Virus record (IMG/VR): IMGVR_UViG_3300031787_007614
Coordinates: 248,001-312,000 of that record
Length of the DNA: 64,000 nucleotides
Origin: a virus
Direction: 5' to 3' (one strand)
Under the pieces are notes generated by a model. That model was not told where the DNA came from and did no database searches. It saw only the letters and a list, made by a program, of their open reading frames with translations. A program made the translations under genes and the position numbers. Shown here one piece after another: positions 1 through 64,000 of this stretch. Each line of letters starts with the position of its first letter. Within the stretch, counting starts at the first letter, position 1.

Positions 1-3000
1 ACCAGTAACAATATTACCGCCAGTTACATTACCTTGCGCACTTACTGTGCCGCCTGCTGTGACATTGGTTGTTGCACTAACAATACTGCCGTTGACATTG
101 CCACCAGTTACATTACCTGTTGCACTTACTTCACCAGCTGTTGTGATATTGCCGCCAGTGACATTACCAGTTGCTGTTACCAAACCAACTGTGCGTAAAT
201 TGCCACCAGTTACGTTGCCAGTGATTGCAGCCAAACCACCAGTGACCAAATTGCCACCTGACACATTGGCTGTGGCTGTTACTCCACCGCTAACTGTTAA
301 GTTGCCGCCATCAATGTTGCCTGTAGCACTAAGTCCAGCACCTTGTACCAAAGTGGTAGCAACCACATTACCACCTGCAACGTTGGCAGTAGAAACAATG
401 TTGCCTGTGGCTGTGATCAATCCACCTGTGACAATGTTGCCACCAATCACGTTGCCAGTAGCTGATATTGCTGTTGTGGCAGAAATCAATGCACCTTGCA
501 GATTACCACCAAAAATGTTGCCTGTGGCTGTGATTGTGCCACCTGTCAGCAAGTTGCCACCGTCAATGTTGCCTGTGGCTGAAACTAACCCTGCTGTGCG
601 TAGATTTCCACTATCAACGTTACCAGTTACACTCAAGCTAGGTAAAGTACCAATTGCAGTGGCAACCACGCCAGTTAACAAACTACCATTACCAGCATAG
701 TAGCCGGCACTGATGTTGCCTGTGGTTGTGACGTTAGAAGTAGAGTTCAATGCACTCTGAACATTACCACTCAAACTCAATCCTGCGGCATTCAAATTAC
801 CGCCTGTGATGTTGCCAGTTGCCAGGATCAAACCTGCAGTTGATACATTTCCACCAACTACGTTGCCTGTGGCTGACAAAATACCACCAGTGATGTTGCC
901 ACCAGTGATGTTGCCAGTTGCACTTACTATGCCCGCTGTGGTTAAATTTCCAGTGGCTGTGTTAGCAGTTACATTCAGTCCAGATGCACTGATTGTTCCT
1001 GTGGTGTCAATATTTCCGCCGGTGATATTGCCAGTTGCTACAATCAAACCAGTTGCACTAATTGCTCCGCCAGTAAGAATATTACCACCAGTGATATTGG
1101 CTGTTGCGCTAACTGTGGTTGCTGTTAAGATACCAGTACCAACATTGCCACCAGTGATGTTGCCTGTGGCACTAACTTGTCCAACAGTTCTAACATTACC
1201 ACCTGTGACATTGCCTGCGGCACTGATCAATCCTGCTGTGGTCACGTTGCCGGCTGCTATGGTAGCAGTAGAAGTTACAGATGCTGCTGCCAATGCACCA
1301 ACCACAAATGTACCGTAGCTGTTGACTGTGACAATTTCGTTAGCAATGCTTACGTTGCTGGCTGCAATCAAATTGCCTGTGGAGTTTTGATAACCAATAA
1401 ACGCTGAATTCTCAGCAGTGGTATAATACCACATTTGTTCGCCACGATCTTTGTTATCGTTGACTGTAAGAGGTGTGTTGTTGGCACCACGGCCTAATCC
1501 AATAATTGGATCTTGAACATTTAAGTCTGTGATGTTAATGTAGATAACATTGCCATCAACAGTCAAGTCACCACCCACAACTGCATTACCAGTGATGTTA
1601 AGTGTGGCGCCGTTGACTGTTCCAACTGTGATTAAATTACCGCCAATGACGTTGGCTGCGGCACTGATCAATCCACCTGTGACCAAATTGCCACCAGTTA
1701 CATTGCCTGTAGCAGTTACTATACCACCTGTGAGCAAATTGCCACCTGTGATATTGGCCAGTGCACTGATGTTACCACCGGTGATGCCTGGTCCAACTAT
1801 GATATTTTCAGCAATAACAGTGTTTGTGCTAGTGATATTTCCAGCTGTTCCAATATTGCCGCCAGTGATATTACCAGTTGCTGAAACTGTATTAGTAGAC
1901 AACAACACACCCGAAACTGCAATATTGCCGCCGGTGATGTTACCAGTGCCTGTTACTATACCAGTGCCAAAATATACATTACCATTGAACGCCGCGCCAT
2001 TAACATTGCCGCCTGTGCTGATTTGAGTACCAACTCCGCCGCCCAATATGTTACCGCCGGTGATGTTGCCAGTTGCAGAAATCAATCCAGCAGTGGTAAT
2101 ATTGCCGCCAGTGACATTGGCAGTTGCAATGATATTACTACCGCTTAATATATTACCTGTGGCACTTATGATGCTACCAGCAACAATGTTGCCAGTACCT
2201 GGGCCATTAGTAACTGTTAAATTACCAACTTGTGCATCACCATTACCAAGTAATTTGAATGTGCCAAACAAAATGTTGCCACCGGTGATGTTGCCCACGG
2301 CACTAACTTGTTCCAATGCATTCAAGTTGCCAGTTACAGTATTGCCAGTTACACTCACACTTGGCAGTGTACCAATGCTGGTGGCCACAACGCCAGTTAA
2401 CAGAGCACCATTGCCTAACACGTATCCACCGCTGATGTTGGCAGTGGTTGTGATATTTGCCGCGCTGGTCAATGCACTTACAACATTGCCACTTAGACTC
2501 AAGCCGGTAGCATTCAAATTGCCGCCAGTGATGTTGCCAGTTGCAGAAATCAATCCAGCAGTTAATAAATTACCACCAGTTACGTTACCTGTAATATTGG
2601 CTGTAGTAGAAACTACCAATGCAGCTATGTTACCAGTTCCAATAGTTACCAAATTGCCACCGGTTACATTACCAGTAGCACTGATCAGTCCAGTTACAAA
2701 CGCACCAGTATTGGCAAACACTGCCACATTGGCAATACCACCAACAGAAATGTTGGCGTTACCACCAGTGACACCAATATTGGCTTCTGTAGTACCGTTA
2801 GCAATCTTTGTAGGAGTACCGGCTGCAATGCCTGACAGCAATGCACCGTTACCCAAAATGTAATTACCAGCTACGTTACCTGATGCGCTGACATTGCCAA
2901 CTGTGGTCAAATTGCCACCGCTGACATTGCCTGTTGCAACAACAACACCAGTTGCACTCAATGTTGTTGCTGTGATAACGTTGGCACCAGTAATGTTGCC

Positions 3001-6000
3001 GCCAGCGCCTGTGGTAACAATGTTGCCACCTGTGACGTTACCAGTTGCAGAAACTACGCCAGCAGTCAACAAATTGCCACCAGTTACGTTACCAGTTACA
3101 ATTGCAGTGCCGCTTGTGACTATGCTTGCTACGTTGGCCGTACCAGCTGTTACCAAATTACCACCAGTTACGTTGGCAGTTACTGATACTGTGGTACCTG
3201 TGTGAGTGGTTGCGTTGACATTGGCGCCACCTAAGATATTGCCACCAGTGATGTTGCCAGTTACCGAGACTGTAGTACCTGTGTGAGTGGTTGCATTAAC
3301 GTTAGCACCACCTAAGATATTGCCACCAGTGATGTTGCCAGTAGCACTTACTTGTCCTGCTGTGGTTAGATTGCCACCAGTCACGTTGGCAGTTACTGAT
3401 ACTGTAGTACCTGTGTGGGTAGTTGCGTTGACATTAGCACCACCTAAAATATTACCACCAGTGATGTTGCCAACAGCACTAAATGCGCCAGACGCTGTGA
3501 CTATACCTGTACCATTTGGTGCCAACGCAATGTTGCCGTTGCTACCTGTAATAATTGTTAAAGCACCAGTGTCTACAATATTGCCAGCAATATTCAAGTT
3601 ACCACCAGTAATGTTACCAGTAGCACTTATTTGACCTGCTGTAGTTAGATTGCCACCTGACACGTTGGCAGTTACACTGACTGTGGTACCTGTGTGAGTT
3701 GTGGCGTTAACGTTAGCGCCACCCATGATGTTGCCACCAGTTACATTGCCTGTAGCACTTACTTCGCCAGCTGTGGTCAAATTACCACCTGACACGTTGG
3801 CTGTAGCAACAACTTGTCCTGCTGTGGTCAAATTACCACCTGACACATTGCCTGTAGCACTGATCAAGCCAGTAACATATTCGCCAGTTGCAGCATATAC
3901 CGCCACATTGGCAGTTCCGCCAACCCCAACTGCTACGTTGCCACCTGAGCTTACAATAGAAACATTTGATGTTCCGCTGACAATTTGTGTGGGTGTACCT
4001 GTTGCAACGCCTGTCAACAATGCACCATTACCAACAAAGTAATTGCCAGTCACGTTGCCTGTGGCACTGACTTGACCAACTGTGGTCACGTTGCCAGCTA
4101 TCACATTTCCTTGTGCAGATACAACTCCCAACACAGTCATTGTGTTGGAGTCTGTGTTATATGTAAATCCTGCTACTGCGCCAGCATTGCCATTGGCGTT
4201 GTAAAGCACTTGTGTGTTTGAACCAGGAACAGTTAAGTTACCAGTAATGTTGCCGGCAAAGTTACCCACAAAGTAACCTGTAGTGATAATATTACCTGCG
4301 GCACTTACTGTACCTTGAGTGCGTATGTTTGCGCCGTCAATGTTGCCTGTAGCAGTGATCAATCCTGCTGTGGTCAAGTTTCCACCAGTTACGTTGGCAG
4401 TTACTGATACTGTAGTACCTGTGTGAGTGGTTGCATTAACATTAGCACCACCTAAGATATTACCACCGGTGATGTTACCAGTTGCACTAATCAGACCACC
4501 TGTGGTCAAGTTTCCACCTGACACATTGGCTGCTGAAGTAATATTGCCTGTTGCGCTTACTTGTCCTGCTGTGGTTAAATTGCCACCTGACACATTAGCA
4601 GTAGCAACCACTTGGCCGCCTGTGTTTACATTCCCACCTGTGATGTTGCCCGAAGCACTGATTACTGTGCCAGTTACGCTTTGAGTTGTATTAATGTTGT
4701 TAGCAATAACGTTGCCAGCAACGCTGACCAAACCAGTTGAAACTAAATTTCCGCCACTGACATTGGCAGTTGTGATAATATTAGCAGTTTCAGTACCACT
4801 GGCCAAGTATGTTGAAACATCTGAGTTGGCATATCCTGCTGGCAAGCCAGTCAACGCACTGCCATTACCTAAAATGTATCCGCCACTGATGTTGGCTGTG
4901 GTTGTTATATTTGCCGCAGACACTAATGCACTGACAACGTTGCCACTTAGGCTCAAGCCTGTGGCATTCAAGTTACCACCAGTGACGTTACCAGTAGCTG
5001 TAACCTGCCCTGCTGTGCGTAGATTACCGCCATCTATGTTGCCAGTGACTGAAACATTGCCCACGGTCAATAGGTTATCATCAGTCCGGTAGGTGAGATC
5101 CACATCCGCCCGTGCTATCTGAGCTGTGGTGCGATTCTCTACAAACGTAGGGTAGTAAATGGTTGTTAGGCCGTTTGTGTCTGTTACATCAACAGTTACG
5201 GAATTGACCCCTGTGAGTTGTGAGCCATTACCTAAAATGTAGTTGCCTGAAATGTTAGCAGTAGTTGTAATATTGGCTGCTGAAACTAACGCACTAACAA
5301 CGTTACCACTCAAGCTCAATCCTGTGGCATTTAAATTACCACCTGACACATTGCCAGTTGCTGATATCAGTCCAACAGTGCGTAAGTTGCCACCATCAAT
5401 ATTGGCAGTTACACTCAATGATCCGAGTGTACCAACACTTGTGATATTAGGTTGTGCGGCTGTGCTCAATGTACCGGCAACATTGCCGCCACTGATGTTG
5501 GCAGTGGTTGTTATGTTGCCTGTTCCGCTAATAACATTTGACCCTAACGCGGCCAATAATGTTGTAACATTTGAATCTGCATAGCTGGCAGGTAAACCGG
5601 TCAGTTGACTACCATTACCAATAAAGTAGTTTGCTGTTACGTTACCAGCAACACTCATTCCTGTTGAGGCAAAAGTATAAACGTTGGTCACGCCACCAAT
5701 GTTACCAACCACGTTGCCGTTGGCCACAGGAATATTAAATTCTGTTGTGCCGTTTGAAAGTTTGCTTGCTGATCCAACATTTGAGCTGGCAGTAACGCCA
5801 GTAAGTCCAGCACCGTTACCAATGAAAATACCGTTGACAACTTGTATGTTGCCGTTGGCAAGTAGTGCGCCAATGTTGCCCGAGTAGGTTGGCAAATATG
5901 CCTGAACATTAGCGTTTGAATATGTTGCTGGCAAGCCAGTCAGTTGACTACCATTACCTAATATATAACTGCCGGTGATGTTGCCTGAAGTACTAACTGT

Positions 6001-6870
6001 GGCAGCAGTTACTGCTCCACTCACTCCAACGTTGCCGCCACCTAGGTTACCAGTGTAGGTTGGCAGGTATGCAGCAACGTTTGAATTGCCGTATGTTGCA
6101 GGCAAGCCAGTCAGTTGGCTACCATTACCAAACACATATCCAGCAGTGATGTTACCAGTAGTTGATATTGGGTTGGTGCCTAGTGCAGCCAAATTAGCCA
6201 CAACATTGGCATTGCCGTATGTTGCAGGCAAGCCAGTCAGTTGTGAACCATTACCTAAAACATAAGTGCCCTGAACATTGCCAGTAGTGATAATGTTGCT
6301 AGTGTCTGCGCCACTGGCAAGATAAGATGCCACATTGGCATTGCCATAACTTGTGAGCGTACCGCCACCGCTGATTACAGTTTGTTGACCACTTTCGTTG
6401 GTCATTATAACAGCAGTTGAGTTGGCACTGATTGTGGCATTGCCTAGGAAAATAGTGCTGTTGGAAAGATAAAGATCGTTGAACTGTGCTGTTGGGCTGC
6501 CAAGGCTGTAGGTTAGATTGGCAGCAGGAAGAATATTGGCTTTGACTGTGACTGTGTTGGTTCCAACCACAACCACATTACCGGTGCCAGCAATACCAAC
6601 AGTGACATTGCCGCCTGAACTTACAACAGCAACGTTAGATGTTCCACTTTCAATAGCAGTTGAATTGCCGGTGGCAAGCCCAGTTAACTGTGAACCGTTA
6701 CCAATAAAATACGTACCGTAAACATTGCCACTAGCAACAATGTTATTGGCAGCAGTGATACTGCCTACACCCAAAATATCATTGTTGGTCAACAGCAAAT
6801 TATCGCCACTGGCCAGCTCTTGAATCTGTGCGCTACCTGTGTTTACTACTAACGGAATCTTGTTTGCCAT
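1..6870 (-). CDS. Giant repeat-built appendage/tail-fibre-like protein, partial (C-terminus beyond the left edge)
   Basis: This frame is open from an ATG at 6870 to base 1, at least 2,290 residues, and has no stop inside the window. The N-terminus (MANKIPLVVNTGSAQIQELA) matches that of the small protein at 11866-12132. Next come several units containing GNGSQLTGLPATYGNANV. From about residue 500 onward the protein is mostly a degenerate 17-residue unit of the type ATGNVTGGNITTAGLIS (51 bp at DNA level). The composition is Gly/Asn/Thr/Ala/Val, with almost no Cys and few charged residues, which suggests an extended beta-rich fibre. I infer a virion appendage or adhesin from the repeats and from neighbouring proteins built the same way. 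No enzymatic domain or C-terminal chaperone is visible. The long plus-strand frames opposite it are shadows caused by its codon composition. Confidence 0.8.
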   Translation of the reverse strand, partial: MANKIPLVVNTGSAQIQELASGDNLLLTNNDILGVGSITAANNIVASGNVYGTYFIGNGSQLTGLATGNSTAIESGTSNVAVVSSGGNVTVGIAGTGNVVVVGTNTVTVKANILPAANLTYSLGSPTAQFNDLYLSNSTIFLGNATISANSTAVIMTNESGQQTVISGGGTLTSYGNANVASYLASGADTSNIITTGNVQGTYVLGNGSQLTGLPATYGNANVVANLAALGTNPISTTGNITAGYVFGNGSQLTGLPATYGNSNVAAYLPTYTGNLGGGNVGVSGAVTAATVSTSGNITGSYILGNGSQLTGLPATYSNANVQAYLPTYSGNIGALLANGNIQVVNGIFIGNGAGLTGVTASSNVGSASKLSNGTTEFNIPVANGNVVGNIGGVTNVYTFASTGMSVAGNVTANYFIGNGSQLTGLPASYADSNVTTLLAALGSNVISGTGNITTTANISGGNVAGTLSTAAQPNITSVGTLGSLSVTANIDGGNLRTVGLISATGNVSGGNLNATGLSLSGNVVSALVSAANITTTANISGNYILGNGSQLTGVNSVTVDVTDTNGLTTIYYPTFVENRTTAQIARADVDLTYRTDDNLLTVGNVSVTGNIDGGNLRTAGQVTATGNVTGGNLNATGLSLSGNVVSALVSAANITTTANISGGYILGNGSALTGLPAGYANSDVSTYLASGTETANIITTANVSGGNLVSTGLVSVAGNVIANNINTTQSVTGTVISASGNITGGNVNTGGQVVATANVSGGNLTTAGQVSATGNITSAANVSGGNLTTGGLISATGNITGGNILGGANVNATTHTGTTVSVTANVTGGNLTTAGLITATGNIDGANIRTQGTVSAAGNIITTGYFVGNFAGNITGNLTVPGSNTQVLYNANGNAGAVAGFTYNTDSNTMTVLGVVSAQGNVIAGNVTTVGQVSATGNVTGNYFVGNGALLTGVATGTPTQIVSGTSNVSIVSSGGNVAVGVGGTANVAVYAATGEYVTGLISATGNVSGGNLTTAGQVVATANVSGGNLTTAGEVSATGNVTGGNIMGGANVNATTHTGTTVSVTANVSGGNLTTAGQISATGNITGGNLNIAGNIVDTGALTIITGSNGNIALAPNGTGIVTASGAFSAVGNITGGNILGGANVNATTHTGTTVSVTANVTGGNLTTAGQVSATGNITGGNILGGANVNATTHTGTTVSVTGNITGGNILGGANVNATTHTGTTVSVTANVTGGNLVTAGTANVASIVTSGTAIVTGNVTGGNLLTAGVVSATGNVTGGNIVTTGAGGNITGANVITATTLSATGVVVATGNVSGGNLTTVGNVSASGNVAGNYILGNGALLSGIAAGTPTKIANGTTEANIGVTGGNANISVGGIANVAVFANTGAFVTGLISATGNVTGGNLVTIGTGNIAALVVSTTANITGNVTGGNLLTAGLISATGNITGGNLNATGLSLSGNVVSALTSAANITTTANISGGYVLGNGALLTGVVATSIGTLPSVSVTGNTVTGNLNALEQVSAVGNITGGNILFGTFKLLGNGDAQVGNLTVTNGPGTGNIVAGSIISATGNILSGSNIIATANVTGGNITTAGLISATGNITGGNILGGGVGTQISTGGNVNGAAFNGNVYFGTGIVTGTGNITGGNIAVSGVLLSTNTVSATGNITGGNIGTAGNITSTNTVIAENIIVGPGITGGNISALANITGGNLLTGGIVTATGNVTGGNLVTGGLISAAANVIGGNLITVGTVNGATLNITGNAVVGGDLTVDGNVIYINITDLNVQDPIIGLGRGANNTPLTVNDNKDRGEQMWYYTTAENSAFIGYQNSTGNLIAASNVSIANEIVTVNSYGTFVVGALAAASVTSTATIAAGNVTTAGLISAAGNVTGGNVRTVGQVSATGNITGGNVGTGILTATTVSATANITGGNILTGGAISATGLIVATGNITGGNIDTTGTISASGLNVTANTATGNLTTAGIVSATGNITGGNITGGILSATGNVVGGNVSTAGLILATGNITGGNLNAAGLSLSGNVQSALNSTSNVTTTGNISAGYYAGNGSLLTGVVATAIGTLPSLSVTGNVDSGNLRTAGLVSATGNIDGGNLLTGGTITATGNIFGGNLQGALISATTAISATGNVIGGNIVTGGLITATGNIVSTANVAGGNVVATTLVQGAGLSATGNIDGGNLTVSGGVTATANVSGGNLVTGGLAAITGNVTGGNLRTVGLVTATGNVTGGNITTAGEVSATGNVTGGNVNGSIVSATTNVTAGGTVSAQGNVTGGNIVTG

Positions 6871-6889
6871 TATCTTAATCCAATTTTAT

Positions 6890-6897
6890 CATTTATG
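6890..6897 (-). promoter_or_regulatory. Weak late-promoter-like octamer upstream of the giant repeat protein
   Basis: The minus strand reads CATAAATG, one base from NATAAATA. It overlaps the TAA stop of the upstream gene (6893-6895). With T4 late-promoter spacing the start point would leave a leader of about 14 nt before the ATG at 6870. This is a candidate only. Confidence 0.25.
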
Positions 6898-7594
6898 TGG
6901 TATACACAACCACGTTGCCGGTGCGAGTCAAAACATTAAAACTGTTGTTACTGGACAATGGTACGGATACCGGAGTGGTTCTAGTGCCCACAGTTAGTGT
7001 TCTAGTAAAAACAGTGTTACCAATGTAAATATTGCCAGTGGCATTGATATTGCCGCCAGTAACGTTGCCCGAAGCACTGACCAAGCCAGTGCTGAAAATA
7101 TTTGCAGCTTGTAGGTTGCCGCTGAGAGTGAGGCCGTTGTTGTAAAACACAGCCACATTGCCAGTTCCGCCAATGCCAATTGTGACATTACCACCTGAAC
7201 TGCGAACAGCTACATTTGATGTGCCGTTAGCAATGGCTGTGCCGTTGCCAGATCCACCAGCAATACCTGTAAGCAGGCTGCCGTTGCCCACAAAATACGA
7301 AGCATAAACTGTGTCAATTCGTTTGGTTGGCGATCCTATGTCATACACAGCATCAATTGAAGGCATGATGGAACTATTGGCCTGAATGTTTCCAATACCA
7401 TTGGCAGCCAGCACCAAATTGGAATTAAGACCGTTGACAGAAATTACATTGTTGGCAATAACAACATTGCTGCCAACAGGACCTGCGGCATAAATTTCTG
7501 TAAAATTGTCATTTACAGCATCGAATGCATCACGCAACGGCTCGCCCGTGCCATCATTGGCCGCGGCGCCGGTGTCAATTATTTGTTGTGCCAT
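6893..7594 (-). CDS. Virion appendage protein with GDGTGEPLR-type N-terminus
   Basis: A 233-residue protein. The N-terminus (IDTGAAANDGTGEPLRDAF, then AVNDNFTEIYAA) is a motif often found at the start of marine myovirus structural proteins. The middle has YDIGSPTKRIDTVYASYFVG followed by GNGSLLTGIAGG, a fibre-type motif also found in the giant protein at 1-6870. One or two GNVTGGNINATGN repeats follow, and the C-terminal 45 residues are unique. It lies between two other repeat proteins on the same strand, 22 nt upstream of the giant gene. The likely role is a fibre or fibre-attachment subunit, inferred from motifs and context. A GAGGA-type ribosome site lies upstream of the ATG. Confidence 0.7.
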   Translation of the reverse strand: MAQQIIDTGAAANDGTGEPLRDAFDAVNDNFTEIYAAGPVGSNVVIANNVISVNGLNSNLVLAANGIGNIQANSSIMPSIDAVYDIGSPTKRIDTVYASYFVGNGSLLTGIAGGSGNGTAIANGTSNVAVRSSGGNVTIGIGGTGNVAVFYNNGLTLSGNLQAANIFSTGLVSASGNVTGGNINATGNIYIGNTVFTRTLTVGTRTTPVSVPLSSNNSFNVLTRTGNVVVYTT

Positions 7595-7616
7595 AGGTTT
7601 ACAGGATCCTCTGGTG

Positions 7617-7624
7617 TATTTACC
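7617..7624 (-). promoter_or_regulatory. Late-promoter-like octamer (GGTAAATA)
   Basis: The minus strand reads GGTAAATA, 22 nt before the start codon at 7594, with a GAGGA ribosome site between. It is a variant of the NATAAATA motif found before other virion genes here. The same variant precedes the portal gene. Confidence 0.35.
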
Positions 7625-7644
7625 ATAAGACCCAGTTTACCGTT

Positions 7645-9159
7645 TTAGGCAACTTTGGTGAAAGTAAGGTAAGAACCTGTTTTAGCGGTTATTATACCGG
7701 TGGAATTTTGCAATCTCAAGGTCACTGCGGTATCTACTGTGTTGAAGAAAGTACCCGAAATTCTCAGTGTTCTAGCAACGGTGCCGGTGCTGGCATAAGT
7801 GGTTGCCACGTCATCACTTGTGGTTTTTGTAGCTGTGGCAAATGCAGACGTACCAGTGGTTTGAGTTTCTGTAGTGAAGTTACAGGTGCCTGATGAAAAA
7901 TTAACGCTTGGAGAAATGGTCATTGATCCGTCTGGGACCAGTGTAACATAACTCACAAAAGAATATCGATTGTTAGCAGCGGCTGTAAATGTCAATGTTC
8001 CAATGTTGGCCGGGGTAGCTGAAGAAATTGGAGCATCGCTAGATTGCACAACAAAATTTGGTACTCCAATACCGTTACCAGTCAGCAGGGTTCCAATACT
8101 GACGTTGGCGCCAGAAACATTTGATGTGATAACTGCGTTTCCAGCATTGACATTGGCTGTCAAGCTGGCTGTGGTACCAATAAACACGTTGCCGCTGGTA
8201 ATGTTACCAGTTGATGTGATAACACCTTGGCTGACCAAATTACCACCTGTAACGTTGCCAGTTGTGCTGATGCCGCCGGCTCCTGCGCCAATTGCACCAA
8301 CACTGATCAAATTGCCGCCGGTGATGTTACCTGTAGCTGTTATCAATCCAGCTGTGGCCACATTACCACCAGTTACATTGCCCGTGGCTGTTACCAACCC
8401 GGCTGTGCTTAGATTGCCGCCATCTATGTTGCCAACTATGGTCAATGTGCTGGATCCGTACATGGTGCCACTAACTGCAAATGTGTGCAATGGTGCAGTG
8501 TTGGCAATACCAACGTTGCCAGATGCTCCAATGATAGCAATACGAGTGGCTGCTGTGGTGTTGGCTGTTTGAATTAAAATATTGGCATTGCCAAGAGAGT
8601 CGGAGTACACAGCTCTGATGGCAGCGGTAACTCTAGATCCTGGTGCTGCATCAGATGTAAACCATTCAATTGCTCCAATGTTGGCACCAACTGTGGTAAT
8701 AGCAGTATTTGCATCAGAAAAACGCAGAATTCTGTCTGTAGTTGCACCTGAAGTATAACTTAAAATAATATTGCTTGATGCAACAATATTTCCACCACTG
8801 ACATTGCCTGTTGCTGAAATCAATCCAGCAGTTAATACGTTACCGCCTGTGACATTGCCAGTCACAGATTCTGTTCCTGTGATAACCACACCAGTGGTTG
8901 ACCAAACTGCCACATTGGACACACCACCTACTGAAATTACTGCATTGCCACTGGCAGTGGGAATAGCAATACTGGTGGTTCCGTTAAAGATATTATCGCC
9001 AGAAATATTACCTGTGAGTGCGGCATTGCCAGTCACTGAAAGGTTACCGTTGATCACAACCGTGGCTGCATTGGCTGTCAAGCCTTCAAAAGTTACTGTG
9101 TCGGTATTTCCTACGGATTGGAATACCAAATTGCCTGCGACACGATTGTAGGTAGTCAT
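7645..9159 (-). CDS. Repeat-containing virion fibre-like protein
   Basis: A 504-residue protein. After an N-terminal section with VTFEGLTANAATVVINGNLS, it contains many copies of the GNVTGGNVxTAGLISATGN unit seen in the giant protein. A non-repetitive insert around residues 130-240 includes DRILRFSDANTAIT and AIEWFTSDA, followed by NVGIANTAPLHTFAVSG, which resembles the recurring cores of phage fibre proteins. The last 150 residues lack repeats and look like a separate beta-rich domain, possibly a receptor-binding or cap domain. It begins one base from the stop codon of the upstream gene (9160), so the two are likely co-transcribed. The function is inferred from repeat structure and neighbours. 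Confidence 0.7.
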   Translation of the reverse strand: MTTYNRVAGNLVFQSVGNTDTVTFEGLTANAATVVINGNLSVTGNAALTGNISGDNIFNGTTSIAIPTASGNAVISVGGVSNVAVWSTTGVVITGTESVTGNVTGGNVLTAGLISATGNVSGGNIVASSNIILSYTSGATTDRILRFSDANTAITTVGANIGAIEWFTSDAAPGSRVTAAIRAVYSDSLGNANILIQTANTTAATRIAIIGASGNVGIANTAPLHTFAVSGTMYGSSTLTIVGNIDGGNLSTAGLVTATGNVTGGNVATAGLITATGNITGGNLISVGAIGAGAGGISTTGNVTGGNLVSQGVITSTGNITSGNVFIGTTASLTANVNAGNAVITSNVSGANVSIGTLLTGNGIGVPNFVVQSSDAPISSATPANIGTLTFTAAANNRYSFVSYVTLVPDGSMTISPSVNFSSGTCNFTTETQTTGTSAFATATKTTSDDVATTYASTGTVARTLRISGTFFNTVDTAVTLRLQNSTGIITAKTGSYLTFTKVA

Positions 9160-9747
9160 TTAAAGATCCTTTGTGTTATTTATGCGGTTTTGAAAGTCTT
9201 CCATTTGCATGGCAGCTAGATTTTTAATGCCCCGTAACTCAGCAATTGCCGCTGTGGTTTTGCCCATTACCCGGAAAAATCCAACGTCTGGAAAGTCCTT
9301 GCACACTCTTTGCAGTTGTTTGACCCAATTTCCTGTGTAAGTTGGGCGGGCAGAGCTTTTTTTATAGAACTCAGTGTCTGCGTACACATTGTTAAATCGG
9401 TCCCCGGCTGTGGGACCCATATCAAATCCAATGAGATACACTGCACGATTTTGATCTATAGCCGCAAGAGCCACTGCAATGGGTCCTGAACTGAATCCAA
9501 AATAATCATCCGGGACTCTATGTGCTCCTAGTCCCGGTATGGGTTTTCGAGTGTACATCCTGTGTTCACTGGCATATCCACTGTGTTGAATGGATTCGCT
9601 AATGGGCTTGTCTGTGCTGACCAAAACCGTGGGTGCAAATTCTCGATACAATGCATTACATCCATAGATTGGACCAAGCTCTTTGAGAGTTTGCAAATTC
9701 AATTCTAACCGACTGACACCATTGCCTAATACAAAACCAAAACTCAT
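9160..9747 (-). CDS. Unknown protein, possible MAF/DUF115-like glycan enzyme
   Basis: A 195-residue soluble protein. The N-terminus (FVLGNGVSRLELNL, then GPIYGCNALYREF and VLVSTD) has the layout of DUF115/sialyltransferase-like proteins: a GNG-S loop, a GCNAL strand, then an Asp-ended strand. Near residues 105-112 there is VYLIGFDMG. This similarity is only suggestive and the protein is short for a complete enzyme. It sits between virion genes, so it could modify a virion or host glycan, or be structural. Its ATG is 7 nt after a perfect AGGAGG that lies in the 3' arm of a hairpin (9753-9779). Confidence 0.5.
   Translation of the reverse strand: MSFGFVLGNGVSRLELNLQTLKELGPIYGCNALYREFAPTVLVSTDKPISESIQHSGYASEHRMYTRKPIPGLGAHRVPDDYFGFSSGPIAVALAAIDQNRAVYLIGFDMGPTAGDRFNNVYADTEFYKKSSARPTYTGNWVKQLQRVCKDFPDVGFFRVMGKTTAAIAELRGIKNLAAMQMEDFQNRINNTKDL
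9177..9184 (-). promoter_or_regulatory. Candidate late promoter (CATAAATA)
   Basis: The minus strand reads CATAAATA inside the 3' end of the preceding gene, 17 nt before the ATG at 9159. With T4 spacing the leader would be about 11 nt. Confidence 0.5.
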
Positions 9748-9752
9748 AAAAA

Positions 9753-9779
9753 ATCCTCCTAGTAGTTATCTAGGAGGAT
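9753..9779 (-). terminator. Intrinsic terminator that also encloses the ribosome site of the next gene
   Basis: A perfect 10-bp inverted repeat (ATCCTCCTAG / CTAGGAGGAT) with a 7-nt loop is followed on the minus strand by six T residues. It lies 16 nt after the stop of the gene at 9796-10581. The T run leads straight into the ATG at 9747. The 3' arm contains AGGAGG, the only good Shine-Dalgarno sequence for that ATG, so read-through transcripts would fold their own ribosome site into the stem. Confidence 0.75.
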
Positions 9780-9795
9780 CCAGGGGTTAAATCAA

Positions 9796-10581
9796 TTAAG
9801 AAGTAACGTTGTCAACAATGGCCAAGTCAAGCAGATTTTGTTGTCCGCTTTGTACTGTGCCTGAGTTTGCTGCACCAGTGGTACCTGATTTGATAACTGT
9901 ACCTTCGTCTGTAAAGAAGTTGGTTGCATAACGCTTGTCAGCCACAACGCTGGCAGGGTCATAGTTTGCGCCGCCAGTCCAATCCAACAAGAACTTGTTG
10001 GTCAATTTGGAGATAGTAGTAGCAGTAGAATCAGTAACTGTAAATGTGATAGCCATCAATCCAGCTGCTGGAGTAGTGTCATCGGCCAGTACACAAACAC
10101 CCACTGAGAATGCTGCGCCGTTGCCAGATCCACCAACAGAAGTTGCTGTGAAAATTGTGCCTAATCCAAAGTTACTAGGAGCACCGGCTGCGGTCCAGTT
10201 AGTTGTTGTTCCAACAACACTAATTTGATATGCTTGCCCAACTACAAAACTGCCGTCGTTAACGCCATTGGCATCACCAACTAGGTATTTGTGTGAACCT
10301 TTTTGACGGATAATATATCCATTAGCAACGCCAATACCGCTGCCGTCAGGGGCTGCAATGTTCACAATTACGTCAATTCTAGGATTGGTTGCCGAAGGCG
10401 TATCAGTGGGGGCTGCACCACCCACCACGCCAAGATATTCAGTAGCACTGAGTGTGTCGCCTGTGTTGGTCACAGGGGCAGTTAATGATCCAAAATTTGG
10501 AAAGCCAATGTCAACGCTAACGGCTGCGCCGCCGTTGCCTGAACCAGTGCTTGTTTTTTGTATTTTAAGAGGACGTCCCAT
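9796..10581 (-). CDS. Probable virion structural protein (MGRPLKI family)
   Basis: A 261-residue protein, rich in Gly, Thr, Ala and Val. It starts MGRPLKIQKTSTGSGNGGAA and continues with beta-rich segments such as NPRIDVIVNIAAPDG and SHKYLVGDANGV. The C-terminus (YATNFFTDEG, then VQSGQQNLLDLAIVDNVTS) is more polar. No catalytic motif is visible. It is probably a decoration or appendage protein, since it sits between fibre genes and the head block and has a candidate late promoter upstream (10670-10677). It has an AAGGAG ribosome site, and a hairpin terminator follows it. Confidence 0.6.
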   Translation of the reverse strand: MGRPLKIQKTSTGSGNGGAAVSVDIGFPNFGSLTAPVTNTGDTLSATEYLGVVGGAAPTDTPSATNPRIDVIVNIAAPDGSGIGVANGYIIRQKGSHKYLVGDANGVNDGSFVVGQAYQISVVGTTTNWTAAGAPSNFGLGTIFTATSVGGSGNGAAFSVGVCVLADDTTPAAGLMAITFTVTDSTATTISKLTNKFLLDWTGGANYDPASVVADKRYATNFFTDEGTVIKSGTTGAANSGTVQSGQQNLLDLAIVDNVTS

Positions 10582-10661
10582 TTTTGTTTCTCCTTACAGA
10601 AGTCCGATGCGAGTTCTAGTCGCTACGCGGCGGGTTAAACCGCATAAAACACCGTATTGTG

Positions 10662-10690
10662 TTGACAAGTATTTATGGAAATGTTAGAAT
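10662..10690 (+). promoter_or_regulatory. Sigma70-like promoter for the TPR-glycosyltransferase gene
   Basis: TTGACA (10662-10667), a 17-nt spacer, and TAGAAT (10685-10690) are a near-consensus sigma70 promoter. The start point would be about 20 nt before the ATG at 10718. The spacer contains the opposite-strand late octamer at 10670-10677. Confidence 0.65.
10670..10677 (-). promoter_or_regulatory. Candidate late promoter (CATAAATA) inside the spacer of the opposite sigma70 promoter
   Basis: The minus strand reads CATAAATA. The leader to the ATG at 10581 would be about 80 nt and includes a small GCGG/CCGC hairpin. It lies wholly inside the spacer of the plus-strand promoter at 10662-10690. 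Confidence 0.5.
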
Positions 10691-10717
10691 GTAGTCATAT
10701 AGCCATTAAATAGTACC

Positions 10718-11869
10718 ATGGAAACTGATTTTTTAATTTCACAAGGCAACCAACATCGAGCTGACCGACAATACGGTGAAGCCCTGCAATGTTATGCATT
10801 GGCATTTGCCAAAGACATGGATTCAGCAGCGGCATTCAACAACTACGGCAATGTCATGCGAGAAATTGGACATCCTCAACGAGCCATACCGTTCTTGCAA
10901 CATGCTGTTCTCTTGGATCCAAATAACGTAACTGCTAGATTCAATTTGGCAGTGGCACTGTTGTTGATGGGCGACTACACCAATGGATGGCCAGCTTATG
11001 AAGCCAGATGGCAATACGAACATCTTGCTGGCACTGAACCCAAACACCAACAGCCTCGCTGGCGTGGCGAAGATCTCAAAGACAAAACTATTCTTGTGGT
11101 AGGCGAACAAGGCCACGGAGACAACATTCAGTTTTGCAGATTCTTGTACAACTTGCATGTGGCTGGAGCAAAAATCAAGCTTCAGGTTACCGACGGATTG
11201 ATTCCTTTGTTGCAATCTAGCGACGTCATTCAGCAGTTGGGAACATACACTGACGACATGGGTGAGTTTGATTATTGGATTCCTATCATGAGCATCCCTG
11301 GCATACTTGGAGTAACGTTGGAAAATTTGCCCAGGCCAGTGAACTATCTCAACGTAGATCAAGGCCGTCAGCAAGAGTGGTTGCAGATACTGGGTCCTAA
11401 AACCCGCATGCGTGTGGGTTTTTGTTGGAGTGGGCGCAGAGATTCTTGGCTTAATCAACACAAGAGTGTGCCGTTCCCTGTAATGCTGGACATGATCAAA
11501 TCTAATCCTCAATACGAATGGATCAATTTGCAAGTTGACGCCGATCCTGAAGAAGAAGAAGCAGCCTTGCTTGAAGCAGGAGTGCAGGCCTATCCTGGCA
11601 GCGTTAAAAGTTTTGTAGACACTGCGGCATTAATTATGGCCATGGACGTTGTTATTGGCGTAGACACTGCTGTGTCACACTTGAGTGGCGCATTAGGTCG
11701 GCCCACATGGATAATGCTACAAAAATTCAGCACAGACTGGCGTTGGTTGTTGAATCAAGATTCTAGTCCTTGGTATTCAACTGCTAGACTTTTTAGACAA
11801 GAAAACTTTGATGACTGGACAGCAGTTACCAAAAAAGTCAGCCAATATCTAGGGTGGATGAAAGTTTAA
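10718..11869 (+). CDS. TPR protein with C-terminal GT9/GT41-like glycosyltransferase domain
   Basis: A 383-residue protein. Residues about 1-110 form about three tetratricopeptide repeats (AAFNNYGNVMREIG; PNNVTARFNLAVALLLMGDY). The rest resembles the heptosyltransferase/O-GlcNAc-transferase fold found behind TPRs: GEQGHGDNIQFCRFLYNL (about 129-146), VGFCWSGRR (about 233-241), and the acceptor-side loop VVIGVDTAVSHLSGALGRPT (about 311-330). It is predicted to transfer a sugar from a nucleotide donor; the target is unknown. It is the only plus-strand gene among minus-strand virion genes and has its own sigma70-like promoter, like a moron. Its stop overlaps the converging gene's stop by 3 bp. 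Confidence 0.75.
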   Translation: METDFLISQGNQHRADRQYGEALQCYALAFAKDMDSAAAFNNYGNVMREIGHPQRAIPFLQHAVLLDPNNVTARFNLAVALLLMGDYTNGWPAYEARWQYEHLAGTEPKHQQPRWRGEDLKDKTILVVGEQGHGDNIQFCRFLYNLHVAGAKIKLQVTDGLIPLLQSSDVIQQLGTYTDDMGEFDYWIPIMSIPGILGVTLENLPRPVNYLNVDQGRQQEWLQILGPKTRMRVGFCWSGRRDSWLNQHKSVPFPVMLDMIKSNPQYEWINLQVDADPEEEEAALLEAGVQAYPGSVKSFVDTAALIMAMDVVIGVDTAVSHLSGALGRPTWIMLQKFSTDWRWLLNQDSSPWYSTARLFRQENFDDWTAVTKKVSQYLGWMKV

Positions 11870-12132
11870 TTTAGATCTTGCCAGGCGCCAACTACGCCAT
11901 TATATCCACGAAATTTACCTGTGTTAATGTTGTAGTAAATCAAGCCTGCTACACCTGCAGGATCAGCTACCAATCCTAATAACTGCATAGTACTGGAAGT
12001 AGTTTTGCCAACCGCACTGACATTGCCTACATTTATAATGTCGTTATTACTTAAATTAAGATTGTCACCAACTGCTATTTCTTCAATTTGACTGCTCGCT
12101 GAGTTGACAACCAGCGGAATTCGATTAGCCAT
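11866..12132 (-). CDS. Small virion protein related to the N-terminus of the giant repeat protein
   Basis: An 88-residue protein. Its first 37 residues (MANRIPLVVNSASSQIEEIA, then GDNLNLSNNDIINVG) are clearly homologous to the N-terminus of the giant protein starting at 6870, so the two share an attachment or oligomerisation module. The C-terminal half (GVAGLIYYNINTGKFRGYNG, then AWQDLN) resembles the short closing domain of many phage fibre proteins. It has no Shine-Dalgarno sequence. A late-promoter octamer ends 5 nt before the ATG and a terminator stands just upstream, so its transcript is probably leaderless. It converges on the glycosyltransferase gene. Confidence 0.7.
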   Translation of the reverse strand: MANRIPLVVNSASSQIEEIAVGDNLNLSNNDIINVGNVSAVGKTTSSTMQLLGLVADPAGVAGLIYYNINTGKFRGYNGVVGAWQDLN

Positions 12133-12136
12133 GAAT

Positions 12137-12144
12137 TATTTATC
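12137..12144 (-). promoter_or_regulatory. Late promoter (GATAAATA) predicted to give a leaderless transcript
   Basis: The minus strand reads GATAAATA, 4 nt before the ATG at 12132, and just downstream of the gp23 terminator (12153-12177). If the element spans -13 to -6 as in T4, transcription starts at base 12131, inside the start codon. Confidence 0.6.
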
Positions 12145-12152
12145 AGAGGACA

Positions 12153-12177
12153 AAAAAGCACCCCTCGGGTGCTTTTT
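12153..12177. terminator. Strong bidirectional intrinsic terminator after the capsid gene
   Basis: AAAAAGCACCC and GGGTGCTTTTT form an 11-bp stem with a CTC loop, A-rich on one side and T-rich on the other. On the minus strand it ends the capsid transcript 33 nt after the gp23 stop. On the plus strand it could stop read-through from the glycosyltransferase gene. Confidence 0.85.
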
Positions 12178-12209
12178 CGTTCCTTCCCATCCCTGGGTTG
12201 GTTCTCTGA

Positions 12210-13406
12210 TTAGGAGAATGACAAGTTAGATACTGCGATCTCACCCACATAGTCACCGGCGTTACCGAATGACGATGCAGTGTTGGTCAACTCAATGTAA
12301 CCATAACGTGTCATGAATGACACCACTGGTTCAAAGGTTGATGGATCCAACACAACACCACTGCTCATCAACGGAATGTATGGGCAGTAGAATGCAGGAG
12401 CGTCAGCTTCTGAAGAGCCTTTGTAGCCAACCAGAACTGGAGTTGTATCGCTGGCATAGCTGTCAACGAACACACGCATAGCGCCGTTTAATGTGCCAAC
12501 AAACTTGGTGTTTGTAGGTGCTTCGAAGGTGCCTTCTGTGGTACGAGCAAAAGCTGAAGTTGTTGCTGATTGCAACACTGTCAGAGCAGCTGAACTCACA
12601 ACAGCGTAGTTACCAGCGCCACGACGAGTACGTTGGGCGATCAAGTTAGCAACACGGTTGATCAAAACTGCCAATGCGGCATGTTCGTCACCAACGAATG
12701 TAGCTGTACCTGAAACGGTAGCTTGGTTGTATGTGAACTCAGTGGATGCCAATGAGCGCAAGCTCAAAAGAATCTCTTGGTCGATTTCAGCGGTAATCTC
12801 TTGAGCCAGAGCAGCCATGATTTCTGCTTCAACGTCAATACCATGCATGGCTTGTGCGTCTTGTGCAGATTCAAAAGTCCAGCGAGCTTGCAGCTTGCGG
12901 GTCTTGGCTTCAACAGCTTGTTTCAAGATTTGAACGCTGATTTGCTTACCGCCGGTACCTTCCATGCTGGCTGTTGAGCCGCCGGTGTAGGTAGTAGCTG
13001 TAGCTGTGCCTGCTGGCACAGTAGAGTAAGCAGTTGCAATTGTGAATGGGCTCAATGCTTCTTGACCAGCTGTAACGCTTGTAGCGGCAGCTGAGTTGTC
13101 AGTCAAGCTGTTGGCGTAACGCACACGCAAGGTGTGAATTTGGCCAACTGGGCCTGTCATGGGCTGAACGCCAACCAACTCGTTAGCAATAACGGTAGGC
13201 ATAACACGACGAATCACTGGCAGAATCACACGGTTAAGTGTGGCGATGTTGCCAGAAACAGTACTTCCAGAAGAAGCATTCTCTTTCAAATAGCGACGAG
13301 TATTCTCAAGAATAACTTTCATGCTATTGCGTTTGGTGCCTTGGAGGCCTTCTAACAGGGCCTCTTTGGTCTCATCCCAACGACTTTCTAATAGATCTTG
13401 TGACAT
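12210..13406 (-). CDS. 23: Major capsid protein, T4 gp23-like
   Basis: A 398-residue protein that builds the head lattice. The segment LNRVILPVIRRVMPTVIA (about residues 58-75) followed by VGVQPMTGPVGQIHTLRVRY is the hallmark of T4-type gp23. The middle has EAEIMAALAQEITAEIDQEI, and the C-terminus has YGYIELTNT. T4 gp23 is 521 residues, so this is a compact version, lacking much of the insertion domain. In T4 the N-terminus is removed by the gp21 protease; a similar N-terminal section of about 50 polar residues is present here. It follows gp21 and gp22 in the usual order. An AGGAG ribosome site precedes the ATG and a strong terminator follows. Confidence 0.93.
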   Translation of the reverse strand: MSQDLLESRWDETKEALLEGLQGTKRNSMKVILENTRRYLKENASSGSTVSGNIATLNRVILPVIRRVMPTVIANELVGVQPMTGPVGQIHTLRVRYANSLTDNSAAATSVTAGQEALSPFTIATAYSTVPAGTATATTYTGGSTASMEGTGGKQISVQILKQAVEAKTRKLQARWTFESAQDAQAMHGIDVEAEIMAALAQEITAEIDQEILLSLRSLASTEFTYNQATVSGTATFVGDEHAALAVLINRVANLIAQRTRRGAGNYAVVSSAALTVLQSATTSAFARTTEGTFEAPTNTKFVGTLNGAMRVFVDSYASDTTPVLVGYKGSSEADAPAFYCPYIPLMSSGVVLDPSTFEPVVSFMTRYGYIELTNTASSFGNAGDYVGEIAVSNLSFS

Positions 13407-13425
13407 TTAAGTCTCCTAAAAAATT

Positions 13426-14520
13426 TTAAAGCCCTGCCAGGCGCTTCAAGTCAATCACATTGCTGCGATCTTCCTGGGCGGTCTGCTGGTTCGAAACATT
13501 TTTATCACCAGTAACTGCGGTGACGTTTTCTGTGATCACTTTATGGGCTTTCACGGAACGGTCTTCCAACACTGCTGGTAGATACTTTTCAAAAGCGTTT
13601 TTCAAACGGTTAGTTTGGACGCTTTCGAGCAAATTACGCATGACTTCTTGCTTTTCCTTGTTCAAGGGACGTAGCAATTCATCCAATGAGCTGTCACGCT
13701 CATTAGATTCTTTAATCATACGCAGTTCGCGCTCTTTATTCTCAACCAGGACTTTTGCTTTCATGGTGAGTTTAATTGCCTCAGACAATTTCTTGTCCTT
13801 GTGCGCAATTGTGTTATGCAACTTACGAACTTCGGCTTTCTCATTCAAGTGAGTAGCACCAAATTCGGTAGCATATGCTTCAAAGATACGACGACCAAAA
13901 TTGTTCTCGCGAGCAACTTTGATGTCTTCTTGCAACTGGTTTAATTCAGCCTTAAGATGTTTGCTAACAGCCTGGCTCATTTTGTTGGCACTTTCTTTAA
14001 CAAATCGTGCTTTCAAAGTTTCAAGTTTGTTACGTGCTTCACTAACTAAACGCACTTTGGTTTCCACCAAGTCACGTTTGTCAGCAGCAAATTCTTGAAT
14101 TTCTTTTGCCAATGCATGCACCACGAAGTTCTCAAGTTTTGCAACTCCTTCTGTGTGCATCTTACGGTCTTTGCGCAGTTCAGAAATTTCTTCAGCAAGT
14201 TTAGTAACCAAGAAGCTGTTAAACTTAGTGGCTGACTCTTTCATCTTGTGTTGAAACTTCACACGGTCTTCAGCCAATGCTTGCTTTTCAGTAGCAATGC
14301 TGGCTAATTCTCCTGCGAGACCTTCTGTTACCATCTTATCTAGGGCTTCTACCATCACTGTTTTGTCATGCTCATAGCGTTGTGCAAACTCCTCGCGAAG
14401 TTCTGCACGCACAATCTCACGAGCTTCTGTCAGTTTAGATTCCCAAGCTTCGTTGAGTTCTTTACTAACATCTTCGTTGATTAATCCGCTGTCAAGCAAT
14501 GGTTTAATAGCATCAAACAT
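13426..14520 (-). CDS. 22: Prohead core scaffolding protein, gp22-like
   Basis: A 364-residue, highly charged, almost wholly alpha-helical protein with long coiled-coil stretches (for example LAEEISELRKDRKMHTEGVA and KAKVLVENKERELRMIKE) and very few aromatic residues. It is placed between the prohead protease and the capsid gene, the gp22 position in T4. The N-terminus (MFDAIKPLLDSGLINEDV) and the end (NVIDLKRLAGL) are typical of gp22 homologues. The role is to form the internal core around which gp23 assembles, and to be cut and expelled by gp21. T4 gp22 is about 270 residues, so this is longer. It has an AAGGAG ribosome site and follows the protease gene after 12 nt. Confidence 0.85.
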   Translation of the reverse strand: MFDAIKPLLDSGLINEDVSKELNEAWESKLTEAREIVRAELREEFAQRYEHDKTVMVEALDKMVTEGLAGELASIATEKQALAEDRVKFQHKMKESATKFNSFLVTKLAEEISELRKDRKMHTEGVAKLENFVVHALAKEIQEFAADKRDLVETKVRLVSEARNKLETLKARFVKESANKMSQAVSKHLKAELNQLQEDIKVARENNFGRRIFEAYATEFGATHLNEKAEVRKLHNTIAHKDKKLSEAIKLTMKAKVLVENKERELRMIKESNERDSSLDELLRPLNKEKQEVMRNLLESVQTNRLKNAFEKYLPAVLEDRSVKAHKVITENVTAVTGDKNVSNQQTAQEDRSNVIDLKRLAGL

Positions 14521-14532
14521 GCCTGGTTCTCC

Positions 14533-15171
14533 TTAGATTTTGAGTTCTCGGATAAGGCGTTTAACCTCACCTGCGAGATACTTCTTCACTTTGTCGTCCT
14601 GACCAGACTCTCTAGCCATCTCTAAGATCTTATGACCGTTTCTCATATTCATGAGACCTTCATAGATTGCTGTAGGATACGCATTAGGAGCACTGGGTTG
14701 GGCAACCACATCTATAGTGACTATTTCAAAGTCACTTACATGTCCGGTTCTGTCATCGACATTACCTGATCCACGACTGCTAACACCCAGCTTCACGCCT
14801 GATGTCAACAGAGTCTTTATCAATTCACCCATTGGGGTTGGCAGAATTTTCAACTTGCCGCAACCGGCATGTCCGTCCATCCACATGCCTTCAACTGTGT
14901 GACACACACGATCTAAATTGATTTTTAAATCATCTGGATGGTCCACTTCACCTAAAACGGAGTTACCGTCACGGATCTGCTCGTTGATAGTTTCTACTGC
15001 TTTGATAATTTCGTGTCGGGGGTAGATACGCTCATTTGCATTGCGCTTGTCGCCTTCAATGCAGATGCCTTTGAGATAGAGATGCTTTTTGCCGCCAACA
15101 TCAGCTTCTTCCAAAACTTGGATGTTGGCCTGGCTAAAAGTAAGATCTTCTCTTAGGTACTTAGATGACAT
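14533..15171 (-). CDS. 21: Prohead core protein protease, gp21-like
   Basis: A 212-residue serine protease of the T4 gp21 family that matures the capsid. The segment KRNANERIYPRHEIIKAV (about residues 42-59) is conserved. GEVDHPDD gives the probable catalytic His (about residue 78), and GVSSRGSG gives the probable catalytic Ser (about 131-132). The FEIVTIDVVAQPSAPNAYP strand is typical of the fold. Its length is close to that of T4 gp21. It lies between the acidic core protein and the scaffold, and substrates are probably those proteins and gp23. The upstream gap is only 4 nt, so translation is likely coupled. Confidence 0.9.
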   Translation of the reverse strand: MSSKYLREDLTFSQANIQVLEEADVGGKKHLYLKGICIEGDKRNANERIYPRHEIIKAVETINEQIRDGNSVLGEVDHPDDLKINLDRVCHTVEGMWMDGHAGCGKLKILPTPMGELIKTLLTSGVKLGVSSRGSGNVDDRTGHVSDFEIVTIDVVAQPSAPNAYPTAIYEGLMNMRNGHKILEMARESGQDDKVKKYLAGEVKRLIRELKI

Positions 15172-15175
15172 CTAA

Positions 15176-16057
15176 TTAACCCTTACGACCGCTTGGTAGT
15201 GGGCTTTTGGTGTTTACACCACTGGCTTGACTCTTTACAGGCGCAGGAGCAGCAGATTTAAATGCTTTCTTTCCAGCGTCTTGAGTGGGAGTTACGCCAA
15301 GTTCTTTTACTGTATTACGATATGCGGCACTGTCATGCACGCCGCCCATGCTGGTGCCAGTGTGTACTGGCTTGCTGGCCATACCAGCTGCACCTGAGTT
15401 AAATGCTACAGGACCTGCTTTGCCGTTGCCTTGTTCAGCGGTAACTGGCTTTGGGGCTGCTTTCATGCTGATGGCTTCCATCATGCCTGGTTCCATTTCG
15501 CCTGTGTCGTCCATTTCAATGGCATCGCCACCTTCTTCGGGACCAAACCCGTCGCCGTCGCCCATGTCACCCATGTCGTCGCCGCCCATCAAGCCTTCAA
15601 ACTCGGCCATCAACTCATCTAGTTTGTCTTCTAGATTCATAACGTCATCTTTGGTTGCTGGCTCATCGCTGCCGCCCATGTCGTCACCGCCCATGTCGTC
15701 ACCGCCCATGTCGTCGCCGCCAAAATCTCCGCCTTCGTCATCATCGCCCATGTCATCATCGCCTTCGGCTTCCATGCTCATGTCTTGTTCTTCGTCAGCT
15801 TCAATTTCGTCAATTAAATCATCGCTAGCATCGCCGCCCATTGCACCTTCGTCGAGTTCTTCGTCGTCAGTTTCTTCGTCGTCGGAATCGTCAGCTTCGT
15901 TTACTTCTGCTTCGTCAAGGTCTTCATCAGCCTCTTCTTGCATTAGATTTTCGTAGATTTCACGGCTTTTGGCCACCACGATGTCATGGAAAAGCTCGCG
16001 AGCTTTTTGGTCTTCGTCGTTGATCACGTATTCAATCAACTGTTCAAATTTGTTCAT
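15176..16057 (-). CDS. Acidic prohead core protein (gp67/gp68 position)
   Basis: A 293-residue, extremely acidic protein. The N-terminus (MNKFEQLIEYVINDEDQKAR, then ELFHDIVVAKSREIYENLM) is a conserved helical head common in core proteins of T4-like marine phages. The middle is Asp/Glu/Gly/Met-rich, with tandem GGDDM units (three near-perfect copies around residues 112-127), then a short helix (EDKLDELMAEFEGLM). The C-terminal third is Ala/Ser/Lys-rich. It occupies the T4 gene 67-68 position between portal and protease, so a role in the prohead core is likely. The charge resembles T4 gp67, which is much shorter. A TAGGAG ribosome site and a variant late octamer lie upstream. Confidence 0.7.
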   Translation of the reverse strand: MNKFEQLIEYVINDEDQKARELFHDIVVAKSREIYENLMQEEADEDLDEAEVNEADDSDDEETDDEELDEGAMGGDASDDLIDEIEADEEQDMSMEAEGDDDMGDDDEGGDFGGDDMGGDDMGGDDMGGSDEPATKDDVMNLEDKLDELMAEFEGLMGGDDMGDMGDGDGFGPEEGGDAIEMDDTGEMEPGMMEAISMKAAPKPVTAEQGNGKAGPVAFNSGAAGMASKPVHTGTSMGGVHDSAAYRNTVKELGVTPTQDAGKKAFKSAAPAPVKSQASGVNTKSPLPSGRKG

Positions 16058-16089
16058 AAGGGAAAACTCCTATAGGTAAAGTGTGCTGT

Positions 16090-16097
16090 TATTTACA
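16090..16097 (-). promoter_or_regulatory. Late-promoter-like octamer (TGTAAATA)
   Basis: The minus strand reads TGTAAATA, 32 nt before the ATG at 16057, in the only sizeable gap of the head block. The implied leader of about 27 nt includes the TAGGAG ribosome site. Confidence 0.35.
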
Positions 16098-16149
16098 TAA
16101 CAACCAAAAACTCTGCTGTTTAAGGAGTCAAAATGGCGATAAATGCCAA

Positions 16150-16368
16150 TTAAGCCATTGGGGCTGGGGGAGGTGAGTATTGTTGGCGCACTAGTTTGAG
16201 TTTTTCTTTGTACTCAAATGCACGGACGTCATTCATTTTTCTCAACTTGTTTAGTTGTCTCAAAGTCAAACGAGTTTTGCGCAGATCACCCAGTTGCGGT
16301 TGACTGTTGTCTTGCGATAGATCTTGATAGGCCTCAGGATCTTTTTTGAAAAATTCTTGTAGCAGCAT
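16150..16368 (-). CDS. Small conserved head-block protein (possible gp67 counterpart)
   Basis: A 72-residue basic protein. It starts MLLQEFFKKDPEAYQDL, has a Lys/Arg-rich helical middle (RKTRLTLRQLNKLRKMNDVR), and ends QYSPPPAPMA. Its place between portal and the acidic core protein matches T4 gene 67, but its charge is opposite to that of T4 gp67, so I do not assign the symbol. It has no Shine-Dalgarno sequence. An exact TATAAATA ends 5 nt before the ATG, so the late transcript would start at the start codon. Confidence 0.65.
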   Translation of the reverse strand: MLLQEFFKKDPEAYQDLSQDNSQPQLGDLRKTRLTLRQLNKLRKMNDVRAFEYKEKLKLVRQQYSPPPAPMA

Positions 16369-16373
16369 GATTA

Positions 16374-16381
16374 TATTTATA
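16374..16381 (-). promoter_or_regulatory. Consensus late promoter (TATAAATA) predicted to start transcription at the ATG
   Basis: The minus strand reads TATAAATA, overlapping the TAA stop of the portal gene (16377-16379). With T4 spacing, +1 falls exactly on base 16368, the A of the start codon of the 72-residue gene. Confidence 0.65.
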
Positions 16382-18137
16382 CTCCGCCAGGTGCAGCCCC
16401 AGGTGCAGCCGCGCCAGGGCCAACCATTTCGCCTGCGCCAGGCTGTTGCATTTGCCCAATTTCTTCGCCAGTGGTAATATCAGTTTCCATGCCGCCAGGC
16501 GTGATACCCACAGAACGTAAGTCAGCACCGCCTGAATTTTGCATTTCAGGGCTATCACGTTCTTCTCGCCAGAGTTCTTCGTTTTCTTTGATTTCGTCTT
16601 CACTCAATCCCAAGAAACGCTGTAGCATAAAACGTTTTGACATGTAAGGCAGTTGCTCCATGGCTGTGAATGCTTGAATTCTTGTGTTGTCTAGTTCGCT
16701 TTGACGATAACTTGCAAAGTTTTGAGGCGGTGAAAACTTCAAATTAAACAGGCTAGAGTCTATGTTAAACCCACGCCATTTCAAAAACATCTTGAATTCG
16801 TCGTCTAATTTTTGTGAAATATGCCCTTGCAAACGCTCACAATACTGGTTGAATCTGTACTCTTGTATAAGAGCTGTGCCTACTTTTCCGTCTGAAAAAG
16901 CACGGTCTGAATCGTCAGGACCAGTGGGCAAATAGCTCGATGGCACACGCAGACCACGGGCCATTTTGTTGTTAAAGTACTTTAAGTCGTCAATTTCGCC
17001 TAGGTTTTGACCGCCTGGCAATGTCTCAACTGAGCTTCCGCGGCCGTCTTGTCCTTGTGGGAAAAAGTAGTCTTCGTTGATTGACAGTGGATTGTAACTG
17101 CTATCCATCATGTTGGCTCCGCCACCTGATACCGTGGGGATTCTACGTTGATGCATTTCGTTTTTAACACGTTCCACAAACGCCATGGCCAAGTGTGATG
17201 GCATGTTGCCTACGTCAATTTTAAAGATTCGTCGTTCAGGAGCACGGCTCACACGATAAATCAAGATTGCATCTTCCAGCAGTTCTTTTTGCTTGAATAC
17301 TTTGTAAATCTGTTCTAGTACACTGCGTCCAAACGGCCAAAATACGTCTAGGCCTTCGTTCAAGCTCATGTGTATCACATGCTTGGCATCTAAACAAGTT
17401 TCGTTCATGGCAGTCATAAAGCGACTGTTGCCCACGCCGCCACCTGACCCACCATTGGGCATGGTGTAGTTGGCAGCGCCAGATACACTGCCTGTCACAG
17501 GATTGGTCATGTAGTCTGTGGTGGTCTTTGCTGCCACAGTCATGTTTTGGAAGTTGGGGTTGATGTCACGGATCACATATTGTTCAGGACGTTTGCCTTC
17601 AGATTCGTTCACAATAACTCTAGCAACTTTGGTCATGTCAACCCAGTACATTTCAAATGTTTCTGGATCACGCACAAACACCTGATCACCATACTTGATG
17701 GTGTTACGGAACAGTTTAAATATGCGCTGATCTAGTTTGTTCAGCTTGACCCACTGTTGCAGTTGTTTTTTAATGATGTCAACTTCGTGGTCTGTGGGTG
17801 TTTCGTTGTATTGAATGTCAAACGGGGTGGCGTTTGACTCGTTGATCTGTGTGGAAAACTCAGCAATAATATCCAAGCAGGCATTGATCTCTGAGTCCAT
17901 GTCCATGTTCTCATACTGATTGTAACGCTCTACTCTGTTGGGATGGCCTGAATAAACTTCGGGCAATCTGCTGGCATAGTTTCGAAAAGTAAAATCATTT
18001 ATCATCGAATCAGAGCCGTCGTTTTTGCCGTAGTTGGACAATCCAAATTGATTTTGTCCAGAAATTGGACTCATCACTCCGGATGTGTCTGCAACTTTGA
18101 AATATTTGCGCCAGCCTTGTTGTTTGGGTTCTGCCAT
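16377..18137 (-). CDS. 20: Portal vertex protein, gp20-like
   Basis: A 586-residue protein forming the dodecameric head portal and packaging channel. T4 gp20 hallmarks are present: EVYSGHPNRVERYNQYENMD (about residues 56-75), MDSEINACLDIIAEFSTQIN, FRNTIKYGDQVFVRDPET, LNEGLDVFWPFGRSVLEQIY, and YRVSRAPERRIFKIDVGNMP. The C-terminal 50 residues are Gly/Ala/Pro-rich and probably flexible. T4 gp20 is 524 residues. It is read between the tape-measure gene and the head core genes. A GGTAAATA octamer lies 7 nt before its ATG, and there is no clear Shine-Dalgarno sequence. Confidence 0.95.
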   Translation of the reverse strand: MAEPKQQGWRKYFKVADTSGVMSPISGQNQFGLSNYGKNDGSDSMINDFTFRNYASRLPEVYSGHPNRVERYNQYENMDMDSEINACLDIIAEFSTQINESNATPFDIQYNETPTDHEVDIIKKQLQQWVKLNKLDQRIFKLFRNTIKYGDQVFVRDPETFEMYWVDMTKVARVIVNESEGKRPEQYVIRDINPNFQNMTVAAKTTTDYMTNPVTGSVSGAANYTMPNGGSGGGVGNSRFMTAMNETCLDAKHVIHMSLNEGLDVFWPFGRSVLEQIYKVFKQKELLEDAILIYRVSRAPERRIFKIDVGNMPSHLAMAFVERVKNEMHQRRIPTVSGGGANMMDSSYNPLSINEDYFFPQGQDGRGSSVETLPGGQNLGEIDDLKYFNNKMARGLRVPSSYLPTGPDDSDRAFSDGKVGTALIQEYRFNQYCERLQGHISQKLDDEFKMFLKWRGFNIDSSLFNLKFSPPQNFASYRQSELDNTRIQAFTAMEQLPYMSKRFMLQRFLGLSEDEIKENEELWREERDSPEMQNSGGADLRSVGITPGGMETDITTGEEIGQMQQPGAGEMVGPGAAAPGAAPGGV

Positions 18138-18144
18138 GGTTGTT

Positions 18145-18152
18145 TATTTACC
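18145..18152 (-). promoter_or_regulatory. Late-promoter-like octamer (GGTAAATA) before the portal gene
   Basis: The minus strand reads GGTAAATA, 7 nt before the ATG at 18137. If it acts as a late promoter, the leader would be only about 2 nt. The same variant precedes the gene starting at 7594. Confidence 0.35.
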
Positions 18153-18153
18153 G

Positions 18154-21100
18154 TTAGTTTGCACTCACCTGGAGTATCTTCTTGCTGATGTCGTTGGCTT
18201 CACTCTGCTTGGCAATTAGTGCATCAATGCCGGCAATCAGCGCATCTGTTTCTGGGGAAGCGTTTTCTTTGGCTATTTTATTTGCCATTTCTGTTCCCAA
18301 TACTGTCATAGCTTCTTTGAACTCTGCAAACATTAAATCAAATGCTTCTTTCTGATTCACACCGTTTTCGGCCACAATATCATTCAATCGTTGACCTAAT
18401 AGGGGGCCTGCGCCGTCAAACATTTGAGTGCCTATTTTCATAATATTAGTATCAAAATTTGTTGCAATGCCTGAATTTATAATTTCTTTCCAGGTTGCTG
18501 GATCAGTGATGGTTTGTGATGCTTTATCAAAAGCCCCCATGGCTGTTGCAATTTCTTTAACTGCGGCAAGATCAGTACTTACTGCTCCTGTATTGTAACC
18601 CGTATATTGATTGTAGCCCATGACTGATGGGCCAATGCCGCCTTCGGCCATTACATCTTTGAAATCCAGCTTGATCGGAATTGGCTTGGATATATTCAGT
18701 GGAATTTCTTTGCCATCCATGGGAATCACAGCTTCTGGACCTTTTTCACCAATCAACGCCAGTGTGGCTTTGTCCACCATGCCGCCATCACCAAATGCCG
18801 GGATCTGTGCATGGAAGTGGCCACCTGTGGCATTTTTAGTGGCGTTGTGGTACTCATCTATAGCAAGACTGGCTCCTGACTGTTTGAGCCAACTAACAAT
18901 GCTTGCACCTTCTTCTCGTGTGGGCTTTTTGTTCAGCACAAAGTCCATGGCCTGGCCTTTGGTATGCAAGCTATTTGGACTTTTTTCATTGTGGAATTGA
19001 TCGTTAAATCCTGTAAATGCTGAAAATCCAGGCACTAGACTTTGAACATTTTTAGCCAGCTCAATCAGCTTAGGGCTGATTGCCGCGCCTTCAGCTTGTA
19101 CATCACGATTGGGATCAAATTTGAGGCCCATGGACAACAAATTGTTTTCATTGGCAGTTTTCATGCCTTGGCCGCCACCTGGGCTAACACCGCTACCTCC
19201 GCCCATGCCCCCAGCTGGTGGTGCTGCTGGAATTTTTAGGCCAGTGCCTCCACCCATGCCTGGCGCACCGCCTGAACCCGCAGAACCACTTTGTTCAGAT
19301 TGTTCTTGCAGTAGCTCTAAGTTTTCACCCAATATCTGGGTGACACTGTCAAGATATTTTTTGTGAAAATCCACAAACTCTTTTGTGCGTTTGGTGTCTT
19401 GATCAGTGTAACGTTCAATGCGTTGTATGTCTGTCAAAGTATCACGTTGAGCTACAATTACTGATTCTGTTGTTTTTTTGTTTTTATCGTTTAGCTCGTC
19501 AACAGATCTCAGTATTGCTTGATATGTGCTACCAACGTTTTGTGTGGTTCTCAAATTGTTAGTCAGTTCGTCATTGGTGTTAGTAACCACAGTTACAGAA
19601 CTGCCCATCACTTGAGATATCATATCAACACTGACTTGTCCTGAAGATACAGAAGAAGCCATTGACTCAAACATCTTGCTTAGTTTGTCATTGTTTATAA
19701 TTTTTCCTGATTGCTCAGGCACCATGAGCTCTGGACCACGTTCGCCCACAATGTAGGGATTTCGTCTGCTGACAGGTCCGCCAGCGGCACGCCCAGGAGG
19801 AGTTAATGCGGTACCTAATGCATCAGCGCCCATGCCTAAATATTTGCCAAGAACACTACCAAGGGCAGTGGCAATATATGGGCCAATCTTTCCACCTATA
19901 GCGGCTCCAGCCACAGTGCCCGCAGGTCCAAAAAGAGAGCCAACTATTCCACCTGCATAAGTACCAGCTATTTTACCACCCGCCGCACCAGCTAATGCAC
20001 CAACACCAGTTCCAACCATTTCACTGCCGCCAGATCTGTAAAATCCGCCCATGCCGTCTTTTTGTGTGGCTTCTACCACATCAACAGTTTTACCAACAAT
20101 GAATCCTAGTTTTTCGGCAATCCAGTCTGTGAGTTTGACCATTTGTTTCATAAACTTGTCCATCACTGGTTGCAGTTCTTTAAATGCAGTGGCAATAGGT
20201 TCAGTAACTCCGACCAAAGATTTGCTCATGGCAATGGCAGTGCTGATTGATTGCGACACTGTGGTCTCAAATTTTTCATTGGCATTGCGCTGCATTTCAC
20301 GCAGTTCAGCCATGGCCCGAGTGTTGGCATCACCCAGGCCACTCATCTGTTTGTTTTGTTCAACGACAATTTCAGCAGCTATCTTACTGATGTCTTGCTG
20401 GGCAAAAATAGCCAGTTTTTGTCCCTGTGCATAATCAATTGCAAAATCATTCAACAGGCCCAGCTGAGCCGTAAAGTTCAAGTCCTTATTGAATTGGCCA
20501 ATTGAGGTACCAATTTGTTTGACAGCTTGATTGGCATCAATTTGACCTGACTGCAATGCTTCACTTGATTGCATCAACTGACCTTGAGTGCTGATCACGC
20601 CCTTGACAGCAGCATCGCTGGTAAGAGCTCCAGATTGAATGTCTCTAAATGCTTGTCCTAACTCTGGAGCCTGCTTGCTCAACATAAGATTAGCTCTCAT
20701 CAGTTGATCAGCAGCAGCCATTTGTTGAGGATCCTTGGTCGCTCGCATGGCATCCAGCTTGGCACGGAATCTCTGTTCGCTGAGAGCAGATTCCATTTGC
20801 TTTTCAATTTCTTGACGTTGCATGCCTGTGAGCTTGCTGAGGCCGTCCATTTCAACAAGATATTTTCTAGCACCAGTAGCCAGTTCTTGGTTGGTTTTGT
20901 TTTGACTCTGACCAATCAAAGTTTGCAGTCTCAAATAGCCAGCTGTTCCTTCAATCTGATCTTCCAGACTGATACCAGCTGCCTCTAAGCTGACCCGGAA
21001 AGGCTTCATGGCCGCACCAATGTTGGCAAATGCCTGACGTCCTTCAAATGCTGTGCCTTTGAACAAGGCCAATTCTGCGCTGTTGGCTGCTACTGCATTG

Positions 21101-21630
21101 GTGTATACACCCAGCTCTTTCATGCTCAAGCCAAGCTTCTTGGCGTCGCGGAAGATGCCCATCATGCCATCTGAACCAGCCAGGCCAGCTTTGGCCATTT
21201 TGGTATTGGCAGCAAACAAGTTGTCGGCCATGTCGTTGGCCGCCTGAGTCATCTTAATACTAGCGCCAACTGCGGCTGTGCCCAGACCAATTAGAGCTTT
21301 GATCAAGAACCCGCCAGGCACCAAGAAAGTCAACGCAGCACCGGCTGCGGTAACTGCTTTGCTCATGCTGTCAAGTGAACTGTTAAATGCTGCGGCGCCT
21401 TTTTGGCCATCGTACATGGCTTTGCCGGCTGCAAGACCTGCACCTGCTAGGTTTCCCAGCGCACCTGCTGTTAACGCACTGGCCTTGTCAAGTTCTTTTG
21501 CTCGACGGAAACTTCCTGCTGCCAGTGCTGCCTGGGTATCTTCAGTAACTCGCCCAAAATTTCTAAGGTCGTCAGAAACTCGTGCTATGACTTCAGCCAT
21601 TTCTTGTGATGCTTGATTTACGTCCGCCAT
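18154..21630 (-). CDS. Tail tape measure protein with an embedded M15-type peptidase domain
   Basis: A 1,158-residue protein that probably sets tail length and enters the cell envelope at infection. It has long helical stretches, a Gly/Ala-rich membrane-like stretch at about 80-125, another at about 540-610 (GGKIAGTYAGGIVGSLFGPA), and the tape-measure motifs GERGPELMVPE and IGEKGPEAVIP. Near residues 870-945 lies a peptidase M15-like zinc site: SLHTKGQAMDF (His889, Asp896) and GGHFHAQIP (His938, His940), expected to cut peptidoglycan cross-links. T4 gp29 is about 590 residues and lacks this domain. It is divergent from gp26, a hub assembly factor, which fits a chaperone-client pair. A CATAAATA octamer lies 26 nt upstream. 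Confidence 0.8.
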   Translation of the reverse strand: MADVNQASQEMAEVIARVSDDLRNFGRVTEDTQAALAAGSFRRAKELDKASALTAGALGNLAGAGLAAGKAMYDGQKGAAAFNSSLDSMSKAVTAAGAALTFLVPGGFLIKALIGLGTAAVGASIKMTQAANDMADNLFAANTKMAKAGLAGSDGMMGIFRDAKKLGLSMKELGVYTNAVAANSAELALFKGTAFEGRQAFANIGAAMKPFRVSLEAAGISLEDQIEGTAGYLRLQTLIGQSQNKTNQELATGARKYLVEMDGLSKLTGMQRQEIEKQMESALSEQRFRAKLDAMRATKDPQQMAAADQLMRANLMLSKQAPELGQAFRDIQSGALTSDAAVKGVISTQGQLMQSSEALQSGQIDANQAVKQIGTSIGQFNKDLNFTAQLGLLNDFAIDYAQGQKLAIFAQQDISKIAAEIVVEQNKQMSGLGDANTRAMAELREMQRNANEKFETTVSQSISTAIAMSKSLVGVTEPIATAFKELQPVMDKFMKQMVKLTDWIAEKLGFIVGKTVDVVEATQKDGMGGFYRSGGSEMVGTGVGALAGAAGGKIAGTYAGGIVGSLFGPAGTVAGAAIGGKIGPYIATALGSVLGKYLGMGADALGTALTPPGRAAGGPVSRRNPYIVGERGPELMVPEQSGKIINNDKLSKMFESMASSVSSGQVSVDMISQVMGSSVTVVTNTNDELTNNLRTTQNVGSTYQAILRSVDELNDKNKKTTESVIVAQRDTLTDIQRIERYTDQDTKRTKEFVDFHKKYLDSVTQILGENLELLQEQSEQSGSAGSGGAPGMGGGTGLKIPAAPPAGGMGGGSGVSPGGGQGMKTANENNLLSMGLKFDPNRDVQAEGAAISPKLIELAKNVQSLVPGFSAFTGFNDQFHNEKSPNSLHTKGQAMDFVLNKKPTREEGASIVSWLKQSGASLAIDEYHNATKNATGGHFHAQIPAFGDGGMVDKATLALIGEKGPEAVIPMDGKEIPLNISKPIPIKLDFKDVMAEGGIGPSVMGYNQYTGYNTGAVSTDLAAVKEIATAMGAFDKASQTITDPATWKEIINSGIATNFDTNIMKIGTQMFDGAGPLLGQRLNDIVAENGVNQKEAFDLMFAEFKEAMTVLGTEMANKIAKENASPETDALIAGIDALIAKQSEANDISKKILQVSAN

Positions 21631-21659
21631 TGAAAAACACCTATAAGTAGAAGTATATT
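21630..21659 (+). promoter_or_regulatory. Possible sigma70-like promoter for the gp26 operon
   Basis: TTGAAA (21630-21635), an 18-nt spacer, and TATATT (21654-21659) precede gp26 on the plus strand. The -10 overlaps the opposite-strand late octamer (21656-21663). The implied leader would be about 6 nt and no Shine-Dalgarno sequence is visible. The match is moderate. Confidence 0.35.
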
Positions 21660-21663
21660 TATG
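21656..21663 (-). promoter_or_regulatory. Candidate late promoter (CATAAATA) for the tape measure gene
   Basis: The minus strand reads CATAAATA, 25 nt before the ATG at 21630, giving a predicted leader of about 20 nt. Confidence 0.5.
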
Positions 21664-21671
21664 GGTACACT

Positions 21672-22517
21672 ATGAACCAAAATCACAATCCACTTAGACA
21701 ATTTTTTAGACAACCAGCAATTTACTTGCGGTTGCCCAGCCAGGGCAAATACTGGCCCGAAGGCAGCTTAGACGTGCCTCAAAACGGTGAGCTGCCTGTT
21801 TATCCCATGACAGCCATTGACGAAATCACCTATCGCACGCCAGATGCGCTGTTTAGCGGGCAAGCTGTGGTCAATGTAATACACAGTTGTGTGCCGTCAA
21901 TTAAGAATGCCTGGCATGCTCCTGTGGCAGATTTGAATTCTATCCTAGTTGCTATTCGTATTGCCAGCTACGGGCATGAGCTTGAAATTGAAACTACATG
22001 TCCTGCTTGCAAACACATTGAGAGTTTTGCGTTAGACTTGCGCAATGCACTGGATCAGTTGACCATGCCGGACTTTTCTGCCACAGTAACTTATGGTGAT
22101 TTGGAAATTTATTTTCATCCCATGAGTTACGAAAAGCAAAATGAAATCAATCTTGAGCAGTTTGAAAATCAACGCATGATGCGCAACATCAGCATGGATA
22201 CTGAGCTCACCGAAGACGAAAAGTTACAAAAACTAGCAGAAGTGATGAAAATACTAACTCAGCTGACCATGCGAGCTCTCAAGTACTCAATTTCAGCAAT
22301 TCGTACACCAAATGCTGTTGTGTCAGAGACTGAGCACATTGATGAATTTTTGCAAAACTGCGATCGTCAAATTTTTGTTGCTGTTAGAGATCACGCAGTT
22401 GACTTGCGCAATCGTACAGAACTGAAACCTGTGCATCTCACTTGCAGTGAATGCAATCACGAACATGATCAAGCACTAAATCTGGATCTTACAAATTTTT
22501 TCGAAGCCGCCTCCTGA
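21672..22517 (+). CDS. 26: Baseplate hub assembly protein, gp26-like (zero-frame product)
   Basis: A 281-residue protein of the T4 gp26 baseplate family. The N-terminal IYLRLPSQGKYWPEGSLDV, then PVYPMTAIDEITYRTPDAL and LNSILVAIRIASYG are the family signature. Two Cys pairs form a zinc-ribbon pattern: CPAC near residue 114 and CSEC near 259. In T4, gp26 is needed to assemble the hub that holds the tape measure protein, and gene 51 follows it. Here the divergent neighbour is the tape measure gene. Close to its end, ACA AAT TTT TTC carries two overlapping -1 slippery heptamers, followed by an 11-bp stem-loop, and a long -1 frame continues. A 353-residue fusion is therefore also predicted. Confidence 0.85.
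   Translation: MNQNHNPLRQFFRQPAIYLRLPSQGKYWPEGSLDVPQNGELPVYPMTAIDEITYRTPDALFSGQAVVNVIHSCVPSIKNAWHAPVADLNSILVAIRIASYGHELEIETTCPACKHIESFALDLRNALDQLTMPDFSATVTYGDLEIYFHPMSYEKQNEINLEQFENQRMMRNISMDTELTEDEKLQKLAEVMKILTQLTMRALKYSISAIRTPNAVVSETEHIDEFLQNCDRQIFVAVRDHAVDLRNRTELKPVHLTCSECNHEHDQALNLDLTNFFEAAS
22493..22502 (+). promoter_or_regulatory. Programmed -1 ribosomal frameshift slippery site
   Basis: In the gp26 frame the sequence reads A AAT TTT TTC. It contains two canonical X XXY YYZ heptamers, A AAT TTT (22493-22499) and T TTT TTC (22496-22502). Slippage at either one gives the same fusion protein. The inverted repeat that would stimulate it starts at 22509, which is 9 or 6 nt downstream. Confidence 0.75.
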
Positions 22518-22732
22518 TCCTCCCAGTAGAGGAAATTGGCGAGTACATTGACAGCCTTGATCAGGAGGCCAACGCAATTAGATCAAACAGTTTAAGATTG
22601 GCTTGGTTAATGCGCGGCGGACTCACCTACGATCAGGTGTTGGCACTAAGTTTCACTGAAAGAAAAATGATCAGCAAGATAGCCGAAGAAAACATGGAAA
22701 CCACCAACAAAACTAAACTGCCGTATTTCTAA
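22499..22732 (+). CDS. -1 frame extension of gp26 (gp51 position)
   Basis: This frame, -1 relative to gp26, codes for 77 residues after the slippery site and stops at 22730-22732. It contains LPVEEIGEYIDSLDQEANAI, SLRLAWLMRGGLTYDQVLAL and a charged helix ending TNKTKLPYF. The composition is normal for the neighbourhood. There is no ATG, GTG or TTG before the apparently conserved part; the first ATG is 38 codons in. It is therefore most likely made only as a 353-residue gp26 fusion. In T4, gene 51 follows gene 26, so this may replace gp51; I cannot confirm homology by eye. The stop overlaps the next ATG (TAATG), which fits real translation of this frame. Confidence 0.75.
   Translation, partial: FRSRLLILPVEEIGEYIDSLDQEANAIRSNSLRLAWLMRGGLTYDQVLALSFTERKMISKIAEENMETTNKTKLPYF
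22509..22569 (+). promoter_or_regulatory. Frameshift-stimulating stem-loop
   Basis: GCCTCCTGATC (22509-22519) and GATCAGGAGGC (22559-22569) form a perfect 11-bp stem with a 39-nt loop. The gp26 stop (22515-22517) lies inside the 5' arm. TTGG in the loop (22536-22539) could pair with CCAA (22569-22572) in an alternative or pseudoknot fold. Confidence 0.65.
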
Positions 22733-23232
22733 TGGACTTAGATACAGTTAAACAAGATATTGAAAACTGGATTGTGAACTTTGTAGAAGTTCCACATCCT
22801 GCTCTTGGAGGCTGGGCTCCTTGTCCATACGCACGCTCAGCACGCATGAAAAAAAGCTACGATGTACATGTTGGCGTAGATCCTTACTTTGATCTTAAAA
22901 ATCGAGCACGATGGGGCATGGGCGATAAGGAAGTTATTATCTATGCTTACGATCCTGTGGAATGGCCATATGAATTGTTCAGTGACAGTTTGAAAAATGC
23001 CAACAAGGAACATTTGTTACGCAACGATCTACTTGCACTAGAGGATCATCCCGCAGACGTTGAGATGGTGAACGGTGTGTGTATGAATCAAGGCAAGTAT
23101 GCTCTAGCTCTAGTGCAAAGTCTCAGCGACTTAAACAACAAAGCCAAACTTATGGCTGAGAAGGGATTCTATCACAACTGGCCAGAAGAGTATCTTGCGG
23201 GACTGTTTGAACATCGTAAGGATCCAAGATGA
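22732..23232 (+). CDS. Conserved-looking unknown protein
   Basis: A 166-residue soluble protein whose family I do not recognise. It contains VEVPHPALGGWAPCPYARSA (about residues 18-37), DVHVGVDPYFDLK, and YAYDPVEWPYELF. These conserved-looking Pro/Trp/His-rich blocks suggest an enzyme-like active site, possibly with Cys31 as a key residue. No transmembrane segment or signal peptide is seen. Its start overlaps the stop of the -1 frame of gp26 (TAATG) and its end overlaps the next gene (ATGA), so it is in one coupled unit with gp26, the GNAT-like gene and the salvage enzymes. Confidence 0.65.
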   Translation: MDLDTVKQDIENWIVNFVEVPHPALGGWAPCPYARSARMKKSYDVHVGVDPYFDLKNRARWGMGDKEVIIYAYDPVEWPYELFSDSLKNANKEHLLRNDLLALEDHPADVEMVNGVCMNQGKYALALVQSLSDLNNKAKLMAEKGFYHNWPEEYLAGLFEHRKDPR

Positions 23233-23663
23233 GCTATCAGTTTGCCAGAATCGATCTCAGCCAGACCAACTACACACCAAATGTAAAGTGGGAGTATTTG
23301 CGTGAGCCCAACATCAAACAGCTAAACTCTATCTACAGAGACTATTGCAAATACAAACATTTTGCAAGTGTGATGCCTATATTTGACTGTCGTTACACAG
23401 ACCCAATGACAGATGTAATAGGATATTACGATCAAAATCGATTGGTTGCATTCAGTTTGATCCGACGCTATGATGATCATAACGCACTGTGCGATCAATT
23501 TGCATGGAACTACAACAATCCTAAACTACGGTTGGGAATTGAAACAATGAAAACAGAGTGTGCTATCTACAAGGAACGAGGATTCCAATACTTGTATCTT
23601 GAGCAAGCACACCTATACAAATCCAACATGGACGGATTTGAAATACTAGGACCACTGGAGTAA
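23229..23663 (+). CDS. Small GNAT-like acyltransferase fold protein
   Basis: A 144-residue protein. The second half has a layout typical of the GNAT or leucyl/arginyl-transferase fold: DVIGYYDQNRLVAFSLIRRY, then LRLGIETMKTECAIYKERGF and QYLYLEQAH. It lacks an obvious full acetyl-CoA loop, so the activity and acceptor are uncertain. The start codon overlaps the stop of the previous gene and the next gene begins 2 nt after its stop. Confidence 0.5.
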   Translation: MSYQFARIDLSQTNYTPNVKWEYLREPNIKQLNSIYRDYCKYKHFASVMPIFDCRYTDPMTDVIGYYDQNRLVAFSLIRRYDDHNALCDQFAWNYNNPKLRLGIETMKTECAIYKERGFQYLYLEQAHLYKSNMDGFEILGPLE

Positions 23664-23665
23664 CT

Positions 23666-24001
23666 ATGGATTTATATACAATTTGGGCAGACAAAGAAGG
23701 CGACATCTCAGACTTAGACTGGGTCAACGGAATGAAAAGTTTCTTTGATCATTTGATATCAGAAGACAAGATGGTAGACTATCGTATCACAAGATGCAAG
23801 ATGGGATTCCGTTCAATTGCGGACATGCCTGAATGGATGATTATCATGGAGTTCCGAGACATGGGTCAAATGGACTCGGCTTTCAAACGAGTAGCACCGC
23901 TTGAGGGTGAACTTGAAGTCAAACACAAGTCATTCAATCAATTTGTGTCAGGCAATATTCAACATGCTTTATTTAGAGACTGGCCAGACACATTTGTATG
24001 A
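23666..24001 (+). CDS. DUF6614-like protein
   Basis: A 111-residue protein that looks like the small DUF6614 family. It starts MDLYTIWADKEGDISDLDWV, has RITRCKMGFRSIADMPEWMI in the middle, and ends NIQHALFRDWPDTFV. The fold suggests a compact ferredoxin-like (dimeric alpha/beta barrel) domain. The biochemical role is unknown. The gene ends overlapping the adenine phosphoribosyltransferase start (ATGA). Confidence 0.55.
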   Translation: MDLYTIWADKEGDISDLDWVNGMKSFFDHLISEDKMVDYRITRCKMGFRSIADMPEWMIIMEFRDMGQMDSAFKRVAPLEGELEVKHKSFNQFVSGNIQHALFRDWPDTFV

Positions 24002-24522
24002 ACATCCTCGATCATGTACCTGTAGTACCTGATTGGCCCAAACCAGGTATTAACTTTTTTGACGTAACTGGCATTCTTGCCAATCCAGAAGCATTTGATT
24101 ACTGCTGTGGATGGTTAAAGCATCAAGCACATTGGTATAATGCTTCCAGTCTTGTGGCTGTGGAAAGCCGTGGCTTTGTGTTTGCGGCACCTGTAGCAAG
24201 ACAATTAGGACTTCCACTAATCCTAGTACGTAAACGTGGCAAATTGCCCGGCCCCACAATACAACACAGCTATCAAACTGAATACAGCACTGATACCATT
24301 GAAATGCACCCACACGCTCCAGTAGGCGCACATCCATTGATTGTGGATGACTTGCTAGCCACTGGAGGCACTATAATGGCCACAGCAAATCTAATTCGCA
24401 GTCATTGGATTGACACTAAAATTTCTGCTGCTGTGATTATAAACTTGCAGAACTTGCCTGGAGGGACAGCATTGACTCGGCACAATATTATGTGGGAAGG
24501 AATGGTCAATGTTGATGAATGA
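23998..24522 (+). CDS. apt: Adenine phosphoribosyltransferase
   Basis: A 174-residue enzyme converting adenine and PRPP to AMP and pyrophosphate. It begins with the APRT signature VPDWPKPGINFFDVTGILAN (about residues 10-29). SLVAVESRGFVFAAPVARQL is the base-side region, RKRGKLPG is the flexible loop, and HPLIVDDLLATGGT (112-125) is the PRPP-binding motif with both Asp residues intact. Length is normal for the family. It overlaps the following nucleosidase-like gene by 14 nt, which could supply free adenine. Together they would return adenine to the nucleotide pool during infection. Confidence 0.9.
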   Translation: MNILDHVPVVPDWPKPGINFFDVTGILANPEAFDYCCGWLKHQAHWYNASSLVAVESRGFVFAAPVARQLGLPLILVRKRGKLPGPTIQHSYQTEYSTDTIEMHPHAPVGAHPLIVDDLLATGGTIMATANLIRSHWIDTKISAAVIINLQNLPGGTALTRHNIMWEGMVNVDE

Positions 24523-25051
24523 TATTATTTTAATAGCTATTCGAGCAGAAGCACCAGATCTCAGCCACATGATGAACTTGTTTTACACTGGTGTGGGCAA
24601 GGTTAACGCTGCCATCACTGCCAGTGAAGTTATCACAAAGTATCGTCCCCGGCGTATCATTAACTTTGGCACAGCTGGTGGTATAACAGTCGCACCAGGA
24701 TTCTATCAATGCACTCAGTTTGTGCAAAGAGACATGACTTGTGAAGCATTAGGGTGTACCCCAGGACAAACACCTTTTGAAACTAGCACACACATTGGCA
24801 ACTCTACTGGCTTAACTTGCAGTACTGGTGACAACTTTGTGATGAATCCCATACTACAAATACCAGCAGATGTTGTAGACATGGAAGCCTATGCCATTGC
24901 CAAAGCATGCGAGAAATATGGAGTTGAGTTTGTGTGTTGGAAATACATCAGCGATCAAGCCAACCAACACGCACACAATGATTGGCAACAACAAGTTGCT
25001 CAAGGACAATCACATTATGTCAACAAACTCAAAGAGTTAAACTTATTATAA
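24509..25051 (+). CDS. MTA/SAH nucleosidase-like (nucleoside phosphorylase family) protein
   Basis: A 180-residue protein of the PNP/UDP phosphorylase fold, closest to 5'-methylthioadenosine/S-adenosylhomocysteine nucleosidase. Glu14 (IRAEAP), INFGTAGG (about 51-58), VVDMEAYAIA with Met125-Glu126, and YISDQAN with Asp149 match the catalytic and nucleoside-binding points of that family. It is about 50 residues shorter than bacterial enzymes, so some loops are reduced. The predicted reaction releases adenine from MTA, SAH or 5'-deoxyadenosine. The start is set by AAGGA 8 nt upstream. It shares a coupled operon with apt. Radical SAM enzymes, which produce 5'-deoxyadenosine, are encoded nearby. 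Confidence 0.75.
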   Translation: MLMNDIILIAIRAEAPDLSHMMNLFYTGVGKVNAAITASEVITKYRPRRIINFGTAGGITVAPGFYQCTQFVQRDMTCEALGCTPGQTPFETSTHIGNSTGLTCSTGDNFVMNPILQIPADVVDMEAYAIAKACEKYGVEFVCWKYISDQANQHAHNDWQQQVAQGQSHYVNKLKELNLL

Positions 25052-25069
25052 GACTTGCTACGCAAGTCT
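25051..25069. terminator. Hairpin between converging operons
   Basis: AGACTTGC-TAC-GCAAGTCT is a perfect 8-bp stem with a 3-nt loop, starting in the stop codon of the nucleosidase gene. There is no long T run on either side, so termination efficiency is uncertain. Confidence 0.4.
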
Positions 25070-25509
25070 ATTAACTTCGCTTGCGCTCGTTAATTGATTG
25101 ATTTTCAAGAGCGAAGCGATTAAGTATTCATGTAGATAGATCTAGTCAGACGGAACCGTTTTGCGCGGTTCCGCTGTTGTCTTCATGTGAGTATCACTAG
25201 CCAAGACATTGGAAGTAGGTAATTTATTATACACCGTATGCTAAAGGACTCTGTGCTTTTCCTTCCTACCACGATACACATATTTCTACGTGCTCTAAAC
25301 CTCGTTCCTAGTGTTTAGATTTTTATAGCCGGTGTTCTCGTATGCTAACATTCATACTATATCAATGCGTCGGCCCTATTGTTCTAGCCTCAGACTCACT
25401 TCCAATTTTTCAGGATAGTCAGATTTACTGACGGGAGTGCCTCAATATGTCACGTGTCCGGTTATTCCCCGGTTTTTCCACAGCGGTATTACAAACTGGC
25501 CCGCCAACC
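25070..25509. ncRNA. Non-coding region rich in inverted repeats; candidate structured RNA
   Basis: About 440 bases without a credible gene lie between converging operons. It holds CGGAACCG/CGGTTCCG (25151-25158/25166-25173), TCTAAAC/GTTTAGA (25294-25300/25313-25319), GTCAG/CTGAC (25418-25422/25428-25432) and a long-range 9-bp match ATTGGAAGT/ACTTCCAAT (25208-25216/25398-25406). A direct repeat CGTATGCTAA occurs at 25235 and 25339. No tRNA, tmRNA, RNase P or group I intron core was recognised. Strand is unknown; on the minus strand it would be the 3' end of the operon with the GIY-YIG gene. Confidence 0.35.
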
Positions 25510-25776
25510 TTAAGTGTTAGGTAAAATATAACCTTTTGGAATCCAATTAACAAATTTTCCACCGCAAGTGTTGCAAACTATTTTGCCTGCATGCGGTCCG
25601 GTAGGTTTGTTGACTATTTCCCATTCATGATTTTCGTGTATGCCTAATTGTTGCCTGAGTTTTTTTCGTTGTTCGTGCCATGCTTTATCAAATCCTGTCT
25701 TTGGATTAGTCCAATACGGATCATTCAAAAAGCCAGTGTCGCTTTTGTTAGTTTTACTGTAGTCAAGTTTAGTCAT
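25510..25776 (-). CDS. Small zinc-finger-like unknown protein
   Basis: An 88-residue protein. The N-terminal half is polar (MTKLDYSKTNKSDTGFLND) and includes WHEQRKKLRQQLGIHENHEW. The C-terminal half has GKIVCNTCGGKFVNWIPKGY, a single CxxC knuckle, perhaps completed by His residues. It may bind nucleic acid. Its start overlaps the stop of the GIY-YIG gene (ATGA), so the two probably form a unit. Confidence 0.6.
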   Translation of the reverse strand: MTKLDYSKTNKSDTGFLNDPYWTNPKTGFDKAWHEQRKKLRQQLGIHENHEWEIVNKPTGPHAGKIVCNTCGGKFVNWIPKGYILPNT

Positions 25777-26201
25777 AATTTTCCTACGATGTGTGAGCCA
25801 TGCACACGAACTTGAATATGGCCGTTATAATAATCTGTTGATTCCAATACTTTTCTTGTGAACTGTTCTCTTGCTTCAATGTACGAACATTCTGATTTTG
25901 ATTTACAATAGTAAAGTATTTCTCTGGTAAAGTTTTCGGTGCCTAAAGTGATTACGTCTGCGGTTAATTCTGGGCTTGACCCGTAGTACTCTCTCCAATC
26001 TGAATCAATCTTTGATCGTATCTTCTTCCGCTTCTTTGTGCCGTTCTTTTGTTTGACTATTTTGTATGTTGTTTTGCTAAATTTTGCTAATTTTTTGCCT
26101 ATGTACTTGCGTCCAGATAGATTATTTGTGATTAGATAAACAAAACCTACACATTCTTCGGGCAGAGTCTCAACTGGGGTGTCTTGATGTAGCCATGTCA
26201 T
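25773..26201 (-). CDS. GIY-YIG domain protein (putative endonuclease)
   Basis: A 142-residue protein. GFVYLITNNLSGRKYIGKK (about residues 19-37) is the GIY-YIG core in its YLI-YIG form, followed by a basic segment (VKQKNGTKKRKKIRSKIDSD), then WREYYGSSPEL and CSYIEAREQF, matching the later Glu-containing motif. Such proteins are single-strand-nicking or homing endonucleases in T4-like phages (the Seg family is one example). There is no obvious separate DNA-binding tail. It is the second-to-last gene of the minus-strand operon, next to a non-coding hairpin-rich region. Confidence 0.7.
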   Translation of the reverse strand: MTWLHQDTPVETLPEECVGFVYLITNNLSGRKYIGKKLAKFSKTTYKIVKQKNGTKKRKKIRSKIDSDWREYYGSSPELTADVITLGTENFTREILYYCKSKSECSYIEAREQFTRKVLESTDYYNGHIQVRVHGSHIVGKL

Positions 26202-26234
26202 GTGCGTTTAGTGGGTTTGCCTTTCGTGTTATAG

Positions 26235-26825
26235 TTATGATTTATGATCAAAGTTTACGTAAAAAGTTGCCTCTTCTATCACTGTGTTTGGACCAACAGA
26301 GATAGCGTATGTTATAAAATTGCTAATATCTTTTAAATTAATGCCGTTTCCTGTCCAGGTGGGCCGTCCACGACTTAGTTCTGTGTCCAAGCGATCAGGT
26401 GTGATTAGCGTGGTTCTGAACTGCACCAGATTTTGTTTGAATGACTGGGTGCCCTGCCTGCTGGCATGTGCCAGTGCCGCCTTGGCCACGCGGTACGTTT
26501 CAAATCTAGGCTCAGCAGCAACAATATGATGCTCGCCCACTGATCCAATATTAAAGATGTGCCCACTTTTGCCAGCGTTTTTCCACTTGTCGTATACTGC
26601 CATGTACAAGTTTGTTTGTGCAAAGTTGGCCCAGGCTTCTTGTGGTGGCCCATCAAATGCATTGTTTACAAACACATCATAATTCAAACTTTGTTGAGCA
26701 ATCAATTTGACTGCTTGGTCATCAGTGATATCCAAGTTTGTGGATCTGCTGACACTGTCAGCACCAAACACATCCACTAGGTGTTGCCCCAGTCCTCGGT
26801 TACCGCCTGTAACTAACATTTTCAT
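26235..26825 (-). CDS. Short-chain dehydrogenase/reductase
   Basis: A 196-residue SDR from the ATG at 26825. TGGNRGLG (residues 6-13) is the NAD(P) loop, FVNNAFDG stands in for the NNAG motif, and Ser95 with Tyr111-xxx-Lys115 (YRVAKAA) form the catalytic set. The start is chosen because the ATG overlaps the upstream stop (ATGA) and has AGGAGG 9 nt before it; a longer frame from 26849 would lack this. It is short for an SDR (about 250 usual) and the C-terminal substrate region is reduced. It follows two radical SAM genes, so it may act in the same modification pathway. The substrate is unknown. Confidence 0.75.
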   Translation of the reverse strand: MKMLVTGGNRGLGQHLVDVFGADSVSRSTNLDITDDQAVKLIAQQSLNYDVFVNNAFDGPPQEAWANFAQTNLYMAVYDKWKNAGKSGHIFNIGSVGEHHIVAAEPRFETYRVAKAALAHASRQGTQSFKQNLVQFRTTLITPDRLDTELSRGRPTWTGNGINLKDISNFITYAISVGPNTVIEEATFYVNFDHKS

Positions 26826-27910
26826 CTTTTGCTTCCTCCTTGATCCCAAACTTTTGTAAATTTTTCACCGCATGTCATAGCACATTCAAACAATCGATCA
26901 CGAGTAAACGATTCAACTAAATCACTCCACATGGGATTTTCAAAAACACCTTCGAGGCTATTGTTATGAATGTTGAGATTATCTAATCCGTAACACAACA
27001 AAAAGTCTCGTACTTGATTGCGACCACCGGGCTGACTTAATGCATTTGCTCCTGGCATTGATCCATCATAAAATCTTGCATCATACAAATTGTGATTGAA
27101 AAAGTTGCATGGTAATACAACACCTTCGGCGTTGATAGCTACTTTGCGTCCTTGCAAGGCATCACATTTGATAGTAGTAGTAGCAAAGTAGTTCTGTTGC
27201 TTTTTTAACTCAGGTAAAAATGTCATACTGCGATTCTTGTACTGTGCATCACTAGGTGGTTCAAGTACATAGTCACTTTTGGCCACTGGCCACACAGGCA
27301 TCTCTTCCAGGGTGGTGTGATTCAAAAATCTACCAGTGTTTCGAATTAGTATGTTAAAAAATTTCATACTGCTGGCCAGTTGTTTGGCCTGCTCAACTTG
27401 GTGCTCGTTGTGTTTGAATACAATATAGTTCCATTGTGCTCGTCCTCCAGCATTTATAAACGCAGCGGCGTTTTCAATAACTTTGTTGTATTTTACATTT
27501 TTTCTATACAAATGTAAAGTATCTTCTAGTCCGTCAATACCAAAGTCAATTTGTCCGTAGCCGTTCATGATACTAGAAACTTCTGCCCAGTAATCAGGAT
27601 CGTGTACTCCGCCATTGGTATGGAAGTATAACCAAAGTGTAGGAGCTTTCTTTCTAAAGTCACGTAGTATGTCTAAAAAGTCTGGATGCATGATGGGATC
27701 GCCATAACTGCCGCAAAAGAATACTTGACGTAATCTACTGCACAATTCTTCAGAGAATGCACGGTCAATTACTTCACGTGATAAGTGTGTTAACGGCATG
27801 TAAGGATTGATACCATGTCCGTTGAGGTTGCGAGGACACTGGGGACAGGCAGCATTACAATAGCTGGTGATCTCTATCTGATACTCGTCAATAGTTTTAT
27901 AATCAAACAT
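26822..27910 (-). CDS. Radical SAM protein with SPASM-like C-terminus
   Basis: A 362-residue protein. The CNAACPQC motif (Cys18, Cys22, Cys25) binds the 4Fe-4S cluster that cleaves S-adenosylmethionine. VFFCGSYGDPIMHPDFLDIL is the GGEP-type region, and FHTNGG and FGIDGLEDT are the next conserved strands. The C-terminus has further Cys residues (KCDALQGRKVAINAEGVVLP, then CNFFNH, and CAMTCG near the end), like a SPASM or twitch domain that binds an extra cluster. Such enzymes often modify peptides or small molecules. It overlaps the upstream gene by 8 nt and the SDR by 4 nt. Confidence 0.85.
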   Translation of the reverse strand: MFDYKTIDEYQIEITSYCNAACPQCPRNLNGHGINPYMPLTHLSREVIDRAFSEELCSRLRQVFFCGSYGDPIMHPDFLDILRDFRKKAPTLWLYFHTNGGVHDPDYWAEVSSIMNGYGQIDFGIDGLEDTLHLYRKNVKYNKVIENAAAFINAGGRAQWNYIVFKHNEHQVEQAKQLASSMKFFNILIRNTGRFLNHTTLEEMPVWPVAKSDYVLEPPSDAQYKNRSMTFLPELKKQQNYFATTTIKCDALQGRKVAINAEGVVLPCNFFNHNLYDARFYDGSMPGANALSQPGGRNQVRDFLLCYGLDNLNIHNNSLEGVFENPMWSDLVESFTRDRLFECAMTCGEKFTKVWDQGGSKR

Positions 27911-28397
27911 TTATTTTAAAAAAGTCCAAAGTGTCTTTGAGTATGTCATTGCCACTGCGATCCAGTGTTTGTTCTGGACTCACGCCTGCAGGATTGATTG
28001 TTTTAATAATCCAATTCAATACTGGCGCATCAAAATTCAAAATCCATGTACCGTTGTTGCCCAACCAATGACATGGCGTAATGCACTCCAAACTGTAATC
28101 TGGGTACCAACGTCCTTGATGCGTTAGCATGCAATGTTCATGATGATCTAAATCTACTCCGTCGACCACAATAGATTTTAATTCAATATGACGATCATGT
28201 TCGGCATTCTGATGTTTCCAGGCATGCTTACCAAAGTGTTCTATAGTCAATGTGTGAGTACCTGGCACTAACTCTGTGTTCACAACAATTTGTTTTTTCA
28301 CTGTGTCTTGATACAAGCATTGTTGATCAATAAAAATTTTGACTGTAGGGATACCAAAATAATCATCGTAATCAAACTCAAACAAAAATTCAGACAT
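27903..28397 (-). CDS. Unknown beta-rich protein between two radical SAM genes
   Basis: A 164-residue protein that I do not recognise. The first 110 residues look like an all-beta carbohydrate-binding-like sandwich: FGIPTVKIFIDQQCLYQDTV, VPGTHTLTIEHFGKH, and IELKSIVVDGVDL. It has many His, Asp and Trp residues (HHEHCMLTHQGRWYPDY). It overlaps both flanking radical SAM genes by 8 nt, so it is probably made in step with them and may be their substrate, partner or a binding domain. Confidence 0.6.
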   Translation of the reverse strand: MSEFLFEFDYDDYFGIPTVKIFIDQQCLYQDTVKKQIVVNTELVPGTHTLTIEHFGKHAWKHQNAEHDRHIELKSIVVDGVDLDHHEHCMLTHQGRWYPDYSLECITPCHWLGNNGTWILNFDAPVLNWIIKTINPAGVSPEQTLDRSGNDILKDTLDFFKINV

Positions 28398-29871
28398 TGG
28401 CCAACTCCGTAAGATATCGATCTTTGATAATACTCAAGTGATCATCACCTTTCCAGATAGTATATCCCAGATCTTCGGCCAACTTGTGCAGTTCAATGCG
28501 TCGACGCACACGTTCTGCATAGTCAAGTTCAGGTGTTGTGGTACAAATCCAATTGATGCCTTTGGCGGTGTCGCCCTTGATTGGAACAATGTTAAATTTT
28601 GCAGGATTATCAAACATAGGTGTTCCTTGTTCTACTGTCAATCCTGTGCCTAAGTTGCATCCAATAATAGTTCCTAGTGCAACATATTTCTGCCAGCGTC
28701 GTAGCAAGTTCTTGGTCTCTTCAAAGTCGGTTTGTGTTTCATTTGGAAACCCTACCAGCAACAACAAGAAGAATTTCATTTTGTACTTGCTGAACTGCTG
28801 TATGTTAAACTCAAGATCTGCGTTTGAAAATCCCTTGTTCATGATGTTTCGCAAACGTTCGCTACCAGTCTCAACTCCAGTTTCAAACATTTCTCCTCCG
28901 GCACGACTTAGCAGTTCAAAATTGTGCTCTTTGAATTGAGTTTCACTTCGCACAATCCAATAACCACTGAATGTAAAGAATCTGTCAGGTAAATTGTTTT
29001 GTTGATAAAACTCAATGATGCAGTTCAAAAATAGTTTAAAATCTTTGACGCTGCCGTTCATCAACGCATCGTTAAAATAAAAGTTACGCACACCATACTG
29101 TTGGTAATAGCCAATCATTTCATTAGCTAGTACCTTTCCGTTTTTGTATCTATATCCTCCAGCATGTGTGGGGATGTCACAAAACGCACAGCTTCTAACA
29201 CATCCACGACTGCTTTCAATTGGCAATACCCCGCCGGGGTAGGCAGTTACATATTGTTCTATTGCAAAGTCACTATAATCTGCGATGTTGTTAGTATCAA
29301 GATCAACATCATTGACCAACACATCACTGTCTAATCCAGGTACATTGCTACCAGTTAAAAAATTGTAAAAACTGTTTTCAGCTTCTCCAGCAATCCAATG
29401 ATCAATTAGTCCTTGATTTTTTAACTTGTGTGCAAAATGCATCTTGGTACTAAAGCTACCGTTTTGTTCATTGATAAGACCTTGTCCGCCTACAATGATT
29501 GTGCCTGTAAAATTTTTACGCAACAATGGAAAAAAGTCAAGACAAAATCGTTGACTTTCCCAACTGAATACACTTACTGCAATGATCTTGCAATCAAAAG
29601 CCATTAATTTTTCAACCCATGCTTGCAACCAACTAGAGTAAGTTGTTTTCTCCTCAGGCAACAGATTTTTGTTCCATTGTATCCAATATTGATCAATGGC
29701 ATTGGCAGTTGACGGATTAGAAGATTTAAAATTTTGATAAAAGTCCAAATTAATATCAAAAACTTTTGAAGTAACGCCCGCACGATTGCAAATTGATTTG
29801 AGTATGCCACAGGCACTTTGAGGCCGAGTGGCACTCAAACGTGGTATACTTAAAATCAAAACATCAGTCAT
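28390..29871 (-). CDS. B12-binding-type radical SAM protein
   Basis: A 493-residue protein. Residues 1-180 resemble the cobalamin-binding Rossmann domain of class B radical SAM enzymes (LILSIPRLSATRPQSACGIL; IIAVSVFSWESQRFC; GTIIVGGQG), without a clear DxHxxG motif, so B12 binding is uncertain. SSRGCVRSCAFCDIP (Cys224, Cys228, Cys231) is the 4Fe-4S site. FNDALMNGS, FETGVETGSERLR and LLVGFPNETQTDF are later motifs of this class. Members methylate or rearrange unreactive carbons. It starts within the stop of gp46 (ATGA) and overlaps the next gene. Confidence 0.85.
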   Translation of the reverse strand: MTDVLILSIPRLSATRPQSACGILKSICNRAGVTSKVFDINLDFYQNFKSSNPSTANAIDQYWIQWNKNLLPEEKTTYSSWLQAWVEKLMAFDCKIIAVSVFSWESQRFCLDFFPLLRKNFTGTIIVGGQGLINEQNGSFSTKMHFAHKLKNQGLIDHWIAGEAENSFYNFLTGSNVPGLDSDVLVNDVDLDTNNIADYSDFAIEQYVTAYPGGVLPIESSRGCVRSCAFCDIPTHAGGYRYKNGKVLANEMIGYYQQYGVRNFYFNDALMNGSVKDFKLFLNCIIEFYQQNNLPDRFFTFSGYWIVRSETQFKEHNFELLSRAGGEMFETGVETGSERLRNIMNKGFSNADLEFNIQQFSKYKMKFFLLLLVGFPNETQTDFEETKNLLRRWQKYVALGTIIGCNLGTGLTVEQGTPMFDNPAKFNIVPIKGDTAKGINWICTTTPELDYAERVRRRIELHKLAEDLGYTIWKGDDHLSIIKDRYLTELANV

Positions 29872-31949
29872 GCCACTTCTATATCTGTGTTGTAGCTGGT
29901 AAAGCCATTCTCTTTGATCACTTTGAGAATGTTTTCAACTCTGCTAGTAAGTTCATCTCTATGACTAACCAGCCAGATTGACTTGTGGCGTTCGCGACTC
30001 ATCTTCTTCAACAGGCCTAGTGCATTTTCCACACCTTGTGTGTCCAACCCGTTGTCAATCATCTCGTCAATAAACAACAAGTTGATGGGCGAGTACAAAC
30101 TTTCCCAAACATCACGGAATGCCCAGCTCATGCTTAAGATCAATCGATTGCGTTCGCCACGACTCAAGTTGTCAAAATCCAGTTCACGACCCAGTTCTTC
30201 AATGCTCACTGTCAAGTCGTTCATGAACTTCACTGTGTGTGGTAAGCCAATTCTATCCAAGTAGTGTGTGAGACGTTGATTCAAATAGCTCAAGTTCTGT
30301 TCAATAATCTTCTTACGCACAAACGAGTCTTTTGAGGTCAAAAGTTTGAGCAAGAAGTCCTGATGGTCTTGCACTCTAGTAAGTTCGTTTAAGTGATCGT
30401 AACTCACAACCTGTAGGGCCTGTTGTTGCATTTCGGTAATTTGTTCTGTATACGGATCGGTCTCTAGTGCTTTGCCATTGATCTGTGTCAGCAGGGTGTT
30501 CATGCGACTGCGATGATCGATTGCCTGTGTTTCGGTATCATAATGTGTGACAGGTTGTGTGCCAACTTCTACAGGTGTGTGTTCTGCTAACTGTTCAGCA
30601 TAGGGATCTGTTTCTGCACGTTTGGCATCAATCTTGTGTTGAATGTTTTCCAACTCACTAGAATGTCGAATAGCTTCTGTTTCTGTTTGGTAGTGTGTTG
30701 TGGGTTTGGCACCCAACTCGCCCAATGCGGTTAACGCATCTGTATTTTCCATCCACTGAGTATTGATAGACAATGCTTGTAGTGCTGCCTCTTGCAAGGC
30801 CTTTTCTTTTGTTGCCAATACTGTTTCGTGATTGGTATCATGGAAGTCTTGCCCGCAAGCATAGCACTTGTGATTTTTTAATTCTTCAATTTCGGCTTTG
30901 AGTTTGTTGATGACCTTTTGTTCTTTGGCCTCGTCTGCTACACATCGAGCAATGTATTTTTCTAAGTCTGTAATGTCTTTGGCTTTTTGAATGTAAGCAG
31001 CCAAATCTGTGTGTGCTTGAAGTTCTGCCAAGATGTCGATATGACTGAGTTTGTTGTAGGTTGATTCTAGCTCACCAATGTCTTTGTGTTGTTTTTGTTT
31101 CCAAGCAGTTTGTCGACCAACAAGAGCAGTATATGCATCTTGTTGTTGTTTTCTTGCAGACCACACAGCTAGATCTTTGTGAGCCAGCAGTTCTAGTTCA
31201 ATATCAATCTTTGCTAGATCGTCATACTGACCAACTAGATAAGCCACGTCACTGTCGTACTTCTTTTGCCAAAGCACTTGCCTACGCTTTAGACTCTCAA
31301 TCTGTTCTTCGATGCGTTTGTTGGCTTCTTGCACAGCACGAATTCTAAACTCTTCAGACTGGATAGCATCTTTGGTTTGTCGGTTGAGTTCTTTGATGCG
31401 GTCCGCACGTTCACTCAACAAGGTAATACCTAACAACTGCTCAATGATTGTGCGCTGGTCATTGGCCTTCAAACTTAGAAACGGTTCTGTGTAGGTGTTC
31501 AGCGCCAGCACATGTTTGAACATGTCATGGCTCATGCCAATAATACGCTCTATGGCGTCTTGTGTCTCTCTTGAATCTCCCTGTGCCTCATCCTCTGCGG
31601 CCTTGTGTTCGTTGTTTACATAGAACTTGAGTACGTTGGGTTTGCGCCCACGTTCAATTTTGTAGTCTGTGCCGTTGATATGAAAGTCTAAGCTGACCAA
31701 CATGTGTTTGGCATTGGTTTTGTTTACTAGATTGTCTTTGCGGATGTTTGACAGTGCTTGGCCATATAATGCATAACTTAGTGCATTGATGATTGTGGTC
31801 TTACCTGTGCCGTTTCTCGATCCATCGCCACCCAAGTCTAAGTTTTCACCCAGCACCAGTGTAAGATCATTGCGGTCAAAGTCAATGGCCTGTGTGGCTG
31901 CGCCTACACTCATGAAGTTTTTAACAGTGAGATTTCGTATTTGTATCAT
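29868..31949 (-). CDS. 46: Recombination endonuclease subunit, gp46 (Rad50/SbcC-like)
   Basis: A 693-residue SMC-type ATPase which, with gp47, resects DNA ends for recombination-dependent replication. The Walker A region is modified by a short insert: LGENLDLGGDGSRNGTGKTT (about residues 34-53). Two long coiled-coil arms flank a zinc hook (CYACG, about residue 363). The signature LSRGERNRLILSMS and Walker B LLFIDEMIDNGLD are near the end. Length and order are as in other T4-like gp46 proteins. The start overlaps the stop of gp47. Confidence 0.93.
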   Translation of the reverse strand: MIQIRNLTVKNFMSVGAATQAIDFDRNDLTLVLGENLDLGGDGSRNGTGKTTIINALSYALYGQALSNIRKDNLVNKTNAKHMLVSLDFHINGTDYKIERGRKPNVLKFYVNNEHKAAEDEAQGDSRETQDAIERIIGMSHDMFKHVLALNTYTEPFLSLKANDQRTIIEQLLGITLLSERADRIKELNRQTKDAIQSEEFRIRAVQEANKRIEEQIESLKRRQVLWQKKYDSDVAYLVGQYDDLAKIDIELELLAHKDLAVWSARKQQQDAYTALVGRQTAWKQKQHKDIGELESTYNKLSHIDILAELQAHTDLAAYIQKAKDITDLEKYIARCVADEAKEQKVINKLKAEIEELKNHKCYACGQDFHDTNHETVLATKEKALQEAALQALSINTQWMENTDALTALGELGAKPTTHYQTETEAIRHSSELENIQHKIDAKRAETDPYAEQLAEHTPVEVGTQPVTHYDTETQAIDHRSRMNTLLTQINGKALETDPYTEQITEMQQQALQVVSYDHLNELTRVQDHQDFLLKLLTSKDSFVRKKIIEQNLSYLNQRLTHYLDRIGLPHTVKFMNDLTVSIEELGRELDFDNLSRGERNRLILSMSWAFRDVWESLYSPINLLFIDEMIDNGLDTQGVENALGLLKKMSRERHKSIWLVSHRDELTSRVENILKVIKENGFTSYNTDIEVA

Positions 31950-32962
31950 AAGTTTTGATAAATCTTTAACAGTAACTTGTTGTCGTAGAATTCTGATTCA
32001 ATGTTAGTGAGTTGGTCTGTGACAATTTGATCCACTGACTCAAATTTAATCTCGCCTGGCGCCATATCTGTGTCTACATCTGAGTTTTTGTTTGGAATAA
32101 GCGACATCTCACGTAGGTCGTAGTCTTTCACAAACGTTTCTTTGATGAAGTTGGCTTCTTCATATGAAATCTCAATGTCTAGTCCAACACGCACATGCAT
32201 TTTGGGCTTAAGAAGAGCCGGAGCGTTGTCAATAAGGTTGGCGAGTCCGTATACTCTATACGTCGGTTGAGCAGGCCAAGCATGAAAAACAGGCGCTGCT
32301 CCCCACTCCAATATAGTAAGTCCTCGTTCGTCGTCACCAGCATCTGCATAATTATGAGGGAACGCATTACCGATGTAGGTAATATTCTTTTTAGTCTGTC
32401 GCTTGTGGAAGTGTCCGGTGAATACATGTTCAAAATTCTCAAAGTCTTCTCTGCGCACTTCGCCATGGTCTGGCATCTCTACCATGGCATTCATCAAGTA
32501 GCCGGGCAGTTCAAAGTGTCCAAACATGTACTTGCCAGTTAGTTTAGGAATACGTTTATGGTCATCGCCGCAAAGCCAAGGAGCAATAACGACGTCACCG
32601 CTACTAAACCAATCGTTACATATTTCCACATTGGGGAGATGACGTGCCCACTCCACGCTCTGAATATCACGCTTGTCGCGATAATAAAGATCGTGATTCC
32701 CAGGTATAAAATACACACGGTCAAAATTAGCATTTAGGTGCTCTAATGATCGAAGGCTATAGTTTAGGGTAACAATATTTAGGCTGGCTCGATTGTTGTG
32801 CCAGTCACCCAGAAACATGGCAGTTTCGCACCCTTCCTCTTTGGCCTTAGCAGTGGCCCATTTTACAAAGGCCAAACAATCTTCATTGTGCAGAGTTGAA
32901 TTGCTTTTGAGTCCAAAATGTATGTCAGTGAAGATTGCGGCTTTGCGGAATAGATTAGTCAT
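31946..32962 (-). CDS. 47: Recombination endonuclease subunit, gp47 (Mre11/SbcD-like)
   Basis: A 338-residue metallophosphoesterase nuclease. The metal ligands are all present: FTDIHFG (Asp13, His15), LGDWHNN (Asp53, His55), PGNHD (Asn89, His90), MFGHFE, and GHFHKR (His184, His186). It forms a nuclease complex with gp46, encoded next in the operon with an ATGA overlap. The size equals T4 gp47 (339 residues). It follows gp55 after 12 nt. Confidence 0.93.
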   Translation of the reverse strand: MTNLFRKAAIFTDIHFGLKSNSTLHNEDCLAFVKWATAKAKEEGCETAMFLGDWHNNRASLNIVTLNYSLRSLEHLNANFDRVYFIPGNHDLYYRDKRDIQSVEWARHLPNVEICNDWFSSGDVVIAPWLCGDDHKRIPKLTGKYMFGHFELPGYLMNAMVEMPDHGEVRREDFENFEHVFTGHFHKRQTKKNITYIGNAFPHNYADAGDDERGLTILEWGAAPVFHAWPAQPTYRVYGLANLIDNAPALLKPKMHVRVGLDIEISYEEANFIKETFVKDYDLREMSLIPNKNSDVDTDMAPGEIKFESVDQIVTDQLTNIESEFYDNKLLLKIYQNL

Positions 32963-32974
32963 CCTGCTAGTATA

Positions 32975-33871
32975 CTACTGATCCAGACTAGATACAACCG
33001 GTCCGGACATGGCAGCCATGCCAGCTTTGCCGGAGTTCTGTCTAGTCCACGATGGGTTCAAGCCGTTCATCTCCAGGATGTCATCTCTGATATTTTGATT
33101 TTTCTTTTCAATGTTAAGAATCCGTGTAAAGCTATTAGTGATAGCAGCGGTATAGTAAGCAAAGGGGTTTTGCGATTTAGATTCGTCAAATTGTAAACCA
33201 ATTTGACTAAGTTGAAGTAGAGCTTGTCCACGCATTTCCTCGTTGTAGGTGTAGCCACGCCAGTTGGAACGAGTGGCATAGCGTTCACACAGTTTCATAA
33301 ACATCATGGCCAGCTTCTTGGTCATGTTGCCGTGATCCTTTGAAAACTCTCCTGTGGCCAAATCGCCACGCCAATGACTCTTGCCCACCAAAAACGGTAC
33401 CTTTTGCTCGTCAAGTCTGTAGTGAAAAAACGGGGGAAAATTCACACGCACATGTGTGGGGTCTAGCACAGGTTCATCTATTAAATCTGCCAGCGGATCT
33501 TCTGACACATCATCCAAATCAAGTATGTCTTCCAGTTTCTTTTTCTTGGCAGCGGCTTTGGTAACTTTTTTGGGTGCCATGGGTATGTGTTCCCAGCAGG
33601 TGATTCTAAACACAAGATCTGTGTTGGGGATCTTCTTTTGATCAATCACTTCACCAGTTTCACGTTTGATACGATCTGCTCGATTTCTGCGAGCTTCAAC
33701 AATGGTGCGCTGATTGATTTTGTCTAGACTGGGCAAAATTATGTCGTATTGGTGATCAATTGCTGGATCACGATAACAACAGTAGGTGTTTTTGCTCAGG
33801 TGTATTTCTTTTAAAATGTCACGATTGTTAAGGTAGTTTACCTTAGGTGCGGGTTTTGCAATTAGTGTCAT
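32975..33871 (-). CDS. 55: Late-transcription sigma factor, gp55-like, with a large insertion
   Basis: A 298-residue protein. VNYLNNRDILKEI (residues 11-23) matches the start of T4 gp55, and residues about 183-258 match its sigma-2-like core: MTKKLAMMFMKLCERYATRS, GYTYNEEMRGQALLQL, and QNPFAYYTAAITNSFTRIL. gp55 directs host RNA polymerase to late promoters (NATAAATA-type motifs are scattered here). T4 gp55 is 185 residues. The extra length lies between residues 24 and 182 and includes a Lys/Ala-rich linker (PKKVTKAAAKKKKLED) and an acidic stretch, plus VRVNFPPFFHYRLDEQKVPF. A sigma70-like promoter precedes it, so it leads the operon running to 25510. Confidence 0.82.
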   Translation of the reverse strand: MTLIAKPAPKVNYLNNRDILKEIHLSKNTYCCYRDPAIDHQYDIILPSLDKINQRTIVEARRNRADRIKRETGEVIDQKKIPNTDLVFRITCWEHIPMAPKKVTKAAAKKKKLEDILDLDDVSEDPLADLIDEPVLDPTHVRVNFPPFFHYRLDEQKVPFLVGKSHWRGDLATGEFSKDHGNMTKKLAMMFMKLCERYATRSNWRGYTYNEEMRGQALLQLSQIGLQFDESKSQNPFAYYTAAITNSFTRILNIEKKNQNIRDDILEMNGLNPSWTRQNSGKAGMAAMSGPVVSSLDQ

Positions 33872-33895
33872 GCAAGGGTCTCCAAGTATGTACTT

Positions 33896-33923
33896 ATTGT
33901 AGCAGATTTACAACACTTGTCAA
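33896..33923 (-). promoter_or_regulatory. Sigma70-like promoter for the gp55-gp47-gp46-radical SAM operon
   Basis: On the minus strand TTGACA (33918-33923), a 16-nt spacer, and TACAAT (33896-33901) lie about 25 nt before the ATG at 33871, with a GGAGA ribosome site. This is consistent with early or middle expression by host polymerase. Confidence 0.65.
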
Positions 33924-33954
33924 CCTCTTGTTAAACTATGCCGTTTTTATCAGC

Positions 33955-33962
33955 AATAAATA
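33955..33962 (+). promoter_or_regulatory. Late promoter (AATAAATA) of the baseplate block
   Basis: AATAAATA on the plus strand ends 16 nt before the ATG at 33979. The predicted leader of about 11 nt contains TAGGAA. It is the first late promoter of the baseplate operon and diverges from the gp55 promoter. Confidence 0.6.
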
Positions 33963-33978
33963 AGGTATAGGAACAACA

Positions 33979-35295
33979 ATGGCTACTACAAATTCACCAG
34001 CTGAACAAAATCCTGCAACAGACCCAGAGCTGCCGCAACCGGCTGCCCCAGAAACCATTGAGTCTCGTAATCCAGCACCAGTCGGAGATGAAGGATTAGA
34101 TGCAACCAACGAAGCTGAATTGGCACAGCTACGTGAAGCAGAAGGCGTTGCAGTTTTTGCACCATCACCGGTGTTCGCATCAGGCGATGAAGCAATAGAT
34201 GCAGCCAATGAAGCTGAATTGGCACAGTTACGTGAAGCAGAAGGTCGTGCAATATTTGCACCAGCACCGGCGTCAGCATCAGGCGATGAAGCATTAGATG
34301 CAACCAACGAAGCTGAATTGGCACAGCTACGTGAAGCAGAAGGTCGTGCAATATTTGGACCAGCACCAGTAGCAACTGGCGACGCAGCATTATTGGCAGC
34401 AACCGAAGCTGCAGAATCTGCGCAGGCTGCCAATGTTGATCCCAATGATTTTGAAGCGGCAGCTGGCGCAGCCGCACAATCACAACTGCGTGATCAATTC
34501 ACACTGCAACAGCGATTTAACACATCCTCGCAAGGCGATTGGCGTGTGAGACTGAGATTGGCTCCAGGTGCAAAATATCTCTACAAAGCAGAAGATCCTG
34601 GCATTTTACGCCCATTGGTTCCCACAGATGGAATAATTTTTCCCTACACGCCAACAATATCAACTCAGTACTCAGCCAAGTACGACAGTTACAATCTCAC
34701 ACACTCAAACTATCGTGGATACTTTTATCAAAGCAGTCAAGTTGGTGATATAACTGTTACTGGAACATTCACAGCACAAGACACTGCTGAAGCTGAATAT
34801 TTGCTGGCGGTAATACACTTTTTCCGTTCAGTTACAAAAATGTTTTATGGCAAAGATCCGCAACGTGGCTCACCGCCACCATTGGTTGAGCTGTCTGGAT
34901 TTGGCGAATATCAATTCAACAACCATCCTTGTTTGGTTGCCAGTTTCAATTATACCTTGCCCAATAACGTTGATTACATACAGGTCAAGCCTAACAATCA
35001 AGGCTTAAACATGTCTGAGAGAACACCTAAAGTTTCAAGTTCTCCAGCTTCTACTATTGAAAGTGTGTTACGAAGACTAACAACTTCTCATTTACCAAAA
35101 GGTGCGCAAGGAACGCCAGCAGACTTGGGTGTGGTACGCAACACAGTAAATGGACTGGGCCAAACAACTTATGTTCCTACCAAGATAGAAATATCAGTTG
35201 TGTTGCATCCACTACAAACTCGACAGCAAGTCAGCCAAGGATTCAGTCTAGAAAACTTTGCCAAAGGTAACTTACTCAAAGGAGGATTCTGGTAA
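33979..35295 (+). CDS. Baseplate protein, possible gp48-like tail tube cap, with N-terminal tandem repeats
   Basis: A 438-residue protein. Residues 36-133 are three tandem copies of a 33-residue, Ala/Glu-rich unit (GDEALDATNEAELAQLREAE as core), at 34084-34377, probably helical. From about residue 170 a conserved structural domain follows: GDWRVRLRLAPGAKYLYKAE, LRPLVPTDGIIFPYTPTIST, YNLTHSNYRGYFYQSSQVGD, and FTAQDTAEAEYLLAVIHFFR. It sits immediately before gp53, where baseplate tube genes are found in T4-like marine phages, so a gp48-type role is plausible, not proven. The stop overlaps the next start (TAATG). Confidence 0.6.
   Translation: MATTNSPAEQNPATDPELPQPAAPETIESRNPAPVGDEGLDATNEAELAQLREAEGVAVFAPSPVFASGDEAIDAANEAELAQLREAEGRAIFAPAPASASGDEALDATNEAELAQLREAEGRAIFGPAPVATGDAALLAATEAAESAQAANVDPNDFEAAAGAAAQSQLRDQFTLQQRFNTSSQGDWRVRLRLAPGAKYLYKAEDPGILRPLVPTDGIIFPYTPTISTQYSAKYDSYNLTHSNYRGYFYQSSQVGDITVTGTFTAQDTAEAEYLLAVIHFFRSVTKMFYGKDPQRGSPPPLVELSGFGEYQFNNHPCLVASFNYTLPNNVDYIQVKPNNQGLNMSERTPKVSSSPASTIESVLRRLTTSHLPKGAQGTPADLGVVRNTVNGLGQTTYVPTKIEISVVLHPLQTRQQVSQGFSLENFAKGNLLKGGFW
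34084..34377 (+). repeat. Three tandem 99-bp in-frame repeats
   Basis: Copies begin at 34084, 34183 and 34282; the last is one codon shorter. They share the core coding for ATNEAELAQLREAEG. They add a repetitive N-terminal segment to the baseplate protein and could vary in number by slippage or recombination. Confidence 0.85.
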
Positions 35296-35597
35296 TGGCC
35301 ACAAACTACGATGCAACCAGTCCTTACTATCAAACTGGGTACTCGCAATTTTTCTTGGATGTCATGGTCAACAGACCTATTCCCAAAGAAACTGATGATA
35401 TTTTGTTCACTATAAATTTAACCTATCAGTACAGACCCGACATGTTGGCCTATGACTTGTATGGCGTGCCAGGTCTTTGGTGGGTGTTTTATCAACGCAA
35501 TCCAAACACGCTGACAAAACCTCCACTGGATTTTGCTGTAGGAACACAAATTTATCTTCCCAAAGAGTCAACACTAAAATCTACATTGGGGTACTAA
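35295..35597 (+). CDS. 53: Baseplate wedge protein, gp53-like
   Basis: A 100-residue protein. YQYRPDMLAYDLYGVPGLWW, followed by VFYQRNPN and DFAVGTQIYLP, is the conserved LysM-like core of T4 gp53, which bolts adjacent wedges together. T4 gp53 is 196 residues, so this is a short form made mostly of that core. Its ATG overlaps the previous stop. Confidence 0.85.
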   Translation: MATNYDATSPYYQTGYSQFFLDVMVNRPIPKETDDILFTINLTYQYRPDMLAYDLYGVPGLWWVFYQRNPNTLTKPPLDFAVGTQIYLPKESTLKSTLGY

Positions 35598-35600
35598 CAC

Positions 35601-38309
35601 ATGGCCACAACCGCAGACGTTCCAGTTACTTCCAATGCTGGTGGAGGAGATCAAAATACCAATCCTCCAGTAAAAACACTAATTCAAACACAAGCCACAA
35701 ACGGAGATTCTCGTGGTATTAACATATACACGGAAGATGGCACATTATCAAATTTCAGAAGAAATCCTGAAACAGGAGATTTATATAATGCTGCTGGCCT
35801 GCCTGGCGGCGTTGATTTAAAAACTGAACCAGGTGTTGGCGCCAATGACAACAATCCTGCACCAAGCACAGTCAACACACAGGCCACAGTAAATGCCACA
35901 AGTCCCACTAACGAACTGATCAAGCCGCAGCCTAATGTACTAGATAAGTTTTCAAGCTATACCTATCAAGCATCAGTGTACTTGATGTCTAACGCACAGT
36001 ATGCAGCATATCAACTGTCTGAGAAAAAAACAATTAACGGTTATAATTTGCTGTTTCAAACTGGTGGAGCCCCCAACAACATTGGCGGTCCCCAAGGCCC
36101 CAAGGCTCCCCAACCACTTGCGTTTGAAGCTGGCCGCAATCCGTTTTTTCCTTACGACTACTACATAGATTCAGTAAAAGTCACCAACAAACTGTTTGGC
36201 AAAAATACCATGGCAGCACACTCGGTAACTGATTTAAAGTTCACAGTGATTGAGCCAGCCAATATTACCTTGATAGACAACATTTACAAAGCAGTGCAAG
36301 ACATAGCACCCAAAGGTGCTGCTGGCGCTGTAAATTATGCGGCAGCAATATATCTCATGGTGATTAGATTTTTTGGTTACGATGCAAATGGAAATTTACA
36401 AACAGTTGGTGTGGCAGATCCAGTCTCTGGATTATCAGACTCTAGTTCTTTGATAGAAAAATATATTCCGTTTAGAATCAAAAATATCAACTGGTCTGTG
36501 GCAAACAAACTGGTCAGCTATGATTTTGAATGTGCTCCAATTGGTCAGTTGATTGCGGGTGGTACCAAGAGAGGCACCATCCCTGGCGACATAGAACTCA
36601 CTGGCGCTAGTGTGTCTGACATGCTTAAAGGCCAAGCAGTTTACGGCGAACCTCCTGCTGCTGCCACACCCGGGGCAACAACCACAGCAGACCGAACTCA
36701 AACAGATGGTCGAGGACGTCGGACTGCTTCCAGTGATTCAAGAGTTCCGCCTAAGGCAACTGCTGCGCCCAACAACAAAAAAACCATTCAGCGTGGATTA
36801 ATTGAAGCCATGAATATCGAACAGCAACGATTGGTGTCAACTAACCAGTACACAGTAGCAGATGTATATGAATTGGAATTTGCTAACGGCGCCGAATTGA
36901 TTCAAGATGCCACTGTACAAAAACCAGGAACTCCTGTGAACAAATCTGCTACCGCAGTAAGTGCCCCAGTAACAAGCGATACTTCTGCTGCCAGCCCAGA
37001 TAAGGGTGCCATGGATACCAAAACCAGAAGTTTTGGTATCACAGCCGGCATGCAAATACTGCAAGCAATTGAACTGATTGTGAGAAACTCCAGTTATATT
37101 ACTGATCAAGCAAATTTGATTCTCAACGAAGAAAGCGGCAATCCAGAAGTCAAGCCAGGATCAGAAACGCAAGACTTCAAATGGTTCAACATTTTGATGT
37201 CAGCCACTCCGTTGGAGTATGATGAAAAACGCAACGATTTTGCTTATCGAGTAAAATTTATTATTGTGCCTTACTCACCAGCTGAAATGAAAAGCAGTTA
37301 CTTTCCTGGAGTAAAGTTTCCAGGCTTGGTCAAACGTTACCCTTGGTGGTTTACCGGAGAAAATACAGCGGTGTTAAGCTACACTGCCACTTTCAATAAA
37401 CTGTACATTCAAACATTAACTGGATCCAGTCCAGAAAATTCAGCTCTGGCCAGTATTAGAAAAACACAGGCTACCAGCATGAGAGAAATTCCTTTTATAT
37501 CTGTTCAAAGTCGCAGCACAGAATCTTCTCAAGGAGCAGGCGGCAAAGCCAACGAGCTGGGAGCCAGCGCAGCCGAGTACCTGTACAACCCATCTGACAA
37601 TGCCAGTGCCAAGATAAAAATTCTAGGAGATCCTGCCTGGATACAACAAGGATCTGTTGCTGGAGCATTGGATGCAAGTAAAATTTCATACTCCCCATTT
37701 GCACGAGATGGCACAATAAATTTTGATATCCGTGACGTGCTGTTTGAGTTGGTGTGGCAACGTCCAGAAGACTACAACTTAAACACAGGTCTTGCCGATC
37801 CATATAGCCGTACTGAAAAAATCTACGGTGATCGACAGCCCATTCAAAGTATTGTATACCGAGCAAAAGAAATTGTAAGTAGTTTTAATCAAGGACGATT
37901 TGAACAAGACATTGACGCTACAATTTATTCTGTACCAATCCCACAAAAAACAAACACAGCCACACCTGTGGCCACACCAGAATTTGCCGGACAAACTGAT
38001 GAGTTTGGCGGCGTAGATGAGGCTGTGGCTGCAAACGCCGCAAGAACTGCCGCAGCCACAGTGCGAAAAACCACAGCTACTGGACCAAGAAATGCTCCAA
38101 TACCAAGAGGTGGTCCAGGTGTGGCCAGCGACTCATTTGCGCAAGCCGAGCTGGCTAGATTTAGCAACTACACACCCACCCCCTTTAACCCGTCTGAACC
38201 AGTTGTTAGTAATGGGCAGGTGGTTGGAGCTAATACAAATCAAGGTGCAGCTATAATCTTTAGAAATGCCAACCCTCGTGGCACACAAAGAGGCGCAAGA
38301 GAAACTTAA
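35601..38309 (+). CDS. Large baseplate structural protein between gp53 and gp5
   Basis: A 902-residue protein whose family I cannot name with certainty. It contains SYTYQASVYLMSNAQYAAYQ (about residues 115-134), YYIDSVKVTNKLFGKNTMAA, HSVTDLKFTVIEPANITLID, and FRIKNINWSVANKLVSYDFE, a pattern of paired beta sandwiches found in hub proteins. The C-terminal part has YNPSDNASAKIKILGDPAWI and FDIRDVLFELVWQRPEDYN, which look like tube-binding domains. Linkers are Pro/Ala/Thr-rich. The location before gp5 fits a hub protein serving the role of T4 gp27. Confidence 0.6.
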   Translation: MATTADVPVTSNAGGGDQNTNPPVKTLIQTQATNGDSRGINIYTEDGTLSNFRRNPETGDLYNAAGLPGGVDLKTEPGVGANDNNPAPSTVNTQATVNATSPTNELIKPQPNVLDKFSSYTYQASVYLMSNAQYAAYQLSEKKTINGYNLLFQTGGAPNNIGGPQGPKAPQPLAFEAGRNPFFPYDYYIDSVKVTNKLFGKNTMAAHSVTDLKFTVIEPANITLIDNIYKAVQDIAPKGAAGAVNYAAAIYLMVIRFFGYDANGNLQTVGVADPVSGLSDSSSLIEKYIPFRIKNINWSVANKLVSYDFECAPIGQLIAGGTKRGTIPGDIELTGASVSDMLKGQAVYGEPPAAATPGATTTADRTQTDGRGRRTASSDSRVPPKATAAPNNKKTIQRGLIEAMNIEQQRLVSTNQYTVADVYELEFANGAELIQDATVQKPGTPVNKSATAVSAPVTSDTSAASPDKGAMDTKTRSFGITAGMQILQAIELIVRNSSYITDQANLILNEESGNPEVKPGSETQDFKWFNILMSATPLEYDEKRNDFAYRVKFIIVPYSPAEMKSSYFPGVKFPGLVKRYPWWFTGENTAVLSYTATFNKLYIQTLTGSSPENSALASIRKTQATSMREIPFISVQSRSTESSQGAGGKANELGASAAEYLYNPSDNASAKIKILGDPAWIQQGSVAGALDASKISYSPFARDGTINFDIRDVLFELVWQRPEDYNLNTGLADPYSRTEKIYGDRQPIQSIVYRAKEIVSSFNQGRFEQDIDATIYSVPIPQKTNTATPVATPEFAGQTDEFGGVDEAVAANAARTAAATVRKTTATGPRNAPIPRGGPGVASDSFAQAELARFSNYTPTPFNPSEPVVSNGQVVGANTNQGAAIIFRNANPRGTQRGARET

Positions 38310-38317
38310 GGTAGAAT

Positions 38318-39826
38318 ATGGCAGAAGAAATTGAACGCAGTAGAGGAAGACCGTCAAACTACAAACAAGATCGTGGTGGGGTTCCTGCTGAGTACGGTCC
38401 TTATGTTGGTCGAGTAATGAACAACATTGATCCTGCACGACTTGGAAGACTGCAAGTGTTCATTGAAGCATTCAATGCCGGCAGCAACAACCAAGATCAA
38501 AGCAAGTGGACCACAGTAAGTTACATGCCTCCGTTTTATGGAGTGACGCCTCCGGGCAAAACAGCTGACAACGATTCAGGTACCTATCCGGGCAATCCCA
38601 ACAGCTATGGCATGTGGTTTACTCCTCCTGATCTTGGCCTGCAAGTCATGTGTGTTTTTATCAATGGCGATCGTTCACAAGGTTACTACATTGGTGTGTT
38701 GCCAGAAAATGGTCTCACACACATGATACCAGCCATTGGCGCTGAAGCAAACTATGTAACAACCAATGTAAATCAAGAATCATATTTTGCTGAATCACCA
38801 CTGTTGCCAGTAACAGAACTCAACAGCAACAACAACAAACTAGACAACGCTGGAAGATTTTTTGATCAAGCCAAACCAGTGCAAAGCGTAGTTGCAGCGT
38901 CGTTGTTCCAACAAGGATTGGCCAAGGACACCGAACGCGGACCTATTCGCAGTTCAAGTCAACGTGAAAGCCCGTCAGCAGTGTTTGGCATTTCCACACC
39001 TGGAACAGCAATTTACCAGGGTGGACTGAAGCCTGCTGACATACGACAAAAACTCAACTCTGGTGCAGTAAAGCCAGCAGAGCTAGAAGTAATTGGCCGC
39101 ATGGGCGGACATACATTTGTCATGGACGACGGAGACATCAACGGAAGAAATCAACTGTTCCGCCTGCGTAGCGCCAAAGGTCATCAGTTCATGATGAATG
39201 ACTCTAACAATTTTATCTATCTGATTCATGCCAACGGACAAACTTGGATTGAGTTAGGACAAGAAGGTACCATTGATGTCTACAGCACAAACTCAGTAAA
39301 CGTGCGCAGTCAAGGCGATGTTAACATTCATGCTGATCAAGACATCAACATGTACGCTGGGAGAAATTTTAACATCAAAGCCAAAAACAACTTCACAGTT
39401 GAAGCTGGAGTAAATGCATCTATTACCGCACAGGCTGATTTAAAGTTGTACAGCAAAGCCACAATTGGTGTAAAGGCCGACGGGACATTGGCTTTGGAAA
39501 GCGCCAGCGGAAGTTGGGCAGCTGGCAGCAGTTTTGTTGTATCAGCCGGCGGGATTGACTTAAATGGGCCTGCTGCTCCAGCAGTAGATGCACCCAAAGC
39601 ACTGGAAAAAATCTTGCTAGACTCAACCACGTTCAGCACTTCAAAAGGATGGGAAGTTGAAAAAGACAAATTAGAAACTATTGTGCCTAGAGCACCCACA
39701 CACGAACCCTGGCCTTATCACAATGCTGGTGTTGCGTCTGAATTGGACTTTGAAGAAGGCCAGCCTGATCCTCCACCAGGCGCTGAACCTGTTCCAGCTG
39801 GAGTAGAGATTGTGAAAACAGCATGA
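38318..39826 (+). CDS. 5: Baseplate hub spike protein, gp5/gpV-like, without lysozyme domain
   Basis: A 502-residue protein. Residues about 25-130 are the OB-fold: YVGRVMNNIDPARLGRLQVF, and DLGLQVMCVFINGDRSQGYY. Residues about 255-300 (MGGHTFVMDDGD; LRSAKGHQFMMNDSNNFIYL) lead into a spike beta-helix of VgrG/gp5 type with seven-to-eight-residue repeats (VNVRSQGDVNIHADQDINMY, then AGRNFNIKAKNNFTVEAG) at about 328-400. It punctures the outer membrane. T4 gp5 has a lysozyme domain between these parts; I see none here. The tape measure carries a peptidase instead. Its end overlaps the next gene (ATGA). Confidence 0.85.
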   Translation: MAEEIERSRGRPSNYKQDRGGVPAEYGPYVGRVMNNIDPARLGRLQVFIEAFNAGSNNQDQSKWTTVSYMPPFYGVTPPGKTADNDSGTYPGNPNSYGMWFTPPDLGLQVMCVFINGDRSQGYYIGVLPENGLTHMIPAIGAEANYVTTNVNQESYFAESPLLPVTELNSNNNKLDNAGRFFDQAKPVQSVVAASLFQQGLAKDTERGPIRSSSQRESPSAVFGISTPGTAIYQGGLKPADIRQKLNSGAVKPAELEVIGRMGGHTFVMDDGDINGRNQLFRLRSAKGHQFMMNDSNNFIYLIHANGQTWIELGQEGTIDVYSTNSVNVRSQGDVNIHADQDINMYAGRNFNIKAKNNFTVEAGVNASITAQADLKLYSKATIGVKADGTLALESASGSWAAGSSFVVSAGGIDLNGPAAPAVDAPKALEKILLDSTTFSTSKGWEVEKDKLETIVPRAPTHEPWPYHNAGVASELDFEEGQPDPPPGAEPVPAGVEIVKTA

Positions 39827-41313
39827 GTGAATTTAAATTTTCTTTAGATGCGGCTGGAGAAGTATTCACAGTTAAGGCTCCTCCAGGCATGACGTTTGAT
39901 CAGGCCAAAGCTATCTTTGACAAACAAGCAAGTACAGGAAGTCTAACAGGTTTAAAAGTTGGCGATGCGTTGAGTGCAGTCACCCAAGCAACACAAGGAT
40001 TGTCGTCTGCCGCAGCCAGTTTGTCACAAGCTGCCAGTGGTATTGGCGGCACAGTGTCGGGAGCATTGCAAGGTGCATTAAAAAATATTCCTGGCGGTGT
40101 GGCTGGTGCTGCTTCAGGTATTGCTAACAGACTCACTGGTGGCCTTGGTGCACCGGGAATTTTACAAGCAGCTTCAGCATTGCCAAGCAGCATTGCTGGC
40201 GCAGTGAACTCAGGAATAAGTGTAGCTAAACAAACACTTGGCAGCATACAAAGTGCCGCGGCTGGAGCATTGGCTCCAACGGCTGCTATTGGCATACCAG
40301 ATTTTGCCAAGCAAGTGCCGGCATTGGGAGGCATTAGTAATCTATCAGTAAGCGAAGTAACTGCCAGTTTGGCGTCTGCATCTCGATCAATAGGACAAGT
40401 GGCCAATCAAGTTAGCAATTCTATAGGCGTTGGAAAATTTGGGTTTGACGGATCTCAGCTGGAAGCTGCTGGTGTTCTTAAACCTGGCACAGTATCACAA
40501 TTTTTATCCAGTGGCACCAACACATTGACTAGTGTTTTGAAAAGTCCCACGGTGTTTACAGGCAAGGCCGGCATTACCAGCCTAAAAGATTTGTTAGGAT
40601 CATTGCCAAAACAAGAAACCATACAACAAGAATTAATGAGCAATGGGTTAACTGGAGTTCAAGCCCTGGGTATTCCTACAGATAAACTCAGCGTCGGGGC
40701 CTTGGCTGGCACAGCATTAAATGCAGCCAAAAGTATACCCAATACCATGGACTGGGCACAAGGAAAAGCACTGGCCAGTGATGTTAAAACTGCACTAAAT
40801 GAAACAGCACGAAATGCAAGTTTTGCTGTGGATTTTGCAGAGACCAAAGTTGACGATGCAATGAAACAGTTGGCTCTCGGAGAGCCAGTGTTTGACACAG
40901 TAAACAGAGTCACACTAAATGCCGCTGCCATACGGGTAATTGGAAATCCAAAAATACCTCCAGTGGAATATAATAACACACCACCAAAAGTTACAACATC
41001 TGAGCTGGGAATTGAGTTTGGTATTGCTGTTGAACAGACCAATGCTATTCTTGATCAATCTGTTATTACTCTCAGCAAGAGTGATGCAAAACGAGCTAGG
41101 TTAAACAGTTACGGAAAAGACATTGCAGACCTTGAAAGCTATATCAATGACTATAATGCTGTTGATGGAAGATTGCAAGGACTCCTTCGCCAGGCCAAAC
41201 TAGCAAATGATTCGGCCCTTGTGGCCAAAATTGAAAAAGAACAACGACGAATTGCAGAATCAATCAAAGTAACCGAAAGCGCAATTGACGTGCTTAGACA
41301 GAACCTTGCTTGA
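39823..41313 (+). CDS. Virion structural protein downstream of gp5
   Basis: A 496-residue protein, rich in Ala, Gly, Ser and Leu. The N-terminal 35 residues (FSLDAAGEVFTVKAPPGMTF, then DQAKAIFDKQ) look like a small folded module. A long low-complexity section from about 45 to 200 follows, then a conserved-looking part (FGFDGSQLEAAGVLKPGTVS; SLPKQETIQQELMSNGLTGV) and a C-terminal coiled coil (LRQAKLANDSALVAKIEKEQ). No enzymatic motif is seen. A baseplate hub or spike-associated role is inferred from its position. Confidence 0.55.
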   Translation: MSEFKFSLDAAGEVFTVKAPPGMTFDQAKAIFDKQASTGSLTGLKVGDALSAVTQATQGLSSAAASLSQAASGIGGTVSGALQGALKNIPGGVAGAASGIANRLTGGLGAPGILQAASALPSSIAGAVNSGISVAKQTLGSIQSAAAGALAPTAAIGIPDFAKQVPALGGISNLSVSEVTASLASASRSIGQVANQVSNSIGVGKFGFDGSQLEAAGVLKPGTVSQFLSSGTNTLTSVLKSPTVFTGKAGITSLKDLLGSLPKQETIQQELMSNGLTGVQALGIPTDKLSVGALAGTALNAAKSIPNTMDWAQGKALASDVKTALNETARNASFAVDFAETKVDDAMKQLALGEPVFDTVNRVTLNAAAIRVIGNPKIPPVEYNNTPPKVTTSELGIEFGIAVEQTNAILDQSVITLSKSDAKRARLNSYGKDIADLESYINDYNAVDGRLQGLLRQAKLANDSALVAKIEKEQRRIAESIKVTESAIDVLRQNLA

Positions 41314-41316
41314 GCC

Positions 41317-41324
41317 GATAAATA
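41317..41324 (+). promoter_or_regulatory. Late promoter (GATAAATA) predicted to give a near-leaderless gp25 transcript
   Basis: GATAAATA ends 6 nt before the gp25 ATG. With T4 spacing, +1 is at 41330, one base before the ATG. The 17-nt intergenic gap has no Shine-Dalgarno sequence. Confidence 0.6.
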
Positions 41325-41330
41325 TTAATT

Positions 41331-41705
41331 ATGACCACATTCATTGGCTTCAACACCATAAATCAATATAAAAAATTTACCTTGGTTGACTTTGAGTTAA
41401 TCAAACGAGATCTGCTGAATGCCTTCAACATCCGTCAAGGTGAATTGCCTGGCCGCCCGCAGTACGGCACTGTGATGTGGGACTATGTGTTTGAAAATCA
41501 AATCACTGAACTGCAACGCAATATTGAAACGGAAGTTCAACGTGTGTGCGGCGGCGATCCAAGAATACAAGTTACGCAAATGGCAGTGTTTCCTCAAGAC
41601 AACGGGTTTCTAATACAGTTAGAAATAGCAGTATTGCCAGGAACTGATGCTGAATTTTTAAGTGTGTTCTTTGATAATCAACAACGCAGAGCCAGCTACG
41701 TATAA
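41331..41705 (+). CDS. 25: Baseplate wedge protein, gp25-like
   Basis: A 124-residue protein of the gpW/gp25 family. DLLNAFNIRQGELPGRPQYG and TVMWDYVFENQITELQRNIE are the conserved core that lines the wedge. Length is close to T4 gp25 (132). It is the simplest universal sheath-initiating wedge component of contractile systems. It is followed by gp6, as in other T4-like genomes. Confidence 0.92.
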   Translation: MTTFIGFNTINQYKKFTLVDFELIKRDLLNAFNIRQGELPGRPQYGTVMWDYVFENQITELQRNIETEVQRVCGGDPRIQVTQMAVFPQDNGFLIQLEIAVLPGTDAEFLSVFFDNQQRRASYV

Positions 41706-41724
41706 CTGAGCCGTTTTTTCTGGT

Positions 41725-41732
41725 AATAAATA
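41725..41732 (+). promoter_or_regulatory. Late promoter (AATAAATA) upstream of gp6
   Basis: AATAAATA ends 22 nt before the ATG at 41755. The predicted leader of about 17 nt has purine-rich AAAGGCAAAGAGG as ribosome site. Confidence 0.6.
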
Positions 41733-41754
41733 CAAGATCTAAAGGCAAAGAGGC

Positions 41755-44700
41755 ATGGCAAAGACCACAAGACAAACAGCAATATTTGGTGTAGAAGACT
41801 GGAAACAGATCTATCAAACCTATCGTGAAGCTGATTTTCAAAGTTATGACTTTGAAACTCTACGCAAAAGTTTCATTGATTACATACGCCTCTACTACCC
41901 AGAAACTTTCAACGACTACATTGAAAGCTCAGAATTCATTGCGTTACTAGATGTAATTGCATTCATGGGTCAAGCCTTGGCCTTTCGCACGGACCTAAAC
42001 ACCAGAGAAAACTATTTAGACACAGCAGAACGCAGAGATTCAGTTGTGCGCCTGGCTAATCTAGTCAGCTATACTGCCAAACGCAACACCGCGGCCCAGG
42101 GATATCTCAAAGTATTCAATGTTACCACAACTGAAAATGTGATCGATTACAACGGAGTGAACTTGAGCAACGTTACTGTGGACTGGGCAGATCCAACAAA
42201 CCCAGACTGGCAAGAACAATTTACCACTATCATTAATGCCGCGTTAGTAGACAGTCAACGCATTGGTCGTCCAGGCAATAGACAAACCATACTGGGTGTG
42301 CGCACAGATGAATATGCTGTCAATCTTGTGCCAGGATTCTTACCAGTCATTCCGTATAACGCCACAGTGGACGGGATTTCAATGCCGTTTGAAGCAATAA
42401 CTTCAACCAGTGTTGGTCGTGATTACATCTACGAGCCGGCGCCGCAACCAAACACCAGTTTCAATGTGTTGTATCGCAATGACCAACTGGGTTATCAATC
42501 TGCCAATACCGGATACTTTTTTGCATTTAAACAAGGCACGTTACAAAATCAAGACTTCAACTTGGCCGAGCGCATTGCCAACCGCACAGTAAACATCAAC
42601 ATTGAAGGCGTAAACAACGAAGATCGTTGGTTGTTTCAACTTGACAACGTGGGAAGCATCAGCCGTGAATGGCAATACACAGAAAACATCTACGTTGGTG
42701 CTGCTGAACAACTGACTGGCCTACGATCAATCTATTCCACAACCAGCAGAACAAACGATCAACTTACTATGATATTTGGGGATGGAGTGTTTTCAGAAAT
42801 TCCAGTAGGAAATTTCCGTGCCTATGTGCGCAGTTCTAATGGACTGCAATACATTATCAATCCTGAAGAAATGCAAAACGTAGTTTTGCCTATCAGTTAT
42901 ACTGACCGCAACGGCAATTTGCAAACTATCACCTTTACTTGTGGTATTACTCGTCCAGTAAGCAATGCCCAAGCACGCGAGCCAATTGATGAAATCAAAC
43001 AACGTGCGCCTGCTAGGTACTATACACAAAATCGCATGGTCAATGGTGAAGACTACAACTTGTTTCCTTACACACAGTACAATTCAATTATTAAATCTAA
43101 AGCATTGAATCGTGCGTCAATTGGAACCAGTCGATATCTTGACTTGGTTGATAATACCGGCAAGTATTCAAGTACCAACAGCTTTGGCAGCGACGGTGGA
43201 TTGTGGCAACAAAATATTTTACCAACTATTTTGTTCAGTTGGACCAATCGCAATGAAATTGCTGATGTGATTACCAATCAGGTGCAACCACAGTTGACTG
43301 AAAGTACCATGCGGCAGTTTTACTATGGGAATTTTCCAAGAAAGTTAATCAACACTTTAGATATCACTTGCACGGCCACAACAATTACAACCAATGCAAT
43401 TACCTGCGCTACTGCTGCATTTTTTGATTATGCTTATGTTGGCATGCCAATCACATTCTCAGGCACAGTGTTTGGTGGCATTACTGCCGACTTGCCTTAT
43501 TATGTGGTCAGTATAAATTCAGTCAACAGTACATTCACTGTAAGCACCACAGCCGGTGGATCAGCAGTTACATTAAGCTCGGCTACAGGCTCAATGAGTG
43601 CAGTTACTACTTTGAGCACAGGCGGAAGCACCTGGAATCAAAGCACCACCTTGGCCAATGAAACCACTGGTTACTTTAAAAACAGTGCAGGCACACCCAT
43701 TGCAGTAGGTGATGAATCTACAACCAATTTCTTGTACGCTATTGTTGGTAGCCTGGTACGTTTTGTGCCGCCACCGGGTTACTTTTTTGATAAAAACAAC
43801 AAACTGCAATTGGGCATTCCAACCAAAGCAGAAGAGCGTGTGGAAATTTGGGCCAGCCCCATACGAGTAACTGGCGATGGTATGAACTCAGGACTGGGTA
43901 ATCTAATCAATGGGTCAGGGCCAGTCATACTCAATAACTTTGTTCCTACTGGCGCTATTGTAGACACTATTATTCCGTTATTTGTTACAGACTTGCCATT
44001 GTCGATTGAATCTGCAATGAGTGATCAAATTGCATTGTTTCGTAATTTTGGCCTAGGATACGACAATGACGGATCCATTACAGGTACTCCGTACTCTTGG
44101 TATTTGATTCAATCTACCAACCTGAATCAGGACGCTGCCTGGAGTCAAGAGTACGCTGGTAATACTAGTGGTGCCAACTTAGACTCTTCATGGCTGATCC
44201 AGTTTGTGGTTCAAAATCAAAATTACACAATTACATTCCGTGGACTTGCATACAACTTTGGATCAGTGTTGCAAACAAGATTCTTCTTCTACGACGGTGC
44301 GCAAATCTATGACAGCCGCACTGGCACAGTGATCAAAGATTTTATCAATGTGTTAGCAGTCAACACTCAACCAAACTCCAGTGAACCGCTTGAAGGAGAC
44401 ATTTACATGACCATTACTGGTCAACCAGTTGAAAGCGACGGTTATGTGGATGACTTCCAGGTATTAGTAGGATACAGAGACTCAGACAATGATGGTGTGC
44501 CAGACAACCCAGACTTCTTTAGTGAAATAGTAGGACCAGCCGGAACCACAGGACCTTATGTGTTTTTACAACAAACTGTGGACTTTGACAACCTACAGCG
44601 TTATTTGTTGGTTGAAGAAGGCGTGGTAATTTACAGCTACGCCACCCTTGATGATATTGAATTGGTAAAAACTGAATGGTCATCTGGGCAGGTATTCTAT

Positions 44701-45435
44701 GCCTACAGCGAAGATGCATTCTATCAATTGAGCTTGACAGTAACAGGAGTGTTGGAACTCAATGCAGTCACAGGATGGATTGCAAGAACAGGACGACAAA
44801 GTTTGTACTATCAGTACAGACACAACAGTCCATTGACCAGTAGAATTGATCCAGGAACAACCAATATCATTGACTTGTATGTGGTCACTTTGAGTTATTA
44901 TAATGCCTACCAGAACTGGTTGAAAGATACCACCGGTACAGTCACTGAACCTGAACAACCAACCATTGACGATCTAAGTACAGAATATCAACGACTACAA
45001 GATTACAAGATGGTGTCAGACAACATTGTGGTCAACTCAGTCAATTTTAAACCGCTGTTCGGACTCAAGGCCGCAGCAACATTGCGTGCCACTATCAAAG
45101 TGATACGAGCACAAAATTCAACAGCATCAACATCTGAAATCAAAAGCTCAGTACTAGCAGAAATGAACAGTTATTTTTCAATTGACAAATGGAACTTTGG
45201 TGACACATTTTATTTCTCAGAACTTGCTGCCTACCTGCATCGACAACTTGGCACAATCATCAGTTCTGTAGTACTAGTTCCGTTGGATCCACAAAAGAGC
45301 TTTGGTGATTTGTACGAAATTCGTTCTCAACCCAATGAGATTTTTGCCAATGCCGCAACCATTGATAACATTGATGTGATTGAAGCATTGACCAGTACTA
45401 ACCTGCGCACAGCAGCAGGCAGCGGAGTAATTTAA
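41755..45435 (+). CDS. 6: Baseplate wedge protein, gp6-like (enlarged)
   Basis: A 1,226-residue protein. The N-terminus is typical gp6/baseplate J: FETLRKSFIDYIRLYYPETF, ESSEFIALLDVIAFMGQALA, then FRTDLNTRENYLDTAERRDS and VVRLANLVSYTAKR. In T4, gp6 dimers form the inner baseplate ring (660 residues), so this version is almost twice as long. An inserted module lies at about 530-625 (YAYVGMPITFSGTVFGG; ADLPYYVVSINSVNSTFTVS) and is also present in the next protein. The C-terminal third includes LDPQKSFGDLYEIRSQPNEI. The stop overlaps the following start (TAATG). Confidence 0.88.
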   Translation: MAKTTRQTAIFGVEDWKQIYQTYREADFQSYDFETLRKSFIDYIRLYYPETFNDYIESSEFIALLDVIAFMGQALAFRTDLNTRENYLDTAERRDSVVRLANLVSYTAKRNTAAQGYLKVFNVTTTENVIDYNGVNLSNVTVDWADPTNPDWQEQFTTIINAALVDSQRIGRPGNRQTILGVRTDEYAVNLVPGFLPVIPYNATVDGISMPFEAITSTSVGRDYIYEPAPQPNTSFNVLYRNDQLGYQSANTGYFFAFKQGTLQNQDFNLAERIANRTVNINIEGVNNEDRWLFQLDNVGSISREWQYTENIYVGAAEQLTGLRSIYSTTSRTNDQLTMIFGDGVFSEIPVGNFRAYVRSSNGLQYIINPEEMQNVVLPISYTDRNGNLQTITFTCGITRPVSNAQAREPIDEIKQRAPARYYTQNRMVNGEDYNLFPYTQYNSIIKSKALNRASIGTSRYLDLVDNTGKYSSTNSFGSDGGLWQQNILPTILFSWTNRNEIADVITNQVQPQLTESTMRQFYYGNFPRKLINTLDITCTATTITTNAITCATAAFFDYAYVGMPITFSGTVFGGITADLPYYVVSINSVNSTFTVSTTAGGSAVTLSSATGSMSAVTTLSTGGSTWNQSTTLANETTGYFKNSAGTPIAVGDESTTNFLYAIVGSLVRFVPPPGYFFDKNNKLQLGIPTKAEERVEIWASPIRVTGDGMNSGLGNLINGSGPVILNNFVPTGAIVDTIIPLFVTDLPLSIESAMSDQIALFRNFGLGYDNDGSITGTPYSWYLIQSTNLNQDAAWSQEYAGNTSGANLDSSWLIQFVVQNQNYTITFRGLAYNFGSVLQTRFFFYDGAQIYDSRTGTVIKDFINVLAVNTQPNSSEPLEGDIYMTITGQPVESDGYVDDFQVLVGYRDSDNDGVPDNPDFFSEIVGPAGTTGPYVFLQQTVDFDNLQRYLLVEEGVVIYSYATLDDIELVKTEWSSGQVFYAYSEDAFYQLSLTVTGVLELNAVTGWIARTGRQSLYYQYRHNSPLTSRIDPGTTNIIDLYVVTLSYYNAYQNWLKDTTGTVTEPEQPTIDDLSTEYQRLQDYKMVSDNIVVNSVNFKPLFGLKAAATLRATIKVIRAQNSTASTSEIKSSVLAEMNSYFSIDKWNFGDTFYFSELAAYLHRQLGTIISSVVLVPLDPQKSFGDLYEIRSQPNEIFANAATIDNIDVIEALTSTNLRTAAGSGVI

Positions 45436-48400
45436 TGGCACGAGTACGCTCAGTAGACTTTCTTCCGCAAATTTTTCAAACTGACACTAACAAACAGTTT
45501 TTAGCGGCCACACTTGATCAACTGATTCAAGAACCTAAATTTAAAAAGACACAAGGCTTCATTGGCCGTACAGTCGGCCCGGGTGTAAATCCCAACGACA
45601 AGTATGTGGTAGAACCAACAAAAACACGCAGTGATTATCAACTAGAACCAGGAGTGGTCAGTTTAGATCCTGCTGATACCACAACAATTAAAAATACCAT
45701 TACCTATCCAGGTATGCTTGATGCATTGGAGTTCCAAGGATCACCAACGCAACGACCAGACAGATTGTTTTCAAGTGATTACTATACTTGGGATCCGTTT
45801 ATTAATTTTGATACATTTGTAAACTTCTCTCAGTATTTCTGGTTACCCAATGGACCCAACGCAGTTGACGTTGCGGCCACAGGAGTGCCGGTAACAGACG
45901 ACTTTGAAGTCACAAGAGCCAATGGCGTTTATACATTTTCTGGAATATCCGGCGAGAATCCAACTATTGAAGTGGTGCGTGGCGGCAGCTATACATTCCA
46001 GGTTGCACAAAACTCTACAGAAACTGTAAACTACCGTGTTGGAAATTCTGGTATTTCTGCATATACCATTGACTTCCTCAACAACCCCACACTAACGCTG
46101 GCTCGTGGAAACACCTATGTGTTTAATTTGAACTTGCAAGGCGATTTTCCGTTCTGGATCAAAACTGAACAGACACTAGGATCAGCTAATCCTTATAACG
46201 ATGGTGTCAGTCGCAATGGATCAAACTTTGGCCTTGTGACATTTACTGTGCCAAGAAATGCACCAAACACATTGTACTATGTGAGTGGCACACAAACTAA
46301 CATGCGCGGTACGCTGAACATTGTGGATGGAACACCTGGCACTGGTCCAGGATTTTGGATACAAACAGAGCCAGGTGTGTCTGGCAAAATTCCTACCACA
46401 CCCAACATCAGTTCACGTGACGTGTTTGGTGTAACCAACAATGGTGAAGACCTTGGCACAGTGATTTTCAATGTGCCTACAAAAACAGCTCAGAGTTTTT
46501 ATTACAATTTGCCAGTGTTCAGTCAAAATGTTGATTTGCTCACAGAACTCAAATTTGAACAAATCAACAATCAACCTCTAGACACGTTCATTGAGACCTA
46601 CGGCGGCATTGACGGAATAACCAGTCTCAACAACAGAACTTTAATTTTTACAAATTCAAACACTGATGCTGAAAGTGGTGGGTGGATTCGAACCAGTTTC
46701 TTTGACCCACTAGAAGCAGGGTCTGCCAATAACGGATTGATTGGCAGCTTTGACACTGAACCATTCTCTTACACAGCAGAAATTGCCCCAGAAGATAGAT
46801 ATCAACTTTGGCAAATCAACTACGTAGTAAGTGATGGAATTACCTATCTTAGATTGTCTAGAATAGCTACTATTGACAATTTGAACAAATGGACCATTAG
46901 ATATGGCACTGTGTACAGCAGTACCAACTGGTACAAAGATGCCGCAGGTACGTTTAGACAAATCCCTCTGCTGACAGCTTTGTTAAACACCTTGTACTAT
47001 CAAGATGGCACAGATCCAGAAATTTTTGGTACAATTAAACTGTTGGATGAAACAGAAAGTTCTACTCTGTTCATTGATGACATTTTGGGACAAAAAAATT
47101 ACACCAGCCCTAACGGTGTATCTTTTACCAACGGATTAAAAATAGTATTTCGGGGCGATGTTATTCCAGCAAGCTACAGTAGTGGAACAATATCTTTTGT
47201 TTGCACATCTACCAACGCTGGGTTCAACACAATTAGCACAGCAACCACAGAAGATTTGTATGTTGGTCAACGGGTAGTATTTACTGGCACAGTGATTGGA
47301 GGATTAGTTGCTGGACAATCGTATTACGTTCAGAGTATTGTAAACTCGTTTCAATTTACGGTATCAAGTGTAGTTGACGGCAGTGCTGTGACTCTAACCA
47401 CAGCCACAGCCGACATGAATGCCACCGCTATCAACTATCGTGAATATTATGTGGCTGGCGTAGGTACTGCTATTGAGTTGTTGCCTGTTACAAATTTTGT
47501 CACTCCAGAATCTTATGTAATCAATGACAATGATTCTAGCTTGCCAGTGCCTGAAGAATTGGATTATTTCACAATTGATCGTGCAAGTCAAGACCTTAAT
47601 TCTTGGACACGTTCAAACCGTTGGTTCCACATTGATGTGATCAATGCTACGGCTGCTTATAACAACACTGTGGCCACACTAGACAACAACTATCGTGGCA
47701 AACGTCCAATTATTCAATTTCAACCAGACATTAGACTGTTTAACATGGGTACTCAGGGCAAACAACCTGTGGACATAATTGATCAGTTAGAGACAGATGC
47801 ATTCTCTAACATTCAAGGATCAACTGGATACTCAGTAGACGGATATACTTTTACAAATGGTACCAGAGTTATTTTTGCTGCTGACGAAGATCCAGATGTA
47901 AGAGACAAAATTTATGTAGTAGAATTTATTGTGCCTGACACAGTGCCGCCACTGATTGCACAACCTATTATCAATCTCACACTGGCGTCTGACGGCGAAG
48001 TATTGACTGACCAGTCTACACTGTGCTTGTCAGGTGACACGTTGCAAGGATTAACTTTCTGGTATGACGGAGCTGCTTGGATTGAGGCGCAACAAAAAAC
48101 TGGAGTTCAACAGGCACCGTTGTTTGACGTGTATGACGCTGATCGAGTTAGTTTTGGTAATCAAGCAAAATATCCCAGCTCAGACTTTATTGGTAGCAAA
48201 CTATTCAGTTATGCAATTGGCGACACAAGAATACTTGATACAGTTTTAAAAATTCCATTACAGTATCTCAGTATCTCCAATGTGGGAGATATTGTGTTTG
48301 ACAACAACCTCTACAAAGATACATTTGTATACACCAGAGATAACGTATCAGTAACTGTTGCTATTAGCTCTGGCAGTGCTAGAGAATATGCTGACAGAAC

Positions 48401-51400
48401 AGCATACACAAGATTAATTGGGTGGCAGAATGCAATTACTACTACCCAAATGTATCAACAATTTAAGTTTACTTACAATACTGGAATATTAAAATTGGAT
48501 GTGCCAGTTATTAACCAAACTGGTAATTCTGTACCAGTGGTCAAAGTTTATGTTGGTAGTGTATTCCAAGATCCTACCAAATACACTTACGTTGTAAGTG
48601 GCAACAATACTACCATTACATTACTCAACACTTATGTAGTGGGTGACATTATTGAAGTTTTGGTTTTAAGCGATCAAATTAGCGCCGCGGCCTTTTATCA
48701 AGTGCCATCTAACCTGCAGAACAACCCGCTTAATGCCAACAGCACCAGCTTTACACTAGGAACCATACGTCAAAACTACGAAAGTATTTGCGAAAATTTA
48801 CCAGGCATCCAAGGTGCTATTGCTGGTGCTAACAACACTAGAGACCTTGGCAATATCATTCCTTATGGATTGACTATCCTACAACAAAGTGCTCCAATGA
48901 CTTTGGCTGGATATTTCTTGCGCAGTGAAGAATACAACATCTTCAATGCATTGACCTACAACAGTAGAGAATACACTAAGTTTAAAAGTATCATGCTGGA
49001 AAATGTGACTCAGCAAGAAATCAATTTTCAAACTACTGCTCAAATCTTAGACACTGCTATTGAAGAAATCAATGCTGGTAAAGTAGAAACACAACCATTC
49101 TACTGGTCAGACATGCTGCCATCGGGTGCGGTGTATACTGAAAACACCTACACTGTGAGTTTTATTACGTCTAGTGTGTTTGATACTGTGCAGGTATACA
49201 ATTATACATCTGCAAATTATTTAGGGTTGAACGTATACCTCAATGATCGTTTGCTCACTCGTGATTTAGAATATTCTGTGGCCACAGACGGACCTCGTGT
49301 GACTATTTTGGTCACACTGTCGGTGGGCGATCAAATTGCCATCAGAGAATATACAAGCACTTATGGCAACTTTGTTCCAAACACTCCTACCAAACTTGGT
49401 TTGTACCGTGCTTTTAGACCAAGAATTACAGTTCAACAAACCAGTACAGGCGAACAAACAGTACTGATCGGGCACGATGGATCAGTTACAAAAACATTTG
49501 ATGACATTAGAGATGATGTGTTGTTGGAATTTGAAACTAGAATTTTTAACAATTTAAAATTAGACGGCAATCCTGTTCCTATGGTGGCAGCTGATGTTAT
49601 CCCAGGACAGTTTAGAGACACTGGATTTACCTACAGCGAAGTCAACAATATTTTGTCACAAGATTTTCTTAGCTGGGTGGCCTGGAACAAACTTGACTAC
49701 AACACACAAGACTATCAAGCCAACAATGAGTTTACATGGAACTATAGTGAAGCGCAAAACAAACTCAACAATGATTATTTGTTAGGAGCCTGGCGCGGTA
49801 TCTATCGTTACTTTTACGACACTCAACAACCAGAATACACACCTTGGGAAATGCTGGGACTCAGCATCAAACCAGACTGGTGGGATGACACCTACGGGCC
49901 TGCACCTTACACTGAAGGTAACTTAGTGCTTTGGGACGACATGGAAGCTGGGTATGTCAGAGACCCAGTTGCACCTTATTATCTGCCAAAATATGCAAGA
50001 CCAGGACTGACATCAGTTATTCCCACAGGCGGCGAAGGAGCATTGCTAAGTCCATTTGATTCGGTAGTAGGGACCTGGGATGAAGGACAATTCCGTAAGA
50101 GTTGGAGCATTGGCGACGGTGGCCCAGTTGAAGCTTCATGGTGGAATTCAAGTTCATATCCGTTTGCAGTCATGCGCCTGTTGGCCTTGACACAACCAGC
50201 TAAGTTTTTTGCATTGTTTGCTGATCGTGATTTGTATCGCTACCAAGAAGAATTTGGACAATATCTATATGATGACCGGTACAGACTAGATGCCAATGGT
50301 ATTGAAATATACGGCAATGGTGTGAGCAAAGCCAGTTACATTGACTGGATTGTGGACTACAACAGACAATCAGGAATAGATTCAACTGAAGATTTAACTG
50401 CTGACCTGGCCAATCTTGATGTGCGGTTGTGTTATCGCATGGCCAGCTTCTCAGACAAAAAATACATTAAACTTTACACTGAAAAAAGCAGCCCAGCCAG
50501 CACCAATACCAGCTTTTTGATTCCTGACGAAAGTTACAATTTACTGCTGTACAAAAATCAACCATTTGACCGAGCCAGCTACAGTTCAGTATTGGTTCAA
50601 ACAGTGCCAGGCGGCTATGCAGTATTTGGCTACAGTACCACACAGCCTTATTTTAGCATACTGCAAAGTCAAAGCGGAGGGCAATTGCGCACCATAACTG
50701 TGCTGGACACTAGAATTCAAGTGCCAAAATCTTATACCAATACTGTGGTACAAGTTCCGTATGGATTTATATTTGATACCAAAACAGCAGTAGTTGACTT
50801 TTTGTTGAGTCTGGGCCAATATTTAGAAACTCAAGGTCTTACTTTCACAAACAGAGCCAATGGGTATGAGCTTGACTGGAATCAAATGGCCAATGAATTT
50901 TTGTATTGGGCAGCACAAGGCTGGAGCGATGATGCATTAATTGCATTAAACCCATTGGCATTCCGACTTAGTGTTACTAAGGAACAAGCAGTTGTTGACT
51001 CAATTCAAGCACAAACCAGTGAAAACATTCTACTAGATCAAAATCGTAGAGAGTTGCCTACTCGACAATTGAACATTGTTCGCATTGACAACACATTCAG
51101 TGTTGAGCCTTTAGCTGATCAAACTCTAAGTTTTATCGACATCAAATATACATCTTACGAACACATGATTGTGTTGGACAATGCAAGTGTGTTTGGAGAC
51201 TTGATATACGATCCAGTGACTGGTGCAAGACAAAATCGTTTGAACTTGGTATCCACTACTTCTACCGAATGGAATGGTGCTGTGGACGCACAAGGATTTA
51301 TTCTCAATCAAGACAATGTAGAAGAATGGCAAAATTATAAAATTTACAGCAAAGGTACGATTGTCAAATACAAAGGCACCTATTGGAGCGCCATGGCAAT

Positions 51401-54400
51401 TGTTCAGCCTAGCGAGACATTTGACTATAACGAGTGGGTACAAAGTGATTACTCTCAAATTGAATTGGGAATGTTGCCTAACCTTGCAAACAAAGCCAAT
51501 CAGTTGGCCAACAGTTATGATATTAATGCTGCCAACTTAGAAAGTGATAATGATCTATTGAGCTATGGCCTTATTGGCTTTAGACCTCGGCAGTACATGG
51601 CAGCATTAAATTTAGATGATGTGAGTCAGGTAAACATCTATCGACAGTTCTTGGACTCCAAAGGTACTATCCTAAGTGCAGAATTGTTTAGTCAGGCAGT
51701 GTTAGGAAAAGAAACAGGCGACTATAACATTTATGAAAACTGGGCGGTACAACGTGCAGTATACGGAGCCAACGCCAATCGCAGTTATTTTGAACTGCGA
51801 TTGAATCGTGCGCTGCTAGATGCCAGCCCAAGTTTGGTGCAGGTAATATTGCCTTTGGAATCCAGCAAAGCTGATCAAACTGTTTTGTTGGAAAATGTAT
51901 GGAAAGAAAGTTTTAAACTTACTTCGCCTAACATTCTTCCAACAACAACTGAATTGCCAACAGATACTGCACTTCCATCAGCTGGATATGTAAATCTTGA
52001 CGATGCTGACATTACAGCATTTGACATTGATGATCCTGCTAGCCTCGAAGCCAACATTAATAATATCAACGTAGGTACAAGTATTTGGGTCGCCAAAGTC
52101 AATGACTATGATTGGAACATTTACCGAGCTGAGTCAGTACCAGGTACAATCAGTCATGTATGTGATAATTTGAATAACACCAGCCGTGTGATTTTTACTG
52201 CTGACCACGGACTTGTTGCTGGCAATAGAATTATTATCAGATTTTTTGATACAGAAGTTGATGGTGTATATGATGTGTTGTCTGTTGTTAATTTGAACAC
52301 AATAAACATTGCTTTTAGATTTTTAAGCAATCGAACAGTAGTTAACGGTACTGGCCTAGCGTTTACTTTAAAAACCATGAGAGTAAGTCAAGCCAGCAAT
52401 GTAGACACTCTTCCATATGCCAACAGTTTGCTGTTTGGTGCAAAAGTTTGGGTTGACGACAATGGAGATGGTTTGTGGCAAGTGATTGAAAAACAAAACA
52501 TTTTCAGCGAAGTTACTTCAATTGCACCAGAGTATCTAGATGCCACAGAGGCATATGGATCAAGCGTATCTCAGGCCACTAATAGATTTGCTGCTTTAGT
52601 CGGCAGCCCAAGATATGGATTTCCAACGTCTGCAAATCCAAAAGGCGGCGTTTACACTTATGTAAGAAGCACAAGCGATGTTTACCAGCCAGCTAGTCCT
52701 GTATCAAGCGGCGATGCGCTATTGACTTTGGATATAACTGGAGCAAGAGCGTATGGTACTTCAGTAAAATTTGGCAACAAAGACTGGGCAGTTGCAGGAG
52801 CACCATTGAGCTTGGGATCAGCCAGTCAAACCAATAACGGCTATGCCTGTGTAATCTATCGTGACACTGGATCTTATTTGCCAGACACCAACCCATATTT
52901 TAATTGGCAACTGTTGACCACTCCTGGTAGTGTGAGTGCAGACCAAGGAAGATTTGGCTATTCTGTAGCAATGAGTCTTGACGAACGTTGGATGTACGTT
53001 GGTGCACCTGATGTAAACAAAGTGTATGCTTATGGCCGGGTTGACTGGGAAGATCAGTACTTTAGAACTGTAGGCAACGGATCTACAAAAGTATACTTGA
53101 TCAATGATTACATCACTATAAGTGCAGCCACACAATTGCGTGTCACAGTTGATGGTGAGATTCAAACGTTGAACACAGATTACACAGTAAATGCTGCGTT
53201 GAACACAGTGACATTTGTGTCTGCACCTGTAAGTGGATCTGATATTATCATTCGTCGTATTGCATTGCAAGATCTTGATGGCGCTGATTATTTCAGTGTA
53301 ACAGCCACTGGTGGATCGGGATCAGGAGCCTTGTTCACAGTTAGCAGACGTCGCGGAACTGTCACAGTTGGCGTTCAAGATGGCGGTACAGGTTATACTG
53401 TGGGCAATACATTGACTATTCCTGCTACCAGTTTTGGCGGCGGCACAGTGCCAGCCAATGATATTACATTTACGGTGGGCAGTGTAATAAGTGGTGAAAT
53501 TATCACTATTAGCACACCATCGTACACACCGCCAGCATTGGCAACTGTATTCTCATTAAATGAATATTTCTATCAAGTTGCACTGACAGACAGCACAATA
53601 TACAGTTTTCAAATTGAAGTTGATGGAGTGCTTCAACGACCAAACATTGACTACACATTTAACACTTCAACCAAAGATGTTACCTTCTTGAATTCACCAG
53701 CCAGTGGCACCAGTATTTTGGCTCGAGCCAAAGACTATTGGTTGTATGTTGACACACTCACTGCTGGCGGTCTAGCTGCTGGCGCTCAATTTGGCTACAG
53801 CGTGAGTTGTAGTACTGATGGTCGTCAAGTCATGATTGGTGCGCCGTATGCCACTGCTGATGGAGAAACTGAAGCAGGTGTGGTATATGTGTTTGATCGC
53901 AATGTGCAAAAGTTTATCTGGAACAATGATCCAAGCTCGTCAAGTTTCACGGTGCTAGGTACACCAGTTGCGCCGGTGAGTGTGATTGTAAACAATCAGT
54001 TCTTGACCAATCAAAACTCCACCACACAAGATGCAAGCAATACCTTTACGGTCAATGGATCTACTGTGACTGTGAATCTTGCAAGCAATTTACAATCAGG
54101 TGATATTGTTGAAATTGAAACCAATCAGTTTGAACTGTTGCAAATCGTAACACAAGACGCTGTAGCTGAATTTAGCAACTTTGGGCAGAGTGTTGATCTC
54201 TGCAAATACAATTGCAGTCTATACGTTGGCGAACCGCAAAGCAGCATCCAGATTTACAAAGGTGGTGTGGTTGAACGAAGTCTAAATCAAAGCAGAGTGT
54301 ATGGTGTAATTACTGCGCTGAATGCCAGTCCTGCCCTCACAGCTGGCAATACTTTGCGGGTGAACAATATGGATGTGGCGGTACCAACAGCACCCAACAA

Positions 54401-57400
54401 CACTGTGTCTGGTTTGGCCGCAGCCATTAACGCTGCTGTGCCCAATGTAACAGCCACAGTGACCAGTGGCCTGCTCACACTCAGCGTGACAAATTTTGAT
54501 TCTGCGCCTGCTGGAAACAAACTACAAGTGGCCCCAGGCAGCATAGGAGCAGCATTTGACAGTCTTGGATTTAACACATTTGAATGGACACAAACAATTC
54601 AAAGCCCGTACCCTGTAAAATTTGCTGGGTTTGGCTCCAGTATCAGCGTTGATGATACTGCAACCACTTTGGTAGTAGGTGCTCCTCGTGGAACCATGTA
54701 CTTGATCACAATATTTGATGACTATGTAGAGTTGTTTGATGCAGGTGCAACATCATTCTTTACCACTATAGATCAAAGTGGTGCTGTTTACACATATGAT
54801 TTGTTGAACAGTGCCAACAGTAGCATAACCAATCCAAGCAAGTTTATTTTTGGTAATCAGATTGCCATAACTTCAATTGATTATCTGGATCAGTTGGGAG
54901 TTTCGGTTGACTACACATCTGGAGTGCTTTGGATGGGCGCACCTGGTACAGACTTCGGGGACAGTAGCAGTAGCAATTACGGTCAAGCTCATGTGTGGCA
55001 AAATGCCACACGATCACCAGCTTGGGCTCCAATTAGAATTGAACAACCAGTTGTTGATGTGCGTCTGTTAAACAGCGTTTTCTTGTATGACAGAATATCA
55101 TCGGCCACAACAGAATTTTTAGACTTCTTTAATCCATTGCAAGGCAAGATACTTGGTGCTGCTCGTCAGAACATTGATTACATTGGCGCAGTTGACCCTG
55201 GCAGTTACAATGTAGGACCAGTTGGAGTGCGCGGCACCACCTGGGGCGCAGAACATGTGGGAGAAATTTGGTGGGATATCAGTACAGTAAGATTTATTGA
55301 TCCCAACCAAGACGATATTGTTTACGCCAGCCGACGTTGGGGACAAGTGTTTCCTGGCAGCTCAATTGATGTGTATCAGTGGATTGTGAGTTCTGTTCCA
55401 CCTGCTAACTATGCTGGTCCTGGAACACCTTACAGCATATCTAGTTATACTATCAACACTGTGTTAAGTCGAGATGGCAACTTTAACACTCAATACTTTT
55501 TCTGGGTGCGTGGTATCACTGATGTGGCCACACAGAAAAATAAAACTCTTAGTGCAGCAACTATTTCTCAGTATATTGAAAATCCTCGATCAACTGGCAT
55601 TGCATATCTAGCACCAATTAATTCCAGCACAGTTGCATTATACAATTGTGAAACATTAATTGAAGCTGAAGATACCATACTCCACATTGAATTTGATAAA
55701 GAACTAACCAATGCCAATGTTCACGTGGAATATGAACTGATAGCTCAAGGGCGTGCTGATGGCTTCTTGAGTGATAATCTCTATAGAAAACTACAAGATT
55801 CATTCTGCGGAGTTGACACAGCAGGTAATATAGTGCCAGACATTAATCTGGGGCCAGCTGAACGTTACGGAGTACAATTCCGTCCTCGACAGTCAATGTT
55901 TGTTGATAGATTTGCGGCACTAAAAAATTACATTGTTCGAGCCAATACTGTATTAAAACAGTACACAATAAGTGAAAGCCGTAGCTTTGCTTTGTTAAAC
56001 AGTGCTGAACCTGAACTGCCATCTACAACGATAGTTAATGGAGCAACAGTAATTAACTGGAACAAGCGGATACCTAACTTAGAAATTTTAACTTATAATT
56101 TTGAAGCACCTGGCGGCGACGCCATTGGTTACAAATATCTTGTGGTTAGCGACAGTGACAATCGAGGTCTTTGGACAATTTACACTGTAGAAGAAAATCC
56201 AAACACTGGCAATCCAGAATTGGTATTGAGTCGAGTGCAAAATTATCGCACAACAGACTACTGGAGTTACATTGACTGGTATCGTCCAGGATACAATTCC
56301 AGTATCAAACCTGTGGCAGAAGTTCCAACTTATTCTAGCTTGGCAACAATATCTGTGACCACAGGAGCCAGCGTAAAAGTAACTGCAAATGCACAAGGCA
56401 AATTTGAAATTTATCTAAAAACTGATCTTGGATTTGAGCGTGTGGGACTTGAAGATGGAACTATTGCAATTTCTGCAGAAATCTATGATTATGCTCTTGG
56501 AAGATTTGGATTTGACGTTGAAGTGTTTGATGCACAATACTTTGACCAAGAACCTGTAATTGAAACAAGAAAAATTATCCAAGCTATCAATGAAGAATTG
56601 TTTGTGGATGATTTGGCCATTGAACGAAATCGCAGTTTGACTTTGATGTTTGACTTTATACTCAGCGAGTTTGCTGCTCCTGAATGGCTGGTCAAAACAT
56701 CACTGATTGACGTTGATCACAGAATTCGAGAATTGCTGCCATTCCAGAATTACAGCCGTGACAATCAAGAATTTGTGATTGACTACCTTCAAGAAGTAAA
56801 ACCATATCACGTGCAAGTGCGCGAGTTCAATCTCACGTACTTTGGCAACGACTTGTACCAAGGAGATTTAACAGACTTTGACGTTCCAGCGTTTTATAAC
56901 ACCACATTACCTGTACCACAATATACAAGTCCTATCTTGTTGCCGTACGCACACAGCGCGGCTCAAATTAGTAACACACTAAGTGATACTGAATCAACTG
57001 ATCAAATTTGGACAGAGTGGCCTTACAGTCAGTGGTACAACAATTATCTGTTGAGCGTGGAAACAATTGTTGTTACATTCAACGGAACTGGATACACTAC
57101 TGCACCTCAGGTTACCATAGTAGGAGATGCGGTAACGCCCGCAGAAGCCACTGCTTTGATTAATTCAGCAGGACAAGTAGTAGCAATCAACGTAACCAAT
57201 CCTGGCAGCGGATACCAAGCAACTCCCGCCATAGTGTTTTCAGGTGGTAACGGCACAGGCGCTCAAGCCTATGCCAACATGATTAACAGAAACTCAGCTG
57301 ACTTTGATGCACAAGTTTACAACGTTAACCCTGCGGTAAATTTTGATCAATGGGAAATTGATACCAATAGCAACATACCTCTTACCACGGTGAGAGCATT

Positions 57401-60137
57401 CAAAACAGTAATCAAGTACGACCGTTATCAGTATCAAACATCAGTACAAACTTGGAGTTCTACTGGAATTTACCTCAACGGAACTTTGGTACGTTATGAT
57501 GATCGTGTGTGGAGTGCTGACAGTAGCGACGGAAGTTCAGCTGTGGTTGGCCCTACATTTGATCTTGAAGATTGGGTGGAAGTTGACCCGGGCACATTGA
57601 GTGGTGTAGACCGTACCATGGGCTACTATGTGTCTGGCATTAACTCGCCAGGACTTGAATTGCCTTTGTTGATTGATGGTGTTGACTACCCAGGAGTTCA
57701 AGTGTGGGGTGATTACTTCTTGGGCACAGAAATTGTTGATGCTCAATACGAAAGTGAATTTACAGACATTGAATTAGGGCTACGCAACACAGATGTCAAT
57801 GTAGACGGCGGCGAATTTATTGGGCCTTACGAAGGACATGCGCCAGAAGAATTGGTCAACGGATCAGAGTTTGATACATTGGACATAAGAGTTTATACTC
57901 GACCAGGATCTGACTGGCAAATGGACGGTCATGGATTCCAAATTGGTGTTATCAACTATGTGTACAACCCAGCAACATCTTATATTTTGAGCTGGAGCGG
58001 AGTGGTAGATCATCCAGTGCAAGTACTGGTTAGCAATCAAACGTCAGGGCGTACCATGACATTAGATGTGGATTACTACATCAATTGGGGCAACGAAACT
58101 GTAGAAATTGTTCCTAGCGAAGGATTTGCCACTGATGATGTTGTGAACATTTCAGTATATGAATTAGGTGGCGGCAACCAGTTGTATCGGGACAACTATA
58201 CTGGTGCAGAAATTGGAAATTCAGTGATAATTCCAGTAGACGATGCAGAAATCTACACTGTGGCTATTTTTGTCAACGGCGAATCGTCTGCTGTCCCGTC
58301 TTGGGAACCATACTACGATGCAGATGCCTGGAACATTTTGCAAAGTTATCCAATCAACATGGTGGTTATTAATACCAGTGTTTACTACAGATCAATACAG
58401 GCAGTACCAGAAGGCACTGATATAACTGACACAACGTATTGGGAAGTGTATGTTCCCACATTGTTGACCAAAGTAACTTTGGCCAGTACACCCGGCGATG
58501 CTGACGGTATCGCATTGGTAGCATTTGGAATTCAAACACCAACACAATACTCATGGTCTACTCCACAAGTTCAATATCAAGTGGTTGATGCAACAGTGAT
58601 CAGCACTAGTGGATTTACATTAGATAATTCTGTTGCAGGAACAAATCCTGCCAACATGATTGTAACAGTAAATGGACTGCGCTTGACTCCCCCAGCTGGC
58701 ATTGAGTGGCAGGGAGACGACAGCTCAACCAGTTTTGGCCTGCCACAGAGATTGGGAAGTAGCTTTTTACAATCAACTATTAATGCCATAACAGATATAC
58801 AAGTATACAAAAACAGTGAGTTGCAAGTACAGAGCTTTGGTGCAACAGCTGGTGACTATTCTGTAACCAACTGGGACGGATCTAACACTCCAGGAAGACA
58901 AGTGGTGTTCAATGCTGCGCCAGCGGCTGGTGATACAATTTTAATTTCAGTAAGTACCCTGGCTGATTATAGTCTGGCAGGATCGTTATTGCAACTCAAT
59001 ACAACACCACCATTGGATAGCATAATATCAGTAACCACATTCAATGAAACCACTCAGCAAAGTATTGCCACATTAGTGTTTGTTGGACCAATTGTTGAAG
59101 GTATTACTATTGCAGAACCCTACGACAGCACTGATTTTGATACTGGATCAGTCAGCGGATTGCCAGGATCGTTTGACTACAGCGCAGGTACTGCTATCAG
59201 CAAAAATGATTTTTATCTAGATCGTCCAGGCATTGAAGCAGGCAGACTATGGGTAACATTAGATGGTTATCGTTTGTTTGAAGGTCAAGATTACACTGTG
59301 GTAGACGACTACATAATTTTGGCCAGTGGTGCAATTGGCACATCTCAAATTTTAGCTGTTACAGAATTTACTGAAAGTCTAGTGCCCGAAGCATCCGCAT
59401 TCCGCATATTCCAAGACATGCGTGGAGTTCAAGGAACTTACAGAATTACACCAGCAACCACAACCACGCTAACACAACCTTTGTTGGCTGCTGGCAACAC
59501 AATTCATGTGGCTGATGCAAACGCATGTGCTGAACCCAATTTGCCAGAAGGTATATTTGGTATAATTACCATCGACGGTGAGCGAATCATGTACAGAGAG
59601 CGCAATGTGGGCACACATACCTTGACAGGTCTGCGTCGCGGCACAGCAGGAACAGGTGCAGCCGACCATGAAACTGGCGCAGATGTGTATGACATGAGCC
59701 GCGGCAATTTGTTGGCCGAGCAGTATCAAAACTATGTGGTAAGTGATACCAGTGTTGGCGATGGTTCAACAACAATATTCTATGCCCCAAGTATTGATAT
59801 CAGTGACTTTGGTGATTCCAGCAGCATTTACACAGAAACTATAGAAGTATATGTTGGAGGTGTTCGTCAGTATAACTACAGCGATAGTTCTGTATCAATT
59901 GAGCCCGGGCAATATCGTTGGATTGTAACTGATTTTGAACCGCTAGCAATTGAGTTTATTACTGATTCAAACCCAATTGATCCTATGTTAGCACCTCCTC
60001 CAGGCGTGGAAATAACCATATTGCAACGCCGCGGCTTGGGCTGGTACGGAACCGGAATCAAAGTCAATGACGGTTTGGCCCTGCAAGAAACTGACACACC
60101 GCAGGCAAGGTTCTTGACCGGGCGGAACGGAGCATAA
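45435..60137 (+). CDS. 4,900-residue baseplate protein in the gp7 position
   Basis: One uninterrupted frame of 14.7 kb. The N-terminus (RSVDFLPQIFQTDTNKQFLA, then KKTQGFIGRTVGPG) matches what I recall for the large wedge protein after gp6 in marine T4-like phages, hence gp7 position (T4 gp7 is 1,032 residues). Parts in order: FCCH-like module about 583-660; FG-GAP-like blades about 2,380-3,180, each ending VGAP or similar; Gly-rich GSGYxxxP modules near 2,640 and 3,900; and a repeat-like module GEFERIM-type (ITIDGERIMYRERN, then LTGLRRGTAGTG) near 4,720. It is probably a wedge and peripheral appendage fused together. It is coupled to gp6 by TAATG. Confidence 0.75.
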   Translation: MARVRSVDFLPQIFQTDTNKQFLAATLDQLIQEPKFKKTQGFIGRTVGPGVNPNDKYVVEPTKTRSDYQLEPGVVSLDPADTTTIKNTITYPGMLDALEFQGSPTQRPDRLFSSDYYTWDPFINFDTFVNFSQYFWLPNGPNAVDVAATGVPVTDDFEVTRANGVYTFSGISGENPTIEVVRGGSYTFQVAQNSTETVNYRVGNSGISAYTIDFLNNPTLTLARGNTYVFNLNLQGDFPFWIKTEQTLGSANPYNDGVSRNGSNFGLVTFTVPRNAPNTLYYVSGTQTNMRGTLNIVDGTPGTGPGFWIQTEPGVSGKIPTTPNISSRDVFGVTNNGEDLGTVIFNVPTKTAQSFYYNLPVFSQNVDLLTELKFEQINNQPLDTFIETYGGIDGITSLNNRTLIFTNSNTDAESGGWIRTSFFDPLEAGSANNGLIGSFDTEPFSYTAEIAPEDRYQLWQINYVVSDGITYLRLSRIATIDNLNKWTIRYGTVYSSTNWYKDAAGTFRQIPLLTALLNTLYYQDGTDPEIFGTIKLLDETESSTLFIDDILGQKNYTSPNGVSFTNGLKIVFRGDVIPASYSSGTISFVCTSTNAGFNTISTATTEDLYVGQRVVFTGTVIGGLVAGQSYYVQSIVNSFQFTVSSVVDGSAVTLTTATADMNATAINYREYYVAGVGTAIELLPVTNFVTPESYVINDNDSSLPVPEELDYFTIDRASQDLNSWTRSNRWFHIDVINATAAYNNTVATLDNNYRGKRPIIQFQPDIRLFNMGTQGKQPVDIIDQLETDAFSNIQGSTGYSVDGYTFTNGTRVIFAADEDPDVRDKIYVVEFIVPDTVPPLIAQPIINLTLASDGEVLTDQSTLCLSGDTLQGLTFWYDGAAWIEAQQKTGVQQAPLFDVYDADRVSFGNQAKYPSSDFIGSKLFSYAIGDTRILDTVLKIPLQYLSISNVGDIVFDNNLYKDTFVYTRDNVSVTVAISSGSAREYADRTAYTRLIGWQNAITTTQMYQQFKFTYNTGILKLDVPVINQTGNSVPVVKVYVGSVFQDPTKYTYVVSGNNTTITLLNTYVVGDIIEVLVLSDQISAAAFYQVPSNLQNNPLNANSTSFTLGTIRQNYESICENLPGIQGAIAGANNTRDLGNIIPYGLTILQQSAPMTLAGYFLRSEEYNIFNALTYNSREYTKFKSIMLENVTQQEINFQTTAQILDTAIEEINAGKVETQPFYWSDMLPSGAVYTENTYTVSFITSSVFDTVQVYNYTSANYLGLNVYLNDRLLTRDLEYSVATDGPRVTILVTLSVGDQIAIREYTSTYGNFVPNTPTKLGLYRAFRPRITVQQTSTGEQTVLIGHDGSVTKTFDDIRDDVLLEFETRIFNNLKLDGNPVPMVAADVIPGQFRDTGFTYSEVNNILSQDFLSWVAWNKLDYNTQDYQANNEFTWNYSEAQNKLNNDYLLGAWRGIYRYFYDTQQPEYTPWEMLGLSIKPDWWDDTYGPAPYTEGNLVLWDDMEAGYVRDPVAPYYLPKYARPGLTSVIPTGGEGALLSPFDSVVGTWDEGQFRKSWSIGDGGPVEASWWNSSSYPFAVMRLLALTQPAKFFALFADRDLYRYQEEFGQYLYDDRYRLDANGIEIYGNGVSKASYIDWIVDYNRQSGIDSTEDLTADLANLDVRLCYRMASFSDKKYIKLYTEKSSPASTNTSFLIPDESYNLLLYKNQPFDRASYSSVLVQTVPGGYAVFGYSTTQPYFSILQSQSGGQLRTITVLDTRIQVPKSYTNTVVQVPYGFIFDTKTAVVDFLLSLGQYLETQGLTFTNRANGYELDWNQMANEFLYWAAQGWSDDALIALNPLAFRLSVTKEQAVVDSIQAQTSENILLDQNRRELPTRQLNIVRIDNTFSVEPLADQTLSFIDIKYTSYEHMIVLDNASVFGDLIYDPVTGARQNRLNLVSTTSTEWNGAVDAQGFILNQDNVEEWQNYKIYSKGTIVKYKGTYWSAMAIVQPSETFDYNEWVQSDYSQIELGMLPNLANKANQLANSYDINAANLESDNDLLSYGLIGFRPRQYMAALNLDDVSQVNIYRQFLDSKGTILSAELFSQAVLGKETGDYNIYENWAVQRAVYGANANRSYFELRLNRALLDASPSLVQVILPLESSKADQTVLLENVWKESFKLTSPNILPTTTELPTDTALPSAGYVNLDDADITAFDIDDPASLEANINNINVGTSIWVAKVNDYDWNIYRAESVPGTISHVCDNLNNTSRVIFTADHGLVAGNRIIIRFFDTEVDGVYDVLSVVNLNTINIAFRFLSNRTVVNGTGLAFTLKTMRVSQASNVDTLPYANSLLFGAKVWVDDNGDGLWQVIEKQNIFSEVTSIAPEYLDATEAYGSSVSQATNRFAALVGSPRYGFPTSANPKGGVYTYVRSTSDVYQPASPVSSGDALLTLDITGARAYGTSVKFGNKDWAVAGAPLSLGSASQTNNGYACVIYRDTGSYLPDTNPYFNWQLLTTPGSVSADQGRFGYSVAMSLDERWMYVGAPDVNKVYAYGRVDWEDQYFRTVGNGSTKVYLINDYITISAATQLRVTVDGEIQTLNTDYTVNAALNTVTFVSAPVSGSDIIIRRIALQDLDGADYFSVTATGGSGSGALFTVSRRRGTVTVGVQDGGTGYTVGNTLTIPATSFGGGTVPANDITFTVGSVISGEIITISTPSYTPPALATVFSLNEYFYQVALTDSTIYSFQIEVDGVLQRPNIDYTFNTSTKDVTFLNSPASGTSILARAKDYWLYVDTLTAGGLAAGAQFGYSVSCSTDGRQVMIGAPYATADGETEAGVVYVFDRNVQKFIWNNDPSSSSFTVLGTPVAPVSVIVNNQFLTNQNSTTQDASNTFTVNGSTVTVNLASNLQSGDIVEIETNQFELLQIVTQDAVAEFSNFGQSVDLCKYNCSLYVGEPQSSIQIYKGGVVERSLNQSRVYGVITALNASPALTAGNTLRVNNMDVAVPTAPNNTVSGLAAAINAAVPNVTATVTSGLLTLSVTNFDSAPAGNKLQVAPGSIGAAFDSLGFNTFEWTQTIQSPYPVKFAGFGSSISVDDTATTLVVGAPRGTMYLITIFDDYVELFDAGATSFFTTIDQSGAVYTYDLLNSANSSITNPSKFIFGNQIAITSIDYLDQLGVSVDYTSGVLWMGAPGTDFGDSSSSNYGQAHVWQNATRSPAWAPIRIEQPVVDVRLLNSVFLYDRISSATTEFLDFFNPLQGKILGAARQNIDYIGAVDPGSYNVGPVGVRGTTWGAEHVGEIWWDISTVRFIDPNQDDIVYASRRWGQVFPGSSIDVYQWIVSSVPPANYAGPGTPYSISSYTINTVLSRDGNFNTQYFFWVRGITDVATQKNKTLSAATISQYIENPRSTGIAYLAPINSSTVALYNCETLIEAEDTILHIEFDKELTNANVHVEYELIAQGRADGFLSDNLYRKLQDSFCGVDTAGNIVPDINLGPAERYGVQFRPRQSMFVDRFAALKNYIVRANTVLKQYTISESRSFALLNSAEPELPSTTIVNGATVINWNKRIPNLEILTYNFEAPGGDAIGYKYLVVSDSDNRGLWTIYTVEENPNTGNPELVLSRVQNYRTTDYWSYIDWYRPGYNSSIKPVAEVPTYSSLATISVTTGASVKVTANAQGKFEIYLKTDLGFERVGLEDGTIAISAEIYDYALGRFGFDVEVFDAQYFDQEPVIETRKIIQAINEELFVDDLAIERNRSLTLMFDFILSEFAAPEWLVKTSLIDVDHRIRELLPFQNYSRDNQEFVIDYLQEVKPYHVQVREFNLTYFGNDLYQGDLTDFDVPAFYNTTLPVPQYTSPILLPYAHSAAQISNTLSDTESTDQIWTEWPYSQWYNNYLLSVETIVVTFNGTGYTTAPQVTIVGDAVTPAEATALINSAGQVVAINVTNPGSGYQATPAIVFSGGNGTGAQAYANMINRNSADFDAQVYNVNPAVNFDQWEIDTNSNIPLTTVRAFKTVIKYDRYQYQTSVQTWSSTGIYLNGTLVRYDDRVWSADSSDGSSAVVGPTFDLEDWVEVDPGTLSGVDRTMGYYVSGINSPGLELPLLIDGVDYPGVQVWGDYFLGTEIVDAQYESEFTDIELGLRNTDVNVDGGEFIGPYEGHAPEELVNGSEFDTLDIRVYTRPGSDWQMDGHGFQIGVINYVYNPATSYILSWSGVVDHPVQVLVSNQTSGRTMTLDVDYYINWGNETVEIVPSEGFATDDVVNISVYELGGGNQLYRDNYTGAEIGNSVIIPVDDAEIYTVAIFVNGESSAVPSWEPYYDADAWNILQSYPINMVVINTSVYYRSIQAVPEGTDITDTTYWEVYVPTLLTKVTLASTPGDADGIALVAFGIQTPTQYSWSTPQVQYQVVDATVISTSGFTLDNSVAGTNPANMIVTVNGLRLTPPAGIEWQGDDSSTSFGLPQRLGSSFLQSTINAITDIQVYKNSELQVQSFGATAGDYSVTNWDGSNTPGRQVVFNAAPAAGDTILISVSTLADYSLAGSLLQLNTTPPLDSIISVTTFNETTQQSIATLVFVGPIVEGITIAEPYDSTDFDTGSVSGLPGSFDYSAGTAISKNDFYLDRPGIEAGRLWVTLDGYRLFEGQDYTVVDDYIILASGAIGTSQILAVTEFTESLVPEASAFRIFQDMRGVQGTYRITPATTTTLTQPLLAAGNTIHVADANACAEPNLPEGIFGIITIDGERIMYRERNVGTHTLTGLRRGTAGTGAADHETGADVYDMSRGNLLAEQYQNYVVSDTSVGDGSTTIFYAPSIDISDFGDSSSIYTETIEVYVGGVRQYNYSDSSVSIEPGQYRWIVTDFEPLAIEFITDSNPIDPMLAPPPGVEITILQRRGLGWYGTGIKVNDGLALQETDTPQARFLTGRNGA

Positions 60138-60140
60138 ATA
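60133..60140 (+). promoter_or_regulatory. Late promoter (CATAAATA) predicted to give a near-leaderless transcript
   Basis: CATAAATA spans the TAA stop of the 4,900-residue gene and ends 7 nt before the ATG at 60148. The predicted +1 is 60146. No Shine-Dalgarno sequence is seen. Confidence 0.6.
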
Positions 60141-60147
60141 ATAGACC

Positions 60148-60297
60148 ATGTCAAATACCGAAGTTAATAAACCTCAGAATCCCAAACCCGCTGATCCACA
60201 GCGCCGCCCAAATGAGCAGGGCACTATTTCTGTGCAGGCTCACATGAGGATTTTTGATCCAAAAACCCAAAAAACTTATGTGGAGGGAAGAGCATGA
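60148..60297 (+). CDS. Small 49-residue protein
   Basis: A 49-residue frame: a polar, Pro/Gln/Lys-rich N-terminal half (MSNTEVNKPQNPKPADPQRR), then GTISVQAHMRIFDPKTQKTY. It starts 10 nt after the giant gene's stop, directly behind a late promoter, and its TGA overlaps the next ATG (ATGA), so it is likely translated. The second half (MRIFDPKTQK) echoes the start of the following protein (VKIHDPVSGE), suggesting a common small structural motif. The function is unknown. Confidence 0.6.
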   Translation: MSNTEVNKPQNPKPADPQRRPNEQGTISVQAHMRIFDPKTQKTYVEGRA

Positions 60298-60899
60298 TAG
60301 TACCAGGACTGTGCAAAATTGAAGGATTTGTAAAAATACATGACCCAGTTTCGGGCGAAATTTTACTAGATAAAAAGAACGCAATTCACTACGAAAATAT
60401 ATCCATTGCCATGGCCCAAACACTGAGCAATAGAGGACTGGGTAGAATATACGAAATGGCATTTGGCAACGGCGGCAGCTCTGTAGATCCCACAGGCGTG
60501 ATCACTTACTTGCCCCCAAATACCACAGGACAAAACGCTGATCTTTATAACGAAACATACGCCAAGGTTGTGGACGATAATGATGCAGCAGACACTGACC
60601 CAACCAATAATAAAATGACAGTGCTACACACATCGGGCACAGTGTACACAGATATCTTGGTAACTTGTTTGCTGGACTACGGCGAACCACCAGAACAACA
60701 GGCTTTTGATAATTCTACCAATTTCAATGGTGAATTTGTTTTTGACGAACTGGGACTCAAATCCTGGAATGGATCTGCTGACGATTTAAGATTGATTACA
60801 CATGTGATTTTTCACCCTGTGCAAAAGAGCTTGAACCGTCAAATTCAGATTGACTACACACTGCGGATACAGACGCTGAGCAACATAAACGCTGTATAA
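60294..60899 (+). CDS. Conserved baseplate/tail structural protein
   Basis: A 201-residue protein. The start FVKIHDPVSGEILLDKKNAI leads to MAQTLSNRGLGRIYEMAFGN, which recurs in structural proteins placed after the large baseplate gene of marine myoviruses. The rest is beta-rich (EFVFDELGLKSWN; LITHVIFHPVQKSLNRQIQI). No catalytic motif. The stop TAA is embedded in the late promoter of the next gene. Confidence 0.6.
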   Translation: MIVPGLCKIEGFVKIHDPVSGEILLDKKNAIHYENISIAMAQTLSNRGLGRIYEMAFGNGGSSVDPTGVITYLPPNTTGQNADLYNETYAKVVDDNDAADTDPTNNKMTVLHTSGTVYTDILVTCLLDYGEPPEQQAFDNSTNFNGEFVFDELGLKSWNGSADDLRLITHVIFHPVQKSLNRQIQIDYTLRIQTLSNINAV

Positions 60900-60902
60900 A
60901 TA
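60895..60902 (+). promoter_or_regulatory. Consensus late promoter (TATAAATA) for the fibre gene
   Basis: TATAAATA overlaps the TAA stop of the preceding gene (60897-60899) and ends 25 nt before the ATG at 60928. The predicted leader of about 20 nt contains AGGAACAGG. Confidence 0.65.
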
Positions 60903-60927
60903 TTCGAACTAGGAACAGGTAACTGAC

Positions 60928-62709
60928 ATGGCATATACAATTACACTAACAGACGGCACAGTTTTTGCAACTATTGCTGATGGTGCAACAAACACCGCAA
61001 GCGCAATGACATTAGTGGGCAAAAACTACGCTGGATACGGTCAATTTTTGGACAATAACTTTGTTCGATTGTTGGAAAATGGATCTAACACTTCGGCGCC
61101 CGCTGCTCCGTTGACCGGACAGTTGTGGTGGGACAAAACCAACAACTTGCTGAAAGTTTACAATGGTTCTGTATTCAAAACTATTAGTGCTGCCACTGCA
61201 AGTTCTAGTGCTCCTGCATCAAACGTCACTGGCGACTTGTGGTATGATACCACTAACCAGCAGCTGAAAGTTTGGACTGGCGCTGCATTTATTGTGGTTG
61301 GCCCAGCATACAGTGCCAGCCAAGGAACGTCAGGTGCAATTCCTGAAACCATTACAGACTCAGTTGGTGGTACAAAATACATTACCAGTTTGTATGTAAA
61401 CAACAACCGTGTGGGTATTGTGTATGATACATCAAGTTTTGTTCCTCAAGCCAGCTTGCAAGCAACATTCCCCACAGTTTATCCTGGCATTACATTAACA
61501 GCTACTAATAGCCCAATTTTTGCTGGTACTGCAAACAATGCCAGCTACCTTAACAGCTTGACCAGTTCACAATTCATGCGCAGTGATACCAATACTTCTA
61601 CCACTGGTATTTTGCGTGTGTTAAACAATTCAGGATTGTTTGTGGGTGCAACCAACGCATTCAGCGTAACACAAAGTTCAAATGATGCACAAATCCGCGG
61701 AGACATTTCAGGCGGCAATTTGATTATTCAAGCCAACGTGGGCGGAACTATCTACAACGTTGCTAGAGCATTAGGAGGCAATGGAACATTTGCAGTGGCC
61801 AATGCTGCCACAGTTGGCACCACACTTGGCGTTACAGGCAACGTCACAGGCGGTAACGTATTAACAGGCGGATTGGTCTCAGCCACAGGCAACGTCACAG
61901 GCGGTAACGTGATTGCAACCACCTTGGTACAAGGTGTCACAGTCAGTGCCAGCGGAAACGTACAAGCTGGCAACTTGCGTACTACTGGCCTGGTGTCGGC
62001 CACTGGTAACATTGATTCAGCTGGTAACATTGCTGGCACTTTCTTCCTTGGTAACGGCAGCCAGCTCACAGGGTTGAGCGCAGCGGTTAGCGTGACCAAG
62101 ATTGTTAACGGATCCACTGAAGCCAACATTGGCGCACCAGGTGGTAACGCCAACATTTCTGTAGGCGGAACAGGAAACGTAGCAGTGTTTACAACTTCTG
62201 GTGCAATTCTTACAGGCCTAACTGTGCCTAGTATTGACAAGTCTGGCACAAACGCTGTAGGCAACATTGGGTCATCTGTGAATTATTTTAACCGTGTGTT
62301 TGCCACAGCTACCACAGCCTTGTACGCTGACGTTGCAGAACGTTTTGAAGCAGACGAGTTACTAGAACCAGGCACTGTGGTTGAACTAGGCGGCACAAAA
62401 GAAATCACTCGAGCACGTAAAGATCTAAGCGAAAATGTGTTTGGTGTGATAAGTACTAGACCAGCTTATACCATGAACGGTGGCGCAGGCGAGGACGATA
62501 CACATCCTCCAGTTGCAATGACTGGGCGTGTACCAGTTCAAGCAATTGGTGTAATACACAAAGGTGATAGATTGGTCAGCGCAGGCAACGGTGTTGCTCG
62601 TGCTGCACAAGCTGGTGAAGCCACAGCCTTCAATGTAATTGGCCGATCACTAGATAACAAACTAGACGCTGGATTGGGTACAATTGAAGCTATTGTGACA
62701 ATAAAATAA
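60928..62709 (+). CDS. Tail fibre/appendage protein with conserved C-terminal domain
   Basis: A 593-residue protein. The N-terminus (TLVGKNYAGYGQFLDNNFVR, then PLTGQLWWDKTNNLLKVYNG, repeated as GDLWYDTTNQQLKVW) is a virion-attachment module. Residues about 300-380 carry the same GNVTGGNVLTGGLVSATGN repeats as the minus-strand giant protein, then GNGSQLTGL. From about 465 a compact domain starts YADVAERFEADELLEPGTVV, with DLSENVFGVISTRPAYTMNG and PPVAMTGRVPVQAIG. This domain resembles peptidase-G2-like C-termini of phage appendages, which can self-cleave or act as chaperones. It is predicted as a host-recognition fibre. Confidence 0.75.
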   Translation: MAYTITLTDGTVFATIADGATNTASAMTLVGKNYAGYGQFLDNNFVRLLENGSNTSAPAAPLTGQLWWDKTNNLLKVYNGSVFKTISAATASSSAPASNVTGDLWYDTTNQQLKVWTGAAFIVVGPAYSASQGTSGAIPETITDSVGGTKYITSLYVNNNRVGIVYDTSSFVPQASLQATFPTVYPGITLTATNSPIFAGTANNASYLNSLTSSQFMRSDTNTSTTGILRVLNNSGLFVGATNAFSVTQSSNDAQIRGDISGGNLIIQANVGGTIYNVARALGGNGTFAVANAATVGTTLGVTGNVTGGNVLTGGLVSATGNVTGGNVIATTLVQGVTVSASGNVQAGNLRTTGLVSATGNIDSAGNIAGTFFLGNGSQLTGLSAAVSVTKIVNGSTEANIGAPGGNANISVGGTGNVAVFTTSGAILTGLTVPSIDKSGTNAVGNIGSSVNYFNRVFATATTALYADVAERFEADELLEPGTVVELGGTKEITRARKDLSENVFGVISTRPAYTMNGGAGEDDTHPPVAMTGRVPVQAIGVIHKGDRLVSAGNGVARAAQAGEATAFNVIGRSLDNKLDAGLGTIEAIVTIK

Positions 62710-62721
62710 CGGGATACAAGA

Positions 62722-63672
62722 ATGACATATTCATCAGGCGGCTTAATTCAGGCCACAGATTACAACGGTTTTGTTAGCACCACTGCTGGCGCCAACGTTA
62801 ACGCCACCTGGAACACAACATATGGGCAAACAGCAGTAGGCACAGTGAGTGCTGCTGGCACAGTAACAGCCACACAATGGGCCAGCTTGGTAAACACTAT
62901 CAGCTCGCAGGCCAGCCATCAAGGCACTACAATTACTGCCAGAAGTGCTCCGACCACAGGAACTCTTGTGAGTGTGTTGGCAGCAGTAAACACTGACCTT
63001 ACCAATACCTACAACAATCGATATCAAGCTGTGGCTGTTGGCTCGCAGTTTACTGGCTGGAGTGGTACAAATTCTAAAACAGCAGCCACATCAGGTGCTA
63101 CCTGGACTATTACTTTTACTAATACTGTTACCTTTGCATCATCTGCTGCTGCTCAATATTTTTTCAATGCTGGAGGCTTGGTGAAAATTGACGTGGCCAA
63201 ATCAGCAACAGGACAAACAGGCGATCCAGAATGGAATGACTTGGCCTCAACCCTGTGCGGCGATATTTGGATTTCAGGACTGGCATCAGCTCACTCCATC
63301 GCTGGTACATCATACACTGGTGTAACCAAAATTGGCGGAACTGGTACACCAAATACATTGACCACAGGCAACGGTTGGGATGCCCTAACCGCTGGTGGAG
63401 CTGCCGTGATAGTTTACAAACAATTTGCTGACACAGCACCTTACACTGCAAACTTCATTCAGCACTCGCTTGCTAAAAATGCAGGATCAACTGCATTGAC
63501 TATCACCACGCTTTGGTCAGCATCTGACGGCGACCCAATTTCAGGCGGTACGGCTGCTTCAGGTGCAACACCTGGCACAGCGCCTTGTACCATTGTGACC
63601 TACTATCCACCTAGCACAACATATCTAAGCGCAAGTTGGGGAACCCCTTCAGTCGCCGCAACAACAGCTTAA
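62722..63672 (+). CDS. Virion structural protein, last in the baseplate-fibre block
   Basis: A 316-residue protein, rich in Thr, Ala, Ser and Gly. It starts MTYSSGGLIQATDYNGFVST, with a helical segment WASLVNTISSQASHQGT, then SKTAATSGATWTITFTNTVT and FASSAAAQYFFNAGGLVKID, a pattern I have seen in phage structural proteins but cannot assign. The C-terminal third is beta-rich (NFIQHSLAKNAGSTALTITT). It lies 12 nt after the fibre gene with GGGATACA as weak ribosome site. A hairpin follows its stop. Confidence 0.6.
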   Translation: MTYSSGGLIQATDYNGFVSTTAGANVNATWNTTYGQTAVGTVSAAGTVTATQWASLVNTISSQASHQGTTITARSAPTTGTLVSVLAAVNTDLTNTYNNRYQAVAVGSQFTGWSGTNSKTAATSGATWTITFTNTVTFASSAAAQYFFNAGGLVKIDVAKSATGQTGDPEWNDLASTLCGDIWISGLASAHSIAGTSYTGVTKIGGTGTPNTLTTGNGWDALTAGGAAVIVYKQFADTAPYTANFIQHSLAKNAGSTALTITTLWSASDGDPISGGTAASGATPGTAPCTIVTYYPPSTTYLSASWGTPSVAATTA

Positions 63673-63676
63673 CCAA

Positions 63677-63693
63677 AAGGGTTGTAAACCCTT
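63677..63693 (+). terminator. Hairpin after the fibre block, possible weak terminator
   Basis: AAGGGTT-GTA-AACCCTT is a perfect 7-bp stem beginning 4 nt after the preceding stop. The 3' side lacks a T run. It overlaps the -35 of the promoter for the next gene. Confidence 0.4.
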
Positions 63694-63710
63694 GCACTCT
63701 CTGTTATAAT
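63682..63710 (+). promoter_or_regulatory. Sigma70-like promoter placed against the start codon
   Basis: TTGTAA (63682-63687), a 17-nt spacer, and a perfect TATAAT (63705-63710). The expected start point (about 63717) coincides with the ATG at 63716, so the transcript would be leaderless unless a later start codon is used. Confidence 0.5.
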
Positions 63711-63715
63711 TCAAT

Positions 63716-64000
63716 ATGGATACTGAAAACTTAATTGCTCATGCACGAGCAAGATTTGATCACGCCACCGCCAAACGTATTCTCCGAGAAAAATACGAAG
63801 CACGGATGATCTTTGCGCACGACGGCGGTATGTGGCGTGCTGGCCCTGAACTCATAAACATCTTGGCCACTGTGCCTCCGGGCAATGCAGTGTTATTGGA
63901 CTTGTATGAAACTCCTGTACAAGTTAGACCCGAAGAATTGCGTGGTATGGCCATGACTCGCTGGCAAGAGCAAATGAATGCTTGGCTTGCAGAACACAAC
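63716..64000 (+). CDS. Unknown protein, partial (runs off the right edge)
   Basis: An open frame of 95 codons from the ATG at 63716 to the edge. It starts MDTENLIAHARARFDHATAK, followed by LREKYEARMIFAHDGGMWRA and a segment rich in Pro/Val (VPPGNAVLLDLYETPVQVRP), then ELRGMAMTRWQEQMNAWLAE. It is a soluble, charged protein that I do not recognise; composition differs from the Thr/Ala-rich fibre proteins before it, which suggests the start of another functional block. It probably has its own promoter (63682-63710). Confidence 0.6.
   Translation, partial: MDTENLIAHARARFDHATAKRILREKYEARMIFAHDGGMWRAGPELINILATVPPGNAVLLDLYETPVQVRPEELRGMAMTRWQEQMNAWLAEHN

Follow-up and report, generated by a model that had tools for sequence, protein, structure and literature searches.

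A single gp26-like gene near the tape measure gene of a giant freshwater phage raises the question whether two tail assembly chaperones (TACs) may be obtained from one gene by a programmed -1 frameshift. The gene lies in a window of 64,000 nucleotides, which is the whole stretch of DNA analysed here (positions 248,001 to 312,000 of IMG/VR record IMGVR_UViG_3300031787_007614, a record of 364,404 bases that may be a fragment). The principle is a textbook one in phage lambda, where gpGT is made from the gpG gene by a -1 programmed frameshift, as reportedly described by Levin in 1993 and Xu in 2004, and a downstream stimulatory structure is common, but not universal, in TAC genes frameshifted in this direction. 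In T4-like phages, Vladimirov, Gautam and Davidson are said to have named gp26 and gp51 of T4 as the TAC-N and TAC-NC proteins in 2022 (Virology 566:9-15) and, judging by the title, to have proposed a TAC mechanism other than frameshifting. According to a review of 2016, long-tailed phages conserve the lambda G/GT principle, "except T4" (PMC5009743). A preliminary description of the window had suggested that the lambda-like trick is played here by gp26, in place of the separate genes 26 and 51. The features on which the following analysis is built are collected in Table 1.

Table 1. Features of the gp26-like locus, in coordinates of the window
Feature	Position	Strand	Remarks
Tape measure protein, adjacent divergent gene	18154..21630	-	1158 aa; PHROG matches
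gp26-like putative short tail assembly chaperone, 0-frame product	21672..22517	+	281 aa, C-terminus ...LTNFFEAAS followed by stop; PF12322
Slippery heptamer T_TTT_TTC (-1)	22496..22502	+	in gp26 frame; near-universal among homologous junctions
-1-frame extension FFRSRLL...KLPYF with stop TAA (22730-22732)	22496..22732	+	predicted fusion 353 aa = gp26 residues 1-277 + 76
6-nt spacer	22503..22508	+	first base G invariant in freshwater clade, remainder variable
Putative stimulatory stem, left arm GCCTCCTGATC	22509..22519	+	holds 0-frame stop TGA 22515-22517
Putative stimulatory stem, right arm GATCAGGAGGC	22559..22569	+	perfect complement of left arm; compensatory variants in relatives

As to its identity, the 0-frame product matches PF12322 (T4_baseplate) with E=9.6e-15 and 55.3 bits, against a curated cut-off of 24.5, as well as phrog_150 (baseplate hub) with E=8.8e-18, and PF12322 is matched by all of the aligned gp26 homologues (50/50). 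Its AF2 model has a pLDDT of 86, and a T4-like baseplate hub assembly protein is the best match of this model in BFVD, with E=4.9e-24. A fold search of the PDB with the gp26 model and the extension gave nothing below E=0.001, and a profile search of PDB sequences gave no match; since no solved structure resembles either part, the chaperone role is argued from homology, from the neighbouring gene and by analogy. The neighbourhood is as the preliminary description had it: the adjacent gene matches two families of tail length tape measure proteins (phrog_5062, E=2.4e-8; phrog_10574, E=1.6e-5), so that the gp26-like gene stands beside the tape measure gene, as looked for in a TAC gene, being its divergent neighbour. 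Likewise in RaK2, the divergent neighbour of the gp26-like gene is annotated as similar to tape measure protein. Further along the window (26822-29871, minus strand), near structural genes, two ORFs of 362 and 493 aa carry radical SAM-like Cys motifs recognized by eye.

In T4, gp26 and gp51 both match PF12322 and are encoded by separate, divergent genes, gp26 ending in ...EFFELL, while the gp51 alignment consists of the PF12322 domain and then a C-terminal domain. In the 364,404-base record there is one PF12322 match, instead of the T4-like arrangement in which the short and the long partner each have a gene, and thus no separate gp51 was found. The extension in the -1 frame aligns co-linearly and in register with the gp51 C-termini (hhalign E=4.9e-5), in one comparison that is weak and short at 33 columns; the RaK2-type extension alone gave no significant match to gp51. 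The match to the gp51 C-terminal domain suggests that one frameshifting gene would do the work of the two genes of T4, with the PF12322 protein made in the 0 frame corresponding to gp26 and the fusion, PF12322 plus a gp51-like C-terminal domain, probably corresponding to gp51. This supports the earlier proposal that a frameshifted gp26 takes the place of separate genes 26 and 51.

It might also be that the frameshift is real and its products are no TAC pair, the long form being, for example, a structural component of the baseplate hub. Annotations do call gp26 and its relatives baseplate hub subunits, and the T4 literature is divided on the presence of gp26 in the hub; yet gp51 is required for assembly while absent from the virion, and both proteins are counted among the hub assembly chaperones (PMC3004832). 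Moreover, the gene adjoins the tape measure gene, and TACs of other long-tailed phages have the same layout of a short and a frameshifted long form (PMC5009743). We regard a hub component as an unlikely explanation.

For the frameshift itself, the first evidence is the slippery heptamer. The frame of gp26 was confirmed by direct reading to end at the TGA given in Table 1, and we compared 125 distinct homologous junctions (the window and 124 loci) from many jumbo-phage lineages. T_TTT_TTC stands in the gp26 frame, with an open -1 frame, at 124 of them, the single deviation being T_TTT_TTT in phage CM1, and the -1 extension is present at 125/125. A scan of viral contigs by N-terminal gp26 patterns only, which is blind to the junction, returned 80 loci, with the in-frame heptamer in 80/80, a -1 ORF of 60 codons or more in 79/80 and exactly 78 codons in 78/80. 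Elsewhere in these gp26 genes the Phe codons are TTT in 764 cases and TTC in 370, and with this usage T_TTT_TTC would be expected, given Phe-Phe, at 0.068 per sequence; the excess is an argument per lineage, as the sequences are related, yet it holds across phages about 25-32% identical in gp26. By tblastn with the -1 extension, the same layout was found in Atu_ph07, Phosso and Vibrio 2.275, all three with the junction TTTTTTCG. The gp26 homologues of Serratia BF, Munch, XaC1, RaK2, 121Q, SCTP-2, PA5oct and GAP32 also show the in-frame heptamer and an open -1 frame, with a few to about 14 codons from the heptamer to the gp26 stop. In the freshwater clade (112 sequences) the entropy is zero over the first 8 nt, that is TTTTTTCG, the heptamer plus G. 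The preliminary description had counted two overlapping slippery heptamers, of which T_TTT_TTC stands; A_AAT_TTT (22493-22499), present in the window, was rejected as a part of the signal, relatives having AAG, CAG, GAG or GCT before the T-run. In the 595-kb uncultured phage LR756511, a gp26-like ORF (1650-2771) coding for a much diverged protein was also seen with T_TTT_TTC and an open -1 frame.

The second evidence is the spacer and stem downstream. The perfect 11-bp stem GCCTCCTGATC/GATCAGGAGGC seen earlier in the window was confirmed and begins exactly 6 nt past the heptamer, a spacing kept in most relatives. Among the 112 freshwater-clade sequences, spacer positions 2-5 have an entropy of 1.5-1.8 bits versus 0 in the heptamer, and the left arm is near-invariant. 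The 78-nt region of the window folds at -26.2 kcal/mol (z = -3.4; 0/200 shuffles as good), and single-sequence folds of seven divergent members give z from -3.4 to -5.9. When the codons were randomised synonymously with the protein fixed, the stem was moderately unusual per sequence (median p 0.055, window 0.06). In an alignment of 35 sequences, 82.9% of stem cells are paired against 29-48% in slid controls, three pairs have both partners changed, and the covariation score is higher than in 500/500 shuffles. Compensatory stem types are GCCTCTT/AAGAGGC, GGCTCTTGA/TCAAGAGCC, GGCTTTTGA/TCAAAAGCC and GGCTCTTTGT/ACAAAGAGCC, and pairing is lost when arms are swapped between types, the value for GGCTCTT being 23.2 with its own arm versus 12.0 with the arms of other types. 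A stem 6 nt from the heptamer, with compensatory changes, was found for the freshwater, Polybotosvirus and PA5oct lineages; the RaK2/BF/121Q/GAP32 group gave no significant stem despite the conserved heptamer, so that conservation of the stem held for most lineages and failed in this group. In BF, RaK2 and GAP32, a conserved GCTTCT past the slip site could pair with a GGAAGCTG/GGAGGTTT-like sequence about 75-80 nt on, for which single-sequence folds are not significant. One fixed stem position for all relatives was rejected, as the loop to the right arm is about 37-52 nt in some and 62-72 in others; at the loci L168, L171, L173 and L192, among others, where the loop is 62-68 nt as against about 39-47 nt in the window type, the right arm is apparently a relocated partner of the same left arm. 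Also rejected was the right arm, by its AGGAGG, as a Shine-Dalgarno sequence for internal initiation, since relatives of the GGCTCTT/GGCTTTT type carry CAAGAGCC or CAAAAGCC instead.

The third evidence is the coding constraint on the -1 frame. Its coordinates were correct in the preliminary description. Its 78 codons (22496-22729) read FFRSRLLILP...KLPYF, and the stop TAA shares one base with the next ATG at 22732. Viral contigs and named jumbo phages alike conserve the frame, in which variation is highest at third codon positions (1.5 bits, with 0.8-1.05 at first and 0.5-0.6 at second positions). Extensions of freshwater and RaK2 type are homologous (hhalign E=9.5e-12), and the AF2 model of the extension is all-helical with a pLDDT of 90. 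A Pfam/PHROG scan of extensions gave no convincing family, and no relative of the extension was found in the GTDB genome contigs searched.

The extension might instead be a small protein of its own, started internally or translated by coupling through the overlap of stop and start, as current GenBank records would have it. A separate small ORF is indeed annotated in Phosso, Atu_ph07, BF, Munch, XaC1, 121Q, GAP32, SCTP-2 and Vibrio 2.275; in Phosso and Atu_ph07 an ATG of the -1 frame stands just past the T-run, the ATGA of Phosso overlapping the gp26 stop, and a -1-frame ATG is nearby in 39 of the 125 junctions. However, 62 of the 125 have no ATG, GTG or TTG in the -1 frame around the site, none of the candidates is conserved, and in the 125 junctions no Shine-Dalgarno-like 4-mer was found at the right distance from candidate starts, which agrees with the earlier view that the frame has no usable start. 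What is more, the constraint (FFR..LL) begins at the T-run, ahead of any start codon, and an invariant T_TTT_TTC with a stem 6 nt on is explained by neither coupling nor internal initiation. A separately initiated protein is therefore very improbable.

The fused product could in principle be due to slippage of RNA polymerase on the T-run, a homopolymeric T6 being the type of sequence where polymerases slip. Six T are, however, short for efficient polymerase slippage. The run is held in a single phase, X_XXY_YYZ, in which C is invariant at position 7, and slippage in transcription needs no stem, whereas a compensatory RNA stem sits here at the standard ribosomal distance; we give this explanation hardly any weight. 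Indel errors are common at homopolymer runs, yet an assembly error, or a recent mutation splitting an ordinary fused gene, can be dismissed, as isolates and metagenomes independent of one another show the same phase in all 125 distinct junctions, and the extension and junction are identical in nine independent metagenome contigs, which also removes the sequencing error that had been feared at the T6 run.

Our preferred reading, to which we assign a probability of about 0.88, is that the gp26-like gene encodes TACs and yields two proteins via a -1 frameshift at T_TTT_TTC. Most ribosomes would stop at 22515 and give the short form of 281 aa, the equivalent of T4 gp26. A minority, paused by the stem 6 nt downstream, would re-pair on the heptamer in the -1 frame and continue to the 353-aa form, with a helical C-terminal domain equivalent to the gp51 C-terminus. 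If lambda gpG/gpGT is taken as the model, the part common to both forms would cover the tape measure protein encoded next door, while tail-tube subunits would be brought in by the C-terminal domain, which is the rarer part. The slippery site, the spacer, the compensatory stem, the coding constraint of the -1 frame and the homology with gp26/gp51 are features of the sequences, from which we infer frameshifting in the cell and its efficiency; homology, gene neighbourhood, the literature on gp26/gp51 as chaperones and analogy point to a chaperone role on the tape measure protein. Thus the lambda-like trick proposed for a T4-like gp26 holds as a frameshift signal, and its chaperone step is a prediction by analogy.

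With lambda the locus shares a short chaperone with a minor -1-extended form and an adjacent tape measure gene, and a conserved slip site, a -1 ORF without a conserved start and a downstream stem are found here as in genes of the G/GT type. It differs in that the protein is unrelated-looking, larger and of T4 type (281 + 76 aa), with T_TTT_TTC and a downstream stem, and in that its tape measure gene is on the other strand, whereas in lambda G/GT is flanked by the tail tube and tape measure genes of a single operon. Another likeness is phage Adele (Vandenendeviridae/Andersonviridae), a myophage for which the excerpt of PMC12846349 describes a -1 frameshift at poly-T, with an invariant GTTTTT, near the end of TAC-N, and a downstream ORF formerly annotated as a separate hypothetical protein. 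Adele belongs to another phage group, the likeness being one of locus description, and a stem is unmentioned in that excerpt. The same paper cites Vladimirov et al. 2022 when it speaks of TAC-N genes of T4-like phages with poly-T slippery signals, and PMC10274946 cites it for the TACs of T4-like phages. The preliminary description knew of no such frameshift in gp26; this stands in part, because gp26/gp51 had reportedly been named as the T4-like TAC pair in 2022, while the jumbo-phage signal was found in no paper searched. Vladimirov et al. 2022 aside, the literature searched gave no account of a conserved T_TTT_TTC plus stem in jumbo phages, nor of a change of frameshift direction within the gp26 family; part of the jumbo-phage result may already be in print there.

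Such a change of direction is suggested by a sister branch. In the gp26 relatives of the Mel-JY01/immuto group (62 distinct junctions) the extension is present in the +1 frame, and the junctions read TTTTTTT-GGCCT in 57, CTTTTTT-GGCC in 3 and a T7 variant with ACCC in 2. The gp26-like genes of this branch mostly end in FFWP, with TTTTTTGGCC in 60/62 junctions. The profile of the +1 extension matches the -1 extension with E=1.2e-4, and gp51 more weakly with 0.0055. Judged by sequence, the homologous gene may be read with a +1 slip, by re-pairing on UUU_U, or with a slip of -2. It seems fairly probable, from these comparisons, that the TAC family is expressed in three ways, namely by a -1 shift on T_TTT_TTC with a stem (the window, RaK2/121Q/Atu_ph07/PA5oct), by a +1/-2 shift, and, in T4 and the phages close to it, by two genes, in which case frameshifting would be ancestral and the T4 state derived by duplication and fusion. 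If so, this derived duplication and fusion would be visible in the gp51 C-terminus.

In the annotated relatives whose records were examined there is no joined CDS, and the extension is omitted, cut down, or entered with an arbitrary start codon as a hypothetical protein of its own. It is annotated apart as gp687, CDS 319, gp247 (BF), Munch_275, PBI_121Q_595 and NVP2275O_435, and is absent from RaK2 and PA5oct. As the fusion is unrecorded in them, such genomes would need a joined CDS. Among jumbo phages whose tail chaperones are of T4 type, a large group very probably uses the frameshift, with a slippery signal that is almost perfectly conserved across it, and the data suggest how the two genes of T4, 26 and 51, arose.
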